DNA from: Gammaproteobacteria bacterium
GTDB taxonomy: Bacteria > Pseudomonadota > Gammaproteobacteria > JAABTG01
Assembly: GCA_034522055.1 (NCBI GenBank)
Contig: JAXHLS010000002.1
Span: 434,001-498,000 of the forward strand
Direction: 5' to 3'
DNA length: 64,000 nt
Below, piece by piece: positions 1 through 64,000 of this stretch (position 1 is the first letter of the stretch; every line of letters begins with the position of its first letter). The notes beneath the pieces were generated by a model. That model was not told the DNA's origin. It ran no database searches and saw nothing but the letters and a program-made list of their open reading frames with translations. Position numbers and translations under genes: made by a program.

Positions 1-2
1 CG

Positions 3-938
3 GCCCCCGAGGCCCGCAGCGTGGCCATCCTCGGGGGTGGCAACACCGCGATGGACATGGCCCGAGTGATGCGCCGCACCGGCACCAAGGAGGTCCACGT
101 CATCACCCACAAGGCCATCCCGGGGCCGGGCGTTCCCGCCGCCGATACCATGCCGGCCATCGAACGGGAGGTGCGCCAGGCCATCGAGGAGGGGGTGGTG
201 GTCCACGAGCATCGCGGCGTCCACCGCCTCATCCTGCGGGGCCAGAAGGTCATCGGCGTGGAGATCGTCCACATGAAAAAGATGATCCAGGAGAACGGAC
301 GCCTGAAACGCATCGCCTTCGAGGGCACGGAGACGGTGCTCCATGTGGACCAGGTGATCCCGGCGGTAGGCCAGGTGGTGGAACGCCACGGCCTGGGAAC
401 CATCCTGCCCAAGGGCCGCGACTACCTGCAGGCCGACGACCTCGGCCGGGTGTTCCAGCATCCAAAGCTCTACACCGGCGGTGACGCTCGCGGCGACCGT
501 GGCACCGTCGCCGAGGCGGTAGGCGACGGGCGCCGTGCCGCCGCGGCCATGCACGCGGATCTGAACGGCGTTGAGCTCGTACCCGAGGTCAAATCACAGC
601 CCATCGGCATCGAGCAGCTGAACCTCAACTATTTCGAGCACGCCCCGGCGCCCGAGGAAAAGGTATTACCGGTGGAGGAGCGAGGCGAGACAGAGGAAAT
701 CGAGGGTGGCATCACGGCCCGCCAGGCGGCCGCCGAGGCGGTGCGTTGCTTCTCCTGCGGCAACTGTTTCGCCTGCGACAACTGCTGGACCCTGTGCCCC
801 GACAACTCGGTGCTGAAGACCCGCGACGTGGCCACCGACGGCACCCACTACGTCTTCGACTACGACTACTGCAAGGGCTGCGGCATGTGCGCCAACGAAT
901 GCCCCTGCGGCTTCATCGAGATGGTGGTGGAGGCGTAA
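3..938 (+). CDS. GltD-like NAD(P)/FAD oxidoreductase with C-terminal 2[4Fe-4S] ferredoxin domain (5' end outside window)
   Basis: C-terminal part of a flavin-dependent pyridine-nucleotide oxidoreductase related to the small subunit of glutamate synthase. The frame is open to the window edge, so the true start lies upstream. A second dinucleotide-binding motif, GGGNTAMD, opens the visible part. The end carries a cysteine array (CFSCGNCFACDNCW...CP) and a classical ferredoxin motif (CKGCGMCANECPCG), enough for two clusters. This layout occurs in DsrL and in the GltD-like partner of 2-oxoacid:ferredoxin oxidoreductases. No dsr genes follow, and the last motif looks like the delta-subunit ferredoxin of pyruvate synthases, so I favour the second; the genes that would decide are off the window. 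Convergent with metA. Confidence 0.8.
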   Translation, partial: APEARSVAILGGGNTAMDMARVMRRTGTKEVHVITHKAIPGPGVPAADTMPAIEREVRQAIEEGVVVHEHRGVHRLILRGQKVIGVEIVHMKKMIQENGRLKRIAFEGTETVLHVDQVIPAVGQVVERHGLGTILPKGRDYLQADDLGRVFQHPKLYTGGDARGDRGTVAEAVGDGRRAAAAMHADLNGVELVPEVKSQPIGIEQLNLNYFEHAPAPEEKVLPVEERGETEEIEGGITARQAAAEAVRCFSCGNCFACDNCWTLCPDNSVLKTRDVATDGTHYVFDYDYCKGCGMCANECPCGFIEMVVEA

Positions 939-983
939 TAAGCCTTTGGGACCGGTCTGCGCCGCAAACCGCAACGGCCCATC

Positions 984-2063
984 TCAGCGCTTTCCCAATC
1001 CCAACCCCAGGGGATCCGCCGGGTCCACGTTCTGCATGAACGGCAGGCCGCGCTCGTTGTTGGTGATCTGGTAGACCTTGCCCATCCAGTTGTTCACCAC
1101 CGCCTCGGCGGTGTCATGCCAGGTATTGTGGAGATCACGTGTGATCACCGCCTCGGGGAACTCCGGCAGCACCAGGCCCTTGTCCAGGGCCGTGTCCACC
1201 CGGTGCCGAAACTCGTCGAGCACCGCCTGGTCCCGCAGGCTGAGGTAGGTATCCGGAAAGGGCGGATAGTCTCCGCGCTCGGCGCGGGCGTAGCGCACCA
1301 CCTCCCGCTTGTACTCCTTCAGCAGGCTGATGGAGTCATACTCGGGATGGCCCTGGAAGAACACCACCCGGAAGCCGTCCTCGCTCACCGCCAGATGCAC
1401 CCCCGCCTCGGGACTCTCCGCCAGCACGTGCAAGCCGGCGGCCTCGAACTGCTCGCGGCTGACGTCGTTGAATCGTGAATGGGGGACATTGAACAGGGTG
1501 TTCACGTCACTCACCAGGGGGTGGCGGCGATCCACCAGGTGATGGGGGTACACTCCCCAGATCTTCCGTCCCATGGGGCGCCGGTGCTGGCCATAGCGGA
1601 ACTCCATCACGGCGTGGGTGGCGAGACAGGAGCACAGCACCGAGGTCACGTTGTCGAAGGCCCAGTCCATCACCTCGATGAGGGGCGCCCAGAAGGGCTG
1701 CGCCGAGAGTTCCCGCCCGGCCACGTTGGCACCGGTGATGATGAGGGCATCCAGCCCGTCTTCCCGCAGCTGCTCGAAGGTGTCGTAGTAGGCCTCGATG
1801 TGATGCTGGGCCTTCTCGCTGCGGGGCAGCTCGGGCAGGGTGAAGGGGTGCAGGTAGAACTGGGCGATCTGGTTGCTCTCCCCCACCAGGCGGAAGAACT
1901 GCCGCTCGGTGGCCGCCAGGGCAGCGTCCGGCATCATGTTCAGCAGGCCGATGTGCAATTCCCGGATGTCCTGGTGGGCGGCCCGATAGGGCGTAAGGAC
2001 ATTGTGCCCGTCCTGGCGCAGGCGCTCGAAGGTGGGCAGGGCATTGTGGGCGACTATGGGCAT
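984..2063 (-). CDS. metA: Homoserine O-acyltransferase (MetA family)
   Basis: Acylates homoserine with succinyl- or acetyl-CoA, the first committed step of methionine synthesis in the cytoplasm. The 359 residues have the MetA glutamine-amidotransferase-like fold: the oxyanion-region motif TGANV (about residue 110), the nucleophile elbow CSCLATHA with probable catalytic Cys146, and FFQGHPEYD with His239 and Glu241 completing the triad. It is slightly longer than E. coli MetA. It starts 40 bp after the upstream ATPase gene on the same strand, so the two are probably cotranscribed. No SAM-responsive leader fits in that gap. Acyl-donor specificity cannot be read safely from the sequence. Confidence 0.93.
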   Translation of the reverse strand: MPIVAHNALPTFERLRQDGHNVLTPYRAAHQDIRELHIGLLNMMPDAALAATERQFFRLVGESNQIAQFYLHPFTLPELPRSEKAQHHIEAYYDTFEQLREDGLDALIITGANVAGRELSAQPFWAPLIEVMDWAFDNVTSVLCSCLATHAVMEFRYGQHRRPMGRKIWGVYPHHLVDRRHPLVSDVNTLFNVPHSRFNDVSREQFEAAGLHVLAESPEAGVHLAVSEDGFRVVFFQGHPEYDSISLLKEYKREVVRYARAERGDYPPFPDTYLSLRDQAVLDEFRHRVDTALDKGLVLPEFPEAVITRDLHNTWHDTAEAVVNNWMGKVYQITNNERGLPFMQNVDPADPLGLGLGKR

Positions 2064-2102
2064 GGCCGATGCTCCGCAGGAAGGGTGGCGGGGGACACGT
2101 AT

Positions 2103-2948
2103 TCAGGTCTCCCGCGCGATGGCCGCTTCCACCAGCCGGTTGAAGTCATGCTCGTCTCGCACCGCTGCCACCTCGGCGCTGGACACGGTATAGCCGAACT
2201 GGGCCGCGATGGCCTCGTAGCGCGGGATGCGGGCTCGGAACAGGCGGGGAAAGACCCAGCGGGTGAAATCATCCGGGTCGATAAGGGCCACATACTCCAG
2301 GTTATGCTCGCTCATGTAGGCCTCGAGCTGCTCGTCCAGGAAGGTGTCGCGATAATAGAGGGGCTTGGGGTCGCGGCTGGCCCGTTCCATCAGGGCCTGC
2401 TCGTCATCGGCCGAGGCACGGATGTAGAGGAACAGGGTGTGCTCCGACAGCAGCCGGTAGGTCGGCTCGTCCTCCAGCTCACACAGGCTGCCGCCCACGT
2501 CGTTGATGAAATGGTCGTAGCCGTAGATCTCCCGCGCCTTGCTCATAAACTCCGGCACGTCCCCGAGGGCCGCGATCTCGGCCTCCCGGTGCAAGCGCTG
2601 GCGACGCACGAACTCCGTGAGAGGCAGCCCGCCCTTCTCCGGGTCCCCTAGCTTGCCGAGGAAACTGGACAAGGGGGCCAGGTTGTCCACGGTGATGTTG
2701 TTGCGGATCTCCACCGAGTCGGAGCGCAGCAGGTCCCGCAGGAAGGGGACCTGCATAGCCTGCTTCTTCACCTGGTCGAGGATGGCCTCGTCGAGATAAC
2801 GGGTGCCGATGCGGTAGTCGACGGAATAATGGAACCAGTGATGGCGCCGCAGCATGGAGGACAGGCGGGTCTTGCCCACCCCCGACATGCCCATGAGGGT
2901 GATGGACTTGTGGGGCCAGGAGCGGTATTGGTCGACGGTCGGTTTCAC
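2103..2948 (-). CDS. P-loop ATPase/kinase of unknown substrate, upstream of metA
   Basis: About 281 residues with a Walker A motif GMSGVGKT very near the N-terminus and a shikimate-kinase-like beginning. No methionine lies between the upstream part of the frame and LMGMSG, so I chose the GTG at 2948, which leaves a natural 18-residue lead-in; a start at the ATG just before the P-loop would be tight. No signal peptide or membrane segment is seen. It shares its strand and a 40-bp gap with metA, which suggests cotranscription, but the substrate is unknown and a link to methionine synthesis would be inference from position only. Confidence 0.7.
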   Translation of the reverse strand: MKPTVDQYRSWPHKSITLMGMSGVGKTRLSSMLRRHHWFHYSVDYRIGTRYLDEAILDQVKKQAMQVPFLRDLLRSDSVEIRNNITVDNLAPLSSFLGKLGDPEKGGLPLTEFVRRQRLHREAEIAALGDVPEFMSKAREIYGYDHFINDVGGSLCELEDEPTYRLLSEHTLFLYIRASADDEQALMERASRDPKPLYYRDTFLDEQLEAYMSEHNLEYVALIDPDDFTRWVFPRLFRARIPRYEAIAAQFGYTVSSAEVAAVRDEHDFNRLVEAAIARET

Positions 2949-3053
2949 TTGGGACGGGCTCGGGGCGCGAAAAGTGACGCAACATAACCAAAACCCCAAC
3001 GAAGCTCCAGCCCCGCGGCCCCCGGCCCATCCCTCCGAGGCTCGCCCCACACC

Positions 3054-3078
3054 GAAACGGTGTCAGGAACTGTTTCCG
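3054..3078. repeat. REP-type palindrome, RAYT-associated family (copy 1)
   Basis: Imperfect palindrome with half-sites GAAACGG and CTGTTTCC around TGTCAGGAA. It matches the palindromes at 6731-6754 and 7183-7206 that flank the transposase relic. Confidence 0.6.
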
Positions 3079-3093
3079 TTCAACCCCCCTTTC

Positions 3094-3500
3094 AACCACG
3101 AAACACGCGAAATGAACGAAAGGGTCCTGGCGGGCAGATCAGGCAAGGGCGAGGGCCTGGAAGAACCCGGGCGGCCGGGGTGCGAGACCCCCCTCCCTCT
3201 CACCTCTTTATCCAATCCAGAATCTTTTTCAACTACGAAATACGCGAAAGACGCGAAGGTTAACCACGAAACACACGAAATATCACGAAAGATCGGGAAC
3301 GACATAATGGGTGCCGGATGCGGCCCTGCCCTGGCCAGTCCTATACCATGCGGCATGGGAATGTGGCCGCGATGGCTCCAGGCTTGCACGGTGACGGCAG
3401 GCCCCTGATCACCCATTACATTTCGCGCCTTTCGCGTCTTTCGTAGTTACCGTTTAAGTTTATCTTTTGTGTCTTTCGCGTGTTTCGTGGTTTGCGTTTT
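3094..3500. repeat. Cluster of TTTCG-rich dispersed repeats (AACCACGAAAnACnCGAAA family)
   Basis: At least four inverted and direct copies of a roughly 25-bp repeat built from CGAAA/TTTCG words (about 3094-3120, 3230-3256, 3262-3292 and 3420-3500). Related single copies lie near 7236-7262, 11523-11551 and 52280-52315. No gene was found in this stretch between the ATPase gene and the lipase. Confidence 0.65.
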
Positions 3501-3514
3501 TGCTTTCAGCCGTC

Positions 3515-3594
3515 TGTCGGGCTGAAGCCCGACCTACACCCCCCCCCACGGCGCGTTCCTTCGGCACGGATGTGGGTCGGGATTCATCCCGACA
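3515..3594. repeat. Pair of GTAG-headed REP palindromes
   Basis: Two stem-loops, 3515-3538 (GTCGGGCTGAAGCCCGAC) and 3572-3594 (GTCGGGATTCATCCCGAC), about 35 bp apart. The same pair with a similar spacer occurs at 33349-33430. The outer head GTAGGTCGG resembles the GTAG-type REPs described in Stenotrophomonas. The second palindrome overlaps the end of the lipase gene. Confidence 0.75.
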
Positions 3595-6019
3595 TCGAGG
3601 CGGCGGGCTCCCAGTGGGCGGCGAGGAGGGTGGCGGTGTCCTGGGGGTGTTCGCGGACGGCCTGGTGCCAGGTGTCGATGCCGGGGTCGTCGGCCACGAA
3701 CTGGTTCATGGCCTGGATGAGCAGGGCCACCTGGGTGTCCACCAGGGTGTCGCCGGCGGCGGTGGTGAAGCGCTCGATGCGCTGGGTGTCGTCCCGAAAC
3801 CACGCGGCGACGGTGAGGGAAGCGTCGTCCCCGGGGCCCTGGATGACGAGGTCGTCCCCGGCCCGGGCGAAGGCGAGGTGGTACCGGCGCATCGTGGAAA
3901 AGCGCACGGTGTCGTCGCCGGCGCTGTCCGCGATGCGGTCGTGACCGGTGGGGAAGCCCAGCATGCCGAGGGCCAGGGTCTCGTCCCACAGGTAGACGTC
4001 GTCGCCGGGCCCGCCCTCCAGGCGGTCGTCGCCCCAGCCGGCCACCAGGGTGTCGTCGCCGTCGCCATCGCTGTCCGCCACCACATCGCCGGGACGCGCG
4101 AAGTAGATGTCCCGACCCCGACCGCCCCGCAGCACGTTGGAGCCCGGGCCCGCCGCCGGATCATGGCCGCCGAGGAGAATATCGTCGCCCGCCCCACCCG
4201 CCAGCACGTCATTACCCGGGCCACCGTAGAGGCGATCCGCACCCTGCCCCCCCTCCAGCCGATCATCCCCCTTACCGCCGTGGACGCTGTCACCGCCACC
4301 GCCGCCGTAGAGATGATCCTCAGCACGCCCACCCATGAGGATATCGCCGCCCTCGCCCCCGAACACGAAACGCCGCGGCAACGCCGTCGCCGCCGCCAGC
4401 CGGGTCGCGGGATCCGAGCCGCCCCCGGCCTCGGGGAAGTCCAGGAACGTGATCCCGGTGTCGTTCGCCCCACCCTCCGTATTGCGAGCCAGCAGCGTCG
4501 ACAGGTACAGGGCCCGATCTTCGAGGTAATGGGCACTCAGGGCCCCGCTGCCGGTGGCCGGATCGTAGAGGTCCAGCCCGCCGCCGGTGTTATGGGCGGC
4601 ATACACGTCGTCCTGGTTGAGCACCACGAAGGGGGCGAGATTGACCAGGGCGTAGCGAAAGGCCAGGCTGTGGCGGGCATTGGCAACCAGCTGGGCCGGT
4701 TCGTCGTAGGCCGACAGCGCCATCACCACGCCGTTGCCGTCGGACACGGCCTGCTGATAGGCGGCCGCATCCCGCACCGCCACGACGCCCTCGAACAGGG
4801 CCTCGCGATGGTCGATCGCCGGCAGTGTCCCGCCCACCTGGAACAGGCGCCCGAGGGTATAAACGAGACGCTCCAGGGTCTCGTCCGCCGCCACGGCGCC
4901 CGCCCGGAACAGCCCTTCCAAACCCTCCAGGGTGTCTTCGGGGGCGCCCCCGGCCGATGGCGAAGAGAGCTGGACGAAGAGGTCGTACACCGCCAGGCTG
5001 TCCGTCACCTGCGACACGCCATGACCCAGGGTATTGCCGTACCACGGGGTCTGCTCGATGTGCACGGGCACGCGCACACCGGGCTGCACCAGACCCCATT
5101 CCTCGTCCATGGCGACCACCTCGGGCATGGCCTCGCCGAAGACATTGACGATGCGACGATCATCGAAATGAGGAGCGCCACCCAGCAGGCCGAAGAGGTT
5201 GCGGATGTTGGTCGCGGCCATACCACCGGGGTTTGGGGTGATGGCGGCGACATGGCCCGCGCCATTGACCGTCAGGGCCTCGGCCCCGGTCCCGGGAAAC
5301 AACCGCGTGAAGGCACTGGCCAGGTGCCCCCCCAAGCTGTGGCCGGTGACGGCCGGCCCGGCCCCGATCGCGAGCCCCAGGCCCGTGGCGCGCTCGTCGC
5401 CGAAGAGTTCATCGGAGTCCTCGAGATCCAGCTTCCGCACTATTCCAAAAGGCTCGTCAATAACCACATCTTCCCGCGCCCGCAGCTGGGCCAGGTAGGC
5501 CTCCGCCGCCAGGCCCACGGCAGGCACGAACTGGCCTACCCGCGCCAGCTGATAGTCCGTCGTCTCCGCCGCCAGGGTCTCCAGACGAGCGGCCCGGTAC
5601 ACCCCGGCGTGGCTGATCCGCTGCCAGTGATTGTAGAGATCCACGATCTGCTCGATGGCCAGACCGTCGCTGACGATATCGCCGATATTCGTGCGCATAT
5701 CATCGGAAAAAAGTCCCTCCGTGCCCCGCAGGGCGAGGACGTGCTCGCCCGTGCCGTTACCCAGGTTATCAAGACGTTCGAACAGGGTGCCCGAATAGCC
5801 GGACCCGGTATTGGGCTGGTGGTCGATGACGCGCCAGCGTCTCGTGAAGGCCTCGGCCTGGGTGGGTGAAAACCCAAGATCCGGATCATTCGGCTCGCCA
5901 GCGGCATTGCCGATGCGTTGGAGGGCATCGCGAACCCGCAACCGCGTATCAGCACCACGAAGATCCGCATACGCTGCTTCAGAAAGCAGCGCCAGTTCAA
6001 AGACGTTCTTGGTTCTCAT
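3584..6019 (-). CDS. RTX-repeat lipase, probably type I secreted
   Basis: 811-residue probable extracellular lipase. The N-terminal alpha/beta-hydrolase domain has the LRGTEG oxyanion region (about 98-103) and the nucleophile elbow GHSLGG with Ser228. Roughly residues 555-660 hold glycine/aspartate nonapeptide repeats (GGxGxDxLx type), which bind calcium outside the cell and are typical of type I secretion substrates. There is no Sec signal peptide, as expected. A good GGAGG ribosome site precedes the ATG, 3 bp after the stop of the membrane-protein gene upstream, so the two form an operon. No ABC/HlyD exporter is nearby. The last residues (SMSG) and the stop codon are encoded by the arm of a REP palindrome, so the C-terminus was probably altered by repeat insertion. 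Confidence 0.85.
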   Translation of the reverse strand: MRTKNVFELALLSEAAYADLRGADTRLRVRDALQRIGNAAGEPNDPDLGFSPTQAEAFTRRWRVIDHQPNTGSGYSGTLFERLDNLGNGTGEHVLALRGTEGLFSDDMRTNIGDIVSDGLAIEQIVDLYNHWQRISHAGVYRAARLETLAAETTDYQLARVGQFVPAVGLAAEAYLAQLRAREDVVIDEPFGIVRKLDLEDSDELFGDERATGLGLAIGAGPAVTGHSLGGHLASAFTRLFPGTGAEALTVNGAGHVAAITPNPGGMAATNIRNLFGLLGGAPHFDDRRIVNVFGEAMPEVVAMDEEWGLVQPGVRVPVHIEQTPWYGNTLGHGVSQVTDSLAVYDLFVQLSSPSAGGAPEDTLEGLEGLFRAGAVAADETLERLVYTLGRLFQVGGTLPAIDHREALFEGVVAVRDAAAYQQAVSDGNGVVMALSAYDEPAQLVANARHSLAFRYALVNLAPFVVLNQDDVYAAHNTGGGLDLYDPATGSGALSAHYLEDRALYLSTLLARNTEGGANDTGITFLDFPEAGGGSDPATRLAAATALPRRFVFGGEGGDILMGGRAEDHLYGGGGGDSVHGGKGDDRLEGGQGADRLYGGPGNDVLAGGAGDDILLGGHDPAAGPGSNVLRGGRGRDIYFARPGDVVADSDGDGDDTLVAGWGDDRLEGGPGDDVYLWDETLALGMLGFPTGHDRIADSAGDDTVRFSTMRRYHLAFARAGDDLVIQGPGDDASLTVAAWFRDDTQRIERFTTAAGDTLVDTQVALLIQAMNQFVADDPGIDTWHQAVREHPQDTATLLAAHWEPAASMSG

Positions 6020-6022
6020 TCC

Positions 6023-6718
6023 TTATCCTCCTTGCTCAACGAATTCCTTCTGAAATTTTGAGAACGCGATTCGACTCCGCACATCACTTTCACATGAATC
6101 CGGCCCCACCCTTAGATAGGCAAAGGCCGGCAACCGCACGATAGAACGGTAATCCACATAACGCGCCATTACCTCGCCCGTTTCGCCGTCAACGATCTCT
6201 TCCTCCCACCGGTACACATGAAACCAGCCCCGCGTCTCCTCGCTGAGGGCGATGAAACGCTGGTTTAACCAATAGCCTTTCGTTCCATCCGGCCGAGTAA
6301 GGCGGGTGGTAATCAGCTTGCCACCTGCCCAGAAGTCCGCCACGAGTTGGGCACCGTCCGGAAACATGTAGAAACGCTTCTCGCCGTTGCCTGCGGTGGG
6401 CTTGGTTTTCTGCAGGTACTCCTCCGGCAACGCATCCCGCACCAGGGTCTCCCACACCCCGGGGTTCTCCGCCCGCCACTGGTCGATGGTCTTGTACACC
6501 CGGAACCCCGCATCGCCGAAACGGCACTGCCAGGCATGCAGGGCCACCGACGGTAGGTGATCCTGGAACACCAGGAAATACACCACCAGGGCCGCCGGCA
6601 GGCCCCACTTCCAGCCCGCAACACCCCGGCGCCGCGCCGCCCGCGCCGCCAGTCCTGCCGCGGCCAGGGCGATAAGGCCGTAGATCAGCAGCGCACCGAG
6701 AACCAGCAGGCCCATCAT
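6023..6718 (-). CDS. Hypothetical membrane protein cotranscribed with the RTX lipase
   Basis: About 231 residues from the ATG at 6718; a longer frame reaches 6772 but reads through a REP palindrome, so I prefer the start that opens directly into a membrane segment. Two hydrophobic segments (about residues 1-25 and 38-56) are followed by a soluble domain rich in Trp and Tyr. Only 3 bp separate its stop from the lipase ATG. A role in lipase folding, export or immunity is possible from context only; I do not recognise the family. Confidence 0.6.
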   Translation of the reverse strand: MMGLLVLGALLIYGLIALAAAGLAARAARRRGVAGWKWGLPAALVVYFLVFQDHLPSVALHAWQCRFGDAGFRVYKTIDQWRAENPGVWETLVRDALPEEYLQKTKPTAGNGEKRFYMFPDGAQLVADFWAGGKLITTRLTRPDGTKGYWLNQRFIALSEETRGWFHVYRWEEEIVDGETGEVMARYVDYRSIVRLPAFAYLRVGPDSCESDVRSRIAFSKFQKEFVEQGG

Positions 6719-6730
6719 GGTGCCGACCCC

Positions 6731-6754
6731 GAAAACGGTGTCAGGAACCGTTTC
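6731..6754. repeat. REP palindrome, RAYT-associated family (copy 2)
   Basis: Near-perfect palindrome: GAAAACGGT, then GTCAGG, then AACCGTTTC. It abuts the truncated 3' end of the transposase relic and the 5' end of the membrane-protein gene. Confidence 0.7.
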
Positions 6755-7113
6755 ATTCGAGGAGATGGGCATCGGCCTGGATCGGGAATGACTTGAAGAG
6801 CCCCTGTTTGGGAGAGATGACCGTTGCCGGTGGTCTCATGGGCGGCATGCCAGCGCTGGGTGTGGGTCAGCGTGAGCAGGCGCATGAACTGGGAAAGGTC
6901 GCCGTCGCGACGAGGCCACAGCACGAGGTGCCAGTGATTGGGCATGAGGCACCATGCCAGGATGCGCATGGGGATACGATCGCAGGTTTTCGCCATCACC
7001 GTCTCGAAGGCGATGTAATCGGCTACCCGCTGGAATATCGGCCGGCGTCCGTTGGCCCGGTTGAGAACATGATAGGCGAGCCCGCCCCTGGCAATCCGCT
7101 GCGCCCGCCCCAT
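6753..7113 (-). pseudogene. REP-associated tyrosine transposase (RAYT), frameshifted and truncated
   Basis: Remnant of an IS200-like Y1 single-strand transposase of the REP-associated type. The N-terminal part (MGRAQRIARGG...YHVLNRANGR) and the metal-binding HUH-type motif MPNHWHLV are intact. After GNGH near position 6795 a frameshift moves the family's GxFKSFPIQ motif into another frame, which ends at a stop at 6753-6755. Everything beyond, including the catalytic-tyrosine region, is missing; intact members run to about 200 residues or more. Palindromes of one family flank it in inverted orientation (6731-6754 and 7183-7206), the expected layout of a RAYT with its own REPs. Inactive as it stands. 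Confidence 0.82.
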
Positions 7114-7182
7114 GGCTGCGCCCTCCCTGGTTACAGTGCATGGAAGTGTAGTGAATGAGCGAACGGCGGGACAAGTACAGCC

Positions 7183-7206
7183 CGAAAACGGTTCCTGACA
7201 ACGTTA
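7183..7206. repeat. REP palindrome, RAYT-associated family (copy 3)
   Basis: Inverted copy (CGAAAACGGTTCCTGACA...) of the palindrome at 6731-6754, lying about 70 bp upstream of the transposase relic's start. Confidence 0.65.
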
Positions 7207-7276
7207 TTAGCCTTAGAGATAGCGAGCGCTCTTTTTCGAATCTTTCGTGTGTTTCGTGGTTTCCTGCTTTTCCCGG

Positions 7277-10200
7277 TCAACGGAAATCCCGTGATGCCGC
7301 GGCCAGATCGGCCACCAGGTGGGACAGGTCCTTGAGGCGCTCGGCCACCAGATGCACCACCTCGCCGTCGCGCTCCACCACTCCGTCCACGCCCAGCAGG
7401 CGGGCCCCCAGCAGCACCGGGCGCTGGGCCTCGGCCAGGCGTTGCCATACCACCAGGTTGATGTGGCCGCTCTCGTCCTCCAGGGTCACGAAGGTGACCC
7501 CGGAGGCGGTGGAAGGCCGCTGGCGGTTCACCACCAGCCCGGCGGCGCGCACCCGGCTGCCGTGGCGCCGGCCGTTCACCTGGCCGGCACTACCCACCCC
7601 CATGGCCGCCAGGCGCTCCCGCACCAGGGCCAGGGGATGGCGGCCCAGGGTGAGCCCCAGGGCGGCGTAGTCCGCCACCATGTCCTCGCCTTCGGTGGCC
7701 GGTGCCAGGGCCGGTGGCGCCTCCCGGAACGCCGGCTGGCCCAGCAACGGCAGGGTGGGCTCGGTGCCCAGCACCGCCCAGTAGGCCCGGTGGCGTTCGC
7801 CGTCCAGACCCCGCAGCGCCCCAGCGCGGGCCAGGGCATCCAGGTCCCGGCGCCGGATGCCGGCCCGCGCCGCCAACTCGCGCACATCGGCGAAGCCCCC
7901 GTCACGGCGCGCCGCCATCAGCCGTTCGGCACTCTCCCGGGACAGCCCCTTCACCATACGCAGGCCCAGCCGCAGGGCCGGCTGGTTTTGGTCATTGGTC
8001 CTTTGTCCTTTGTCTGCGGTTGGCGCCGCCCCCGCCCCCTTTTTAAATGACGAATGACCAAAATCCAGGACCTTATTTTCAAGGGAGCAATCCCACTCGC
8101 TGTACCTCACGTCCACATCCCGCACCTCCACCCCATGGCGCCGCGCGTCCTGGACCAGTTGCGAGGGCCCATAGAAGCCCATGGGCTGGCTGTTCAGGAG
8201 GGCCGCGGTGAAGGCCGCCGGCTCGTGGTGCTTGAGCCAGGCCGACACATACACCAGCAGGGCGAAGCTGGCGGCGTGGGATTCGGGAAAGCCATACTCA
8301 CCGAAGCCCTTTATCTGGTTGAAGATCTGCCGGGCGAAGGCCTCCGGGTAGCCGTTACGGCCCATGCCCGCCACCAGCCGCGCCTCGAAGGCCTCCAGCC
8401 CTCCCTTGCGCCGCCACGCCGCCATGGCCCGGCGCAGCTGGTCGGCCTCGCCGGGGGTGAATCCCGCCGCCACCACGGCGAGCTTCATCACCTGCTCCTG
8501 GAAGATGGGTACCCCCAGGGTGCGCTCCAGGACCGACTTCACGGCGGGGCTGGGATAGGTCACGGGCTCTTTCCCCTGGCGGCGCCGCAGGTAGGGATGC
8601 ACCATGCCGCCCTGGATGGGACCGGGACGCACGATGGCCACTTCGATGACCAGGTCGTAGAAGGTGCGGGGGCGCAGGCGCGGCAGCATGGCCATCTGGG
8701 CGCGGGACTCGATCTGGAACACCCCCACGGTGTCGGCGCGCTGGACCATGGCGTATACCGCCGGATCCTCCGCCGGCACCGTGGCGAGGGCGAGGCGCCG
8801 CCCCGAGTAACCCGCCACCAGGTCGAAGGCCCGGCGGATGGCGGTCAGCATGCCCAGGGCCAGCACGTCCACCTTGAGGAGCCCGAGGGCCTCCAAGTCG
8901 TCCTTGTCCCACTGGATCACGGTGCGCTCCGCCATGGCGGCGTTCTCCACCGGCACCAGCTCCGCCAGGGGGCCGCGGGAGATGACGAAGCCCCCCACGT
9001 GCTGGGACAGGTGGCGCGGGAAGCCCACCAGGGTATTCACCAGGTACAGCAGGCGCCGCATCACCGGGCTCCCGGGGTCGAGGCCCAGTTCCTGCAACCG
9101 CTCCCCCTGCATCTCGCGGCCATCCCACCAGCAGTGGGAGCGGGCCAGCCGGTCCACCTCCCCGGCATCCAGGCCGAGGGCCTTGCCGACGTCCCGCACC
9201 GCGCTGCGAGGCCGGTAGGTGATCACCGCCGCCGCCAGGGCCGCCCGCTCGCGGCCGTATTTGCCGTAGATGTACTGGATCACCTCCTCGCGGCGCTCGT
9301 GCTCGAAGTCCACGTCGATATCCGGCGGCTCGTCACGCTCCTTGGAGACGAAGCGCTCGAACAGCATCTCCATGCGCGCCGGATCCACGGCGGTGATGCC
9401 GAGGCAGTAGCACACCGCCGAATTGGCCGCGGAGCCCCGCCCCTGGCACAGGATGCCGCGCCCGCGGGCGAAGCCGACGATGTCATGGACGGTGAGGAAA
9501 TAGGGTTCGTAGCCGAGATCGGCGATGAGGGCCAGTTCGTGGTCCACCATGGCGCGCACCCTGGGCGGCACCCCTTGCGGCCAGCGCCGCGCCATCCCCG
9601 CCTCCGTGAGGCGGCGCAGATGGGCGGCCGGCGATGTCCCCGCCGGCACCAGCTCGTCGGGATACTCGTAACGCAGCTCATCCAGAGAGAAGGTGCAGCG
9701 CTCCGCCACCGCCAGGGTCTCGGCCAGCAACGCCGGGGGATAGATGCACGCCAGCTCATGGCGCCGGCGCAGGTGGCGCTCGCCGTTGGGCTGCAGCGCA
9801 TGGCCCGCCGTGGCCAGGGTGGTGCCACGACGGATGGCGGTGAGGGTATCCTGCAACGCGCGGCGGCCGCGGCCGTGCATGAGTACGTCCCCGGTGGCCA
9901 CCAGGGGCATGGCCGCGGCGCGGCCCAGCCCCTCCAGTTCCTCCAGCAGCACGCCGTCCCTGGGCCCCCGCAACAGGGTCACCGCCAGCCAGGCGCGTTC
10001 CCCGAACACCTCGCGCAGCCAGCGGGCATCCCGCGGCTCCGGCAGCCCCAGGGTGCCGCCGGGCAACAGGGCGAGGCAGCCGGGCACGCCGTCGGCGAGG
10101 TCCTCGCGTACCAGGCGGTAACTGCCCTTGGCAGCGGCGCGCCGGCCACGGCTGATGAGGGCGCACAGGCGCCCGTAAGCCGCCCGGTCAGGGGCCAGCA

Positions 10201-10444
10201 GCACCAACCTTGGACCGTCCTCCAGGCACAGTGCGCTGCCCACCATGAGCCGGATACCGTGGCCCCGGGCCGCCCCGTGGGCCCGCACCACGCCGGCCAC
10301 GGAGGCCTCGTCGGTCAAGGCCAGGCCCTGGTAACCGAGATCCCCAGCCCGCGCCACCAGCTCCTCCGGGTGGGAGGCCCCGTTGAGAAAGCTGAAGTTG
10401 GAGGCGCAATGGAGCTCGGCATAGTCGGGCAACGGGCGGGACAT
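7277..10444 (-). CDS. dnaE2: Error-prone DNA polymerase DnaE2 (ImuC) with a short in-frame insertion
   Basis: Alpha-type DNA polymerase of the SOS mutasome, responsible for translesion synthesis with ImuA and ImuB. I chose the ATG at 10444 ([19 protein letters not shown]), the family's usual beginning; the frame extends 20 codons further without support. An N-terminal PHP domain is followed by the polymerase core with the catalytic acidic motif [16 protein letters not shown], then the helix-hairpin-helix and OB regions. The length, 1055 residues, is slightly above the family norm. Between WDCSLE and [11 protein letters not shown] there are about 30 extra residues encoded by a palindromic element at 7984-8066 that keeps the frame open. 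A LexA box sits 100 bp upstream. Unlike many genomes, it is not contiguous with imuB. Confidence 0.93.
7984..8066. repeat. Short palindromic element inserted in frame within dnaE2
   Basis: Ends are inverted repeats of about 13 bp: GGTTTTGGTCATT at 7984-7996 and AATGACCAAAATCC at 8053-8066. Inside the left end are two exact heptamers (CTTTGTC) plus a variant, then a GC-rich core with a T/A tract. The architecture resembles the heptamer-armed elements at 12.1 and 30.2 kb. Confidence 0.65.
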
Positions 10445-10543
10445 GGCGGCAACTCCCGGGGAGATAGGGTTCACCCCCGGACGGGTAAGAGATGGTCCAT
10501 CCATGGGCCCACGGGAAACGCCGGATCCCCCGGCGCACGGTAG

Positions 10544-10559
10544 CTGTATTTATATACAG
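10544..10559. promoter_or_regulatory. LexA (SOS) box upstream of dnaE2
   Basis: CTGTATTTATATACAG is an excellent match to the 16-bp gammaproteobacterial LexA operator. It lies 100 bp before the dnaE2 start and about 105 bp before the divergent thioredoxin/HEAT gene, so both could be SOS-controlled. Confidence 0.9.
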
Positions 10560-10664
10560 TATCACGGCCCTGCCGGCCACGACAGCCACCGCTTCAGCCT
10601 GCCCCGCCATGGTGAGCCCGTGTAAGATTCGGCCGCACCCCTTCACCCGTACGACGAGACCGCC

Positions 10665-11315
10665 ATGAGCCAGCCCCCGCCGCCGCCCGACGCCCTGTTG
10701 TTCATCGCCCCCGGTTGCCACCACTGCCCCGTGGTGCTCGCAGGCCTCGCCCATCTCATGGAAGACGGCCTGCTGGGGACCCTGGAGGTGGTGAACGTGG
10801 CCGCCCACCCGGAACGGGCGCGGGAACTCGGGGTGCGCGCCGCCCCCTGGACGCGGTTGGGACCCTTCGAGCTGGAGGGGCTCCATGACGAGGCGGAGCT
10901 GCGCCACTGGGCCGGGCAGGCAGTCGCCGGCGCGGCGGGGATGGCGGACTATCTGCGCCATCTCCTCGGCAGCGGCCGGCGGGGGACGGTGACGGACAAG
11001 CTGCAGCGCGAGCCCCGGCATCTGGGTGCCCTGGTGCTATTGCTGGGGGATCTGAAGACCTCCATCGACACGCGCCTGGGGATCATGGCCACCCTTGAGG
11101 AACTGGCCGGAGAGCAGGCCCCGGAGTCCCTGGTGGAGCCCCTCGGCGCGCTGACCCGACATGCCGAGGCCCGGGTGCGCACCGACGCCTGCCATGCCCT
11201 CGGCCTGACGGCCAGCACCACCGCCCGCCCCTATCTGGAGGCCTGCCTGGCGGATGACGATGACGAGGTCAGGGAGGCAGCCGCAGAGGCCATGGAGGCC
11301 ATAGAAGGGACGTAA
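10665..11315 (+). CDS. Thioredoxin-fold protein fused to HEAT-like repeats
   Basis: 216 residues. The N-terminal half looks like a small thioredoxin/glutaredoxin fold (LLFIAPGCHHCPVV, Cys18 and Cys21 in a CxxC). The C-terminal half (about 125-215) looks like two or three HEAT/armadillo-type helical repeats, with ALTRHAEARVRTDACHALG followed by YLEACLADDDDEVREAAAEA. No signal peptide is seen, so it is probably cytoplasmic. It suggests a thiol-active module carried on a protein-binding scaffold; the substrate is unknown. It is divergent from dnaE2 and shares a promoter region containing a LexA box, but SOS control of this gene is inference. Confidence 0.75.
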   Translation: MSQPPPPPDALLFIAPGCHHCPVVLAGLAHLMEDGLLGTLEVVNVAAHPERARELGVRAAPWTRLGPFELEGLHDEAELRHWAGQAVAGAAGMADYLRHLLGSGRRGTVTDKLQREPRHLGALVLLLGDLKTSIDTRLGIMATLEELAGEQAPESLVEPLGALTRHAEARVRTDACHALGLTASTTARPYLEACLADDDDEVREAAAEAMEAIEGT

Positions 11316-11380
11316 TGGACCCGCCGGGGAGTCAGGAGAGTGAATGATCGGGGATTACGGGTCGGGCTCGTCCCGACGGC

Positions 11381-11410
11381 CCTGGATACCGGGTCAAGCC
11401 CGGCATGACG
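11381..11410. repeat. REP-like palindrome (CCGGGTCAAGCCCGG)
   Basis: Stem-loop CCGGGTCAAGCCCGG flanked by CCTGGAT and CATGACG, a repeat type common in proteobacteria. A partial relative (GGTCGGGACCAGCATGACG) lies near 11448-11468. The rest of 11316-11594 holds a TTTCG-type repeat (11523-11551) and no gene. Confidence 0.5.
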
Positions 11411-11594
11411 TAGTAAAAGAAGCCGGTATGGCGTGATGAGGGGGGTCCGGGTCGGGACCAGCATGACGGCCGGGCTGATAAGGTGGCCGTAGGGAGGTCA
11501 AGGAAGGCAGACCTAACGGCTGTTCGTGTCTTTCGCGTATTTCGTGGTTAATCCTGATGGGCGCCGTCGGCTCAGGCGCGGCGGACTCACCGGT

Positions 11595-11954
11595 CTAGTA
11601 ACCGGAGGAATGGCTGGCGCCATTGGCGGCCTTGAGGATCTCGCGGCGGAACAGCAGTCGCTGGTCCGCGGGCAGTCTCTGCCAGGCCAGGGCCAGCTCC
11701 CGCGCCTCGCCCTCCAGGGCGGCGGCGCGGTGTCCACCGAACATGAGCCAGGCCGGATCCACATCCAGCACCCGGGCGATGACGTCGATCTTACGGGGAC
11801 GCAGGCTCTTGCCATTCTCGATCTTCTGGATCACGGCCTGGCTGGTATCGGCCCGGCAGGCCAGTTCTTCCTGGGTCCAGCCCCGGGCCTTGCGGGCCTC
11901 CCGCAACCGTCCCCCCAGAGAGGGCGGATCCATGTCTCGTATCGAAGTCGTCAT
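11595..11954 (-). CDS. XRE-family helix-turn-helix regulator
   Basis: About 119 residues from the ATG at 11954; the frame extends upstream but that part is low-complexity and lacks support. Residues about 12-70 form a Cro/C1-type helix-turn-helix (LREARKARGWTQEELACRAD...IQKIENGKSLRPRKIDVIARVLDV), followed by a short basic and hydrophobic tail. It sits alone between the two halves of the SOS mutasome, next to a heptamer-repeat element, in a stretch that looks inserted. The target is unknown; autoregulation is the default guess. Confidence 0.8.
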   Translation of the reverse strand: MTTSIRDMDPPSLGGRLREARKARGWTQEELACRADTSQAVIQKIENGKSLRPRKIDVIARVLDVDPAWLMFGGHRAAALEGEARELALAWQRLPADQRLLFRREILKAANGASHSSGY

Positions 11955-12103
11955 GCTGTGAACACCCTGTCCTGCCTGCGATGATGTCAGGAGGCCTGGC
12001 ATGTGCCCCCCAGGCGGGAAGCGGCCTCCGGCTGCCTGCTCTTGAGGGTAGGTATCGGCATCGTCCCACCCTCCTTTACCCTGCGGCGTGACGGGGGACA
12101 CAG

Positions 12104-12280
12104 ATGGTGAATGGTGAATGGTGAATGGTGAATGGTGAATGGTGAATGGTGAATGGTGAATGGTGAATGGCCTTCAGTCTGTCCCACCAGACGCCCTCGC
12201 AGCAAGCTCGCGTTTTGTTTTTTTGCCATTCACTATTCACTATTCACTATTCACTATTTGTTCACTATTCCCTATTCACT
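12104..12280. repeat. Heptamer-armed repeat element 1
   Basis: The left arm, 12104-12170, is nine and a half tandem copies of ATGGTGA. A core of about 57 bp ending in a T-tract follows. The right arm, 12228-12280, holds about seven degenerate copies of ATTCACT. The arms are imperfect reverse complements (GGTGAAT against AGTGAAT), so the whole forms a long hairpin or inverted-repeat element, between the XRE gene and the end of imuB. Otherwise 11955-12290 is empty. Confidence 0.85.
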
Positions 12281-12290
12281 CGCTTTTCAT

Positions 12291-13733
12291 TCATCCAAAC
12301 AACCCATGCACATACCACCCATGGGGTGGGCGGCGCTCCTGGTACAGCCACAGGCGCCGGCCGTCCCGGTCCTCGGCTACGTAGTAATCACGGTTCACAT
12401 CGTGGCCATCCCACCAGCCCCCTTCGATGCGCTCCGCCCCCCCCACCAGGGACAGGGCCTCCGGGCCTTCTCCGGGTGATGCAACGAGACGCGGCTCGGC
12501 CAGCAACCAGCGGGGCCGCAGTGGATGCGCAGGTGCCTCCGACACGTCACGGCGGCCGGGGGCCACTGGTACGGCGCGCCAGGCCCGCTCGGGCCGATGG
12601 TCGGGGACCGGCACCAGGCCACACACCGCGGCGTCCCCGAGGCGGGCCGCCAGCCTATCGAGCAGCGCAGCCTCACGACGCCCGTCATGGACCCGAGCCG
12701 CCTCGAAAAGGTCGCCGGTGACCGGGACCATGGTCCGCAACTCCGGGGCATCCACCGCGACCCGTTCCACCGGGGCCGGCAGATCGACACGCTCCAGGCG
12801 GTGGCGCAACAGTTCCAGGAAACGCTCGCCGTCGTCGTCCGCCATGGCCAATCCCACGTCCACGGCGGTGGTCCGACCACCGCCATGGTCCAGGCCCACC
12901 CGGAAGCGGGACACCCCGGCACTCCGTCCCCTGAGCATGCCCGCCAGTTCCAGCAGCAGGCGGCGCAGGGGGAACAGCAGCGCCTGCTGCTCCAGCACCG
13001 GCGCCGGCAGGTCCAGGTGAGCGTGAAAGCGGGGCACCGGGACATGGGGCCGGCGCGCCTCGGGACGCCGGCCCAGGGCCTCGTCGAGCTGGCGCAGCAC
13101 CCCTGCCCCCAGCCGCCGGGCCAGGCCGTCGCGGGGCAGCGCCTCAAGGTCCCCCAGGGTGGACAGCCCCAGGGCCTGCAGATCGACGAGCACCCTGGGG
13201 GACAGGGCCATCACCGTGAGGGGCAAGGCCCTCAACCGCCGCTCCAGGGCCTCGCGATCCGCGATACACGTGCCCCGCGACCGCGACGCCAGCCACCAAC
13301 TGCCCCGGGCGGTGGGGGCCAGGGCCACCCAGGCCTCGAAACCCAGGGTGGCCAGGCCCTGGCGTACCAGGCGCCCCAAGCGCCGGCCGCCACCGAACAG
13401 CCTCAGGCTGCGGCCGGACTCCAGGAGCAACCCCCGGCCGGGCTCGATGCTCACCACGTCGCTGAACTGTCCGGCCCAGGCCGCCAGGTTGCGCAGGGCC
13501 GCCGCCTCGGCGGCCTCATCCCGCGATACTACATGGAGTTCCGGTACCAGGGCATGGGCGGTGTCCCGGGACATGCCGGCGCGCACACCCCGCACTCCGG
13601 CGGCCTCATTACAGGCCGTCAGCACCTCGCGCCCCGGCACACCTCCGGCCACCGCCAGGGGCACGGCCGTGGCAGTGCCTCGCTCATGAAGGTCGAGGAC
13701 GAATGCCGGCAGGTAGGCGGCCAGCCACCGCAT
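12291..13733 (-). CDS. imuB: ImuB, Y-family polymerase homologue of the mutasome
   Basis: 480-residue Y-family protein that in characterised systems acts as the non-catalytic hub linking DnaE2 to the beta clamp. The start MRWLAAYLPAF shows the degenerate first motif typical of ImuB: the metal-binding aspartate found in DinB is absent. Finger/palm sequences and the LRLFGGGRRL region follow. The gene lies 10 bp after imuA on the same strand and shares the lexA promoter. The frame extends beyond the chosen ATG only into imuA. Confidence 0.88.
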   Translation of the reverse strand: MRWLAAYLPAFVLDLHERGTATAVPLAVAGGVPGREVLTACNEAAGVRGVRAGMSRDTAHALVPELHVVSRDEAAEAAALRNLAAWAGQFSDVVSIEPGRGLLLESGRSLRLFGGGRRLGRLVRQGLATLGFEAWVALAPTARGSWWLASRSRGTCIADREALERRLRALPLTVMALSPRVLVDLQALGLSTLGDLEALPRDGLARRLGAGVLRQLDEALGRRPEARRPHVPVPRFHAHLDLPAPVLEQQALLFPLRRLLLELAGMLRGRSAGVSRFRVGLDHGGGRTTAVDVGLAMADDDGERFLELLRHRLERVDLPAPVERVAVDAPELRTMVPVTGDLFEAARVHDGRREAALLDRLAARLGDAAVCGLVPVPDHRPERAWRAVPVAPGRRDVSEAPAHPLRPRWLLAEPRLVASPGEGPEALSLVGGAERIEGGWWDGHDVNRDYYVAEDRDGRRLWLYQERRPPHGWYVHGLFG

Positions 13734-13743
13734 CGCGGGCCCC

Positions 13744-14448
13744 TCAGGGGCCGGAGCGATACCCATCCATGGGCCACGCGGGAGGTGTTGAATAGTTCGC
13801 CGGCTCTCCGGCGAGAGGAATGGGTGCGGCCGGCGGGCGCGCCCGGCACTTGATGATGCGCAGGGCACCGCCGCCGGGACGCGCCATCACCTCGGCCCTC
13901 AGCATCGCCGGTGACGGCTGCGCCGCCCGCCCGATATGGCGGAACACCACCCCCAGGGCGCCGCCCCGCTCCGCGGCGAGCTGGAGGCGACGCAACTGCC
14001 GGTCACCCACCTCGTCCGCCCACAGCAGCACGGCACCACCGCCGGCATCGGTCAGCACCTGCTCGGCGGCCCACAGGGCATCCGCCACGCCCGCGGGGCG
14101 CAGCCACAGCACCCGTGACAACACCAGGCCCGAGGACTCCAGGGCCGGCGCATAGGGAATATGGGGTGGCGCTATCCAGACCACGAGACGCCCCGCCCGG
14201 GTGAGAGTGGCCAGGGCCGGCATGAGCACCTCGAGTTCGCCGGCGCCGTGGACCGCGCCCAAGAGTTCGGTGAGCCCCCCCAGGGGCCAGCCACCGCCGG
14301 GCAATGCCTCGTCCAGGGCCTGGTTGCCGCTGGCCACCACCGGACCGCCGCCCCCCGCCGGGGCCCGCCCCCGCCACACGGCGGGATGGCGCAGCACCTG
14401 CTCCAACCCGTCCGGGGCCTGGATAGCGGCCTGGGGCACCGGGGCCAT
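13744..14448 (-). CDS. imuA: ImuA, RecA/SulA-like mutasome accessory protein
   Basis: 234 residues. The N-terminal GLEQVLRHPAVWRG segment and GGWPLGGLTELLG, a degenerate RecA-type nucleotide-binding region, identify the translesion-synthesis accessory protein ImuA. Members of the family associate with ImuB and RecA. The start is 15 bp after the lexA stop and the end is 10 bp before imuB, giving a lexA-imuA-imuB operon. The proline-rich C-terminus matches the usual ImuB/RecA-binding tail, but no fine motif can be assigned. Confidence 0.85.
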   Translation of the reverse strand: MAPVPQAAIQAPDGLEQVLRHPAVWRGRAPAGGGGPVVASGNQALDEALPGGGWPLGGLTELLGAVHGAGELEVLMPALATLTRAGRLVVWIAPPHIPYAPALESSGLVLSRVLWLRPAGVADALWAAEQVLTDAGGGAVLLWADEVGDRQLRRLQLAAERGGALGVVFRHIGRAAQPSPAMLRAEVMARPGGGALRIIKCRARPPAAPIPLAGEPANYSTPPAWPMDGYRSGP

Positions 14449-14463
14449 GACCTGGCTGCCCCC

Positions 14464-15069
14464 TCAGAGCCGGCGGTTGCGTATGATGCCCACGCCGAGG
14501 CCCTCGATGACCAAGGCCTGGTGGCGCAGGTCCACCACCAGGGGGGCGTAGTCGGGGTTCTCGGGCAACAGCCGTACCACATGGCCGCGGCGCCGGAAAC
14601 GCTTCACAGTGACCTCGTCCTCGAGGCGGGCCACCACGATGCTGCCACCGGTGGCCTCCGCGGTGCGGTGGACCACCAGCAGGTCACCGTCCCAGATGCC
14701 GGCATCCCGCATGCTCATGCCCTGGACCCGCAGCAGGTAGTCCGGCCGCGGCCGGAAGAGACGCCCATCCAGCCGGAAATGGCCCTCGATATGCTCCTGG
14801 GCCAGCACGGGCCGGCCGGCGGCCACCCGCCCCACCACCGGCACTCCCGCCGCCACCGGAGTGACGAGGCGTATGCCCCTGGAGGCGCCGCCCAGGAGTT
14901 CGATGGCACCCTTGCGCGCGAGGGCGCGGAGGTGGTCCTCCGCGGCATTGGGGGAACGGAAACCAAGGGCCCGGGCCATCTCGGCCCGAGTGGGCGGGAA
15001 ACCGTTGTCCTCCATGAACCCCTTGAGAAAATCCAGTACCTGCTGCTGGCGGCGGGTAAGCTCGGCCAT
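14464..15069 (-). CDS. lexA: LexA repressor
   Basis: 201-residue SOS repressor and self-cleaving serine protease. The N-terminal winged helix-turn-helix begins [13 protein letters not shown]. The cleavage site is Ala84-Gly85 (RVAAGRP), the nucleophile Ser119 lies in GMSM and the general base Lys156 in TVKRF, the same numbers as in E. coli. It is the first gene of lexA-imuA-imuB and is preceded by its own operator at 15087-15102, so the operon should be autoregulated and DNA-damage inducible. It also presumably controls dnaE2 through the box at 10544. Confidence 0.96.
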
Positions 15070-15086
15070 GGCACCCCCGATAATAA

Positions 15087-15102
15087 CTGGTTTTATATAC
15101 AG
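15087..15102. promoter_or_regulatory. LexA (SOS) box of the lexA-imuA-imuB operon
   Basis: CTGGTTTTATATACAG, one step from the perfect CTGT-N8-ACAG palindrome, 17 bp upstream of the lexA start and 105 bp upstream of the divergent small gene at 15207. Confidence 0.9.
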
Positions 15103-15206
15103 TCATTGTCCCTGATCAGGAGGCTCGAAGGCAATCTATCTGTAATAAAACTGGGCTAATGTGCCTTGGTAATGCCTGAGAGAGCTAAAAGAGAGGAGAT
15201 GACATC

Positions 15207-15428
15207 ATGAAGGCCGTCCATCATATCGCCGGCGCTGACCACCCGCCGGCACGCCACGCCGACACCAACCAGCAACAACTTCGTGACATGGTCGATTCCC
15301 TGCAGGAACGCCTGCACGCCATCGGCGACCAGGGAGACTGCGCCTACGAGCGGGCCTTGGGGATCAAATACCGCGAGTTGCTCCACGAACTGGAAGCGCG
15401 CCTCGACAACCCCGCTGAGTGGGCCTGA
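15207..15428 (+). CDS. Small acidic/helical protein divergent from lexA
   Basis: 73 residues with a clear AGGAG ribosome site before the ATG. It is strongly helical (NQQQLRDMVDSLQERL, YRELLHELEARL) with no membrane segment or signal peptide, so a small cytoplasmic coiled-coil-like protein is likely. It shares the lexA upstream region and could be a small SOS-induced product, but the LexA box is equally explained by lexA alone. Family not recognised. Confidence 0.6.
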   Translation: MKAVHHIAGADHPPARHADTNQQQLRDMVDSLQERLHAIGDQGDCAYERALGIKYRELLHELEARLDNPAEWA

Positions 15429-15656
15429 GGCGCCCGGTAAAGATAGCAAACCCAACATTACCCGGATACACGACGGCCGCAAGGTCCACCACAGCCCCCT
15501 CGAACGCCAGGCCCCGGCGGGTCTGAGCCCCTGTCAGCAACACATTATTTCGTGCTGGTCCCGTCACAAAACGGGAAGTTGAACTATACACAGACGATTT
15601 AGTCTATAATAATATTCTTAATTACTTAATGCGGGCCTATGCCCGGGAGACAAACC

Positions 15657-15890
15657 ATGATCTACATACTTTCAGCACTGGCGGCGGCCACATTGTTCGG
15701 CCTCGGGACTCTGGCGGTTTACGGTCAGGACGCCCTGATGGGCCAGGTCTGGACCGAATACGTGTTCTGGTGGCTCATCGGCACGGGTATCGTGCTGCAG
15801 GCACTGGATGCCCACATCGACCTGCGTTGCCTGTGGCAAAAGGTGGTTCATTACCATGCCCCTTCGCCATGCAGCGCCTTCAATCATTGA
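15657..15890 (+). CDS. Small two-helix membrane protein
   Basis: 77 residues from the ATG at 15657, preceded by GGGAGA. Two predicted membrane helices (about 3-22 and 35-52), then a short polar tail. The AT-rich upstream stretch contains a perfect TATAAT at 15605-15610, but the best -35-like hexamer (TTGAAC, 15579) is 20 bp away, so the promoter is only tentative. It is followed after 32 bp by a secreted protein, probably in the same transcript. Function unknown. Confidence 0.6.
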   Translation: MIYILSALAAATLFGLGTLAVYGQDALMGQVWTEYVFWWLIGTGIVLQALDAHIDLRCLWQKVVHYHAPSPCSAFNH

Positions 15891-15922
15891 AGACAGCCAT
15901 CGACCAATCAAGAGGTAAGACC

Positions 15923-16225
15923 ATGAGGCATGCCATCAAGACCCTGCTCATCGCCCTGCCGCTGCTGACCCTGTTGGGGCCGGCCTTGGCCAACGGTGCA
16001 GGCGAGCCCGCAATCTACGAGGGCCGCGTCAACCATGTGGCCCCGGGTGCCGTCCTGCGTATCGCCTACAAAGGTGGTCAGATCCGCGTCAAACCTCACA
16101 ACCTGTCGGGCGATGACATCGAAACCGAAGAACTCAAAGGCCGTCACGTGCGTGTCCTCGACGGCACCTGGCGAGACGGCTACCTGGAAGGCCGGCTGGA
16201 ACTGGTGGACAACACCTGGCATTGA
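15923..16225 (+). CDS. Small secreted (periplasmic) protein
   Basis: 100 residues with a textbook signal peptide (MRHAIKTLLIALPLLTLLG, probable cleavage after ALA). The mature part of about 75 residues is beta-rich, with the conserved-looking core GRVNHVAPGAVLRIAYKGG and WRDGYLEGRLELV, like a small OB- or SH3-type barrel. A short SD (AGAGG) precedes the ATG. It ends just before a strong terminator, so it is the last gene of this small unit. Function unknown. Confidence 0.65.
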   Translation: MRHAIKTLLIALPLLTLLGPALANGAGEPAIYEGRVNHVAPGAVLRIAYKGGQIRVKPHNLSGDDIETEELKGRHVRVLDGTWRDGYLEGRLELVDNTWH

Positions 16226-16281
16226 CCATCGGCGGTTCCAGCCGCCACCCCTTGCGCACAAACCTCTTCAGGGTGCGTGGT

Positions 16282-16317
16282 AAGCCGCCGGTCCCAAGGG
16301 CCGGCGGCTTTTTTTTT
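16282..16317 (+). terminator. Rho-independent terminator
   Basis: Perfect 10-bp stem AAGCCGCCGG / CCGGCGGCTT with a 9-nt loop, then a run of nine T. It ends the plus-strand unit of small genes, ahead of the convergent thioredoxin gene. Confidence 0.93.
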
Positions 16318-16325
16318 ACCGCACT

Positions 16326-16682
16326 TCAAATATGCGCCTGCACCAGTTCGCGGACGTGATGGCGGGGCTTATTGCCCACGAAGTGGGCCACCTGTTCACC
16401 GTTCCTGAACAGGATGACCGTAGGAAACCCCCGCAGTTTGTAGCGCCCCGCCAGACGCATGTTGTCATCGACCTCCACCTTGGCCAGCAGGAAGCACCCG
16501 CGGTATTCCCCGGCCAGGCTCTCCAGGGTGGGGGTCAAGGCCACGCATGGCGCGCACCACGCGGCCCAGAAATCCACCAGCACCAGACGGCGATGGGATT
16601 CGTCGATGACCCGTATCTCGAAGGACTCCTCGTCCGCATCCACCACGGCTGCAGGCGGCGCGGTGGCAGGATGGGTCGTCAT
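16326..16682 (-). CDS. Thioredoxin-family protein
   Basis: 118 residues, one thioredoxin domain. The active site is WCAPC (Cys43, Cys46) in place of the usual WCGPC, with the cis-proline at GFPTV (Pro87). No signal peptide, so cytoplasmic disulfide reduction or a carrier role is likely. The ATG overlaps the stop of the HIT gene by 4 bp, so the two are translationally coupled. The N-terminal extension of about 20 residues and the Ala for Gly change make it a thioredoxin-like protein rather than the main TrxA. Confidence 0.88.
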
Positions 16683-17023
16683 TCCGGCAGCATGGCGCCC
16701 AGAGGCCGACCGCCCACCAGGTGCAGGTGGAGATGATAAACCTCCTGCCCTCCGTCCTCGTTGCAGTTGATGATCAGCCGATAGCCCGACTCGGCGATGC
16801 CCTGTTCACGCGCGATGTTGGCCGCCACCCGCATCATGTGTCCCACCAACACCTCGTCGCCGGCGCCGATGTCGTTGGCCGTGGCGATGACCTTGTTGGG
16901 CACCACGAGAATATGTACCGGCGCCTTGGGATTGATATCCCTGAAGGCGGTTACGCTCTCATCCTGGTAGACGATATCCGCATCGATATCGCCGCGGACG
17001 ATCTTTGCAAAAAGGGTAGGCAT
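16679..17023 (-). CDS. hinT: HIT-family nucleotide-binding protein (HinT type)
   Basis: 114 residues carrying the histidine triad HLHLHLVGG near the C-terminus and the family's N-terminal [16 protein letters not shown]. HinT proteins hydrolyse purine nucleoside phosphoramidates such as lysyl-AMP. The gene overlaps the thioredoxin gene by 4 bp downstream and follows a hypothetical gene by about 20 bp, so three genes are probably cotranscribed. Confidence 0.9.
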
Positions 17024-17044
17024 GGCGTGCTCCTCGAAGGCATA

Positions 17045-17446
17045 TCAGTCCTGCTCGAGATGCCGAACGTACTTGGCATTGCCTTCCATCTCAAGGGTCG
17101 CCCATTCGGCGCTGCAGACGAATTCGGCGGCACCGGCGAAGGTGAGCCGCAACTCCACCACCCCGGCGGGACGAAAAGGCAGGGGCAACATGTCCATGTA
17201 GCGCACTCCATCCGCCTCGACGCTGCCCCCGGCGATCTCGAGCGGCACCGCCAACAGCTGGTCCGTCTCCACGCCGTGGAGAACCAGCTCACCCTTCTGG
17301 GTCCACAGGGTGCTGGCGTCGGTCAGGGGGATCCCCTCCGATTTCACCACCATGGCGGGGAACAGGATGAGGTGTAACGCACCCTCGGCGGTACGCTCGA
17401 GGTCGGCTATACGGGTCCGGGGCAGATGGATGATGGCAGCGCTCAT
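17045..17446 (-). CDS. Hypothetical protein upstream of hinT
   Basis: 133 residues from the ATG at 17446 (SD-like AGGAA upstream); the longer frame adds 40 unsupported residues. The composition is that of a mixed alpha/beta cytoplasmic protein without membrane segments. Recognisable stretches (MVVKSEGIPLTD, MDMLPLPFRPAGVVELRL) do not identify a family to me. It precedes hinT and the thioredoxin gene in one likely transcript. Confidence 0.6.
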   Translation of the reverse strand: MSAAIIHLPRTRIADLERTAEGALHLILFPAMVVKSEGIPLTDASTLWTQKGELVLHGVETDQLLAVPLEIAGGSVEADGVRYMDMLPLPFRPAGVVELRLTFAGAAEFVCSAEWATLEMEGNAKYVRHLEQD

Positions 17447-17635
17447 GGACGTGGTTCCTGTAAAAGTTGGATGGTTGAGCTTGCAGCCAAGATAGCCCCC
17501 TTTGCGGCACAGAAAAAGGCCCGCAGCGCCGGTAATCAGCCCATGGGGCAGAGTCGTGGTTGCCACACCCGCGATGCTCTGGAATACTCCTTCGCCCTAC
17601 CGACCGCCGGCGCCCACGCGCAAAGCAGGCATTCC

Positions 17636-18625
17636 ATGGCCGAGTCCACCCCAGCGCCCATGAGACGGTTCGCCGTGGCGCCCATGCTGGATGTCACGGA
17701 CCGCCACTGCCGCTACCTGCTGCGTCTCATCAGTCGCCACGCCCTGCTCTACACGGAGATGGTGACCACCGGCGCCCTGCTGCGGGGCGATACGGCGCGT
17801 CACCTGGCCTTCGATGACGCGGAACACCCGGTGGCCCTGCAACTGGGGGGCAGCGATGCCGGGGCCATGACCCGCTGCGCCCGGCTGGCGGCGGGGCGCG
17901 GCTACGACGAGGTGAACATCAACGTCGGCTGCCCCAGCGAGCGGGTGCGGGACGGTGCTTTCGGTGCCGCCCTCATGGCCGAGCCCCACGTGGTGGCGGA
18001 TTGCGTGGCGTCCATGACGGACACCGTGGACCTGCCCGTCACCGTGAAATGCCGCATCGGCATCGATCACCAGGACGACGACGCCCTCGCGGACTTCGTG
18101 GGCATCGTGGCGGGCGCGGGTTGCCGGACCTTCATCGTCCACGCCCGCAAGGCCTGGCTGTCGGGCCTGAGCCCCAGGGACAACCGCACCATCCCCCCCT
18201 TGCGCTACGAGCTCGTATATCGTTTGAAGCGGGAGTTCCCCCACCTCGAGATCATCATCAACGGCGGCATTGCCGATCTGGAGTCCGCGGCCCCCCATCT
18301 GGAACGGGTGGACGGGGTCATGCTGGGCCGCGCCATCCAGCACGACCCGTACCTGCTGGCGAAGGTGGACCGAACCTTCTTCGCAGACCCCACGCCGCTG
18401 CCCACGCGCCTGGAGGTGGTGGAGGCCTATCTGCCCTACGTCGAGGCCGGACTCGCCGCGGGTGTGCCCCTCAACGCCATGGCCCAGCCCCTGCTGGGAC
18501 TGTTCCTGGGCCAGCCCGGCGCCCGCCTGTGGCGCCGCCACCTCAGCGAGCATATGCACCGGGATGGCGCCGGCCTGGGCGTCATCACCACCGCCCTCCA
18601 CCAGCTGGAGCGCGCCGCCGCCTGA
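17636..18625 (+). CDS. dusA: tRNA-dihydrouridine(20/20a) synthase DusA
   Basis: 329-residue FMN- and NADPH-dependent enzyme that reduces uridine 20/20a in the tRNA D-loop. It opens with the Dus motif RFAVAPMLDVTDRHCRYLLR. The catalytic cysteine lies in NVGCPSERV, and the DusA subgroup signature ARKAWLSGLSPRDNR and the phosphate-binding NGGI follow. The start at ATG 17636 places the flavin-binding strand where the family has it; the frame runs open further upstream without homology. hemH follows after 77 bp. Confidence 0.94.
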   Translation: MAESTPAPMRRFAVAPMLDVTDRHCRYLLRLISRHALLYTEMVTTGALLRGDTARHLAFDDAEHPVALQLGGSDAGAMTRCARLAAGRGYDEVNINVGCPSERVRDGAFGAALMAEPHVVADCVASMTDTVDLPVTVKCRIGIDHQDDDALADFVGIVAGAGCRTFIVHARKAWLSGLSPRDNRTIPPLRYELVYRLKREFPHLEIIINGGIADLESAAPHLERVDGVMLGRAIQHDPYLLAKVDRTFFADPTPLPTRLEVVEAYLPYVEAGLAAGVPLNAMAQPLLGLFLGQPGARLWRRHLSEHMHRDGAGLGVITTALHQLERAAA

Positions 18626-18702
18626 CGGAAGGCGGCTCCTGCCCGCCGGGCCGAGACGTTATACTCGGGGCCTACTACCAAAAACTCTTCCTCGCCGACA
18701 CC

Positions 18703-19791
18703 ATGTATATCGGAGAATCCGAATTCCGCCACGATTCCAGCGGCTCCCTGGGTGTGCTCCTGACCAATCTGGGCACCCCCGATGCACCCACCACCGCCGC
18801 GGTACGGCGCTATCTGGCGGAATTCCTGTGGGATCCCCGAGTGGTGGAGACCCCGCGCTGGCTGTGGGCCCTCATCCTCCATGGCGTCATCCTGCGCATC
18901 CGGCCGCGACGCTCGGCGGCCCTGTACCGGGAGGTTTGGACCGACGAGGGTTCGCCACTCCTCACCATCAGCCATCGCCAGCGCGAGGCGGTAGCCGCCG
19001 AACTCACGGCCCGGCGCCAGGGCCCGGTGGCCGTCGCCCTGGGCATGCGCTACGGCTCGCCCTCCATCGCCGACGCCCTGGAAGAGCTGCGCGGAGCCAA
19101 CGTCGACCGCCTCCTGGTGCTGCCCCTCTACCCCCAGTATTCCGCCACCACCACCGCATCCACCTTCGATGCCGTGGCCGATGTGCTGAAGACCCGGCGG
19201 CGCCTCCCGGAGCTGCGTTTCGTCACCCATTATCACGACCGCCCCGACTATATCGCCGCCCTGGCCGCCAGCGTCCGGGAGTCATTCGCCCGCCACGGTG
19301 AACCTGACCGCCTGCTGTTTTCCTTCCACGGTCTGCCGAGGCGCTATCTGCTGGCGGGCGATCCCTATTTCTGCGAGTGCCAGAAGACCGCCCGCCTGCT
19401 GGCCACGGCGCTGGGTCTGGTACAAGAGCGGTGGGCGGTGTCGTTCCAATCCCGGGTGGGCCGCGAGGAGTGGCTGCGCCCCTACACCGACGAGTTGCTG
19501 AAGGAGTGGGCGGCGGCGGGCGTGGGACACGTCCAGGTGGTGTGTCCGGGATTCTCCGCCGACTGCCTGGAGACCGTGGAGGAGATCGATCAGCAGAACC
19601 GCGCCTTCTTCCTGGGGGCCGGTGGCGAGACCTTCCACTACATCCCCGCCCTCAACGACCGGCCGGACCACGTGGCGGCCCTCACCGGCCTGATTCTCGA
19701 CCACCTCCAGGGCTGGCCGGGCCAGGCGGTGGATGCCGGGCAATGCGCCCGCACCCGGGAACGGGCCATGGCCCTGGGCGCCAGCGGCTGA
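18703..19791 (+). CDS. hemH: Ferrochelatase
   Basis: 362-residue enzyme inserting Fe2+ into protoporphyrin IX, the last step of heme synthesis. Family motifs are visible in order: GVLLTNLGTPDAP, LVLPLYPQYSATTTAS, the metal-binding FSFHGLPRRY, then VCPGFSADCLETVEEID. Its cytoplasmic/inner-membrane-associated location is known for the family. It is followed after 26 bp by a patatin gene on the same strand. Confidence 0.95.
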   Translation: MYIGESEFRHDSSGSLGVLLTNLGTPDAPTTAAVRRYLAEFLWDPRVVETPRWLWALILHGVILRIRPRRSAALYREVWTDEGSPLLTISHRQREAVAAELTARRQGPVAVALGMRYGSPSIADALEELRGANVDRLLVLPLYPQYSATTTASTFDAVADVLKTRRRLPELRFVTHYHDRPDYIAALAASVRESFARHGEPDRLLFSFHGLPRRYLLAGDPYFCECQKTARLLATALGLVQERWAVSFQSRVGREEWLRPYTDELLKEWAAAGVGHVQVVCPGFSADCLETVEEIDQQNRAFFLGAGGETFHYIPALNDRPDHVAALTGLILDHLQGWPGQAVDAGQCARTRERAMALGASG

Positions 19792-19817
19792 ACAACCCCA
19801 CCCGGAGAGACACGGCC

Positions 19818-20750
19818 ATGGCCTCCAGCAAGACCACCACCCGCATCGGCCTGGTGCTGGGCGGCGGCGCGGCACGGGGATGGGCCCATATCGGCGTCAT
19901 CCGCAAGCTGATCGGCCACGGCATCCCCATCCATGCCGTATGCGGCAGTTCCATCGGCGCCCTGGTGGGCGGCGCCTTCGCGGCGGGGCGCCTGGAGGCC
20001 CTGGCGAAGTGGGTGCAGGCCCTCGATCGGGTGGACGTGGTGCGCCTGCTGGATCCAGCCCTGGTGGGTGGCGGCTTCATTCAGGGTACCCGGCTCATGG
20101 AGGTGATGGCCGAGTTCGTGCCCGATGTCGCCATCGAGGATCTCGACGTGCCCTTCGCCTGTACCGCCACCGATCTGCGCAGCGGCCGCGAGATCTGGAT
20201 CCGCGAGGGTTCCCTGCCGGAGGCGGTGCGGGCCTCCATCGCCCTGCCCGGGCTCTTCACCCCGGTGCAGCGCGAGGGCCGCTGGGTGGCGGACGGCGGC
20301 CTCTGCAACCCGGTACCCGTGAGCCTGGCCCGCACCTTCGATGTGGACTGGGTGGCGGCGGTCAACCTCAACAGCGGCATCGTGGGCCGCCACCTGGGCC
20401 GGCCGGAAGAGGCCGGCCTGAAGTCCGAGGCCCTGCAGGACGGCCTGCAGCGCATCACCGCCAACCTGCCGGCGGACTGGGCCGCCCGGGTCCGCAATCT
20501 GCTGGCGTGGGGCACGGACCACGACCGCGTGCCCGGCCTGCTGGACGTCACCGCCACCGCGATCAACATCATGCAGGATCAGATCACCCGCAGCCGCCTG
20601 GCCGGCGACCCCCCCGACGTGATCATCGCCCCACGTCTGAAAGATATCGCCCTGATGGACTTCCACCGCGCCACCGCGGCTATCGCCGCGGGCGAGCAGG
20701 CGGCCGAGAACGCCATACCCACCATATCGGCCCTCCTCGAAGGACTCTGA
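19818..20750 (+). CDS. Patatin-like phospholipase (RssA/NTE type)
   Basis: 310 residues with the patatin Ser-Asp dyad: the oxyanion loop GGGAARGWAHIGV (about 15-27), nucleophile motif GSSIG (Ser44) and the DGG motif after VA(D)GG near residue 158. No signal peptide, so it probably acts inside the cell on membrane lipids. It starts 26 bp after hemH, which implies cotranscription, although the pathways have no obvious link. Confidence 0.88.
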   Translation: MASSKTTTRIGLVLGGGAARGWAHIGVIRKLIGHGIPIHAVCGSSIGALVGGAFAAGRLEALAKWVQALDRVDVVRLLDPALVGGGFIQGTRLMEVMAEFVPDVAIEDLDVPFACTATDLRSGREIWIREGSLPEAVRASIALPGLFTPVQREGRWVADGGLCNPVPVSLARTFDVDWVAAVNLNSGIVGRHLGRPEEAGLKSEALQDGLQRITANLPADWAARVRNLLAWGTDHDRVPGLLDVTATAINIMQDQITRSRLAGDPPDVIIAPRLKDIALMDFHRATAAIAAGEQAAENAIPTISALLEGL

Positions 20751-20871
20751 CCCGCCGTTCCTGAATGCCGATCGCCCGGGAGCCCGGGGTTGGCTGCGGA
20801 TAACCCGGGCTCGCCCGTAGCATTCGTGGGTGTAGAGAGAAGCATTTCCTCTCGCCAAGAACGCCAAGGGA

Positions 20872-20997
20872 TCAGCAATCCTCTTTTAGTCGATTGACGA
20901 TGCGGGTGATCCCGTGGTTCGTCAACGCGGCACCGAGATTAAGCGCGTGGAGATTAAACAAGTACCCGAGCCTCATGTCGGCGAGGCGCAAATACGA
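20872..20997 (-). pseudogene. C-terminal remnant of a GxxExxY-family protein
   Basis: The last roughly 40 residues (SYLRLADMRLGYLFNLHALN...GITRIVNRLKE) match the C-terminus of the GxxExxY family, PD-(D/E)XK-like small proteins that usually end in LRLGLLINF...GIxRIVN. The catalytic N-terminal two thirds are absent; the sequence upstream in this frame is unrelated. The short repeat CTCTCGCCAAGAACGCCAAG lies just beyond its end (20850-20870). Nothing else was found between 20751 and 21100. Confidence 0.6.
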
Positions 20998-21100
20998 ACC
21001 CGCGGCGCGAAGTCGCCGGCTTGGGACCCGGGTCACACTTTTACCGCTCAGCCAAGCGAGTATTGTCACCCGGACTCGGTATCATTGGCCCTCATCAGAC

Positions 21101-22144
21101 ATGAGTATGGGGGGCGTAGCCGTGATCACAGCGCATAGACTATTCGCCAGTGGCGTCGCATTGACGGCATTGGCCCTCACGGGGCCGGCCACGGCACTCA
21201 CCATCGACTTCGACTTCTCCTTCGACGACGACGACGATTTCTTCTTCCAGCAGGACCGCCAGACCCTGCTCCAGGCCGCCGGTGACTACGTGGGCAATCG
21301 CCTGAATGACTCCCTCACGGCCATCATTAGCGGCGGCGGCAACACCTTCGAGCCCAACTTCTCCGACCCTGACGCGAGCGATGGCAAACGCCAATTGGGC
21401 GCCCGTTCCATCTCCGAGAACACCCTCGTCATCTTCACCGGCGGCCGCGACCTCGCCGGCGATGCGGCCGGCCTGGGCGGTCCCGGCGGCTTCAACGCCA
21501 GCGCGACATCCGCGACATCCCAGGAGTGGCTGGATAACGCAGGCAGCCGTGGCCAAGCCGGCGCTTTGGACTCCCCGCCCACGGACTTCGGCCCCTGGGG
21601 CGGCGCCATCTGGTTCGACACCGACACCACCTGGCATTTCGATGCCGATCCCTTTTCCGTCGAGGGCTTCGCCGGCCTCGACTTCTTCTCCGTGGCCATT
21701 CACGAAATCGCCCATGTACTGGGCTTCGGTATCGCGCCCTCATGGGACTTCCACGTCGACGAATCCGGATCAAAACCGAAATTCACCGGCCCCGTGGCCA
21801 CCAGCGTGCACGGCGCTGATGTCCCACTGCAGGTAATCACGGACCAGAACGGCAACACTCGCACCGGCGGCCACTGGGAAGGCGACACCCAGAGCACCGT
21901 CGACGGTAACACCCAGGAGACGGCCATGGACCCCGACATAAAGGCCGGTGACCGCAAGTTCTTCACGGAGTTGGACTGGGCGGCCCTGGCGGACATCGGC
22001 TGGGAGGTGCAGGCCACCGACGATGTGGGGGGCGTTCCGAGCCCCGTGCCGCTGCCCGCCAGCGCGTGGCTCATGCTCGCGGCCCTGGCGGGCCTCGGCA
22101 TGCTGGGTCGCCGGCGGGCCCTGGAGCCGGCCGCCACCGCCTGA
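21101..22144 (+). CDS. Secreted zinc metalloprotease-like protein with VPLPA (PEP-CTERM-type) sorting tail
   Basis: About 347 residues. The start could be ATG 21101, ATG 21107 or GTG 22 bp further on (21122), which has the best G-rich upstream sequence; I keep the longest. A signal peptide (HRLFASGVALTALALTG) precedes an Asp/Phe-rich stretch. The zinc motif HEIAHVLGFG (His201, Glu202, His205) marks a metzincin-like protease, but the position of the usual third ligand holds Ile. The end has VPLPASAW, a hydrophobic helix and RRR, the exosortase/PEP-CTERM-like signal of polysaccharide-producing proteobacteria. No exosortase lies in this window. Probably anchored at or released from the outer surface. 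Confidence 0.78.
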   Translation: MSMGGVAVITAHRLFASGVALTALALTGPATALTIDFDFSFDDDDDFFFQQDRQTLLQAAGDYVGNRLNDSLTAIISGGGNTFEPNFSDPDASDGKRQLGARSISENTLVIFTGGRDLAGDAAGLGGPGGFNASATSATSQEWLDNAGSRGQAGALDSPPTDFGPWGGAIWFDTDTTWHFDADPFSVEGFAGLDFFSVAIHEIAHVLGFGIAPSWDFHVDESGSKPKFTGPVATSVHGADVPLQVITDQNGNTRTGGHWEGDTQSTVDGNTQETAMDPDIKAGDRKFFTELDWAALADIGWEVQATDDVGGVPSPVPLPASAWLMLAALAGLGMLGRRRALEPAATA

Positions 22145-22183
22145 GCCCCCCACGGCCCAGGCCCCTGATATTCCCCGGCCCGG

Positions 22184-23695
22184 CTAGTCCAACAGGCCGC
22201 GGTAGCCGATGGCCTCGCTGAGGTGAGTACCGGCGATGGTTTCGGCCTGCGCCAGATCGGCGATGGTCCGCGCCACCCTCAGCACCCGGTGCCAACCCCG
22301 GGCCGACAGTCCAAGTCGTTCCACCGCCCTTTCCAGCAGCACCTTCTCCTCCGCCCCCAGGGCGCAATGGCGGGCGAGCTGTCCGGGCCCCAGCAGGGCA
22401 TTGGGCACTCCCTGGCGCCGCAATTGATGTTCGCGCGCCCCGGTCACCCGTCGCCGCACCGCGGCGGAGTCCTCCTGAGGAGTGTCGTCCTCGCCATGCA
22501 TCTGCTCCCGCGGCACCCGCAGCACCTCCACATGGAGGTCGAAACGATCCAGCAGCGGCCCTGACAGACGCCCGAGATAGCGCCGGCGTTCCTCGCCGGT
22601 GCACTCCTGGTCATGCCCCCTGCCGGTGCGCGCCTCACGGCAGGGATTCATGGCGGCCACCAGCTGGAAACGGGCCGGAAACTCCTCCTGGCGAGCGGCC
22701 CTGGAGATGACGATGGTCCCCGACTCCACGGGCTGTCTCAGCACCTCCAGCACGCGGGAATCGAACTCGGGCAGCTCGTCCAGGAACAGCACCCCGTTGT
22801 GGGCCAGGGACACCTCACCGGGCCGCGGCACGCCGCCCCCACCCACCAGCGCCACCCCCGAGGCGGTATGGTGGGGTGCCCGGAAGGGCCGGCGGCCCCA
22901 TTGTCTGACATCGAAGCCCCCGCGGCTCACCGAGTGGATGGCGGCCGTCGCCATGGCCTCGCCTTCCGTCATGGGCGGCAGGATCCCCGGCAGGCGGCTC
23001 GCCAGCATGGTCTTGCCGGTGCCCGGTGGGCCGATCATGAGCAGGTGGTGCATGCCGGCGGCCGCCACCTCCAGGGCCCGCTTGGCACGGTACTGGCCCC
23101 GCACCTCGGCCAGATCGCCCCACCTCTCTTCCACCGCGGGCTCTACCGCGGGCGCGGGACGCTCCCGGGGGGGCTCCAGAGGCCGTTCCCCCGCCAGGTG
23201 GCCGCACACCTCCAGCAGGTGCCCCGCGGGCAGCACCGCGCCGTTGTCCGTGAGGGCGGCCTCCTCCGCATTGTCCAGGGGCACCACCAGGCGCCGCCCG
23301 GCTTCGGCCACGCGGATGGCCGCCGGCAGCACCCCGCGCACCCCCCGCAGGGCGCCGGACAGGGCCAGCTCGCCGAGGAACTCGTGGCTGGTCAGGGCAT
23401 CCAGAGGGATCTGGCCGGAGGCGGCCAGGATACCGAGGGCGATAGGCAGGTCGAAGCGCCCGCCTTCCTTGGGCAGATCGGCGGGAGCGAGGTTGACGGT
23501 GATACGCCGCGACGGGAACTCGTAGCGGGCATTGATGAGGGCGCTGCGCACCCGGTCCTTGCTCTCGCGCACCGCCGCCTCGGGCAGGCCGACGATAGAC
23601 AGGGCGGGCAGGCCACCGGTGATGTGGACCTCCACGGTGACGGGCGGCGCATCCACCCCCACCTGCGCCCGGGTATGCACCACCGCCAATGACAT
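22184..23695 (-). CDS. comM: YifB/ComM-type Mg-chelatase-like AAA+ ATPase
   Basis: 503 residues: N-terminal Lon-protease-like/ChlI domain (MSLAVVHTRAQVGVDAPPV, SIVGLPEAAVRESKDRV), AAA+ core with Walker A GPPGTGKT (222-229) and the Walker B region FLDELPEF, and a C-terminal Mg-chelatase domain. In naturally competent bacteria ComM is a branch-migration helicase that extends recombination; YifB in E. coli is the orthologue. Convergent with the metalloprotease gene. It is preceded by a dispersed repeat and then ubiK on the same strand. Confidence 0.93.
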   Translation of the reverse strand: MSLAVVHTRAQVGVDAPPVTVEVHITGGLPALSIVGLPEAAVRESKDRVRSALINARYEFPSRRITVNLAPADLPKEGGRFDLPIALGILAASGQIPLDALTSHEFLGELALSGALRGVRGVLPAAIRVAEAGRRLVVPLDNAEEAALTDNGAVLPAGHLLEVCGHLAGERPLEPPRERPAPAVEPAVEERWGDLAEVRGQYRAKRALEVAAAGMHHLLMIGPPGTGKTMLASRLPGILPPMTEGEAMATAAIHSVSRGGFDVRQWGRRPFRAPHHTASGVALVGGGGVPRPGEVSLAHNGVLFLDELPEFDSRVLEVLRQPVESGTIVISRAARQEEFPARFQLVAAMNPCREARTGRGHDQECTGEERRRYLGRLSGPLLDRFDLHVEVLRVPREQMHGEDDTPQEDSAAVRRRVTGAREHQLRRQGVPNALLGPGQLARHCALGAEEKVLLERAVERLGLSARGWHRVLRVARTIADLAQAETIAGTHLSEAIGYRGLLD

Positions 23696-23810
23696 GCGCT
23701 CCTCCCTGAACCTACCCCATCCCGAGGCGCTATCGGCCGCCGGCCGGAAAAAACCCTTCTACTCTCGCCAAGGCACCCGGAGCACAAGGCCGAGCCAATC
23801 CCGCCTTCGT

Positions 23811-23890
23811 ACCTTTGTGCCTCTGTGAGAGCTCATCATCGGGCCCATGAGAACAAATCATGCTCTCACGGAGGCACAGAGGCACGGAGA
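23811..23890. repeat. Inverted CACAGAGGCAC-type repeat
   Basis: GTGCCTCTGTGAGAGC (23818-23833) and an inverted, slightly longer partner (GCTCTCACGGAGGCACAGAG and onward, 23862-23890) face each other across about 30 bp, between comM and ubiK. Repeats of this type are widespread in bacterial intergenic DNA. No gene lies in 23696-23925. Confidence 0.6.
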
Positions 23891-23925
23891 AATTCCACGT
23901 GGTTCCGTGGCGAGGATCGTTGCAG

Positions 23926-24219
23926 TCAGGGCGTCTGTTCGCCCTCCTCGCCCGGGGCGCCGACCTCCTGGGCCACTGCGGGGGGGTTCTCCAGGGCCTG
24001 CACCCGCGCCTCCAGGGCCTCGAGGCGCGCCCGGGTGCGCTCCAGCAACTCGGTCTGGACGTCGAACTCCTCGCGGGTCACCAGTTCCAGCCGCGACAGG
24101 CCGTTGCTGACGGCGAGGCGCACCGTGCGGTTCAAGTCCTCGCGCAGCATCTTCGCGTCATCCGGTATGGCCGCCGCGATGCGGTCCGCGAGCTTGTCGA
24201 ACACCGAGGGATTCACCAT
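23926..24219 (-). CDS. ubiK: Ubiquinone biosynthesis accessory factor UbiK
   Basis: 97 residues from the ATG at 24219, which has a GGAG ribosome site; a second ATG 12 bp upstream is less likely. The N-terminal helix FDKLADRIAAAIPDDAKMLREDLNRTVR and the long C-terminal coiled coil (ELLERTRARLEALEARVQALE) are typical of the BMFP/UbiK family, a trimeric factor that helps assemble the soluble ubiquinone-biosynthesis complex with UbiJ. Confidence 0.88.
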   Translation of the reverse strand: MVNPSVFDKLADRIAAAIPDDAKMLREDLNRTVRLAVSNGLSRLELVTREEFDVQTELLERTRARLEALEARVQALENPPAVAQEVGAPGEEGEQTP

Positions 24220-24353
24220 TCCACACTCCATTAATGAAGAACGACACCTACCTTAGCGCCGGGCCGCGCCCCGGGGCAAGGACCGTCGCAGCCATGCTCT
24301 CCCGGTGCCGCGGCCCGAGTACGGCACCGTCATCAGGCAACGACCGACCCCGA

Positions 24354-24370
24354 CGCACCATTATGGTGCG
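24354..24370. promoter_or_regulatory. NtrC-type binding site
   Basis: CGCACCATTATGGTGCG is a perfect palindrome matching the NtrC consensus (TGCACCA-N3-TGGTGCA but for the outermost base). It lies about 90 bp upstream of the sigma-54 promoter of the porin-glnK-amtB unit, a normal enhancer distance. Confidence 0.83.
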
Positions 24371-24456
24371 TTGGGCTTAAGGCAACTGTTATCAAAAAGC
24401 AACAATGGAGCGATGATACCCGTATAACAACTTGATTATACGCCTATTTATCTAAC

Positions 24457-24472
24457 TGGCACGGCAACTGCA
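24457..24472 (+). promoter_or_regulatory. Sigma-54 promoter of the TorF-glnK-amtB unit
   Basis: TGGCACGGCAACTGCA has the invariant GG (-24) and GC (-12) at correct spacing. The expected transcript start is near 24484, about 60 nt before the first ATG. Confidence 0.85.
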
Positions 24473-24544
24473 TCAGTGATCCGCGTCAGCATCCAACTTG
24501 TCATATCCGCTCCTCGGGAGCCCTACGCAAAAGGAGAAGTACCC

Positions 24545-25294
24545 ATGTTCAACATGAAAAAGACCATCCTCGTGGCCGCCGTGTCGGCCGCCCTCTCCCC
24601 CCTGGCAGCCCAGGCCGAGTTGTCCGCCAACATCGGCGCCACCAGCAACTACATGTGGCGTGGCGTCACCCAAACCGGTAACGAGGCCGCCGTCCAGGGC
24701 GGTATCGACTGGGCCCACGACAGTGGGTTCTATCTCGGCACGTGGGCATCGAATGTCAACTTTCCATCGGCGGGTGAGGAAGTCACGATAACTGACTCCG
24801 CCGGGGATACCGCAACATTCACCGTGGATTCGGACGACGGCGGCTACGAGCTCGACCTCTACGGCGGCTACGGTGGCTCAGTGGGCGAACTCGGTTACGA
24901 CGTGGGCCTCATCTATTACTCCTACATCGCCACCGGCGATCTGAACTTCCTCGAGTTGGCGGGCAGCGTCAGCTACAAGTGGTTCAGTGCAGGCATCAAC
25001 TACACCCTTGATGGCGAGGCAGATGAAGACGCCACCTTCAGTGACGACGACATCTACTACTACGTGGGCGCGAGTTTCGAGGTGGCCCCCACCTGGACCA
25101 TTGGCGGCACCATCGGGCAGTACGAATTCGATGACACCGCTGACACCGACTACACCCATTACCAGCTCGATATCGGCAAGAGCGCCGGCGACTGGGGCGA
25201 CTTCACTCTGAGCGTCTCCCAGGCCGACGAAGAGGCCGGCAACCCGGACGGGGACGACCCGCTGTTCTTCGTCTCCTGGGGCAAGTCCTTCTAA
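24545..25294 (+). CDS. TorF-family putative outer-membrane porin
   Basis: 249 residues: signal peptide with AQA cleavage site (about residue 23), then alternating amphipathic beta strands (ANIGATSNYMWRGVTQTG, LDLYGGYGGSVGELGYDVG), ending in Phe as outer-membrane beta barrels do. The N-terminal NYMWRGVTQT motif is characteristic of the TorF/TIGR02001 family, often encoded beside glnK and amtB. Here it leads such a unit behind an NtrC site and a sigma-54 promoter, so it should be made under nitrogen limitation and may admit ammonium or another nitrogen source. Confidence 0.85.
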   Translation: MFNMKKTILVAAVSAALSPLAAQAELSANIGATSNYMWRGVTQTGNEAAVQGGIDWAHDSGFYLGTWASNVNFPSAGEEVTITDSAGDTATFTVDSDDGGYELDLYGGYGGSVGELGYDVGLIYYSYIATGDLNFLELAGSVSYKWFSAGINYTLDGEADEDATFSDDDIYYYVGASFEVAPTWTIGGTIGQYEFDDTADTDYTHYQLDIGKSAGDWGDFTLSVSQADEEAGNPDGDDPLFFVSWGKSF

Positions 25295-25336
25295 GTCGAG
25301 GGCCCGGAGTCTTCTACGCAAACAGGCATGAAAGAC

Positions 25337-25360
25337 GGGCCCGTCCGCCGGGCGGGCCCC
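25337..25360 (+). promoter_or_regulatory. Intergenic hairpin between porin and glnK
   Basis: Near-perfect 10-bp stem GGGCCCGTCC / GGGCGGGCCC with a 3-nt loop and no U-tract. It could stabilise the porin mRNA end or tune expression of glnK-amtB relative to the porin. Confidence 0.6.
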
Positions 25361-25364
25361 TTAA

Positions 25365-25715
<351 letters not shown>

Positions 25716-25737
25716 TTCCGTTTAGAGGTCAATACCA

Positions 25738-27006
<1,269 letters not shown>

Positions 27007-27047
27007 CCCCAAAACATAACCCAGGGGTGTTTCTGCAATCTTGGCAG

Positions 27048-27073
27048 CGGGCGCTTCGGCGCCCGTTTTTTTT
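27048..27073 (+). terminator. Rho-independent terminator after amtB
   Basis: Stem CGGGCGC / GCGCCCG with a UUCG tetraloop and eight T. Confidence 0.93.
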
Positions 27074-27190
27074 GCCCTCCGGTGACCGGCCTTGCCGGCG
27101 CACCCCCAGCCCCGTCGCGGGACTGTCAATGTACCCGCCGATACACCTAAAATACCGTTTCCCTGCCATCGAACGGATCGAGAAGGCCCC

Positions 27191-28258
27191 ATGGCTCAGT
27201 TAGTCGACCGCAATGTTCTGAAACAACTCGTCCCCCCGAACGCCCTGAATGCGGAGAACTTCCAGGAACTGGCGCGCAAGGCGGTGGTGGAGACCCTGCC
27301 TGCGGGGCGCACGATATTCAAGACCGGTGACCGCGACGGCAAGACGATCTACGTCATCGCCGGCGAGGTGGAACTGACGACGGGGGATGGCCAGAATCGT
27401 GTGGTCAAGGGGGGCACCGCGGATGCCAGGCACCCCATCGGCAATTTCCAGCCACGCCAGCACACCGCCAGGGCCAGGACCGAGGTGAGCATCACCCGCT
27501 TCGACAGTGACCTGCTGGACATCCTGCTCACCTGGGACCAGCTCTCCGGCATCGAGGTCAGCGACCTCACCTCGGACAACGGCGAGCCCGCTGAGGCCGG
27601 CGACTGGATGTCCCGCATCCTCCAGTCCAGCGCCTTCATGAGCATCCCCCCGGCCAACATCCAGCAGATGTTCATGAAGCTCCAGGAGTTCCCGGCCAAG
27701 GCGGGTGACGTCATCGTCGAGCAGGGTGGCGAGGGGGACTACTATTACATCATCAGCGAGGGCCGCTGTAAGGTCACCCGCCGGGCGCCCAACGGCCAGG
27801 AGCTGCCCCTGGCAGAACTCATCGACGGCGACGCCTTCGGCGAGGAGGCCCTGCTTTCCAACGAGCCGCGCAACGCCACGGTGCGCGCCGTCACGGATTC
27901 CAAGCTCATGCGCCTGTCGAAACAGGACTTCGAGGAACTCCTCAAGGCCCCGATGCAGAAGGAGGTGGACTTCGAGAAGGCCAAGGAGATGGTGCGCGCA
28001 GGCAGCACCCAGCTCATCGACGTGCGCTTGGAGAGCGAGCATCAGAACAGTGCCATCAAGGGCAGCGTGAACATCCCCATCTACATGCTGCGCCTCAAGG
28101 CCGAGGGCCTGCCCAAGGACCGCGACTACATCGTCTACTGCGACACCGGACGCCGCAGCTCGGCTGCGGCCTACCTGCTGACCGAGCGGGGACTGAATGC
28201 CTATGTCCTCGAGGGCGGCCTGACGGCCGTCAAAGAGGCCAGGGCCGCTGCCGGCTGA
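27191..28258 (+). CDS. Two cyclic-nucleotide-binding-like domains fused to a rhodanese domain
   Basis: 355 residues. An N-terminal degenerate cNMP-binding-like domain (about 15-115) is followed by a better one (about 140-255: GDVIVEQGGEGDYYYIISEGRCKV, GDAFGEEALLSNEPRNATV, which retains the phosphate-binding cassette shape). A C-terminal rhodanese domain carries active Cys317 in YCDTGRRSS. No DNA-binding helix-turn-helix, signal peptide or membrane segment. Proteins of this layout occur in sulfur-oxidising proteobacteria, but their role is not established. A ligand-gated sulfurtransferase is a reasonable inference. It precedes aroE by 40 bp. Confidence 0.82.
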   Translation: MAQLVDRNVLKQLVPPNALNAENFQELARKAVVETLPAGRTIFKTGDRDGKTIYVIAGEVELTTGDGQNRVVKGGTADARHPIGNFQPRQHTARARTEVSITRFDSDLLDILLTWDQLSGIEVSDLTSDNGEPAEAGDWMSRILQSSAFMSIPPANIQQMFMKLQEFPAKAGDVIVEQGGEGDYYYIISEGRCKVTRRAPNGQELPLAELIDGDAFGEEALLSNEPRNATVRAVTDSKLMRLSKQDFEELLKAPMQKEVDFEKAKEMVRAGSTQLIDVRLESEHQNSAIKGSVNIPIYMLRLKAEGLPKDRDYIVYCDTGRRSSAAAYLLTERGLNAYVLEGGLTAVKEARAAAG

Positions 28259-28298
28259 GGAGACGGCGGGCGACACGTGAATCCCGGAGGGCATGACC

Positions 28299-29147
28299 AT
28301 GAGTGACCGCTACGCCGTCATGGGCGACCCCGTCAGCCACAGCAAATCCCCGGCCATCCACCGGGCCTTTGCGAACCAGACCGGCGAGGCCATGGGCTAC
28401 GAGGCCATCCACGTTCCCGCCGGACATTTTCAGGAGGCCGTCGAGACCTTCATGAACGCCGGAGGCCGCGGCCTCAATGTCACTCTGCCCTTCAAGGAAG
28501 AAGCCTTCGCCATTGCCCATGAGGTGACGGACCGCGGTCGTCGCGCGGGCGCCCTCAACACCCTGTGGTTCGATGCCGGCGGCGCCATCCACGGCGCCAA
28601 TACCGACGGCCTCGGGCTGGTGCGTGACCTAGTGGCCAACCTGGGCTGCGAACTGGAGGACCGGCAGCTCCTGGTGGTGGGCGCCGGCGGCGCCACCCGC
28701 GGCATCGTGGGCCCATTGCTGGAGCGCAACCCTGCCCGTCTGGTGATCGCCAACCGCACGGCGGGTCGCGCCCAGGCCGTGGCCGCGGACTTTGCTGACG
28801 CCGGTCCGGTGGAAGGCTGCGGCCTCGACGGCCTGGCCGGGCGCAGGTTTCATCTCGTCATCAATGCCACCTCCGCCGGCATCGACGGCAAGGTGCCCGC
28901 CCTCCCCGAGGGCCTGCTGGAGGACGGCGCCTGGTGCTATGACCTCATGTACGGCGACCAGCCCACGGCCTTCATGAAATGGGGCGAGCAGAACGGCGCC
29001 GCCCACGTCGCGGACGGCCTCGGCATGCTGGTGGAGCAGGCCTCGGAGTCATTCCGCATCTGGCGCGGCGTGCGCCCGGACACCCTGGGGGTGATCCGCA
29101 TGCTGCGGTCCGAACCCAGAGAGAGCCCGGCCTCGAACGAGGTCTGA
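28299..29147 (+). CDS. aroE: Shikimate dehydrogenase (NADP+)
   Basis: 282 residues. GGAGG at 28286-28290 is well spaced for the ATG at 28299, so I prefer it over the ATG 6 bp upstream. Substrate-binding motifs DPVSHSKSPAIH and NVTLPFKEEA (catalytic Lys) and NTDGLG (catalytic Asp) are followed by the NADP-binding GAGGATRG and NRT. Reduces 3-dehydroshikimate in the aromatic amino-acid pathway. Convergent with the following hypothetical gene. Confidence 0.95.
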   Translation: MSDRYAVMGDPVSHSKSPAIHRAFANQTGEAMGYEAIHVPAGHFQEAVETFMNAGGRGLNVTLPFKEEAFAIAHEVTDRGRRAGALNTLWFDAGGAIHGANTDGLGLVRDLVANLGCELEDRQLLVVGAGGATRGIVGPLLERNPARLVIANRTAGRAQAVAADFADAGPVEGCGLDGLAGRRFHLVINATSAGIDGKVPALPEGLLEDGAWCYDLMYGDQPTAFMKWGEQNGAAHVADGLGMLVEQASESFRIWRGVRPDTLGVIRMLRSEPRESPASNEV

Positions 29148-29171
29148 GACGGGCGGCGCGGCCGCCGCACC

Positions 29172-29804
29172 CTATTTCCGCCCCGCTTCCGCCGCGGCGG
29201 TGGCCGTAGCCTGCTGGTATCTCAGGGGGATGCTTACGGGCTCCGGCCACCAGCGCCCACTGAGTTCCAGCGTCATGGACAGACTGTCGTCCTGAGGGTC
29301 GAGGCGGTAGCGCCGTAGCATCCGCATACCACCCCGCAGGTGGCTCTCCACCACCAGGGCGTCCCCCTCCCAACCCGCGGTGGCCACCACCTGAGAGGCT
29401 CCCCGCGCCGATACGCTGGCGCCGCGATAATCGGTGAACAGGTGTTCCATCTGGCCGTCACCGGGGGTGATACGGATGCGCGGCTCCTCGTGAACGATAT
29501 CCAGGGTCTGGTGAATGGCGCGCGGCAACCCGGGCACGACCGGCGGTGCCGTGCCGTCACGCCCTTCCCCGGCCTTGCCGCCCCGCCGTGGACGCGACGA
29601 GCGGGCCTCCAGGGCCTCCTTCAAGCGCTCCCCGGCGACCGCCTCGACCCCTTCATCGAGCACCCAGACCCCCGTCAACACCGGGCGCTCCGCGGCCACC
29701 CCGGCCCAGGGTAACGCCAGGACCAGGATCCCAAACAGCGCCAGCCACCACCGGCTGCGACCGAAAGCGACAGGCCCACCGCGGACCACCCCGTCATCTG
29801 CCAT
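29172..29804 (-). CDS. Hypothetical exported protein
   Basis: 210 residues from the ATG at 29804. A basic lead (RSRWW) and a hydrophobic stretch (LALFGILVLALPWAGVA) make a signal peptide or anchor. The mature part has an Arg/Gly-rich linker (about 70-85) and a beta-rich C-terminal half with repeated LVVESHLRGG- and LSMTLELSG-like strands, resembling lipocalin-like or hydrophobic-ligand-binding domains, but I recognise no family. It lies about 80 bp after the DUF1244 gene on the same strand. Confidence 0.6.
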   Translation of the reverse strand: MADDGVVRGGPVAFGRSRWWLALFGILVLALPWAGVAAERPVLTGVWVLDEGVEAVAGERLKEALEARSSRPRRGGKAGEGRDGTAPPVVPGLPRAIHQTLDIVHEEPRIRITPGDGQMEHLFTDYRGASVSARGASQVVATAGWEGDALVVESHLRGGMRMLRRYRLDPQDDSLSMTLELSGRWWPEPVSIPLRYQQATATAAAEAGRK

Positions 29805-29884
29805 GGCCGCCCCTCCCGCCTGATGTCCGCCACATGCCTGTACCACAGCCGGGGCGACAGCCACCCCAAACCCATGCATGGGGG

Positions 29885-30202
29885 TCAATTGTGGCCGCTG
29901 ATTTTGGCGTGGAGCGGCTTGGTCTCCTCGTAGCGATTCTGCTGTTCAGGCGTCGCCTCGGTCTGGTATCTGTCCTTCCACTCGCCGTAGGGCATGCCGT
30001 AGATCACCTCCCGGGCCTCGTCATAGCTGGGCTCGAAACCCCTGGCTTCGGCCTCGGCCTTCCACCACTTGGCCAGACAGTTGCGGCAGAAGCCGGCCAG
30101 GTTCATGAGGTCGATGTTCTGCACATCGGTACGTTCCTGCAGATGCTTCACCAAGGCGCGCATCACGGCGGCTTCGATCTCGGTGCGGGTGTTGTCGTCC
30201 AT
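29885..30202 (-). CDS. DUF1244-family protein
   Basis: 105 residues with an AAAGGAGA ribosome site. The conserved NLAGFCRNCLAKW motif with a CxxC pair and the later YGMPYGEWKDRYQ identify DUF1244, a small helical cytoplasmic protein family widespread in alpha- and gammaproteobacteria. The function is unknown; the CxxC suggests metal binding or redox activity. Confidence 0.85.
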   Translation of the reverse strand: MDDNTRTEIEAAVMRALVKHLQERTDVQNIDLMNLAGFCRNCLAKWWKAEAEARGFEPSYDEAREVIYGMPYGEWKDRYQTEATPEQQNRYEETKPLHAKISGHN

Positions 30203-30223
30203 AGGGGTCTCCTTTGGTTAGGG

Positions 30224-30371
30224 GGAATAGGGAATAGGGAATAGGGAATAGGGAATAGGGAATAGGGAATAGGGAATAGCTTGCAGCATCCGCTCCCAGG
30301 GTCGGCTTATCAACCCCCCACCTCGCCGCCTTTGGTTTTAGCAATTCACTATTCACTATTCCCTATTCACT
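30224..30371. repeat. Heptamer-armed repeat element 2
   Basis: The left arm, 30224-30279, is eight perfect copies of GGAATAG. A 64-bp core containing a T-rich patch follows. The right arm, 30344-30371, is four copies of ATTCACT/ATTCCCT. The arms are reverse-complement related (AGGGAAT is exact in both). It lies just upstream of the DUF1244 ribosome site and before the end of dctM. Otherwise 30203-30394 is empty. Confidence 0.85.
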
Positions 30372-30394
30372 GCTGTTCAACCATTCCCTGCTTT

Positions 30395-31708
30395 TCAAAA
30401 TCCATGCAACTCATCCATCAGGTCCGGCAACCACTGAACCAGGTCGGGAAAGCCCACCAGGACGGCAATGGTCAGGATTTGGGCGCCGACGAAGGGCAGG
30501 ACGCCGGCATAGATATGAGAAATCCGTACCTCCGGCGGCGCCACCGCCTTGAGATAGAACAGCGAGAAACCGAAGGGTGGGGTCAGGAAGGAGGTCTGGA
30601 GATTGACGGCGATGAGCAGTGCGAACCACATGAGATCGATGCCGAAATGCTGGGCGATGGGCGCCAGGATGGGCACCACGATGAAACAGATCTCGAGGAA
30701 ATCCAGGAAGAAGCCCAGGCCGAATATGAGCAGCATGCTGAATATCAGGAAACCCCACTGCCCGCCCGGCAGGCCGGTCATGAGTTCTTTTACCAGGTCG
30801 TCGCCCCCCATGCCGCGGAACACCAGGCCGAAGGCGGTGGCGCCGATGAGGATCAGGAACACCATGCTGGTGAGGCGGGTGGTCTGGCGCATGGCTTCCT
30901 GGAGATTCCGGAGCCTCAGGCGCCGCCGGACGCCGGCCAGCAACATCGCCCCCAGGGCGCCCACGGCGGCGGACTCCGTGGGCGACGCCACCCCGAAGAA
31001 GATGGAGCCGAGCACCGCGAACACCAGCAGCAACGGTGGCAACAGGCTCGTGGCCACACGCTTCGCCAGGCTGCCCGGCGCCCCCGCCGCCAGGGCCGGC
31101 GCGCATTCCGGGTGGCGCCATGCCTTCCACACGATGTAGAGGGCGAACAGGGAGATGAGCAGCAACCCGGGCACCACGGCGCCGATGAACAGCCGCCCCA
31201 CGGGCACACCGATGACGTCGCCCAGCAGGATGAGGATGATGCTGGGGGGAATGATCTGCCCCAGGGTGCCGGAAGCGGCGATGGTGCCGGTGGCCAGTTG
31301 CGGCGCATAGCCGTGCTTGAGCATGGCCGGCAATGCGATCACGCCCATGGTCACCACCGTGGCCCCCACCACCCCGGTGGTGGCGGCCAGCAGCGCTCCC
31401 ACGAACACGATGGACAGGGCGAGACCACCCCGCAGCCGGCCGAACAGGGCGCCCATGGTCTCCAACAGGTCCTCGGCGAGACCCGACTTCTCCAGCATCA
31501 CCCCCATGAACACGAACAGGGGCACCGCCAACAGGGTGAAGTTGGTCATCACCCCCCAAATGCGCAGAGGCAGCAGGTCGAAGAAATCGAAACCGAGGAA
31601 GATGCCGCCGAACAAGGTGGCCACCGCCCCCAGGGTGAAGGCCACCGGGAAACCCGCCATGAGGGCGAGCACCAGCACCAGGAACATCACCAGCGCCCAG
31701 TACTCCAT
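30395..31708 (-). CDS. dctM: TRAP transporter large permease (DctM)
   Basis: 437 residues with about 12 membrane helices. The start at ATG 31708 overlaps the stop of the small permease as TGATG, indicating coupled translation. Family stretches include VPLFVFMGVMLEKSG, TTGVVGATVVTMGVIALPAML and IPPSIILILLGDVIGV. With DctQ it moves carboxylates, amino acids or similar anions using a sodium or proton gradient. The extracytoplasmic DctP binding protein is not encoded nearby, so the substrate cannot be inferred. Confidence 0.93.
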   Translation of the reverse strand: MEYWALVMFLVLVLALMAGFPVAFTLGAVATLFGGIFLGFDFFDLLPLRIWGVMTNFTLLAVPLFVFMGVMLEKSGLAEDLLETMGALFGRLRGGLALSIVFVGALLAATTGVVGATVVTMGVIALPAMLKHGYAPQLATGTIAASGTLGQIIPPSIILILLGDVIGVPVGRLFIGAVVPGLLLISLFALYIVWKAWRHPECAPALAAGAPGSLAKRVATSLLPPLLLVFAVLGSIFFGVASPTESAAVGALGAMLLAGVRRRLRLRNLQEAMRQTTRLTSMVFLILIGATAFGLVFRGMGGDDLVKELMTGLPGGQWGFLIFSMLLIFGLGFFLDFLEICFIVVPILAPIAQHFGIDLMWFALLIAVNLQTSFLTPPFGFSLFYLKAVAPPEVRISHIYAGVLPFVGAQILTIAVLVGFPDLVQWLPDLMDELHGF

Positions 31709-32244
31709 CAACGGTCCCTGGGGCCGAGCAGCGCGTTCAGGCTGGTCAGGGCCAGGCTGATCCCCTGGAGCATCAACATGGCGAAGCCGAGGGGGATGCA
31801 GGCCTTGAGCAGCCAACGGTGGGGCAATCCACCCGGGTCCGGCGAACCTTCGTTGTACCCGTAGGCATTGGTCACGAAGGGCATGGCGCTGTAGATGACC
31901 AGGGCACAGAAGGGCATCAACAGCAGCAGGCTGCCGAAGAGATTCACCCAAGCGCGACGGCGCGGCCCCATCCAGCGACTCTGGTAGATCACGTCCAGGC
32001 GCACGTGGTCATCGTGTTTGAGGGTGTAGGCCCCGCCCAGCAGGAACAGCGCCGCGAACAGATGCCACTCCAACTCCTGGAGGGCCACCGATCCGGTATT
32101 GAATAGGTAGCGCCCCCCGACGTCGTAGACCATCAGCAGGACCATCAGCAGCACCAGCCATGAGACGGCGCGCCCCGTCCCCTCGCTGAGGCGGTCGATG
32201 GCCCGGGCGATGCGGGTGTTCCAGGAGATCAGGGCGGTATTCAT
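31708..32244 (-). CDS. dctQ: TRAP transporter small permease (DctQ)
   Basis: 178 residues with four membrane helices, from the ATG at 32244. LQELEWHLFAALFLLGGAYTLKHDDHVRLDV is the typical DctQ core. It stabilises the large permease in the inner membrane. First gene of a two-gene unit; its promoter should lie in 32245-32497, which holds no other feature I can support. Confidence 0.92.
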   Translation of the reverse strand: MNTALISWNTRIARAIDRLSEGTGRAVSWLVLLMVLLMVYDVGGRYLFNTGSVALQELEWHLFAALFLLGGAYTLKHDDHVRLDVIYQSRWMGPRRRAWVNLFGSLLLLMPFCALVIYSAMPFVTNAYGYNEGSPDPGGLPHRWLLKACIPLGFAMLMLQGISLALTSLNALLGPRDR

Positions 32245-32497
32245 GGGGTGAGGATTATAACGGTTGATCGCTCTCCCGCATCCGCCGGCACCGTTTATGA
32301 CACGCCGAGGCCCCACACCCCGGCGGGCATGACTCATAGAGGTACTTCGATAATTCACCCAAGCAAACGGGGCAACCATCTAACCCCACGGAAAAACCGA
32401 TGTCATTTCCCGATTTTCCTGGCGCCGAAACCCTTGCTCCCGAAAAAACCAAGCAATAAGCTCAACTTTACTTTCCACATCCCCGAGGTAATCCATC

Positions 32498-33031
32498 ATG
32501 ACCGAGTTCAGCCCTCAAACCACGGACAGAGGTCCTGCGGCCACGCCCTTCACGCCGCAGCAGGCAGACCAGGATACAGTGGCGGCCTCTCCCTTGGAGC
32601 ACACCCTCGCCGAAAGCCACGCCATTCTGGGAGCCTTCACCCAGCTGCAGGCACGGTTTGCCGATTCCGCCCTCGACAGCCTGGAACGCCAGGTGGTCTA
32701 TCTCACCGCCGCCCACAGCAACAACTGCCACTATTGCACCCTCGAATACCCCCGTAGCGAGGACCCCCGCGGTGCGGAGATGGCGGCCGCCATTAATGAG
32801 AACCGGGCCATCGGCGATCGACGCCTACAAACCCTGCGCCGCTTCACCAAGGCGGTGACCGAACGGCGAGGCTGGGTGCCGGAAGAACTCGCCGCACAGC
32901 TCATGGACGCAGGCTTCAGCCGCGCTCAGATGCTCGACGTGGTGATGGGCGTGACCCTGGTGAACCTGGGCAGCTACGTGACTCACATCACCGCCACCCC
33001 GGTGGATGCCGCTGGTGCCATGGCTTCTTGA
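32498..33031 (+). CDS. AhpD-like carboxymuconolactone decarboxylase-family protein
   Basis: 177 residues with a GAGG ribosome site. The CMD fold is marked by VVYLTAAHSNNCHYCTLEY, with a redox CxxC at Cys77/Cys80 and the preceding His, as in AhpD-type thiol-dependent peroxidase partners. The C-terminal helix bundle (MLDVVMGVTLVNLGSYVTHI) supports the assignment. Cytoplasmic; probable role in thiol or peroxide metabolism, exact substrate unknown. The stop codon is followed after 4 bp by a heptamer array. Confidence 0.82.
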   Translation: MTEFSPQTTDRGPAATPFTPQQADQDTVAASPLEHTLAESHAILGAFTQLQARFADSALDSLERQVVYLTAAHSNNCHYCTLEYPRSEDPRGAEMAAAINENRAIGDRRLQTLRRFTKAVTERRGWVPEELAAQLMDAGFSRAQMLDVVMGVTLVNLGSYVTHITATPVDAAGAMAS

Positions 33032-33035
33032 AAGT

Positions 33036-33540
33036 GGGAAATGGGAAATGGGAAATGGGAAATGGGAAATGGGAAATGGGAAATGGGAAATGGGAAATGG
33101 GAAATGGGAAATGGGAAATGGGAAATGGGAAATGGCAGGAGTGTAGCCCGGTCGAGGGATGTGTAGGTCGGGATTCATCCCGACACTCCGCCCCGACCCC
33201 TGTCGGCTGCCAAGAGCAGCCGACCTACGGCCCGATCTACAGGGGCGCCGCCACCGACGGTTCCCGGGGCACGGATGTAGGTCGGGATTCATCCCGACAT
33301 CCAAACCCGCCGCGCGCACTTCGGGCGGGGCCGGTACCACCCGCCGGCTGTCGGGCTGAAGCCCGACCTACAAACACCCCCCACCGCTCGTTCCAGCGGC
33401 ACGGATGCAGGTCGGGATTCATCCCGACATCCAAACCCGCCGCGCACACCCCGGGCCGGGCCGGAACCCCACCGCCGGCTGTCGGGCTGAAGCCCGACCT
33501 ACAACCTATTCACCATTCCCGTTTCCCATTTCCCTTTCCC
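33036..33540. repeat. Heptamer-armed repeat element 3 with REP cluster inside
   Basis: The left arm, 33036-33133, has fourteen perfect copies of GGGAAAT. The right arm near 33513-33540 has degenerate TTTCCCA/ATTTCCC copies in reverse complement. The intervening roughly 375 bp is filled by GTAG-headed REP palindromes, described separately. No gene lies between the AhpD-like gene and cbbR. Confidence 0.8.
33163..33503. repeat. Cluster of six GTAG-headed REP palindromes, two in a 130-bp tandem duplication
   Basis: Stem-loops at 33163-33185, 33200-33227, 33277-33300, 33349-33372, 33407-33430 and 33480-33503. Four of the stems read GTCGGG...CCCGAC with loops ATTCAT or CTGAAG in alternating orientation; one (33200-33227) is GTCGGCTGCC...GGCAGC-type with a different loop. 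The blocks 33272-33376 and 33402-33506 are nearly identical with a 130-bp period. Confidence 0.85.
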
Positions 33541-33545
33541 CCCCC

Positions 33546-34538
33546 TCAAGGACTCATCTCCTTAAGCAAAGACTCCATGCGGGCGCGGATATCGGGCTCC
33601 CTGGAGATGGCGAAGGACAGGAAGGTCTTGGCCACCAGGGACAGATCGCGGTTACGGGGATGGGCCAGGTGCCAGCAGCGCAGGATGGGAAAGCCCTCGA
33701 CGTCCAGCAGGGCCAAGGGGCCGTTGGGGCCCTCCAGGGTGAAGGAGTGCAGGGACAGGGCTGAGATGCCGAGCCCCCCCACGACGGCGTGCTTGATGGC
33801 CTCGTTGCTGCCGAGTTCCATGCGTACATTGGGGCGCAGGCCCTGCTCCTGGAAGCGCTTCATCACCGCCCCCCGGATACCCGACCCGGGCTCCCGTAGC
33901 AGGAACTGTTCTTGAGCAATGCGGGACAGGGGAATATTTCGTTCCTTCACCAAAGGGTGATCCCGCCGCGCCACCATCACCAGGGGATTGGGTGCGAAAG
34001 GGATGATCTCCGCATCCAGTTCGCCGACCCGGCTCTCGCCAATGATGGATAGGTCATCCTCGTTGGCCATCAGGCGCTCCTGGATACGCTCGAGGTTGGT
34101 CACCTTGAGGGAAACATCGACGCCAGGATAGAGCTCGCAGAAGGCCCCCAGGATCTCGGGGGCGAAGTACTTCGCGGTGGTGATGACACCGAGGCGCAGC
34201 CGGCCCCGCTTGAGGCCTTCCAGATCCGCCAGCCGCGTCTCCAGCTCCGCCAGGGAATTGAGGATCTCCCTGGCCGCTCCATACACCTCCCGCCCCGCGT
34301 CCGTGGCCTCCACGCCGCGGCCGGCGGGCTGGAACAGGGGCATGCCCACGGTGTCGGCCAGCTTCTTGACTTGCATCGATACGGTGGGCTGGGTGAGAAA
34401 CAGCTCCTCCGCCGCCCGTGTGAAGCTGCCGAGGCGCACGATTGCCTCCATGATCTGCAACTGGCGCAGGGTGGTGTGGCGGACGAAACGGTCACCGCTG
34501 CTGGCGAAACTGGGATGACGGTACCCATTGTCTTTCAT
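33546..34538 (-). CDS. cbbR: LysR-family regulator CbbR
   Basis: 330 residues from the ATG at 34538. The N-terminal winged helix-turn-helix (TLRQLQIMEAIVRLGSFTRAAEELFLTQPTVSMQVKKL) and periplasmic-binding-protein-like effector domain (RLRLGVITTAKYFAPEILG) are typical of CbbR, the activator of Calvin-cycle operons that responds to metabolites such as NADPH or RuBP. Here it is the last gene of the cbb/cso unit on the same strand; many relatives have it divergent and upstream. It should act at the cbbL promoter, 8 kb away. Confidence 0.9.
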   Translation of the reverse strand: MKDNGYRHPSFASSGDRFVRHTTLRQLQIMEAIVRLGSFTRAAEELFLTQPTVSMQVKKLADTVGMPLFQPAGRGVEATDAGREVYGAAREILNSLAELETRLADLEGLKRGRLRLGVITTAKYFAPEILGAFCELYPGVDVSLKVTNLERIQERLMANEDDLSIIGESRVGELDAEIIPFAPNPLVMVARRDHPLVKERNIPLSRIAQEQFLLREPGSGIRGAVMKRFQEQGLRPNVRMELGSNEAIKHAVVGGLGISALSLHSFTLEGPNGPLALLDVEGFPILRCWHLAHPRNRDLSLVAKTFLSFAISREPDIRARMESLLKEMSP

Positions 34539-34606
34539 GGCTTGCGCGCCCCCCAAAGTCGGCGTCACCGCGGCGGCGGGGCCTTCATCCCGATGGCCGA
34601 CCGAAG

Positions 34607-34891
34607 TCAATCGGGCCATACCCTGCAGCGCGAGGGAAAACTGTCCATGTCCTTCGAAGCGGAGGCCGCCGCACTTTCTTTCGAAGCGCCGGAACGCCCA
34701 GGCTTTGCGCCGGCGGCGCGGGTCGTCCGGGTCCGGGTCTTGGGGGCGACGACCCCACCTTTGGCACGAGGCACGCTGCCCCCCTCCGACTTCCCTGCCC
34801 CGGAAGCGGTTCCACCGCCAGGGCCTGACTGTTGTTTCGACGGCGTACCGGGCGTCTGAGGGTCAGACGCTTTTTCTTTCATGTCGTTCAT
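34607..34891 (-). CDS. Small disordered protein in the carboxysome operon (possible McdB-like)
   Basis: 94 residues, low complexity and basic (Ala, Gly, Ser, Lys, Thr, Arg), with no predicted fold. A central basic patch (PKTRTRTTRAAGAKPGR) is followed by a Ser/Ala stretch and a single tryptophan three residues from the end (VWPD). It lies 17 bp after the acRAF-like gene and 68 bp before cbbR, all on one strand. Alpha-carboxysome positioning protein McdB is small, disordered and has an invariant C-terminal Trp, so this is a candidate. No McdA (ParA-type) gene is adjacent, no clear ribosome site is seen, and the coding status itself is not certain. Confidence 0.45.
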   Translation of the reverse strand: MNDMKEKASDPQTPGTPSKQQSGPGGGTASGAGKSEGGSVPRAKGGVVAPKTRTRTTRAAGAKPGRSGASKESAAASASKDMDSFPSRCRVWPD

Positions 34892-34908
34892 GGTGCAGTA
34901 CTCGCGGT

Positions 34909-35217
34909 TCAGCTACCCGGGGTGACGACGCCCCGAAGGCGGGAGGGGGCACCGGATGAGCCGTCCATGCCTTCGAGGATACGATCCAATGCGGCGGCAA
35001 AATCCTCTAATTCCACGGGGATTTCGCTGTCCGCGTCTTCCGGGTGGAGGGTGATGTTCACATAGGTACGTCCGAAACTGAGGTCGGGGTAGATGCCCCG
35101 TTGCTCCGACAGCTCGGCCGCTTGGTCCAGGAACTCACGCGTGGTCTCGTAATCCTCGAACTCTAGCCGGCGCTCGAGGCGGGCGGGGCGCTTGCGTTGC
35201 TTCCACGGCTGAACCAT
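34909..35217 (-). CDS. Pterin-4a-carbinolamine dehydratase-like protein (RuBisCO assembly factor acRAF type)
   Basis: 102 residues. FEDYETTREFLDQAAELSEQRGIYPDLSFGRTYVNITLHP has the fold signature of the pterin dehydratase family with the catalytic-histidine region altered, as in the alpha-carboxysome RuBisCO assembly factor acRAF. In characterised carboxysome operons this protein helps assembly of form IA RuBisCO. Position between the ferritin-like gene and the operon end supports this. Confidence 0.85.
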   Translation of the reverse strand: MVQPWKQRKRPARLERRLEFEDYETTREFLDQAAELSEQRGIYPDLSFGRTYVNITLHPEDADSEIPVELEDFAAALDRILEGMDGSSGAPSRLRGVVTPGS

Positions 35218-35247
35218 GAGCCATGCCTCCTGAAGGTTGGTAATGTT

Positions 35248-35724
35248 TCAGAAATACGCACGTTCGGCCCCGGTGGATTTCAAGGGTACCCCGAGGGATG
35301 CCAGCCAGGCCTCCATCTCCTGGGCGTGGTGGCGTTCCTCCTCCAGCAAGGCCGCGAAGAACTCTCCATGGTCGCCGTCGCCGATGCGCCGGCAGAACTG
35401 CACGGCATCGGCATAGAGTCCGACGATCTCCAACTCCAGATCCATGTCCTGACGCAACAACTCCGGCAGGCTGCGGGCGACACCCGCCGGCCGCAACTGC
35501 GACGCGTTGGGGGCGACGCCGTCCACAAGCATGCGCTGGATAATGCGTTGGGCGTGCTGCATCTCCTCCACGGTTTCCTCGCGGAAACGCCGAGCCGCAT
35601 CCTGCAGTTCCCAGGCCTCGGCCAGGGAGGCCTGGGTCATGTACTGCTGGACCGCCGACAACTCGAGGCTCAAGGCCCTGCCGAGGTAGCCGAGGGTACG
35701 GGGGTGAATCCGTGCGTTTCTCAT
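35248..35724 (-). CDS. Bacterioferritin/ferritin-like protein of the carboxysome operon
   Basis: 158 residues forming a four-helix bundle. ALSLELSAVQQYMTQASL, REETVEEMQHAQRI and LLEEERHHAQEMEAWL carry the E/ExxH di-iron motifs of ferritin-like proteins. Such a gene sits at this place in the operons of Halothiobacillus and relatives; its role (iron storage or oxidative protection near the carboxysome) is not settled. Thirty bp separate it from the acRAF-like gene. Confidence 0.88.
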   Translation of the reverse strand: MRNARIHPRTLGYLGRALSLELSAVQQYMTQASLAEAWELQDAARRFREETVEEMQHAQRIIQRMLVDGVAPNASQLRPAGVARSLPELLRQDMDLELEIVGLYADAVQFCRRIGDGDHGEFFAALLEEERHHAQEMEAWLASLGVPLKSTGAERAYF

Positions 35725-35765
35725 GACGACGGGCGCCGGTAGTCACCAACGTGCAGGTCCATGGC

Positions 35766-36068
35766 TCAGGCCGCGGACTTGCCGTCGGGCAGCACCGCCT
35801 CCACCTCCTTATGGGGACGGGCGATGATGTGGGCGGCCACCAGGCCATCGCCCACGCGCTCGCAGGCATCGGCCCCCGCGCGCACCGCCGCGTTCACCGC
35901 GCCCGTCTCGCCCCGCACCAGCACCGTGACATAACCGCCGCCCACGAACTCGCGGCCGATGAGCCGCACCTCCGCCGCCTTGGTCATGGCGTCTGCCGCC
36001 TCGATCGCCGGCACCAGTCCCCGGGTCTCAATCATCCCCAGGGCTATCCCCATGGTCTCGTTTGCCAT
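35766..36068 (-). CDS. csoS1: Carboxysome shell hexamer protein CsoS1 (downstream copy)
   Basis: 100-residue BMC-domain protein forming the hexameric shell facets. GIALGMIETRGLVPAIEAADAMTKAAEV, the pore-loop region GREFVGGGYVTVLVRG and GDGLVAAHIIARPH are diagnostic. It is almost identical to the next gene upstream, also at the DNA level, and differs mainly in the last ten residues. The A/B/C suffix cannot be assigned. Confidence 0.96.
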   Translation of the reverse strand: MANETMGIALGMIETRGLVPAIEAADAMTKAAEVRLIGREFVGGGYVTVLVRGETGAVNAAVRAGADACERVGDGLVAAHIIARPHKEVEAVLPDGKSAA

Positions 36069-36113
36069 CTTGCTTCTCTCCGCTTGTCGAATATCAGTTA
36101 ACGGCCGACGGCG

Positions 36114-36428
36114 TTATGCCGCCTTCCCGGACTCCGGCGTACCCGATGGCAACACCGGTTCCACCTCCTTATGGGGGCGAGCGATGATGTGGGCGGCCAC
36201 CAGGCCATCGCCCACGCGCTCGCAGGCATCGGCCCCCGCGCGCACCGCCGCATTCACCGCACCGGTCTCGCCCCGCACCAGCACCGTGACATAACCGCCA
36301 CCCACGAACTCGCGGCCGATGAGCCGCACCTCCGCCGCCTTGGTCATGGCATCTGCCGCCTCGATTGCCGGCACCAGGCCCCGGGTCTCGATCATCCCCA
36401 GGGCTATCCCCATGGTCTCGTTTGCCAT
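36114..36428 (-). CDS. csoS1: Carboxysome shell hexamer protein CsoS1 (upstream copy)
   Basis: 104-residue BMC hexamer, second CsoS1 paralogue. Its first 90 residues are the same as the downstream copy apart from EVEPVLP in place of EVEAVLP; the tail is longer (SGTPESGKAA). The 45-bp spacer between copies contains a ribosome site. Expected from characterised systems to make up most of the shell together with its twin. Confidence 0.96.
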   Translation of the reverse strand: MANETMGIALGMIETRGLVPAIEAADAMTKAAEVRLIGREFVGGGYVTVLVRGETGAVNAAVRAGADACERVGDGLVAAHIIARPHKEVEPVLPSGTPESGKAA

Positions 36429-36492
36429 CTCGTCTCTCCTGTCGTGTTGAAGGCCCGAGGGGCCTCGTCGCCTTGAATCTCAAGTTGTTGCT

Positions 36493-36771
36493 TCATGCAC
36501 TCCCTTGCCCAACCATCTCCATCTCATCGTCCAACCAGTAATCGATGATCCCGCAGATGGCCATGTCGGTGAGAATGGCCGGATCCGCGTGGGCAAAGCG
36601 GCCCGCGGTGCCCTTGGCGGTAAACACCCAGTCCCCGGGCCGCGATCCCACCGGGTCCGTGGCCACCTCCAGCTTGCCGCTGGCGTCCTCCAGCACCCGC
36701 AGATGGGAATGGCCCAACCCCGCGTGGCGTTCCGTACAGACCAACGTCTCCCGCACCCGGAATATGTCCAT
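36493..36771 (-). CDS. csoS4B: Carboxysome shell vertex pentamer CsoS4B
   Basis: 92-residue bacterial microcompartment vertex (BMV/EutN-CcmL) protein; pentamers close the corners of the icosahedral shell. The motif FRVRETLVCTERHAGLGHSHLRVLEDASGK followed by PVGSRPGDWVFTAKGTAGRFA matches the B-type. Its start overlaps the stop of csoS4A by one base. Confidence 0.93.
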   Translation of the reverse strand: MDIFRVRETLVCTERHAGLGHSHLRVLEDASGKLEVATDPVGSRPGDWVFTAKGTAGRFAHADPAILTDMAICGIIDYWLDDEMEMVGQGSA

Positions 36772-37022
36772 CAGGCCTCTTCATCCTCCCAATGGTCGAT
36801 GATGCCGACGATGGTCAGATCGCTGGGATACCCCTTGCTGCCCGCGGCTTCACGGGCCGCAGAGCTACCGACGCAGATCACCCAATCCCCCGGCTTGGCG
36901 CCCACCGCGTCCACGGCCACCGCCAGGGCACTGCCGTCCTGCACCACCTGGAGGTGTTTGTGCTCCATCATGGGGATGCGGTTGGTGGCCACCAGGGGCC
37001 TCAAGACCTTGACGATCTTCAT
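36771..37022 (-). CDS. csoS4A: Carboxysome shell vertex pentamer CsoS4A
   Basis: 83-residue BMV pentamer protein. MKIVKVLRPLVATNRIPMM and the conserved GSSAAREAAGSKGYPSDLTIVGIID identify CsoS4A. It overlaps csoSCA upstream and csoS4B downstream by one base each, so the three are translationally coupled. Confidence 0.94.
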   Translation of the reverse strand: MKIVKVLRPLVATNRIPMMEHKHLQVVQDGSALAVAVDAVGAKPGDWVICVGSSAAREAAGSKGYPSDLTIVGIIDHWEDEEA

Positions 37023-38596
37023 CAGTGACTCTCCACCGCCATCCCCAACACCGTGCAGGACTGGGGCTCGGGCGGCTCCCTGCCGTCGCAGTCGCGCACC
37101 ATGGTCAGCAGGTGCAGCAGGCCGGCATCCACGAGTCGGGGGTAGCGCTCGCCTATGGCCGCGCTCACCCGTGCACAGCGCGCCGTGGCCCGCTGCCGCG
37201 CCCCCGGCACCGCGCCGTGATAATCGAAACGCACCACGACGGGTATGGGTAGGCCATGGGCGGTGTTCAGGCCCTGGAATATCTTCACCCCCACGTCCAT
37301 GTTCGGCGCACCCTCCTCCAACGTGTCGAGGTAAGCGAAGTAAGTGAGATTACGCAGCTGTATCTCCTCGAAGCCGATCCCCACGCCGATGAAGCGCTCC
37401 CGGTGGCCGATGTCCGTGTAGGCCCCGCCGTGATTCTCGCGCACGTAGTCGATCTGGGAGATGTTGTGCTCCACCAGCAGGCCGATGAAACGGGCCATGC
37501 CGCCGTCCACCCCCCCGGGGGCATGACTGCGTACCGCCTCGAAGATATGCTGGCGGGCCTCGGCCATCGGCAGGCCCAGGGTCGCGCGGTAGATGTCCGC
37601 CGCGTCCAGCGGCCGCTCCAGGGAGATATTGCCCTTGGCGTCGGGGACGTGGACGCGGATGGCGTCGCTGTCCGTATCCATGCCCACCAGCAGCAAATCC
37701 ACCGAGGCGCCACAGCAAAAACCGTTCTGGATGGCGCGCTGGAAGTTTTCCAGGCGCTCCAGGCCGGCACGCGCCGCGGCCGCGGTGTCGGAACCGTGAG
37801 CGGCGCAGCCCTCGTGGAAGGGGTCGCTGGTGCTGTAGTGGTAGACCACCATCTTCAGGTAGCGGGTGGGGGCATCGGCGGTATTGGGCCGGCCCCCACG
37901 GAACCGCATGAGTTCGGTCTCCACCCACTTGGCCACGTTTTCCTCGATATCGAACATCGCCCCGGCGTAGGACTTGCGACGTACCGCACCGAAGGGCAGG
38001 CGCAGCACGTAACTCACCACATGGGCCAGGCGGCCATCGGCGCAGGGGGTGACGTCCAGGGCATGGAAGCCACACTCCTGGAGGGCGGCCTGGAAGCCGG
38101 CGCCATCCCGCCCGCCGAGGGGATCGGCGTGGAAAAAGTCCGCGGCAAAACGACGATAGGTCTCGAACACGCACCAGGCATAGAGACGCCGCATGTCCAG
38201 CTGGTCCACCCAGGCATCCGCCAGGATGGTGCCGGGCAGTTCGAAACCCAGACGTTCGCGGGCGATGTCCTGGGCCATGGCCTCGAAGGCGCCCTCGTGC
38301 TGAAGGGCGGAGATGCGCCGCAGGGTCGGCACGATGCAGTCGAAGGCCTCCTTGACCCGGCTCTCGTAGGCATGGAGGGCGCGATTGCGCGCCGTGTCCG
38401 TCAGCGGATGGATCCCACCCCCGGGCACCCGCACGGCACCCGGACGCACCGCCGTCCCGGCGGCCGGGGCCAGGCCCTCCCGCGGGCGCGCCGGACGCAC
38501 TCGATCGGCGCGGGGCGGCGCCAAGGGTGCCGTGACCTCGCGGCGCGGGCCACTGCTACCGGGCTGGTGGGAAGCAGGGAGCATCGTCGCCTTCAA
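37022..38596 (-). CDS. csoSCA: Carboxysomal beta-type carbonic anhydrase CsoSCA
   Basis: 524 residues. It dehydrates bicarbonate to CO2 inside the carboxysome. The N-terminal disordered arm (1-60, Pro/Arg-rich) is the part that recruits RuBisCO in related proteins. The catalytic domain has zinc ligands Cys185 (VTPCADGRLAH, with the Asp187-Arg189 dyad), His253 (VYHYSTSDP) and Cys264 (HEGCAAHGSD), all offset by about 11-12 residues from the H. neapolitanus enzyme. A degenerate second half follows. Start overlaps the csoS2 stop by 4 bp. Confidence 0.95.
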   Translation of the reverse strand: MKATMLPASHQPGSSGPRREVTAPLAPPRADRVRPARPREGLAPAAGTAVRPGAVRVPGGGIHPLTDTARNRALHAYESRVKEAFDCIVPTLRRISALQHEGAFEAMAQDIARERLGFELPGTILADAWVDQLDMRRLYAWCVFETYRRFAADFFHADPLGGRDGAGFQAALQECGFHALDVTPCADGRLAHVVSYVLRLPFGAVRRKSYAGAMFDIEENVAKWVETELMRFRGGRPNTADAPTRYLKMVVYHYSTSDPFHEGCAAHGSDTAAAARAGLERLENFQRAIQNGFCCGASVDLLLVGMDTDSDAIRVHVPDAKGNISLERPLDAADIYRATLGLPMAEARQHIFEAVRSHAPGGVDGGMARFIGLLVEHNISQIDYVRENHGGAYTDIGHRERFIGVGIGFEEIQLRNLTYFAYLDTLEEGAPNMDVGVKIFQGLNTAHGLPIPVVVRFDYHGAVPGARQRATARCARVSAAIGERYPRLVDAGLLHLLTMVRDCDGREPPEPQSCTVLGMAVESH

Positions 38597-41010
38597 CCCC
38601 GGGCGCCGCCCGAATAGGTGATGAGAGAACCTTTATCGGTGGTGCCGGCGCTGCCGGTCACCAGGGACACGGGCTCCGGGGCCTCCTGGTTCCGCTTGGG
38701 CGGCAACATGACGGAGGTGGGCCCGCCCCGCCGGGTGGGATTCCGGCGCATGGCGGAGGTGCCCTCGGTGCCGGTCACCCGCTCATTGCGGTCCCAGTCA
38801 TCGCCGGTGATCTTGAGGCCCGCCGACTGCCCCTCGCCCGTCACTCGAGGCTTCTCCTCGGCGGCGGGGGCGACGGCTCCTGCCTTCGCGGTTCCGGGTG
38901 ATGCCGGGGCCATGTCCATCAGGTTGGCATTACCGGCGCGGCGGTGGTCGAAACGGAACTCCTCGGTGCCGGTCACCTTGCCGGTGCCCATGTTGAAGGC
39001 GCCGGTGATCTGACCCTGCTCGTAGCGAGTGCCGGTGACGCCACCCTGGGCCCGTGCCTGATGGGCCATGCGGGCGGGGGACTCAACGCTGAAGCTCTGC
39101 CACGGCGCGCCATCCAGGGCCTGGGGGAAATCCTCCTGCCCGGGCAGGGCCCCACAGGTGGCCCCGAAATCATCGCTGCCCACGTAAGGCGTACCGGAAA
39201 CCGGCTCACAGGCCCCGCGCTCGGCGCCCGTCATACCGCCACCGACGCCGGGCTGGATGCCCGTCAGGTTCGCCCCCGGCACGGGGCCGCTGCGGCGCTG
39301 GGCACGGGCCATGGCCGTCGGCCTCGCCTGGGGCGCACAAAAGGTCTCGTAATCCTCGGCGGGGCCGTAGGGCGTGCCGGTGATGGACTTGCAGGTGCCC
39401 GGCTCATCGCCCGTGACGTTGGTGGCGCGTCCGGTGCGGGTGCCGGTGACGGTACGCCCTACCAGGGTATGGGTCTGCTCCACCTTGGGCGGAGACGGCT
39501 CGGGGCGGCTGGCACAGAAGGCCTCGTACTGATTGAGGTCCACGTACTCGTCGCCGGTGACGCGCTTGCAGCTGCCGGGCTCGTCACCCGTCACGCGCTC
39601 GCTGCGGCCGGTGCGGGTACCGGTCACGGTCCCACCCGTGAAGGTCGTGGAGGTGCCCACCTTGGGCGGCACCCCACCCCGTTTCCCACGGCCCTGGGAC
39701 TGGGTCTCCTGGGGCTGGGTATACTGGGAGCCGGTGGTCTTGACCCCGGCGCCGTACTCGTTTCCGGTGACCTTCGAAGACTGGCCCACCATGACGCCCG
39801 ACACCCGCTCGCCACCCGCGGTCTGGGTGCGGCTCACCTTGGCCGGCCCGGGCGCGGGACGGATACCGCAGTAGGTGTCGAATTGATCGGGGGACAGATA
39901 CTCGGTGCCGGTGACGTTCTTGCATGTACCCGGCTCATCGCCGGTGACGTGGCTGGAGCGCCCCACCTCGTTGCCGGTCACGCGATTCCCTCGGGTGGTG
40001 GGACTGATCCCCACCTTCAGGGGGCTCCGCTGGGGATCCGTCTGACAGAACTCCCGGAAGATGTCGGCCCCCATGTATTCGGTACCGGTAACCGCACGAC
40101 AGGTACTCGGCTCGTCGCCGGTCACCCCCTTGGCACGCCCCACCCGGGTGCCGGTGACGGTCTGGCCGCCGCCGGTTTCGCTGGTACCCACCTTCCAGGT
40201 GGCATCCTGGGCACCCCGGTCTCCGCGATCCCCGGCGGTGCGTGAGGAACGCACCCGGCCACAGGGGGCACTCTTGGTGCTGGAGGAGCGGCCGTTGCGG
40301 CTGCGCTGCTCGCGAATGGATTGCGCCAGCTCGCGAGTCGACATACTGGGATTGGCCTGGCGGGCGATACCCGCCATGGAGGTAGGGCTGGCGGACGCGC
40401 TCTTGCCGGTGGCCGACTGGGCCGCCCGCCGCGCCTTGGATGCGGCGCGGGCCGCTGGCATGGTGGCGTTGACCCGCCGCGGCTGACCGCGTCCGGGGGA
40501 TGTCCTGGAGGTGGGCGTCAGGGACGCCCGTCGCTCGGGGGCGGGGACTGGTGCAGTGGACTCCCGTCCCTCGCCCTTGCAACCACAACCACAGTCACCC
40601 TTCTTGCCGGCCTGCTCTTTGACGGCCTCGGCACGACTCCCGCGCGAGGGGGCGATGGCGTCGGCCCGGGTACGATCCCGAGTGGCCTCCGCCTTTCGCC
40701 CCGCCTCCGCCAGAGCCGCACGGCGGCGGCGGGCGACTTCCCGGGTGGAACCGGCGGATGAGACCATCGGTGCCCGCCTGGGGGTCCGTGGGGATGACCC
40801 GGCAGAGGGCCGGGGGGATGGCTCAGGCCTCGCCACGGGAGTGGCGGGCGCAGGCGGTGGCGATGGCGCCGCAACGGCGCCCGCAACCACACCGCGGGTG
40901 CGATCAGTCCCCCCCGTGATGCTGCGCTTGCCTTGAGTCGACTGGGCCCGGCGCCGGGCCATGGCGGCCTCGCGGGCGCTCGACGTCAGCTCTAGTTTGG
41001 TCTGTGCCAT
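38593..41010 (-). CDS. csoS2: Carboxysome assembly scaffold CsoS2
   Basis: 805-residue intrinsically disordered scaffold that links RuBisCO to the shell. N-terminal domain (to about 260) with basic helical RuBisCO-binding repeats (AMARRRAQSTQGK, VARRRRAALAEAGRKA, ASKARRAAQSATGKS, LAQSIREQRSRNG). Middle domain with six or so VTGT/VTGDEPGTC/VTGTEY repeats with paired cysteines (about 270-620). C-terminal domain ending in VTGSAGTTDKGSLITYSGGARG-type sequence, the shell-anchoring peptide. A programmed frameshift that makes a short form in some relatives could not be located here; the GGGAAAC present is out of register. Confidence 0.95.
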   Translation of the reverse strand: MAQTKLELTSSAREAAMARRRAQSTQGKRSITGGTDRTRGVVAGAVAAPSPPPAPATPVARPEPSPRPSAGSSPRTPRRAPMVSSAGSTREVARRRRAALAEAGRKAEATRDRTRADAIAPSRGSRAEAVKEQAGKKGDCGCGCKGEGRESTAPVPAPERRASLTPTSRTSPGRGQPRRVNATMPAARAASKARRAAQSATGKSASASPTSMAGIARQANPSMSTRELAQSIREQRSRNGRSSSTKSAPCGRVRSSRTAGDRGDRGAQDATWKVGTSETGGGQTVTGTRVGRAKGVTGDEPSTCRAVTGTEYMGADIFREFCQTDPQRSPLKVGISPTTRGNRVTGNEVGRSSHVTGDEPGTCKNVTGTEYLSPDQFDTYCGIRPAPGPAKVSRTQTAGGERVSGVMVGQSSKVTGNEYGAGVKTTGSQYTQPQETQSQGRGKRGGVPPKVGTSTTFTGGTVTGTRTGRSERVTGDEPGSCKRVTGDEYVDLNQYEAFCASRPEPSPPKVEQTHTLVGRTVTGTRTGRATNVTGDEPGTCKSITGTPYGPAEDYETFCAPQARPTAMARAQRRSGPVPGANLTGIQPGVGGGMTGAERGACEPVSGTPYVGSDDFGATCGALPGQEDFPQALDGAPWQSFSVESPARMAHQARAQGGVTGTRYEQGQITGAFNMGTGKVTGTEEFRFDHRRAGNANLMDMAPASPGTAKAGAVAPAAEEKPRVTGEGQSAGLKITGDDWDRNERVTGTEGTSAMRRNPTRRGGPTSVMLPPKRNQEAPEPVSLVTGSAGTTDKGSLITYSGGARG

Positions 41011-41050
41011 GGAATCCCCCGTTGGTTTTGACGTGGTGTACCCACCGCCC

Positions 41051-41395
41051 TCAGCGGCGACCCTCGAACACCACGAAGGCGCTGCCCTGACTCTGGGTGT
41101 AGTTGTCGTAGCCGATGAGGCGCACGTGGTGGTCCGGGTAGTTGCGATGGCAGGCCTCCAGCTCCGCTACCACGTGGTCCAGCGCGGTCTCGCCGAAGAA
41201 GGGCAGCTTCCACATGGTCCAGTAATTGCGCATGGCATTGGCCGGGTGGACGTGCTCGATGGCGGGGGTCCAGCCCTGGGCCAGGATGTAGGCCACCTGG
41301 TCGTAGATCTCCTCCTGGGTCAGGGGCGGCAGGAAGCCGAAGGTCTCCAGGGTGCTGACAGTTTGGTAATCACCCATTTCAGTGGTCATTGGCAT
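41051..41395 (-). CDS. cbbS: RuBisCO small subunit, form IA
   Basis: 114 residues. ETFGFLPPLTQEEIYDQVAYILAQGWTPAIEH and YWTMWKLPFFGE are characteristic of carboxysomal form IA small subunits. The ATG at 41395 is used; a second in-frame ATG two codons later is possible. Separated from cbbL by 48 bp and from csoS2 by 40 bp. Confidence 0.96.
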   Translation of the reverse strand: MPMTTEMGDYQTVSTLETFGFLPPLTQEEIYDQVAYILAQGWTPAIEHVHPANAMRNYWTMWKLPFFGETALDHVVAELEACHRNYPDHHVRLIGYDNYTQSQGSAFVVFEGRR

Positions 41396-41443
41396 GTCGT
41401 TTTTCCTCTATCCGTCTGTGAAGATTGTCGTGGCGGTCGCGGT

Positions 41444-42859
41444 TCAGCCCACGTCCAGCTTGTCCACGGTCTCGTACTCGAATTTGATCTCCTTCCATGT
41501 CTCGAGGGCGATGGCCAGTTCGGGGCTGTGCTTGCCCGCCTCTATGAGGATGTCGCGGGCCTCTTTCTCGATCTCGCGGCCCTGGTTGCGCGCCTTGACG
41601 CAGGCCTCCAGGGCGACGCGGTTGGCCGCGGCACCGGCCGCGTTGCCCCAGGGATGGCCCTGGGTGCCGCCGCCGAACTGCATGACGGAGTCGTCGCCGA
41701 AGATGGCGACCAGGGCCGGCATGTGCCACACGTGGATACCGCCGGAGGCCACGGCGAACAGACCGGGCATGGAGCCCCAGTCCTGGTCGAAGAAGATGCC
41801 GCGCTTGCGGTCCTCGGGTACGAAGGACTCACGAAGCTGGTCCACGAAGCCCAGGGTCGAGGCCCGGTCACCCTCCAGCTTGCCCACCACGGTGCCGGTG
41901 TGGAGGTGGTCGCCGCCGGACAGCCGCAGGCACTTGGCCAGCACCCGGAAATGCATGCCGTGCTTGGGGTGGCGGTCGATGACTGCGTGCATGGCGCGGT
42001 GGATGTGCAGCAGCATGCCGTTCTTGCGGCACCACTTGGCCAGGCCGGTATTGGCCGTGAAGCCACCGGTGAGGAAGTCGTGCATGATGATGGGCATGCC
42101 GAGTGACTTGGCGAATTCGGCGCGCTCGTACATCTGCTCGGGGTCGGGGGCGGTGACGTTGAGATAGTGGCCCTTGCGCTCGCCGGTCTCCTGCTGGGCG
42201 GTGAGTACCGCGTCGGCCACGAACTCGAAACGGTTCTGCCAGCGCATGAAGGGCTGGGAGTTGACGTTCTCGTCGTCCTTGGTCAGATCGAGACCACCGC
42301 GCAGGCATTCATACACCGCACGGCCATAGTTCTTGGCCGACAGGCCGAGCTTCGGCTTGATGGTACCGCCGACCAGCGGGCGCCCGTACTTGTTGAGCTT
42401 GTCGCGCTCGACGGTGATGCCGTTGGGCGGGCCCATGCAGGTCTTGATATAGGCGATGGGGAAACGGAGATCCTCGAGGCGCAGGTGCTTCAGGGCCTTG
42501 AAGCCGAACACGTTGCCCACCAGGGAGGTGAGCACGTTGGTGATGGAGCCTTCCTCGAAGAGGTCGAGGGGATAGGCGATGAAGGCATAAAAGGATTCGG
42601 AGTCGCCGGGCACGTCCTCGATACGATAGGCCCGGCCCTTGTAGTACTCGATATCCGTGAGGAGATCGGACCACACCGTGGTCCAGGTACCGGTGGAGGA
42701 CTCGGCCGCCACCGCCGCCGCTACCTCTTCCCGTGGCACGCCCGGCTGGCCGGTGCACTTGAAACAGGCCAAGAGGTCGGTATCCAGGGGCACATAGTCC
42801 GGGGTCCAGTACATCTGCCGGTAATCTTTAACACCCGCGTCATAGGTCTTCACACTCAT
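41444..42859 (-). CDS. cbbL: RuBisCO large subunit, form IA
   Basis: 471 residues; carboxylates ribulose-1,5-bisphosphate. The carbamylated lysine and metal ligands lie in [35 protein letters not shown] and [13 protein letters not shown] are the other active-site segments. An AGGAG ribosome site precedes the ATG. First gene of the cbb/cso unit, probably driven from the long intergenic region upstream under CbbR control. Confidence 0.98.
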
Positions 42860-42956
42860 CGTCAGCTCCTGTGGTTTTCTCGCCTTCTTCGGTTTCGGGA
42901 ATACGCCTGACCCTTAAACGTCCGGTAACGTTAGCGCCTGGGAACTATCATTAGAA

Positions 42957-42971
42957 ATCGATGTATTCGAT
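42957..42971. promoter_or_regulatory. Candidate CbbR (LysR-type) operator
   Basis: ATCGATGTATTCGAT is a perfect 5-bp inverted repeat with a 5-bp centre and the T-N11-A core of LysR-type sites, about 100 bp upstream of cbbL. A partial relative (AAATCGATATTGAAC) lies near 43310-43324. Confidence 0.5.
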
Positions 42972-43418
42972 GTCACCCATGTGGATTCATCTATAGATGC
43001 GCCTGTCGTCAGGCCATCCGCGCCAGCAGGGTGGGGAGTGACCCGGGAAGCGGCCATCTGGATGACGATGCGGACAAGGCCGCTGGCGGGCCTGCGGCCC
43101 GAGATGACCATCTGGAGTACGAGGGTGACTTAGCGACCGCGGCCGAGCACAGCGAAAAGGATCTGGAAAACGCCGGCCGACATCACCGTTGACAGAATCC
43201 GCCGCCCCCCGCTCGGCGACGGAGGCGGTGGTAACCGGTGAATATCCACATCGCATGCCCTGACCCGAATACTGGCGCACGAGTATCCGGACCGGGACAT
43301 CGTTTTGGAAATCGATATTGAACGTGTCTTACATGGATCTTCGTCTATGACAGCGGCGTCTGGAGGCACCGTGTATAAAACGCACCGATCCTGGACCCAT
43401 CCACCGCCGAACCGCCCT
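42972..43418. other. Long cbb leader/promoter region without recognised gene
   Basis: About 450 bp between the rsmA stop and the candidate operator. Frames here are short and their composition does not look like coding sequence. It presumably holds the cbbL promoter and leader; no hairpin-plus-T terminator for rsmA was found. Confidence 0.5.
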
Positions 43419-44231
43419 TCAGGGGCGGGATGGTGTCGGAGCTGGCGCCGCGGGATAGTCCGCGGCCAGATCGGCGAGCCGCGCGAAGTCGGCCAGGAAC
43501 AGCCGTTCCGGGCGTTGGCCGGGGTCGATACCGGCCGCCGCCATGGCCTCGGCATCCACCAGGCCCTGGAGGGCATTGCGCAGGGTCTTGCGGCGCTGGC
43601 CAAAGGCCGCGCGCACCACCCGCTGGAGGCTCTCGGGGTCGACCACCGTCACCGGTGGCTCGGCATGGGGCACCAGACGCACCACCTCGGAGTGCACCCG
43701 CGGCGGCGGCGTGAAGGCCCCGGGCCCGATACCGAACAGACGTTCCACCCGACAGTGGTACTGCACCATCACCGACAGCCGGCCATAGGTCTTCGACCCC
43801 GGCGCCGCGGCCATACGAGCCACGACTTCCCGTTGCAGCATGAAATGCATGTCGCGGATCGCATCGAGCTGGTCGAAGAGATGGAACAACAGGGGGGTGG
43901 AGATGTTGTAGGGCAGGTTACCCACCAGTCGCAGGCCCGCAGCCGGGCCGGCCAGGGCACCGAAGTCGAACCGCAGCACGTCGCCACGGTGCACCCGCAG
44001 GCGCCCGGCGGCGGCGGCCGGGTGCGCCTCCAGGCGCGCCGCCAGGTCACGATCCAGTTCCACCACGTCCAGGGCCGGCACATGGTCCAGCAACGGGTAG
44101 GTCAGAGCCCCCGGTCCCGGCCCGATTTCCACCACCCGATCCGCCGGCGCCGGAGCCAGGGCGCGCAGCATGCGTTCCACCACCCCCTGGTCGTGGAGGA
44201 AGTGCTGGCCGAAGCGCTTTCTAGCGCGCAT
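43419..44231 (-). CDS. rsmA: 16S rRNA (adenine1518/1519-N6) dimethyltransferase
   Basis: 270 residues. KRFGQHFLHDQ at the start, the SAM-binding EIGPGPGALT and the catalytic NLPYNIS identify RsmA/KsgA, which dimethylates two adjacent adenosines near the 3' end of 16S rRNA. It is the fourth gene of lptD-surA-pdxA-rsmA, 22 bp after pdxA. Confidence 0.96.
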   Translation of the reverse strand: MRARKRFGQHFLHDQGVVERMLRALAPAPADRVVEIGPGPGALTYPLLDHVPALDVVELDRDLAARLEAHPAAAAGRLRVHRGDVLRFDFGALAGPAAGLRLVGNLPYNISTPLLFHLFDQLDAIRDMHFMLQREVVARMAAAPGSKTYGRLSVMVQYHCRVERLFGIGPGAFTPPPRVHSEVVRLVPHAEPPVTVVDPESLQRVVRAAFGQRRKTLRNALQGLVDAEAMAAAGIDPGQRPERLFLADFARLADLAADYPAAPAPTPSRP

Positions 44232-44252
44232 GTTGGCGCTGCCTGAGCGGCT

Positions 44253-45245
44253 TCAGCCGCTCAGGCTAGCCGCCAGTGCCATGGCGGCCTTGAGGCTGCC
44301 GTCGTCGATGTGCCCGCTGCCCGCCAGGGCCAGCGCGGTGCCGTGATCCACCGAGGTGCGCACGAAGGGCAGGCCGAGGGTGACGTTGACGGCCGCCCCG
44401 AAACCGACGTGCTTGAGCACCGGCAGTCCCTGGTCGTGATACATGGCCAGCACCACGTCGACATCGGCCAGGCCGGCGGGTGTGAAGGCGGTATCCGCGG
44501 GCACCGGCCCCTCCAAGCGCATACCCTCGGCCCGCAGGCGATTAAGCACCGGTTCGATGACTTCGATCTCCTCCATGCCGAGATGGCCACCCTCGCCGGC
44601 ATGGGGATTGAGGCCGAGGACCCGCACGGCGGGATGGGGCAGGCGACAACGCTTCCCGAGTTCCGCCACCAGGATCCGCACCACCGCCTCCAGGCGCTCC
44701 GGGGTGATATGCCGGGGCACCTCGGCCAGGGGCAGATGGGTGGTCACCAGGGCCACCCGTAGGTTGCCGCCCACCAGCATCATCACCACCTGGGGGACGC
44801 CGCAGCGCGCCGCCAGGAACTCGGTATGGCCGGTGAAGGCCACCCCCGACTCGTTGATGTTGCCCTTGTGCACGGGCCCGGTGACCAGGGCCGCGAAGTC
44901 GCCGGCCAGGCAGCCATCCACCGCCTGCGCCAGGGTCTCCAGGACGTAGGCGCCGTTGCGGGGGTCGAGGTGGCCCGGGACCACGGGGACGGGACACGGG
45001 ACAGGAACCACGCGCAAGACCCCGGGACGAGTCGGAGGGGGGGGCTCGGCCGCATCGTGCACCAGCACCTCCACCGGGATGTCGAGACGCCGCGCCCGCG
45101 CCGCCATGAGGTCCGGATCGGCGATGGCAACCCAGGGCACGTCGCTGCCGTCACGCGCCATCATCAACGCCAGGTCGGGGCCGATACCCGCCGGCTCGCC
45201 GGGAGTGAATACCACCGGAAGCGGCTCTGCCACTACATCACCCAC
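44253..45245 (-). CDS. pdxA: 4-hydroxythreonine-4-phosphate dehydrogenase
   Basis: 330 residues; NAD-dependent step of the DXP-dependent pyridoxal-5-phosphate pathway. PVVFTPGEPAGIGPDLAL, the metal-binding GHTEFLA and MYHDQGLPVLKHVGFG are family hallmarks. It lies between surA (20 bp) and rsmA, the standard gammaproteobacterial order. Confidence 0.95.
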   Translation of the reverse strand: MGDVVAEPLPVVFTPGEPAGIGPDLALMMARDGSDVPWVAIADPDLMAARARRLDIPVEVLVHDAAEPPPPTRPGVLRVVPVPCPVPVVPGHLDPRNGAYVLETLAQAVDGCLAGDFAALVTGPVHKGNINESGVAFTGHTEFLAARCGVPQVVMMLVGGNLRVALVTTHLPLAEVPRHITPERLEAVVRILVAELGKRCRLPHPAVRVLGLNPHAGEGGHLGMEEIEVIEPVLNRLRAEGMRLEGPVPADTAFTPAGLADVDVVLAMYHDQGLPVLKHVGFGAAVNVTLGLPFVRTSVDHGTALALAGSGHIDDGSLKAAMALAASLSG

Positions 45246-45265
45246 GGGTCACCGAAGTGCGATGA

Positions 45266-46552
45266 CTATTCGTCGAACAGCCGGTTTTCCACATAGGCCT
45301 CGTCCCGCAGGCGACGCAACCAGGCCTCCATCTCCTCGCCCCGCTTGCGGTTGCGCAGTTCCTCTCGCGCCTTGGCCTTGCGCACCTCCTCGGTGCTGTC
45401 GTGGTCGCGGCGCTCCAGCACCTGGACGATATGCCAGCCGAAGGGCGACTCGAAGGGCTCGCTGATCTCCCCCGGCGCGAGGTCGTCCATCACACGCTCG
45501 AACTGGGGCACCGTGTCACCGGGGTTCACCCAGCCGAGGTCACCGCCGTTGACCGCCGAACCCCGGTCCTGGGAATGGGAACGGGCGAGTTCGGCGAAAT
45601 CGTCCCCGCCCTCGATGCGATCCTTGAGCTGCGCCAGCCGGATGCGCACGTCATCGCCCGATGTGAGTTCATCGGGCCGCAACAGGATATGGCGAGCCTT
45701 GGTCTGGGTAATCATGGTGCGCTCGCCTTCGCGCACATCGAGCACCTTGAAGATATGGAAACCGCTGGAACTGCGCAGCACATCCGTGACGTCGCCGGCC
45801 CCCATATCGGCCATCACGTCCCCCACCAGGGACGGCAGGCGGTCCCGTTCCCGCCACTCCATCTGGCCACCCTCCAGGGCATTCTGGCCGTCGGAATGGG
45901 CCACCGCCAGGGCACGGAAATCCTCGCCGGCCCGCGCCCGCTCCAGCAGGCCCGCGATGGTTTCGCGGGCGGTGGCCAGTTCCTCCGGCGTCGGGGCTTC
46001 CGGCACCGACACCAGGATGTGACCCAGCTTGTACTCGCGCCCGCCGGCGGTCTCTTCCTGCAGGCTGAGATAATCCTGCAGCTCGCGGTCGGTGACGCGG
46101 ATGCGCCGGTCCACCTGGCGCCGTGCCACCTGCTCCATGGTCAAGCGCTCCTTGAGTTCCTCACGAAAGCCCGCGAAATCGAAGCCGTCTCGCTCCAGCA
46201 CCTCCCGGAACTGGGCCACCGTCAGGCCGTTACGCGCCGCCACGCTCGCCACGGCGCGGTTCACCAGCTCGTCGTCCACGACGACGCCGAGCTTCTCGGC
46301 CTCCTGGAGCTGCAGGCGTTCCATCACCAGCTTGTCCAGGACCTGCTGCAGCAGCACCGCATCCGGCGGCGGACGGGTGCCCTTCTGCCGGAGGTCGGCG
46401 AGCACACTGCGGGCGGCGTGCTCGAGTTCGCTCTTCATGATGACGTCGTCGTTCACCACGGCGACGATGCGGTCGAGCTCACGGACATTGCCCTGGGCGA
46501 CGGCCCACAGGGGTAACAACAGGATTACGGTGTACAGAATGCGTTTCATCAA
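45266..46552 (-). CDS. surA: Periplasmic chaperone/peptidyl-prolyl isomerase SurA
   Basis: 428 residues. Signal peptide (MMKRILYTVILLLPLWAVAQG), N-terminal chaperone domain (LDRIVAVVNDDVIMKSEL), two parvulin domains (about 170-270 and 285-385: ARHILLRPDELTSGDD, LARSHSQDRGSAVNGGDLGWVNPGD), then the C-terminal helix. It escorts outer-membrane beta-barrel proteins, including LptD encoded just upstream. Confidence 0.96.
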   Translation of the reverse strand: MMKRILYTVILLLPLWAVAQGNVRELDRIVAVVNDDVIMKSELEHAARSVLADLRQKGTRPPPDAVLLQQVLDKLVMERLQLQEAEKLGVVVDDELVNRAVASVAARNGLTVAQFREVLERDGFDFAGFREELKERLTMEQVARRQVDRRIRVTDRELQDYLSLQEETAGGREYKLGHILVSVPEAPTPEELATARETIAGLLERARAGEDFRALAVAHSDGQNALEGGQMEWRERDRLPSLVGDVMADMGAGDVTDVLRSSSGFHIFKVLDVREGERTMITQTKARHILLRPDELTSGDDVRIRLAQLKDRIEGGDDFAELARSHSQDRGSAVNGGDLGWVNPGDTVPQFERVMDDLAPGEISEPFESPFGWHIVQVLERRDHDSTEEVRKAKAREELRNRKRGEEMEAWLRRLRDEAYVENRLFDE

Positions 46553-46570
46553 TTATGAGGCAAGGGCCTG

Positions 46571-48850
46571 CTAGAAGGTGTTTTGATATCCGGGGATCTG
46601 CTTTTCGAGGAAGGACGCGGCCTCGCTGCCGATGCCGGCCAGCCCCTTCAACTGAAGTTGCACGAAGAAACCCGTGGAGTAATCGGTGTCCGTGCCGGCG
46701 CCCACGATATCACCATCCTTGAGGAAGCGGCGCGCCACCGCCCGTATGCCCCAGCAACAGTTCTCGTATTCCACGCCGACGAAGGAGTCCAGGGTGCGGT
46801 CATTAGTGATCTCGTAGTTCCAACGCCCCACCAGGGCGGTGGAGACACCGATGGGCCAGCGGGCGGAGACATCCGTCTGCTCGATGGTACGGTCCTTGAA
46901 GCGCCGGTCCCGCTCGTCACGGCTGTCCCGTACGAAACGGTAGGCAAGGTTGACCACCGCCTCTTCGTTAGGCTGGTAACGCAGCTGAGTAGTTCCCTTC
47001 TCCACCCAATCGTTTTCCTCGTCCCACTGGATCCCACCACGCAGGCGCCAGCGCCGGGCGAAGTCGGCGGCCAGCTCCGCCACCACATCGGAACTGTCGG
47101 CGGTGAGGGGTGGATCATTGGGCCGCCGCGTGACCTCACGGTCCGAAAAAAAGTAGATGCGGCCGACGCTGGCGCGCAAGCGCTCGCCGCCGTCGTGCCC
47201 GATCACGCGGCTGGTGAGGGCCACGGTGGCCTGATTGGCATCGTTGATGCGGTCGACGCCGCTGAAGCGGTTCTCGCGAAACAGTTGCGCGAAGTTGAAG
47301 GAGAACTCGCCGGTGTCGAACAGGGGCAGGTCATCCTGATTGCGCTCGGGGGCATAGAGATAGAACAGCCGGGGTTCCAGGGTATGGATGAACCCGCTGC
47401 CGCCCCAGGTGAAGGGGCGATCGAACACCAGGCCGCTGTCGACGCTCGCCACCGGCACCGTACGATCCGGCGAGGCGGGCTCGCCAGCCTGGCGGTTGCT
47501 CAGGTCATAGGCTGTGTAATTTAAGGTCAGCTTGGGCACCAGGAAGGTACCAGGGGTGCGATACTGGTAACTCAGGGTGGGGGCCAGATGGTAGCGCCCG
47601 CCCTCGACGCGGTCATCCTGATCGAAGTTCACCGCCTCGCCAGTGAAGTCGAATCGCAGGCGACGGTCGTCGAAGAGTTTGGAATAGGTGGCGCGCAATT
47701 GGGGCAGGCGGCGGTAGGGCCGGCTGGCCTGGCGAATGCTGTCGTCGAGGATCTGAAAGTGTTCCACGCGTCCGATTACGTTCCAGCCGTATCTCGCATA
47801 GCCGAGTTCGGCGTGGCGACGCAGGAAGCGGGTGCTGGATACCGCCAGATCGGTGCCCAGGTCATTCAGGTATTCACCGTCCGACAGGTTGGTGAAATCC
47901 ACCCGGGTACGCCAGTAAGGATTGAGCCGCTGCCGGTGCTCCAGGGCAATGAGGCTGCGATCCGCACCGAACTCGTCGTCATCCGGCAGATATTCGAGGT
48001 TCAACAGGCCCTCGCCGTCGTGGCCGTCATCCACCAGGTAGCGGTATTCGCCCTGGAACAGGGTACCCCGGTCCGACATGTGCCGTAGCGCCAGGGTGGC
48101 GTCCCGCTCGGGGGCGATGTTCCAGTAGTAGGGAATGGTCACGTCCAAGCCGGTCTCGGTGGACTGACCGATGGTGGGGGCCAGGAAACCGCTCTTGCGG
48201 GTATCGCTCAGGGGGAAGCTGAGATAGGGCGTATAGAGAATGGGCACGCCCTTGAATTCCAGTTTGGCGTGCCTCGCCACACCCACGTCGGCATCACGGT
48301 CGATCTCGACGCTGGCGGCCCCGATTTCCCAATCCACCGCGCCGGGCGAACAAGTCGTATACGTCATGCGCTCCATTAGCAGCACGTCAGCGGTGCTCAG
48401 CCTCACGGTGTCGGCGGTACCCCGCGCATGTTCCTGGCCGAGACGGAAGGTCACGTCATCCAGCCACGCCTCGCCGGTGCCGAACTCGTAGTGGGCGCGG
48501 CTGCCGCTGAGATAGAGGTCGCTGCTCCAGTAGCGCACGGTATCCCCGATATCCATGGCGTCGGCATCGCGATCGTAGACCACGAGGCCGCCATGGAGCC
48601 GGTCGCCGTCCCGCAGCACCCGCACGTCGCCGCGCAGGGTGGATATGCCGTCGCGTTCGAGGACCGCCTCGTCCGCGAACAACTCCAGTGCCCCGGCATC
48701 GAGGAGACCCGCATCGCCCTCCCATGGCGGGCGCGGCGGCACCACCTCCTGGTCGACACAAAGCGACCAATCCGCCGCAGCCACGGTGTGATACGGCATA
48801 TACGCCGCCGCCGCGATGGCGACCGCAAGCAGGTAATCGCGATGGCTCAC
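46571..48850 (-). CDS. lptD: LPS-assembly protein LptD
   Basis: 759-residue outer-membrane protein that, with LptE, inserts lipopolysaccharide into the outer leaflet. A signal peptide (MSHRDYLLAVAIAAAAYMP) is followed by the OstA/jelly-roll domain (about 50-200) and a large C-terminal beta barrel. Cysteines sit where the family needs them for its disulfides: one just after the signal peptide (SLCVD), one in TTCSPG, and an adjacent pair in ENCCWGI near the end. First gene of the operon. Confidence 0.95.
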   Translation of the reverse strand: MSHRDYLLAVAIAAAAYMPYHTVAAADWSLCVDQEVVPPRPPWEGDAGLLDAGALELFADEAVLERDGISTLRGDVRVLRDGDRLHGGLVVYDRDADAMDIGDTVRYWSSDLYLSGSRAHYEFGTGEAWLDDVTFRLGQEHARGTADTVRLSTADVLLMERMTYTTCSPGAVDWEIGAASVEIDRDADVGVARHAKLEFKGVPILYTPYLSFPLSDTRKSGFLAPTIGQSTETGLDVTIPYYWNIAPERDATLALRHMSDRGTLFQGEYRYLVDDGHDGEGLLNLEYLPDDDEFGADRSLIALEHRQRLNPYWRTRVDFTNLSDGEYLNDLGTDLAVSSTRFLRRHAELGYARYGWNVIGRVEHFQILDDSIRQASRPYRRLPQLRATYSKLFDDRRLRFDFTGEAVNFDQDDRVEGGRYHLAPTLSYQYRTPGTFLVPKLTLNYTAYDLSNRQAGEPASPDRTVPVASVDSGLVFDRPFTWGGSGFIHTLEPRLFYLYAPERNQDDLPLFDTGEFSFNFAQLFRENRFSGVDRINDANQATVALTSRVIGHDGGERLRASVGRIYFFSDREVTRRPNDPPLTADSSDVVAELAADFARRWRLRGGIQWDEENDWVEKGTTQLRYQPNEEAVVNLAYRFVRDSRDERDRRFKDRTIEQTDVSARWPIGVSTALVGRWNYEITNDRTLDSFVGVEYENCCWGIRAVARRFLKDGDIVGAGTDTDYSTGFFVQLQLKGLAGIGSEAASFLEKQIPGYQNTF

Positions 48851-49341
48851 TGGGAGAGTTCTGATTGTGATGACTTAAGAGGCGGCTAACATCGCACAGT
48901 TTAAGGTGTTCGGCAATTCCGGCAGTTCAGGCACCCGAGGGCGGGGCGTACGGGCACGCGGGACCGTCCGGCCAGCGGGCGCAGAGACCCGATGCCGGCC
49001 GTTCCATCATCCGGTGGGGCCCCTGGCGTTACCCACGCTCGCGACCCACGACGCCGGCCCGGCCATCCGGCGCGGTGCCCCTCGGACGGGCCATCGAACC
49101 GCAAAACAATGACATAGCCGGTTTGATGGCCACCCGCTCCAATGTTAAGGTTGCTGACTTGGATCGTCCCGGTTGACCGCCGGCACCCGTGCTTGCGCAC
49201 CGCCCGCCGCTAGTGGGCTGGGGGCTGGACAGGCAGGCAATGGCCCGGGTACCCAAGTATCCCTGAGCGGCCGCAGGCGGGACCTCCGCCAGCGGGGAGT
49301 CCCTACCGGACCGTTCAACCGCCAACTACCCGAATCGAATC
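48851..49341. other. Divergent intergenic region lptD / KamA-like, no gene recognised
   Basis: About 490 bp with no convincing reading frame on either strand and no repeat of the families seen elsewhere in the window. It presumably holds both promoters. Confidence 0.5.
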
Positions 49342-50727
49342 ATGCCCTACGAAACTGCCCTGCAGAGAACGAAAAGTAATGCCGCGGCATACGCGCCCTG
49401 GCCGGGCGTACCCAGCCGCTATGAGGTCTATACCGAGCGCCACCTGGATCGCATTACCCAACTGCATGGCCTGCCGCAGGAACTGGTAGCCGACATGAAG
49501 ATAGTGGCGGACGTGCTGCCCTTCCGCGTCAACCGCTACGTGACGGACGTCCTCATCGACTGGGACCGGGCCCCCGAGGATCCGGTGTTCCAGCTCACCT
49601 TTCCCCAGCGCGGCATGCTCTCCGACGCGGACTTCCAACGCATGGCGGAGGTCCACAGGCGCGCGGGCGACCGCAGTGAACGGCGCGCGGTGGCCCATGA
49701 GATCCGTCAGGGGCTCAATCCTCACCCCGGGGACCAGCAGGAACTCAACGTGCCTGATCTGGACGGCGAGCGGGTGCCGGGCCTGCAGCACAAGTACCGG
49801 GAGACCGTGCTGTTCTTCCCCAGCCACGGCCAGACCTGCCATTCCTACTGCACCTTCTGCTTCCGCTGGGCCCAGTTCGTGGGCGACACCACCCTGCGCT
49901 TCTCCGCCAAGGAGGCGGGGCTGCTGCACGAGTATCTGCGCCGCCACCACGAGGTATCAGACCTTCTGATCACCGGTGGCGACCCCATGGTGATGAAGAC
50001 CCGGCACCTGGCCGACTACCTGGCGGGCCTGCTCCAGCCATCCCTGGAACACGTGCAGCACATCCGCATCGGCACCAAGTCGCTGACCTTCTGGCCCCAG
50101 CGTTACGTCACCGACGACGACGCCGACGATCTGCTGCGCCTGTTCGAGAAGACCGTGCGCAGCGGCCGCCACCTCGCCCTCATGGCCCATTTCAATCATT
50201 GGCGGGAGATGGAGACACCCATCGCCCGCGAGGCCATCCGGCGCATCCGCGACACCGGGGCGGAGATCCGCACCCAGGCCCCCCTGCTGGCCAACATCAA
50301 CGACGATCCCGGAGTGTGGTCCCGCATGTGGCGCACCCAGGTGAGGCTCGGCATGATCCCGTACTATATGTTCGTGGAACGGGACACCGGCGCGCGGCGT
50401 TACTTCGAGGTGCCCCTGGCACGGGCGTGGGATGTCTACCGCACGGCCATCAGCCGGGTATCCGGCCTCGCACGCACCGCGCGCGGTCCATCCATGAGCG
50501 CCAGTCCCGGCAAGGTAGAGATCCAGGGCGTGGCAGAGATCCATGGCGAGAAGGTGTTCGTCTTGCGGTTCATCCAGGCCCGCGACCCCCGCTGGGTGCA
50601 ACGGCCCTTTTTCGCTCGTTACGATGACGGCGCCACCTGGCTGGACGACCTGCGCCCGGCCTTCGGCGAAGAGGCCTTCTTCTTTCAGCAGCCGGCTCGC
50701 CCCCCCACACCGCGGGACCTTGGCTGA
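49342..50727 (+). CDS. Lysine 2,3-aminomutase-like radical SAM protein
   Basis: 461 residues, KamA family. The [4Fe-4S]/SAM motif CHSYCTFC (Cys166, Cys170, Cys173) is followed by DLLITGGDPMVMK and a TIM-barrel region with EIRTQAPLLANINDD, the PLP/substrate part. Close relatives include lysine 2,3-aminomutase and EpmB-like enzymes; EpmB is shorter and acts on EF-P, so a KamA-type role (beta-lysine or a related amino acid) is more likely, but the substrate is not certain. It precedes apaG by 24 bp. Confidence 0.83.
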   Translation: MPYETALQRTKSNAAAYAPWPGVPSRYEVYTERHLDRITQLHGLPQELVADMKIVADVLPFRVNRYVTDVLIDWDRAPEDPVFQLTFPQRGMLSDADFQRMAEVHRRAGDRSERRAVAHEIRQGLNPHPGDQQELNVPDLDGERVPGLQHKYRETVLFFPSHGQTCHSYCTFCFRWAQFVGDTTLRFSAKEAGLLHEYLRRHHEVSDLLITGGDPMVMKTRHLADYLAGLLQPSLEHVQHIRIGTKSLTFWPQRYVTDDDADDLLRLFEKTVRSGRHLALMAHFNHWREMETPIAREAIRRIRDTGAEIRTQAPLLANINDDPGVWSRMWRTQVRLGMIPYYMFVERDTGARRYFEVPLARAWDVYRTAISRVSGLARTARGPSMSASPGKVEIQGVAEIHGEKVFVLRFIQARDPRWVQRPFFARYDDGATWLDDLRPAFGEEAFFFQQPARPPTPRDLG

Positions 50728-50751
50728 GCCCGATCCGGTACTCACACCACC

Positions 50752-51150
50752 ATGGCACTCACTTTAATGTCAGACGAACACAGCTACAGCATCGATGTGC
50801 ACGCGGAAAGCGTCTACCTGCCCGAGCAGTCCGATCCGGGCAGCGACCGTTACGCCTTCGCCTATACCATTACCATCTCCAACACCGGCAGCATCGCCGC
50901 CCAATTGCTGTCCAGGCACTGGGTCATCACCGACGCCGAGGGTCAGGTCCAGGAGGTGAACGGGGAAGGCGTAGTGGGTCAGCAGCCTCATCTGCAACCC
51001 GGTCAGCAGTTCCAGTACACCAGCGGCACCCTCATAGAGACCCCGGTGGGCAGCATGCGCGGCGAGTATTTCATGCGCGCCGACGACGGCAGCGAGTTCG
51101 AAGCCGTCATCCCCGCCTTTTCCCTGGCGGTGCCCCATACCCTGCATTGA
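50752..51150 (+). CDS. apaG: ApaG domain protein
   Basis: 132 residues, a fibronectin-III-like beta sandwich. YAFAYTITISNTGSIAAQLLSRHWVITDAEG and GEGVVGQQPHLQPGQQFQYTSG are near-invariant in the family. Linked to Co2+/Mg2+ phenotypes and diadenosine-tetraphosphate metabolism; the activity is not settled. Normally follows rsmA; here it is on the opposite strand, with apaH next. Confidence 0.94.
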   Translation: MALTLMSDEHSYSIDVHAESVYLPEQSDPGSDRYAFAYTITISNTGSIAAQLLSRHWVITDAEGQVQEVNGEGVVGQQPHLQPGQQFQYTSGTLIETPVGSMRGEYFMRADDGSEFEAVIPAFSLAVPHTLH

Positions 51151-51258
51151 CCGAAGTGAGGTGCCCGGCCGATGTCAGCCGGGCCGGGCCATCCGCGCCA
51201 TGGACGATATCCACAGTACCCCGGGCGGTCACCGCATCGTCGCCACGGTAGCGGCCTG

Positions 51259-52101
51259 ATGCCCACCTACGCCATCGGCGACATCCAGGGGTGCCACGAC
51301 CCGCTGCTCGCGCTGCTGGAGGCCATCCGCTTCGATACCGCCGGCGACCGGCTGTGGTTCACGGGGGATCTGGTGAACCGCGGCCCCCATTCCCTGGAGG
51401 TCCTGCGCCTGGTGCGAGACCTCGGTGACGCCGCCGTCACCGTACTCGGCAACCACGACCTGCATCTGCTGGCCGTGGCCGCGCGCCCCGAGCACAAGCC
51501 GAAGAAGAAAGACACCCTCGACGCCATTCTGCAGGCCCCCGACCGCGACGAACTGCTGGACTGGCTACGCCATCGGCCCCTGATACATCGCGGCCATGGC
51601 TATACCCTGGTCCACGCCGGTCTGGTCCCCCAATGGAATGTGGCGGATGCCGAACGCCTCGCCGCCGAACTCCATGAGGTACTGCGCGGGACAGGCCACG
51701 GGGAATTCCTGGCCCACATGTACGGCGATGGGCCCAGCCGTTGGAACGAGGATCTGACGGGCTGGGATCGCCTGCGCTGCATCACCAACGTCTTCACCCG
51801 CCTGCGCTACTGCGACACCCATGGTCGCATGGACCTGGCTGAGAAACGCCCGCCCACCGACGTCCCGCCGCCGTTGATGCCCTGGTACGCCGTGCCGGGC
51901 CGCGCCAGTGCGGGCGAGCCCATCATCTTCGGCCACTGGTCCACCCTGGCCCTGGCCCCGCTACCGGACCCCGCCCTGCGCGTCCACCCCCTGGACATGG
52001 GCTGTCTGTGGGGCGGCCGGCTGACGGCCCTGCGCTTGGAGGACGGACGCCGCTTCGACTTCCATTGCCCGCGCTTTTCCCGCCCCGACCTCAAGGCCTG
52101 A
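51259..52101 (+). CDS. apaH: Diadenosine tetraphosphatase (symmetrical) ApaH
   Basis: 280 residues from the ATG at 51259, the first that leaves the metallophosphatase motif at the right place. Motifs in order: GDIQGCHD, GDLVNRGP, GNHD, and a late HW. Hydrolyses Ap4A to two ADP and clears other dinucleotides and NpnN caps. Downstream come REP palindromes, then a terminator of the opposite strand. Confidence 0.94.
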   Translation: MPTYAIGDIQGCHDPLLALLEAIRFDTAGDRLWFTGDLVNRGPHSLEVLRLVRDLGDAAVTVLGNHDLHLLAVAARPEHKPKKKDTLDAILQAPDRDELLDWLRHRPLIHRGHGYTLVHAGLVPQWNVADAERLAAELHEVLRGTGHGEFLAHMYGDGPSRWNEDLTGWDRLRCITNVFTRLRYCDTHGRMDLAEKRPPTDVPPPLMPWYAVPGRASAGEPIIFGHWSTLALAPLPDPALRVHPLDMGCLWGGRLTALRLEDGRRFDFHCPRFSRPDLKA

Positions 52102-52111
52102 AGGGTTTGAT

Positions 52112-52344
52112 TGTCGGGATGAATCCCGACCTACATCCGTGCCAAAGGAATGGGCGGTGGGGGTGTGTGTCGGGCTTCAGTCTGTAGGTCGGTTGCTCTC
52201 GGCAACCGACATCCGCGCCCGCAAAGCGCCGAGTTTCCGTCGGCTGCCAAGAGCAGCCGACCTACGCCTCTGACCTTCTCCCTTTTCGCGTCATTTCGCG
52301 TCTTTCGCGGTTACGCTTTTTGTAGGTCGGGATTCATCCCGACA
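52112..52344. repeat. Cluster of four GTAG-headed REP palindromes plus a TTTCG repeat
   Basis: Stem-loops at 52112-52135, 52184-52212 (loop variant GGTTGCTCTCGGCAACC), 52239-52265 (variant GGCTGCCAAGAGCAGCC) and 52322-52344, with a truncated copy near 52168. A TTTCG-type repeat lies at 52280-52315. Stems keep the head GTAGGTCGG while the distal arms vary. No gene lies in 52102-52394. Confidence 0.8.
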
Positions 52345-52394
52345 GCCTGCTCACCGCGAGCGAAACATTCACCCACGAATTCTGCTGACGAGCC

Positions 52395-52418
52395 AAAAAA
52401 AGCCCGCACGAGGCGGGC
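52395..52418 (-). terminator. Rho-independent terminator after the DsrE-like gene
   Basis: On the minus strand, stem GCCCGC / GCGGGC with a 5-nt loop, then a run of seven T. It ends the sigma/anti-sigma/DsrE cassette. Confidence 0.88.
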
Positions 52419-52470
52419 CGTCAAGGTCCCGGGCAGCCGTATCCTACCGCCCGGGAAACCGGTTTGCGGA

Positions 52471-52941
52471 TCAGGGCTTGATATAGGTGAAACCCTGGGC
52501 CTGGAGGGCGGCCAGCTCGGCCACGCCGCTCGGCACGATGTCCGCCTTGGTGAAATCGTAGAGCTGATTCTCGGGGTCCGTGACCTTCTTGCCCTTGAGG
52601 GTATTGGCGCACACCTTGAAGGTGATGCCCTGGTCCTTGAGACCGGCCACCTTGGCCTGCATCTGGGGAGTGGCATTGGCCGCCAGGGTGGCCTCACCCT
52701 TCATGTCCGGATCGAGCAGCAGCGACAGGCCGTTGCCGTGCATCACCACTCGCAGCTCCAAATTTTCCTTGCCCACCGCGTTGATGTGGTTCTGGATGTT
52801 GCGCAGGGCGCCGGCCTGGGTCTTGGGGTCGTCATAATTGATGTGGTAGACCACCTTCTGTTTCTCATAGGCCACGGCACCACCGATACCCATCATGGCC
52901 CACATGACTGCGGCCCCTAACATTACGAATGTCTTGTTCAT
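52471..52941 (-). CDS. Secreted DsrE/DsrF-like protein
   Basis: 156 residues with a strong GGAGG ribosome site before the ATG at 52941. A hydrophobic N-terminus (residues 4-24) is a signal peptide, so the mature protein is periplasmic. The body is a DsrE-like fold: KVVYHINYDDPKTQAGALRNIQNHIN, then LELRVVMHGNGLSLLL, a single conserved-type cysteine in FKVCANTL (Cys111), and the tail GFTYIKP. DsrE-like proteins bind sulfur or thiols at such a cysteine. The periplasmic domain of the anti-sigma factor encoded just upstream has the same order of motifs, so the two are paralogous. Confidence 0.8.
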   Translation of the reverse strand: MNKTFVMLGAAVMWAMMGIGGAVAYEKQKVVYHINYDDPKTQAGALRNIQNHINAVGKENLELRVVMHGNGLSLLLDPDMKGEATLAANATPQMQAKVAGLKDQGITFKVCANTLKGKKVTDPENQLYDFTKADIVPSGVAELAALQAQGFTYIKP

Positions 52942-53043
52942 TGCTATATCCTCCAAACAACTGTTTATGGTGCGGTGTCGACTCATCCCCGTACCATGGG
53001 GCACCACGACCTCACCGTCTAAAGGTCATGGCCTTTGGAACCA

Positions 53044-53775
53044 TCAAACCTTGATATAGGCCCATCCCTCCTGCTGGCGCTTAACCACATGGGTCACGCC
53101 GGATGCCGTCTCACGGGCCTCGGGCACCAGGGTCACCTCCAGCCCCTTCTCCACCCGCAGCCGGCGCACCGTATTACTGCAGGCGACGAAGGCCAGGTTG
53201 GGGTAGGCCTCGGCCAGGCTGGCGACACGTTCCTGATGGCTGGACAGGCGCCGGCGCAACAGGGCCAGGCCATCGCTGTGGGCCACCACCTCGACGCGCA
53301 GCGCGGCGTTGCGGTGGCGGTAATCTGCCAGCAGGGTCTCGATCTCGTCGAGCAGTTCGCCCGCCTTATCCATGTCCCCATCCAGCAGGTGGAACACGAT
53401 GCGTGTCTCCCGGTCTTCCGCCACCGCCGGGCGCTGGCCGCGGCCATCGGCATCGAGGACCACGAAGCGCTCCGCCTGCCGGGCGTCACCGTACAGACCC
53501 ACACCGAGAACGGCAGCCAGCCCCAGGACCAGCGAAGCCGCGACCCCCATGAGACCGACACGCCGGCGTCGGCGATTCCCGCCGGCCGGGGCCGGCACTT
53601 CCGCATAGGCGTTCTGCACCATAACCTTGAGGGAACGCAGGGCGCACAGGCGGTTGCTATGGGAGGCATGGGCCTGCACCACGGCCATGAGTTCCGCCTG
53701 CTCGTGCATGGGATACTCACCATCCACGATGGCGTTGAGGGACTCGTCGGAAAGATCCATGTCATCTGTGCTCAT
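53044..53775 (-). CDS. Anti-sigma factor with periplasmic DsrE-like domain
   Basis: 243 residues. Cytoplasmic N-terminal anti-sigma domain (about 8-60: LNAIVDGEYPMHEQAELMAVV...LKVMVQNAY) without the zinc HxxxCxxC motif, a basic stretch (RRRRR) and one membrane helix (about 72-96), then a periplasmic domain (105-243). That domain aligns by eye with the secreted protein encoded next: RIVFHLLDGDMDKAGELL / VVYHINYDDPKTQAGALR; VVAHSDGLALL / VVMHGNGLSLL; VACSNTV with Cys199 / KVCANTL; GWAYIKV / GFTYIKP. Start overlaps the sigma stop by 4 bp (ATGA). It should hold the sigma factor until a periplasmic, possibly sulfur- or thiol-related, signal is sensed. Confidence 0.78.
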   Translation of the reverse strand: MSTDDMDLSDESLNAIVDGEYPMHEQAELMAVVQAHASHSNRLCALRSLKVMVQNAYAEVPAPAGGNRRRRRVGLMGVAASLVLGLAAVLGVGLYGDARQAERFVVLDADGRGQRPAVAEDRETRIVFHLLDGDMDKAGELLDEIETLLADYRHRNAALRVEVVAHSDGLALLRRRLSSHQERVASLAEAYPNLAFVACSNTVRRLRVEKGLEVTLVPEARETASGVTHVVKRQQEGWAYIKV

Positions 53776-54323
53776 TTGACGCGCCTCAGGTGTCCGGCCA
53801 CGGCGGAACGGGGTATGGCCGCCTGCAATAACAATTGCTCTTTCAAGCGCCTGCGGGCACGACACAAGCGGCTCATCACCGTGCCCACGGGAATATCGAG
53901 GGCCTCGCTCACCTCGGCATAGGAGAAATCCTGCAGATCCACCATGGTGAGGACCATGCGCTGGTCCACGCTCAACTCCGCGATGGCGGCACGCACCTGG
54001 TCCACCGCGTGGCTGCGCTGGGCCGCTTCCAGCGGACCATCGTCCGCAGCCTCCAGTTCCATGGCCGTGATATCCATGTGTTCACGACGCGCCCGCACCC
54101 GATCCAGAAAGACATTGGACATGATCTTCACCAGCCATTGTTCGGTCTTGGCCGGGTCCCTGAGCTGAGCGGTGCGTTCCATGGCCTTGAGGCAGGCCTC
54201 CTGCACCACGTCGTTGGCCTCGTCGGCATCGTGACACCAGGACCAGGCCAGCCGGTAGAGTCGCGGGCGCGCGCTCTCCAAGGCCCGTCGCACGGAGAGG
54301 CGGCGTTGCAGGAAACCGATCAC
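53772..54323 (-). CDS. ECF RNA polymerase sigma factor
   Basis: About 183 residues from a GTG at 54323 (VIGFLQRRLSVRRAL); no ATG fits and the frame upstream lacks homology. Sigma region 2 (RPRLYRLAWSWCHDADEANDVVQEACLKAMERTAQL...WLVKIMSNVFLD) and region 4 (LSVDQRMVLTMVDLQDFSYAEVSEALDIPVGTVMSRLCRARRRLKEQL) are clear, with no extra C-terminal domain. The anti-sigma gene overlaps its end by 4 bp. An ECF-type promoter at 54351-54380 suggests autoregulation. Confidence 0.88.
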   Translation of the reverse strand: MIGFLQRRLSVRRALESARPRLYRLAWSWCHDADEANDVVQEACLKAMERTAQLRDPAKTEQWLVKIMSNVFLDRVRARREHMDITAMELEAADDGPLEAAQRSHAVDQVRAAIAELSVDQRMVLTMVDLQDFSYAEVSEALDIPVGTVMSRLCRARRRLKEQLLLQAAIPRSAVAGHLRRVK

Positions 54324-54350
54324 GGTGTAAGGCGTTGTCCCAACATAACA

Positions 54351-54380
54351 GTAAGACGGGCCAGGGTCGGGATTTATTCC
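54351..54380 (-). promoter_or_regulatory. Candidate autoregulated ECF promoter
   Basis: On the minus strand GGAATAA (-35) and CGTCTTA (-10), with 17 bp between GGAAT and CGTC, directly upstream of the sigma gene and giving a leader of about 20 nt. Part of the -35 region also looks like a degenerate GTAG-type REP arm, so the match could be fortuitous. Confidence 0.5.
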
Positions 54381-54384
54381 CTTC

Positions 54385-54885
54385 TCAGGCGCCGCCGGGG
54401 TCCTTGCGCTCCAGGATCGTGAAGGCGTAGAACCAGGGATTCTCGTCGTCTGCAGGATGGGGCTCGCGGGCCACCTCCACCCAGTCCGTCTCGTCGAAGC
54501 GGGGAAAGAACACGTCGCCCTCGAATTCACTCTCCACCCGGGTCAGGTAGATGCGTTCGGCCCGGGGCAGGGTCTGGGCGTAGAGGGTGGCGCCACCGAT
54601 CACCATGGCCTCGTTGGCGCGACTGGCGGCCAGGATGGCCGCGTCCACGGACCGCACCACGGTGGCGCCCGGGGTATCCAGGGCCAGCCTGGTGCTCACC
54701 ACCACGTTCTCCCGGCCCGGCAGGGGGCGGCCCAGGGAATCCCAGGTGGCACGGCCCATGACGATGGGATGGCCCATGGTGATCTGCCTGAAGCGCCGCA
54801 GATCGGCAGGCAAGCGCCAGGGCAGATGCCGGCCGGCGCCGATGAGACCGTTGCGGTCCACCGCGGCGATGAGGGACAGCCTCAC
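54385..54885 (-). CDS. folA: Dihydrofolate reductase
   Basis: 166 residues from the GTG at 54885 (VRLSLIAAVDRNGLIG). NADPH- and folate-binding motifs LPWRLPADLRRFRQITMG and VIGGATLYAQTLPRAERIYLT are clear. Regenerates tetrahydrofolate after ThyA consumes it. The start lies 5 bp after the thyA stop, so the pair is one transcript. Confidence 0.93.
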   Translation of the reverse strand: MRLSLIAAVDRNGLIGAGRHLPWRLPADLRRFRQITMGHPIVMGRATWDSLGRPLPGRENVVVSTRLALDTPGATVVRSVDAAILAASRANEAMVIGGATLYAQTLPRAERIYLTRVESEFEGDVFFPRFDETDWVEVAREPHPADDENPWFYAFTILERKDPGGA

Positions 54886-54889
54886 CGTC

Positions 54890-55723
54890 TCACACCGCCA
54901 CCGGCGCCTTGATATGGGGATGGGGGTCGTAACCCTGGAGGTCGAAATCCTCGAACACGAAGTCGAACAGGGACGGGACGGCCGGGTTGATGACCATGGT
55001 GGGCAGGGAACGCGGCTCACGGGCGAGCTGTTCGTCCGCCTGTTCCAGATGGTTCAGATAGAGATGGGCATCCCCCAGGGTATGGACGAGATCCCCTGCC
55101 TCGAGCCCCGTGACCCGAGCCATCATCAGGGTGAGCAGGGCATAGGAGGCGATGTTGAAAGGCACGCCGATGAAAATATCCGCGCTGCGCTGGTAGAGTT
55201 GGCAGGATAGGCGCCCCTGGGCCACGTAGAACTGGAAAAAGGCGTGGCAGGGGGCGAGGGCCATGCGGCCGCGGGCCACGTTCTCCTGGGGCGAGACGCC
55301 CTCGTCGGGGAGATCGGCACAGTTCCAGGCCGACACCATGATACGGCGTGAATCCGGATTGCTGCGCAGCTGGTCCACGGCCTGGGCGATCTGATCGATG
55401 GTCCCGCCGTCCGGGGTGGCCCAGGAACGCCACTGACGGCCATAGACGGGCCCCAGGTCGCCGTTGGCATCCGCCCACTCGTCCCAGATGGAGACCCCAT
55501 GGGCCTTGAGGTAGGCCGTGTTGGTCTCTCCCTTGAGAAACCACAGGAGCTCGTGGATGATGGAGCGCAAATGCAGCTTCTTGGTGGTCACCAGCGGGAA
55601 GCCCGCCGCCAGGTCGAAACGCATCTGGTGGCCGAAGACGCTCAGGGTTCCCGTCCCCGTGCGGTCCTCCTTGCGCACGCCCTGGTGGCGCACGCGACTC
55701 ATCAAGTCCAAATATTGACGCAT
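54890..55723 (-). CDS. thyA: Thymidylate synthase
   Basis: 277 residues, folate-dependent ThyA. The nucleophile Cys159 lies in [52 protein letters not shown] and [15 protein letters not shown] complete the family pattern. Makes dTMP from dUMP and methylene-THF. First gene of thyA-folA. Confidence 0.97.
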
Positions 55724-55807
55724 TTCACAGAGATTAAATGAACCATGACAGGAATAGAATGTTCTTCTATATATGATGTAAACATAACAAGGCAGTCAGC
55801 CAGCTTC

Positions 55808-55898
55808 AGAAACCCGGCAGCGGGCGGCAACGAAAGCCGTCTCAGGAGATCGGGAGAGCTATTTACCCGGCACCGTATTCCCGGGACCAGAGTGGTCC
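55808..55898 (+). promoter_or_regulatory. Structured 5' leader of the PilZ-like gene
   Basis: Four consecutive hairpins: CCCG/CGGG (55813-55824), CGGC-AACGAAA-GCCG (55825-55839), CCCGG/CCGGG (55866-55885) and GGACC/GGTCC (55884-55898), the last ending 5 nt before the ATG and likely to mask the ribosome site. The order AAACC...GGCAACGAAAGCC recalls, but does not match, the c-di-GMP-I riboswitch core. Confidence 0.4.
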
Positions 55899-55903
55899 AG
55901 AGT

Positions 55904-56317
55904 ATGAAAGGTTTTATTCGTCACCCGGCGCACATTCCCATCGAGGTCTCCCTGGCCGCGCGCGCACCCGATCCGGAGGTCACGGCCACCGGCGATGGTG
56001 GTGGATTGTGGTTCGCCGCCGCAGAATGCTGGCAGGTGGGGTCCCTGCTCACCATTCGCATCCCCATCACCCGCCCCGCCTTCGAGGACCAGGGTCTGGT
56101 GGCCTGGTGCAGGCCCGTGAACAATCACTTCGAGGTGGGCGTCACCCTCCCCAGCGCCGAGTCCGCCTATCGGGCGCGTATGGTGGAGCAGATCTGCCAT
56201 ATCGACGAGTACCGCCGCCGGGTGAACGCCCTGGAGGGCAGAGAACTCAGCGACGAGGCGGCAGCCCTGGAATGGATAGCCAACTTCGCCAAGGACTTCC
56301 CCGCCGCGGTGGACTGA
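55904..56317 (+). CDS. PilZ-domain-like protein
   Basis: 137 residues from the ATG at 55904. FIRHPAHIPIEVSLAAR has the N-terminal RxxxR-like/beta-strand look of PilZ proteins, GGGLWFAAAECWQVGSLLTIRIPI the core, and a C-terminal helical segment (YRARMVEQICHIDEYRRRVNALEGRELSDEAAALEWI) follows. The second PilZ signature is weak, so c-di-GMP binding is uncertain. A structured leader precedes it. Divergent from thyA. Confidence 0.6.
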   Translation: MKGFIRHPAHIPIEVSLAARAPDPEVTATGDGGGLWFAAAECWQVGSLLTIRIPITRPAFEDQGLVAWCRPVNNHFEVGVTLPSAESAYRARMVEQICHIDEYRRRVNALEGRELSDEAAALEWIANFAKDFPAAVD

Positions 56318-56337
56318 CAACGGCTGCGCGCTCGGCA

Positions 56338-57210
56338 TCACCCCCCCTCACCCGGGGTCGCAATTGCCTGCTCCGAGCCCGCGGGCACGCAACGGTGCAT
56401 CACCCGCCCGCCTCCGGCCACTATCAGCTCACCCTCGTCCATGGGCACCCAGTCCTCCCGCGTGAGGGGTACGCTGGCTACCAGGATCACTTCCTGGCGT
56501 GGGCTGGAGAAGCTGATATCTATGCCGCCCAGGGAAGCGTCCCGGTGATGGTGATCTTGGGGCTTACGACTATCGCACTGGCGTATCAAATAGAACAAGC
56601 CCGGCGGACGGATGTCCTCGAGGGTCATCTGGGATCGTTTATGACCATGGAAATACAGGTATTCACCGTCGGCGTAGATGAAATTCGCAGGCCCGAGGGG
56701 GCGCAACTCCGCCGCGAAGGCCTCCACCACCGCGACCCGCTCCTCCAGCGACGGCGGCCCCGCCTCCAGCCACAGAGGAGCCAGACGGCCCATGAGCAGA
56801 CAGAAGGCCTGTTCCGAATCCGAATCGCCCACACAGCGGTAACAGCCGCGGGGCGATGCCAGACCCTCGAGCCCCGGCAGATCACCGTTGTGGGCGAAGG
56901 TGTGGATGCGGCCACCGAGTTCACGGGTGAAGGGCTGGGTGTTGGCCAGACCCACGATCCCCGAAGTGGCCTGGCGGATATGGGCGACCACACAGGTGCT
57001 GCGATAGTCCTGGCTGGCCACGAACTCCACCGCGGGACTCTCCCAGGCGGCCAGGGGCTCGCGCACGGTGCGCACATCCCGTCCCTCGTAGAAGGTGACT
57101 CCCCAACCGTCCATGTTGGAGCCGGCATAGCCGCCATGGCGGGCGAATTCGTCCAGGGAAAAACTCACCGTGGCGGGTTCCCTGCTGGACATGGCGAGCA
57201 GTTCACACAC
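56338..57210 (-). CDS. Class II glutamine amidotransferase (YafJ/EgtC-like)
   Basis: 290 residues from a GTG that makes the nucleophile Cys2 (after Met1 removal) in VCELLAMSS, as the N-terminal-nucleophile family requires. NMDGWGVTFYEG, HIRQATSG and AHNGDLPG are the amidotransferase motifs. The substrate amide acceptor is unknown; EgtC and YafJ relatives act in thiol metabolism or are uncharacterised. It ends close to the convergent PilZ-like gene. Confidence 0.83.
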   Translation of the reverse strand: MCELLAMSSREPATVSFSLDEFARHGGYAGSNMDGWGVTFYEGRDVRTVREPLAAWESPAVEFVASQDYRSTCVVAHIRQATSGIVGLANTQPFTRELGGRIHTFAHNGDLPGLEGLASPRGCYRCVGDSDSEQAFCLLMGRLAPLWLEAGPPSLEERVAVVEAFAAELRPLGPANFIYADGEYLYFHGHKRSQMTLEDIRPPGLFYLIRQCDSRKPQDHHHRDASLGGIDISFSSPRQEVILVASVPLTREDWVPMDEGELIVAGGGRVMHRCVPAGSEQAIATPGEGG

Positions 57211-57214
57211 CGGC

Positions 57215-57490
57215 CTAATCCTCGCCGGAGGGGGCGCCCGCCCGTTGGCCGCCCCCCAGGTGCAGGGCCACGCGCAGCAGCAACAGCAGCGGGAACGCGC
57301 CATGCAGACACAGATCGAAGATATCGATGGGGCGCACCAGCTCACCCTGAACCAGCATTCTCAGTTTCTCCAGCAGATGGGGCTCGGGAAAGAAAGGCGC
57401 AAGCCCCAGGGTCAGGCTTCCGAGGATGAGCAGGGGCCAGGGTATGCGTTGCACCCAGGACAAGGGACCTGTGACGCCGGGAATATTCAT
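57215..57490 (-). CDS. Small two-helix membrane protein
   Basis: 91 residues with two membrane helices (about 13-32 and 60-78) around a conserved-looking EPHLLEKLRMLVQGELVRPIDIFDLCLH stretch. Small proteins with this sequence pattern are common in gammaproteobacteria and sometimes labelled RND transporter, without evidence. The stop lies 4 bp before the amidotransferase start, so the two are coupled. Confidence 0.7.
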   Translation of the reverse strand: MNIPGVTGPLSWVQRIPWPLLILGSLTLGLAPFFPEPHLLEKLRMLVQGELVRPIDIFDLCLHGAFPLLLLLRVALHLGGGQRAGAPSGED

Positions 57491-57618
57491 GGCCTCATCT
57501 TAATACGTGGCGGGGCCGGCACACACCCCGCCACATAGTGCGATAATGCGCCACCCATCTTGAGGGATCCACTCATCAAGCCTCCCCCCACCATCAACCC
57601 ATCTCGTTCAACCGCACC

Positions 57619-58578
57619 ATGAATCAACGCCCCCAACTCTATCCTTCCATCACGCCCTTCGAGTCCGGTTTCCTGCGGGTATCGCCGCGCCACACCATCT
57701 ACTACGAACAGTCGGGCAATCCCGCCGGTAAGCCCGTGGTATTCCTGCACGGCGGTCCGGGGGGAGGCTCCAACCCCCGCATGCGCCAGTTCTTCAATCC
57801 GGAGGTCTACCGCATCGTCCTCATGGACCAGCGTGGCTGCGGCCAGAGCCTGCCCCACGCCTGCGTGGAGGACAACACCACGTGGCAGCTCATCGCGGAT
57901 CTGGAGGCGCTGCGCCGCCACCTCGACATCGATGCCTGGCAGCTGTTCGGCGGCTCCTGGGGTTCCACCCTGGCCCTGGCCTATGCCGAACGGCATCCCC
58001 AGCGGGTTACCGAACTGGTGTTGCGGGGGATCTTTCTCCTGCGCCAGAAGGAGTTGCACTGGTTCTACCAGGATGGGGCCGGCCGGCTGTTCCCCGACGC
58101 CTGGCAACGCTTCCTGGCGCCCATCCCCGCGGCGGAGCACCACGATCTGCTGCACGCCTACCACCGCCGGCTTCACGGCGACGACCGCCGGGTACAGCTC
58201 GAGGCCGCACGAGCGTGGAGTCAATGGGAGGCCGCCACCAGCGAACTGGTGCCCTGTGGCGAACTCATCGAGGCCTTCGGTTCACCCGCCTTCGCCCTCG
58301 CCTTCGCCCGCATCGAGAGCCACTACTTCGTCCATCGCGGCTTTTTCGATGACGAGAATCGCCTGCTCGCCGGCGTCGAGCACATCCGGCACCTCCCCGC
58401 CACCATCATCCATGGGCGCTATGACGTCATCTGCCCGTTGGAAACCGCATGGGAGCTACACCAGGCCTGGCCGGAAGCGAGATTCGTCGTGGTGCCGGAG
58501 GCCGGCCACTCCGCCTTCGAAACCGGTATCGCCCAACAGCTCGTCGCCGCCACGGATCACTATGGCGGCGTCGCCTGA
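57619..58578 (+). CDS. pip: Proline iminopeptidase
   Basis: 319 residues, alpha/beta-hydrolase (family S33). HGGPGGGSNP at 44-53 forms the oxyanion hole and GGSWGSTLALAY (Ser113) the nucleophile elbow; QRGCGQS and the late AGHS complete the pattern. Releases N-terminal proline from peptides in the cytoplasm. Single gene. The strong plus-strand terminator lies 400 bp downstream, after the candidate small RNA. Confidence 0.92.
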   Translation: MNQRPQLYPSITPFESGFLRVSPRHTIYYEQSGNPAGKPVVFLHGGPGGGSNPRMRQFFNPEVYRIVLMDQRGCGQSLPHACVEDNTTWQLIADLEALRRHLDIDAWQLFGGSWGSTLALAYAERHPQRVTELVLRGIFLLRQKELHWFYQDGAGRLFPDAWQRFLAPIPAAEHHDLLHAYHRRLHGDDRRVQLEAARAWSQWEAATSELVPCGELIEAFGSPAFALAFARIESHYFVHRGFFDDENRLLAGVEHIRHLPATIIHGRYDVICPLETAWELHQAWPEARFVVVPEAGHSAFETGIAQQLVAATDHYGGVA

Positions 58579-58884
58579 GGGGCAGCGCCGTTTGTCGTCG
58601 AAGCGCCGCACAAAGCCCCCTGGCGCACTCGGCGGTTGTCTCCTTTGTCGGAATAATTGCCATCTGTCGGGCCGGCGTGTCCCGCCGCGCCGGCGCCGCC
58701 GACATCCCCTCGATCCAGGGTACCCAGGCCGTCAAATCAACCGCTTACATCGCATACACCGCGGTCCGTGATGCCGTCAGGCACCGCGACGGCTGGCGTG
58801 TCGTGTTGTCGGAATTCTTTACATAGATTCAGCCGAACTCCATGCCTTTAGAAAAACTTACTTATTTATCAGCGAGTTAAAATA
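58579..58884. other. Intergenic region after pip, no gene recognised
   Basis: About 300 bp without a convincing reading frame. The last 60 bp are AT-rich, as expected just upstream of the sigma-54-type promoter at 58885. Confidence 0.5.
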
Positions 58885-58900
58885 TGGCACGCTGAATGCT
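58885..58900 (+). promoter_or_regulatory. Candidate sigma-54 promoter of a small RNA
   Basis: TGGCACGCTGAATGCT has GG (-24) and GC (-12) at correct spacing, in an AT-rich stretch with no reading frame after it. The expected transcript start is near 58911. Confidence 0.6.
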
Positions 58901-58910
58901 TGGAAATGCT

Positions 58911-58997
58911 CAGGGCGCTCCCGTAGGGTGGCCCTTGTAACTTCTCAATCCTCGCTTTTTGAGAGCACCCGGTCCCGCGAGGGCCCGGGTTTTTTTT
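58911..58997 (+). ncRNA. Candidate small RNA (about 87 nt)
   Basis: Between the sigma-54-type promoter and a strong terminator the sequence folds into three hairpins: AGGGC/GCCCT (58912-58935) with an inner CCC/GGG, TCTCAA/TTGAGA (58943-58964), and the terminator stem (58967-58990). There is no reading frame or ribosome site. Size and layout are those of a trans-acting sRNA. It lies between pip and the convergent lgt gene. No known family is recognised. Confidence 0.55.
58967..58997 (+). terminator. Rho-independent terminator of the candidate small RNA
   Basis: ACCCGG-T-CCC / GGG-C-CCGGGT stem, nine pairs with one mismatch, GCGA tetraloop, then eight T. It points along the plus strand and so cannot serve lgt. 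Confidence 0.92.
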
Positions 58998-59023
58998 CGG
59001 CCCAGCCTCGCCGGCGGCCCCGA

Positions 59024-59827
59024 TCAGCAGCCGGCGGCAGAGGGCCGGTGACGGTAGGCGAGCCACATCAACACGGCACCCGCCACTACCATGGGCAGGG
59101 ACAGGGCCTGCCCCATGGTGAGCCAACCGAAGGCGAGATAACCGATGTGGGCATCGGGCACGCGCACCACTTCCACCAGCGCCCGAAAGCCCCCGTAGCC
59201 CAACAGGAACAGGCCGGAAACCGCCATCGTGGGCCGCGGGCGGGCGGAATAGAGCCACAGGATGACGAACAGCACCACGCCCTCCAGCAGCGCCTCGTAG
59301 AGCTGGGAAGGGTGACGTGCCACATCGCCCCAGCGCCCGTTCCCCACCACCATGCCCCAGGGCAGCTCCGTCGGACCGCCCCACAGTTCGCCGTTGATGA
59401 AGTTACCGATGCGCCCCGCGAACAGCCCCGGGGGCACCAGGGGAGCGATGAAATCGGTGACCATGAAGAAGGAGCGTCCGGTCCGCCGCGCGAACAGCCC
59501 CATGGCCACCAACACCCCGAGGAAGCCCCCATGGAAGGACATGCCCCCCTGCCACACCCGCACCAGGCTCAGGGGGTCGTCGAGAAAATGGGACAAATCA
59601 TAGAACACCACGTAGCCGAGCCGTCCCCCCACCACCACCCCCACCGCCAGGTAGAACAACAGGTCCCCGATCTCCGCCGGCCGCCAGCCCGATCCGGGCC
59701 GCGCGGCGCGCCAGCGGCCGAGCCACCAGCCGGCGAGGAAGCCGGCGAGATACATGAGGCCATACCAGTGAATGGCCACCGGCCCCAACTGCAGGGCCAC
59801 CGGGTCGATGTGGGGGTAATGGAGCAT
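59024..59827 (-). CDS. lgt: Prolipoprotein diacylglyceryl transferase
   Basis: 267 residues from the ATG at 59827. Seven membrane helices. The Lgt signature [21 protein letters not shown], the HGGFLG loop with the essential His, and [13 protein letters not shown] identify it. Attaches diacylglycerol to the lipobox cysteine of prolipoproteins at the inner membrane. Single gene, convergent with the candidate sRNA. Confidence 0.96.
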
Positions 59828-59973
59828 GGGGCGGTAGTGTAACCGCTGGCGACGCCCGGTTGGGCGCGATATCCGGGCACCCATTGCAGCCGCTACCCGA
59901 ACGCCCACCACCCACGGGGCCTCGCTGGCTATACTGAAGGTTGGCCCTCCACCCACCAGACCAGGCCCAGAAT

Positions 59974-60852
59974 ATGTACAGACTCAGCCCGTTCATTGCT
60001 CCGCTCCTGCTTGTCGCCACCCTCGCCGCCTCCGCCCAGGAGGCGGGCATGGTGGAGGGCCTTCAGTCCCCGGCCTGGATGGAACGCCAGGGCGCCATAG
60101 TGCCCGTGGCCCCGGGCATGGTGCTGCGGCCCGCCGACAGGCTGCGCACCGGGAACGGCGGGCGCCTGCTGCTGCGCCTCGCCGAGGGCAGCCACGTCAA
60201 GCTGGGCGAGAATGCGCGCTTCCATCTCGAACGCTTCGCCCCGCCCGCCGAGCCGGATGGCCCCTTCGCGGGACTCCTCGAGGTGGCGAAAGGCGCGTTC
60301 CGCTTCACCACCACTCTGCTCTCGCGGCCCCATCGCCGCCATCTGGACATCCGGGTGGCCGCCGTCACCGCCGGGATCCGGGGCACCGACGTCTGGGGCA
60401 AGGCCAAGCCGGACGAGGACATCGTCTGCCTCATCGAGGGCGACATCACGGTGGGCCGGGAGAGCGAACCCCCCGTCACCATGAACGAGCCCCTGAGCTT
60501 TTACGTCGCCCCCAAGGATGCGCCCCCCAAGCCGGTGACCAAGGTATCCGAGGAACAGCTCGCCCTGTGGGCCGAGGAGACCGAACTCACCTCCGGCCAG
60601 GGGATCCAGCTGGCCGGCGGCAGGTGGAGCGTGGCCCTCGCCTCTTTCCGCGATGGGGAACGCGCGACCCGGGCCCTGCGCGGACTCCACGAGCAAGGCC
60701 AGCCGGCACGGATCGAGCGCGTGGAGGTGGACGGCCGGCGCTGGTATCGGTTGGTGGTGTCCAACTTCAAGGACCGAGGGGAGGCCAAGGCCTATGCCTC
60801 GCGACCGGAACTCGCGGCCCGCCATCCCGGCGCCTGGCCCTACCGGCGCTGA
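59974..60852 (+). CDS. Periplasmic FecR-like domain fused to a SPOR domain
   Basis: 292 residues. A signal peptide ([22 protein letters not shown]) is followed by a FecR-like beta domain (about 35-150: [48 protein letters not shown]) and a C-terminal SPOR domain (about 210-280: [21 protein letters not shown]...[15 protein letters not shown]). There is no cytoplasmic anti-sigma part. The SPOR domain would bind denuded peptidoglycan at the division septum, so this may be a cell-wall-associated sensor or structural protein. The HDOD gene follows after about 120 bp. Confidence 0.83.
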
Positions 60853-60969
60853 TACCGAAACACCCGCGGCGCGGCGGGGTGGCAAGGGGGTAAAGTGTCG
60901 CGGCCTGCGGCCGCTATCAGACAACAAACGACAACAACCAACCGAAACGTCTCATACCGCGCCCCTTCG

Positions 60970-61863
60970 ATGCGAACTGCAATGCCCGATAACCTCGTTG
61001 CCAACGATACGCGCCTGCGCATCAACAAGCTCCAGGAACTGCCGCCGCTGCCCGTTGCCTCCCAGCGCCTCCTGGCCATCCTCTCTTCCGAGGATGCCGG
61101 CATGGGGGAGGTCGCCGAGGCCATAGAACTCGATCCCGCCCTCGCCGCACGCATCGTCGGCGTGGCGCGCTCCGCCTTCTTCGGCAATACCACCACCATC
61201 TACGGCGTCAAGGACGCCATCATCCGCGTGCTCGGGCTCGACATGGTGCGCAGCCTGGGCCTGTCCATCAGCCTCGGCGATGCCCTCAGCTATGAGCAGA
61301 CACGGGGTTTCGATGCCCGCCGCTATTGGATAAGCGCCCTGCTGACGGCAGACATGGCCCGCTTTCTGGCCCCCCGAGTAGCCCTGGACCACCAACCCCA
61401 GGCAGAACCAGCCTACCTGAGCGGCCTGCTCCACGGCCTCGGCCTACTGGCCCTCGCTCACCTCTTTCCCAACGAATTATCACTGGCCCTGGAAGCGGCC
61501 GGTGACGACCCCGTCCGGCGCCTCGCGGAGCACGAGCGGCAGTGGGTGGGCATCGACCACCACGCCGCCGGCGGCTGGCTGGCACGGCGCTGGCACCTGC
61601 CGGAGGAAGTGGCCCGGACCATGGAGCATCACCACGACCCGCACTACCGCGGCCCGTTTTGGCCTACCGTGCTGCTGGTCGGCAACTGCGCCCGCTGGTC
61701 GGAGTGGCGCCAGGCGGAGGAACCGGGCCTGCCTCCATCCATCCCGGAGGAACTGCATACCCTGGGCATCCCCGTCACAGACATGGCCGCCATCAGCGCG
61801 GCCTTCGAGCGCAAGTACGAACAGACCCTCAACATGGCGGCAGCCCTGGCAGGAGAAAGTTGA
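60970..61863 (+). CDS. HDOD-domain signalling protein
   Basis: About 297 residues; ATG 60970 is chosen, with ATG 60982 also possible. The HDOD domain starts at INKLQELPPLPVASQRLLAIL and continues with LDPALAARIVGVARSAFFG and GLLHGLGLLALAHLFP; metal-binding HD residues are partly lost, as usual in HDOD. The C-terminal half has HHAAGGWLARRWHLPEEVARTMEHHH. A single-domain HDOD protein placed directly before a diguanylate cyclase, with 4 bp between, so it is probably an adaptor for c-di-GMP signalling. Confidence 0.83.
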   Translation: MRTAMPDNLVANDTRLRINKLQELPPLPVASQRLLAILSSEDAGMGEVAEAIELDPALAARIVGVARSAFFGNTTTIYGVKDAIIRVLGLDMVRSLGLSISLGDALSYEQTRGFDARRYWISALLTADMARFLAPRVALDHQPQAEPAYLSGLLHGLGLLALAHLFPNELSLALEAAGDDPVRRLAEHERQWVGIDHHAAGGWLARRWHLPEEVARTMEHHHDPHYRGPFWPTVLLVGNCARWSEWRQAEEPGLPPSIPEELHTLGIPVTDMAAISAAFERKYEQTLNMAAALAGES

Positions 61864-61867
61864 GGCC

Positions 61868-63043
61868 GTGAATCCCGCGCCCTTCCTCAGAGCCGCCAAC
61901 GACATGGGCAGCCGCTTCATGGGCCTGCTGGACACGCTGTCCGCGATCGCGGCGGTGACGGCCATGGACATGCAGCATAAAGATACCCATACCCTCCTGG
62001 CCGAGGCCCTGGACATCCTCATGCAGCACCAGGACCTGGCCCGTAGCGCCATCTTCCTGGTGGAAGGCGACACCCTGGTGTTCGTTGCCGGCGCGGAACT
62101 CTCCCGGCCGGCGGTCCAGGGCACCGTTCCCTTGGGATGGCAGCGCTTGCCCGAATACGGAACCCGCGTGTGCGTGGGCGAAGGCTTGCTGGGCATCGCC
62201 GCCTCCACCCGCGAGCCTCAGTACGAACCGCAGTGTTCCATCGCCCGCATGCTGGGCATCGAGGAAACCCCCGCCACCGCGGTCCGGGGCTCGGTGTTGT
62301 GCATGCCCATCGTCACCGGCGACACGGTGTTCGGCGTCACCGCCGTCTTCCATCCCGAGACGGATCACTTCCAACACGGGCACCGCCACGCCCTGGCCCT
62401 GTTCTGCGGCGTGGTCGGCCACATGCTGGCGAGTCACCGGGTGGTGCGGCGCATGGAGCAGGCGGTGGAGCACCGCACACGCCAGCTAGCCCAGGCCCTC
62501 AAGGAGGCCGAGGAACTGCGGCGGCGCTACCAGGAACTGTCCACCGTGGACGAGCTCACCACCCTCCACAACCGGCGCTTTTTCTTTCCCGAGGCCGAGG
62601 CCGCGGTCGCCCGCGCGGTGCGTCACAAGGAGGCTTTGTGCCTGCTGGTGATGGACCTCGATCACTTCAAGCGCGTCAACGACAGCTTCGGCCACGCCGC
62701 GGGGGACCAGGTACTGCGGGACGTCGCCGGGGTGCTGCGCCAGCACACCCGTGAAGGTGACATCCTGGCCCGCACCGGCGGCGAGGAGTTCGTGGTGGCC
62801 CTGCCCCACACCAGCGCCTCCGGGGCCCGCAGCCTGGCCGAGCGTATACGCGCCCGCATCGAGGATCTGGCCTGGCCCCAGGTGTCGAAGAACATGCGCG
62901 TCACCGCCAGCATCGGCGTCGCCTGCCTGGACGATGACGGCGAGGACGGCGCCCGCCAGCAGCTGGAACGACTCATGCGCCACGGAGACCAGGCCATGTA
63001 CTGCTGCAAGCGCGATGGCCGCAACCGGGTGGCGGTATCCTGA
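61868..63043 (+). CDS. GAF-GGDEF diguanylate cyclase
   Basis: 391 residues from a GTG at 61868, 4 bp after the HDOD stop; an ATG 36 bp further is the alternative. GAF domain (about 25-195), coiled coil (about 200-225: RRMEQAVEHRTRQLAQALKEAEELRRR), then GGDEF domain with the active-site GGEEF at about 304-308 and substrate motif LDHFKRVNDSFGHAAGD. No RxxD inhibitory site is seen five residues before GGEEF. It should make c-di-GMP in response to a GAF ligand. No membrane segment. Confidence 0.9.
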   Translation: MNPAPFLRAANDMGSRFMGLLDTLSAIAAVTAMDMQHKDTHTLLAEALDILMQHQDLARSAIFLVEGDTLVFVAGAELSRPAVQGTVPLGWQRLPEYGTRVCVGEGLLGIAASTREPQYEPQCSIARMLGIEETPATAVRGSVLCMPIVTGDTVFGVTAVFHPETDHFQHGHRHALALFCGVVGHMLASHRVVRRMEQAVEHRTRQLAQALKEAEELRRRYQELSTVDELTTLHNRRFFFPEAEAAVARAVRHKEALCLLVMDLDHFKRVNDSFGHAAGDQVLRDVAGVLRQHTREGDILARTGGEEFVVALPHTSASGARSLAERIRARIEDLAWPQVSKNMRVTASIGVACLDDDGEDGARQQLERLMRHGDQAMYCCKRDGRNRVAVS

Positions 63044-63124
63044 TCGCCCTCCCAGAGAGACAGACCCGGACGCGCCGTGTAAAATCCGACTAAATTACTC
63101 AACATTTAGTCGGGAGCGCGGCCC

Positions 63125-64000
63125 ATGTCAGCACCACAGCCCTACACCAATGCCCTCGCGGGCGAGACCAGCCCCTACCTGCTGCAGCACGCCCACAACC
63201 CCGTGGCCTGGTATCCCTGGGGCGAGGAGGCCCTGACCAAGGCACGGGACGATGGCAAGCCCATCCTGCTGTCCATCGGTTATTCCGCCTGCCACTGGTG
63301 CCACGTGATGGCCCACGAATCCTTCGAGGACGAGACCACGGCCCGGCTCATGAACGAACTCTTCGTGTGTATCAAGGTGGACCGCGAGGAGCGTCCGGAC
63401 CTCGACCGCATCTACCAGACGGCCCATCAGATGCTGGCCCAGCGCCCGGGTGGCTGGCCCCTGACCATGTTCCTCACCCACGACGACCACACGCCCTTCT
63501 TCGGCGGCACCTATTTTCCCAGGGAACGCCGTTACGGCATGCCGGCCTTCAGGGAGCTGCTCGAGGGCGTGGCCCGCGCCTATCGCGAGCAGCAGGCCGA
63601 GATCCGCACCCAGAACCAGGAGATGATCACCGCCCTGCAACGCGTCGATGCCACCCGCCTCGACTCCGGTGTGCGCCTCGATGGCGCCCCCCTGGAGCTG
63701 GCGCGCCAGCAGATCCAACAGGCCTTCGACGCGCATCACGGTGGCTTCGGCGAGGCGCCCAAGTTTCCCCATCCCACCAATATCGAGCGCCTGCTGCGCC
63801 ACGAGGCCGCCACCCGCGCCAGCGGGCGAGTGGACGAGCAGGCCGGCCACATGGCCCTGTTCACCCTGGAGCGCATGGCCCGCGGCGGCATCTACGACCA
63901 GCTGGGAGGCGGCTTCTCCCGCTACTCCGTGGACAACCACTGGATGATCCCCCACTTCGAGAAGATGCTCTACGACAACGGCCCGCTGCTCGCCCTCTAC
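63125..64000 (+). CDS. DUF255 thioredoxin-domain protein (YyaL/SPATA20 type), 3' end outside window
   Basis: First 292 residues of a protein usually near 680. ATG at 63125. [23 protein letters not shown] is the start of the family; [20 protein letters not shown] carries the CxxC-like active site, and [18 protein letters not shown] follows. The N-terminal thioredoxin-like domain precedes an (alpha/alpha)6 barrel resembling glycosidases, seen here as far as [25 protein letters not shown]. The function is unclear. Runs off the end. Confidence 0.92.

Follow-up and report, generated by a model that had tools for sequence, protein, structure and literature searches.

A probable small RNA gene of the XrtA/PEP-CTERM regulon behind a PrsR-type sigma-54 promoter in a gammaproteobacterium

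Promoter and predicted RNA between pip and lgt

The window analysed here is a 64,000-nt stretch of a gammaproteobacterial genome. Within it, pip (57619–58578, plus strand) and the convergent lgt (59024–59842, minus strand) bracket a unit consisting of a promoter and a predicted RNA, with all elements on the plus strand. The enhancer, TGTCGGAATTCTTTACA (58807–58823), is a predicted PrsR binding site, corresponds to the motif 1 described by Haft and co-workers in 2006 and is identical in a congener, genome G001 (17 of 17 bases). A putative second copy, TGTCGGAATAATTGCCA (58646–58662), is degenerate and weak, with three mismatches, and is absent from the congener. In the interval between enhancer and promoter, TATCAGCGAGTTA (58867–58879) matches the IHF consensus WATCARN4TTR perfectly; the congener carries this site in the same place with one mismatch. 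The −24/−12 sigma-54 promoter, TGGCACGCTGAATGC (58885–58899), keeps 14 of its 15 core bases in the congener and starts 61 nt past the enhancer, within the 32–92 nt that separate the two elements in PrsR-type promoters, and has the −24(GG)/−12(GC) box of that type. A preliminary description of the window had proposed a promoter of the form TGGCACG-N4-ATGCT, which we confirmed at 58885–58901. It had also called this promoter an orphan, a label that does not fit a box preceded at canonical spacing by a PrsR (PEP-CTERM) enhancer.

Sigma-54-like sites at one mismatch occur eight times in the whole window against 5.6 expected, so the box alone is not beyond chance and the case must rest on its context. 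The locus stands above chance because of the enhancer, the IHF site and conservation in the congener, none of which had been noticed in the preliminary description. A point against PrsR/sigma-54 control is the −12 element, which reads ATGC here and not TTGC. No sigma-70 promoter-like site was found for the RNA.

The predicted small RNA (58911–58997) is about 87 nt long and contains no ORF; its start would lie near 58911, as counted 12 nt downstream of the −12 GC. Hairpin 1 (58912–58935) is followed by a segment made up of the invariant linker UGUAAC and hairpin 2 (58936–58965 together, 58942–58965 for the hairpin alone). The loop of hairpin 2, UCCUCGCUUU, exposes UCCUCGC, which is complementary to the Shine-Dalgarno core. 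At the end lies a strong intrinsic terminator (58967–58997) with a hairpin at 58967–58990 and a U8 tail, and its forward T-run makes it directional on the plus strand. The 87-nt RNA folds at a predicted −35.8 kcal/mol (z = −2.3), and the congener's copy has a z of −4.8. Fold and frame analysis agreed with the initial proposal of a transcript of this length with two stem-loops, a strong terminator and no reading frame. The features of a sigma-54-dependent small RNA, namely a promoter with an activator site, an ORF-less transcript and an intrinsic terminator, are all present in the sequence, as is a hallmark of Hfq-dependent sRNAs, an intrinsic terminator with a long U tail. A CsrA sponge is unlikely, since GGA motifs are absent from the RNA.

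A 304-aa ORF crossing the RNA was rejected as a gene, being a shadow of lgt. No PEP-CTERM gene was found behind the promoter, as no ORF precedes the terminator and lgt is convergent; we therefore filed the unit in the promoter class and not as a PEP-CTERM gene. No Rfam family matched the RNA at the gathering threshold. Membership of RF02278 (Betaproteobacteria toxic small RNA) was rejected, as the RNA scored 22.4 bits where the gathering score is 50, the likeness being one of resemblance only: a hairpin exposing UCCUC beside a G+C-rich terminator.

A DNA search of 95 genomes gave matches only in the window genome and the congener, where synteny is kept and the unit lies between the same two genes. 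Linker, hairpin 2 and terminator are ~90% identical between the two species, against 40–57% in the intergenic flanks (40% before the enhancer, 57% in the spacer and 50% in the tail). The sequence of hairpin 1 has diverged, but its fold persists. Conservation of hairpins and promoter in relatives, suggested at the outset as a check, is thus found in the congener. For a covariance model, proposed likewise, the matches outside the genus were bare terminators without enhancer or promoter. Scanning 84,980 species for the core pattern returned the congener only, plus chance matches. Among the genomes sampled the RNA is limited to one genus, and covariation is thin because only two genomes carry it.

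The PrsR promoter class and the exosortase system

We searched the genome with the pattern TGTCGGAATTNTTTACA, allowing up to two mismatches and using the reversed pattern as a control. This search yielded 25 sites against one in the control, and the site at 58807–58823 is one of three perfect copies. Several of the 25 lie 60–150 bp before −24/−12 boxes, and several precede proteins with a PEP-CTERM ending. According to Haft et al. 2006 (PMC1569441), motif 1 is 17 nt long, ends in TTTACA and is followed by a spacer of 62.8 ± 10.6 nt and a sigma-54 motif 2; the arrangement precedes proteobacterial PEP-CTERM genes, with PrsR as the inferred activator.

A survey of 369 genomes of the class, using a pattern of enhancer, 46–76 nt and sigma-54 box, detected this arrangement in 45 genomes; the reversed control matched once. 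The 61-nt spacer at the RNA compares with 64.9 ± 7.0 nt across the 83 distinct sites of the survey. About half of these sites head PEP-CTERM ORFs (a simple tail test flagged 46 of 83, at least two of them falsely). PrsR exceeded its family cut-off in 106 of the 369 genomes, comprising 40 of the 45 with the pattern but only 66 of the 324 others (Fisher P = 1.6e-19). The absence of the strict pattern from these 66 PrsR-bearing genomes is a point against PrsR control of the RNA. So are five genomes (G002, G200, G209, G275 and G333) that have the pattern without a PrsR match (E ≤ 1e-150); their assemblies may be incomplete, the sites may be due to chance, or a different activator may be at work.

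The window genome itself encodes PrsR (738 bits; cut-off 503), PrsK (772 bits; cut-off 300) and exosortase A (XrtA; 352 bits; cut-off 208). One cluster holds EpsB and the associated proteins (export, chain-length and kinase), with the whole system above curated cut-offs, and 11 PEP-CTERM tails were counted. No enhancer was found upstream of epsB in this genome. Experimental data exist for other organisms: DVUA0057 of Desulfovibrio vulgaris, a response regulator predicted for PEP-CTERM genes, was found to bind the five PEP-CTERM targets predicted for it (PMC3333781), and the PEP-CTERM gene pepA of Aquincola requires RpoN (PMC9850573).

Perfect IHF consensus sites were enriched in the 83 spacers, with 7 in the forward and 11 in the reverse orientation against 0.47 expected for each, and all reverse sites lie 18–20 bp before the −24 box. 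This enrichment suggests that PrsR promoters are IHF-assisted, as many sigma-54 promoters are. In the accessible portions of the literature on PrsR promoters, we found no statement of IHF assistance.

Proposed function and alternative explanations

Taken together, the promoter and transcript features indicate that the locus very probably encodes a short non-coding RNA that is switched on together with exosortase (PEP-CTERM) surface-matrix genes. We assign a probability of roughly 0.8 to the more specific reading of a gene for a small regulatory RNA within the XrtA/PEP-CTERM regulon, controlled by PrsR and sigma-54 and acting in trans by base pairing. In the mechanism we propose, the kinase PrsK would activate PrsR, which would bind the enhancer at 58807–58823. 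With the DNA bent by IHF at 58867–58879, PrsR would open RNA polymerase–sigma-54 at 58885–58899, and an RNA of ~87 nt would be transcribed, ending at the terminator (58967–58997). This RNA most likely pairs in trans via the invariant UGUAAC linker and the UCCUCGC loop. Such pairing could cover Shine-Dalgarno sequences, and the translation of selected mRNAs would be trimmed during export of exopolysaccharide and PEP-CTERM proteins. For target prediction, another of the checks suggested initially, a duplex-energy scan of 147 start regions showed no enrichment and no preferred target, and did not separate exosortase/EPS genes from the background.

Because roughly one in two promoters of this type precedes a single PEP-CTERM gene and the RNA is restricted to one genus, the unit could be a relic of a PEP-CTERM gene, whose PrsR promoter and terminator outlived the ORF and now yield a functionless short RNA. 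We consider this unlikely: hairpin 2 and the terminator are far better conserved than the flanks, the fold of hairpin 1 was kept through sequence change, and a second RNA family (see below) is conserved in six genomes. The position of the unit would also suit a cis-antisense RNA against the 3' end of the convergent lgt mRNA, since lgt ends 27 bp past the RNA, the search for a minus-strand terminator in the gap found none and the congener keeps the synteny. The conserved part is nevertheless the RNA, while the lgt-proximal spacer is only 50% identical, which renders this explanation quite improbable. Least probable of all is an mRNA for a very small peptide. The window copy does contain short GTG or TTG frames, but no reading frame is conserved between the two copies: the two species differ by a single base in the T-run, which breaks the frame in the congener, and the congener's RNA has no ATG. 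Both observations argue against coding.

The preliminary description had read the locus as a sigma-54-driven small RNA, possibly under nitrogen control. Conservation and the regulon setting support the first part; nitrogen control is not supported, for want of an NtrC site. An NtrC-controlled sRNA resembling NrsZ would agree with the sigma-54 box and with the presence of an NtrC-type unit at 24.4 kb in the same window, yet we regard it as very improbable. The stretch from 57264 to the promoter, covering ~1.6 kb ahead of the RNA, holds no NtrC-type palindrome at up to three mismatches; the closest match lies further upstream at 57248 (three mismatches). The conserved upstream site is instead the PEP-CTERM enhancer, and the RNA, as noted, has no Rfam match.

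At 24354–24471 of the window, an NtrC-like palindrome and a sigma-54 box lie ahead of a porin-like gene, glnK and amtB. The palindrome (24354, two mismatches) precedes the box at 24457 by ~90 bp. Since the three-mismatch scan was at chance level overall (56 vs 53 matches), the match is suggestive only. Judged from its sequence and gene content, the porin-glnK-amtB unit is likely to be nitrogen-controlled, and the two sigma-54 units of the window most likely answer to different activators.

The locus shares with the PEP-CTERM-box/PrsR regulon, as described in PMC1569441, the 17-nt motif 1, a ~62-nt spacer, the sigma-54 motif 2, PrsR/PrsK and an intergenic position, and differs in that its promoter would drive a ~87-nt non-coding RNA rather than a PEP-CTERM gene. 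That paper places a few sites before other genes and does not mention an RNA, and the openly accessible literature yielded no previous description of an sRNA controlled by a PrsR/PEP-CTERM promoter. Several sRNAs governed by sigma-54 and two-component systems are listed in PMC7602753: Qrr (LuxO), GlmY/GlmZ (GlrR), CrcZ (CbrB) and NrsZ (NtrC). Like the window RNA, these combine an enhancer-binding response regulator and sigma-54 with a stand-alone short RNA and an intrinsic terminator. The window RNA differs in its activator, in its exosortase/exopolysaccharide physiology and in lacking Rfam similarity at the gathering threshold. A further parallel is Dv_sRNA2, directly targeted by the response regulator DVU0679; regulator and motif are different, and the consulted part of that study (PMC3333781) did not link DVUA0057 to an sRNA. 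The window RNA would be a new RNA in a known regulon, while the sigma-54 sRNA class is already known in other settings.

The signal and the non-PEP-CTERM outputs of PrsK/PrsR are little known, despite the presence of PrsR in more than a hundred of the genomes surveyed. An sRNA in the regulon would give PrsK/PrsR a post-transcriptional output as well as a clean single-promoter reporter, and would hint at how exopolysaccharide export and surface-protein sorting stay balanced. It suggests that a widespread, little-understood exosortase surface programme also acts through regulatory RNAs.

Other candidate RNAs behind PrsR-type promoters

The survey revealed five further PrsR-type promoters with a terminator and without a PEP-CTERM ORF, in the congener, G315, G124, G337 and G361. 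The G315 element defines a family, termed family B, that is conserved in six of the eight genomes of genus g189 (loci L165–L170 in G315, G372, G374, G373, G215 and G371; L165:215–432). It comprises a predicted RNA of ~115 nt, unrelated to the window RNA, with a near-invariant core and compensatory changes in the terminator. Its enhancers, diverged by up to five bases, and its sigma-54 boxes align. Family B precedes epsB, with prsR further downstream on the contig in G315, and may instead be a leader or attenuator of epsB. A family B model run on the window genome and the class returned matches in its own genus only. The elements in G124 (L102:1501–1700), G337 (L152:574–830) and G361 (L154:527–820) are candidate small RNAs of single genomes; those in G124 and G337 had no match in relatives (one genome in the case of G124). 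Neither family B nor the other candidates matched Rfam.

That family B stands behind a promoter of the same type lends support to a recruitment of small RNAs by exosortase regulons. Whether exosortase/PEP-CTERM regulons recurrently hold dedicated PrsR–sigma-54 small RNAs of independent origin in different lineages, with the window RNA, family B and the three single-genome candidates as examples, we judge to be evenly balanced. If so, matrix assembly would have a post-transcriptional arm made up of such RNAs, comparable to the Qrr RNAs in quorum sensing. As a separate observation, runs of 7–8 G occur shortly past the PrsR-type promoter in L151, L152 and L094, in sequences that are otherwise unrelated.
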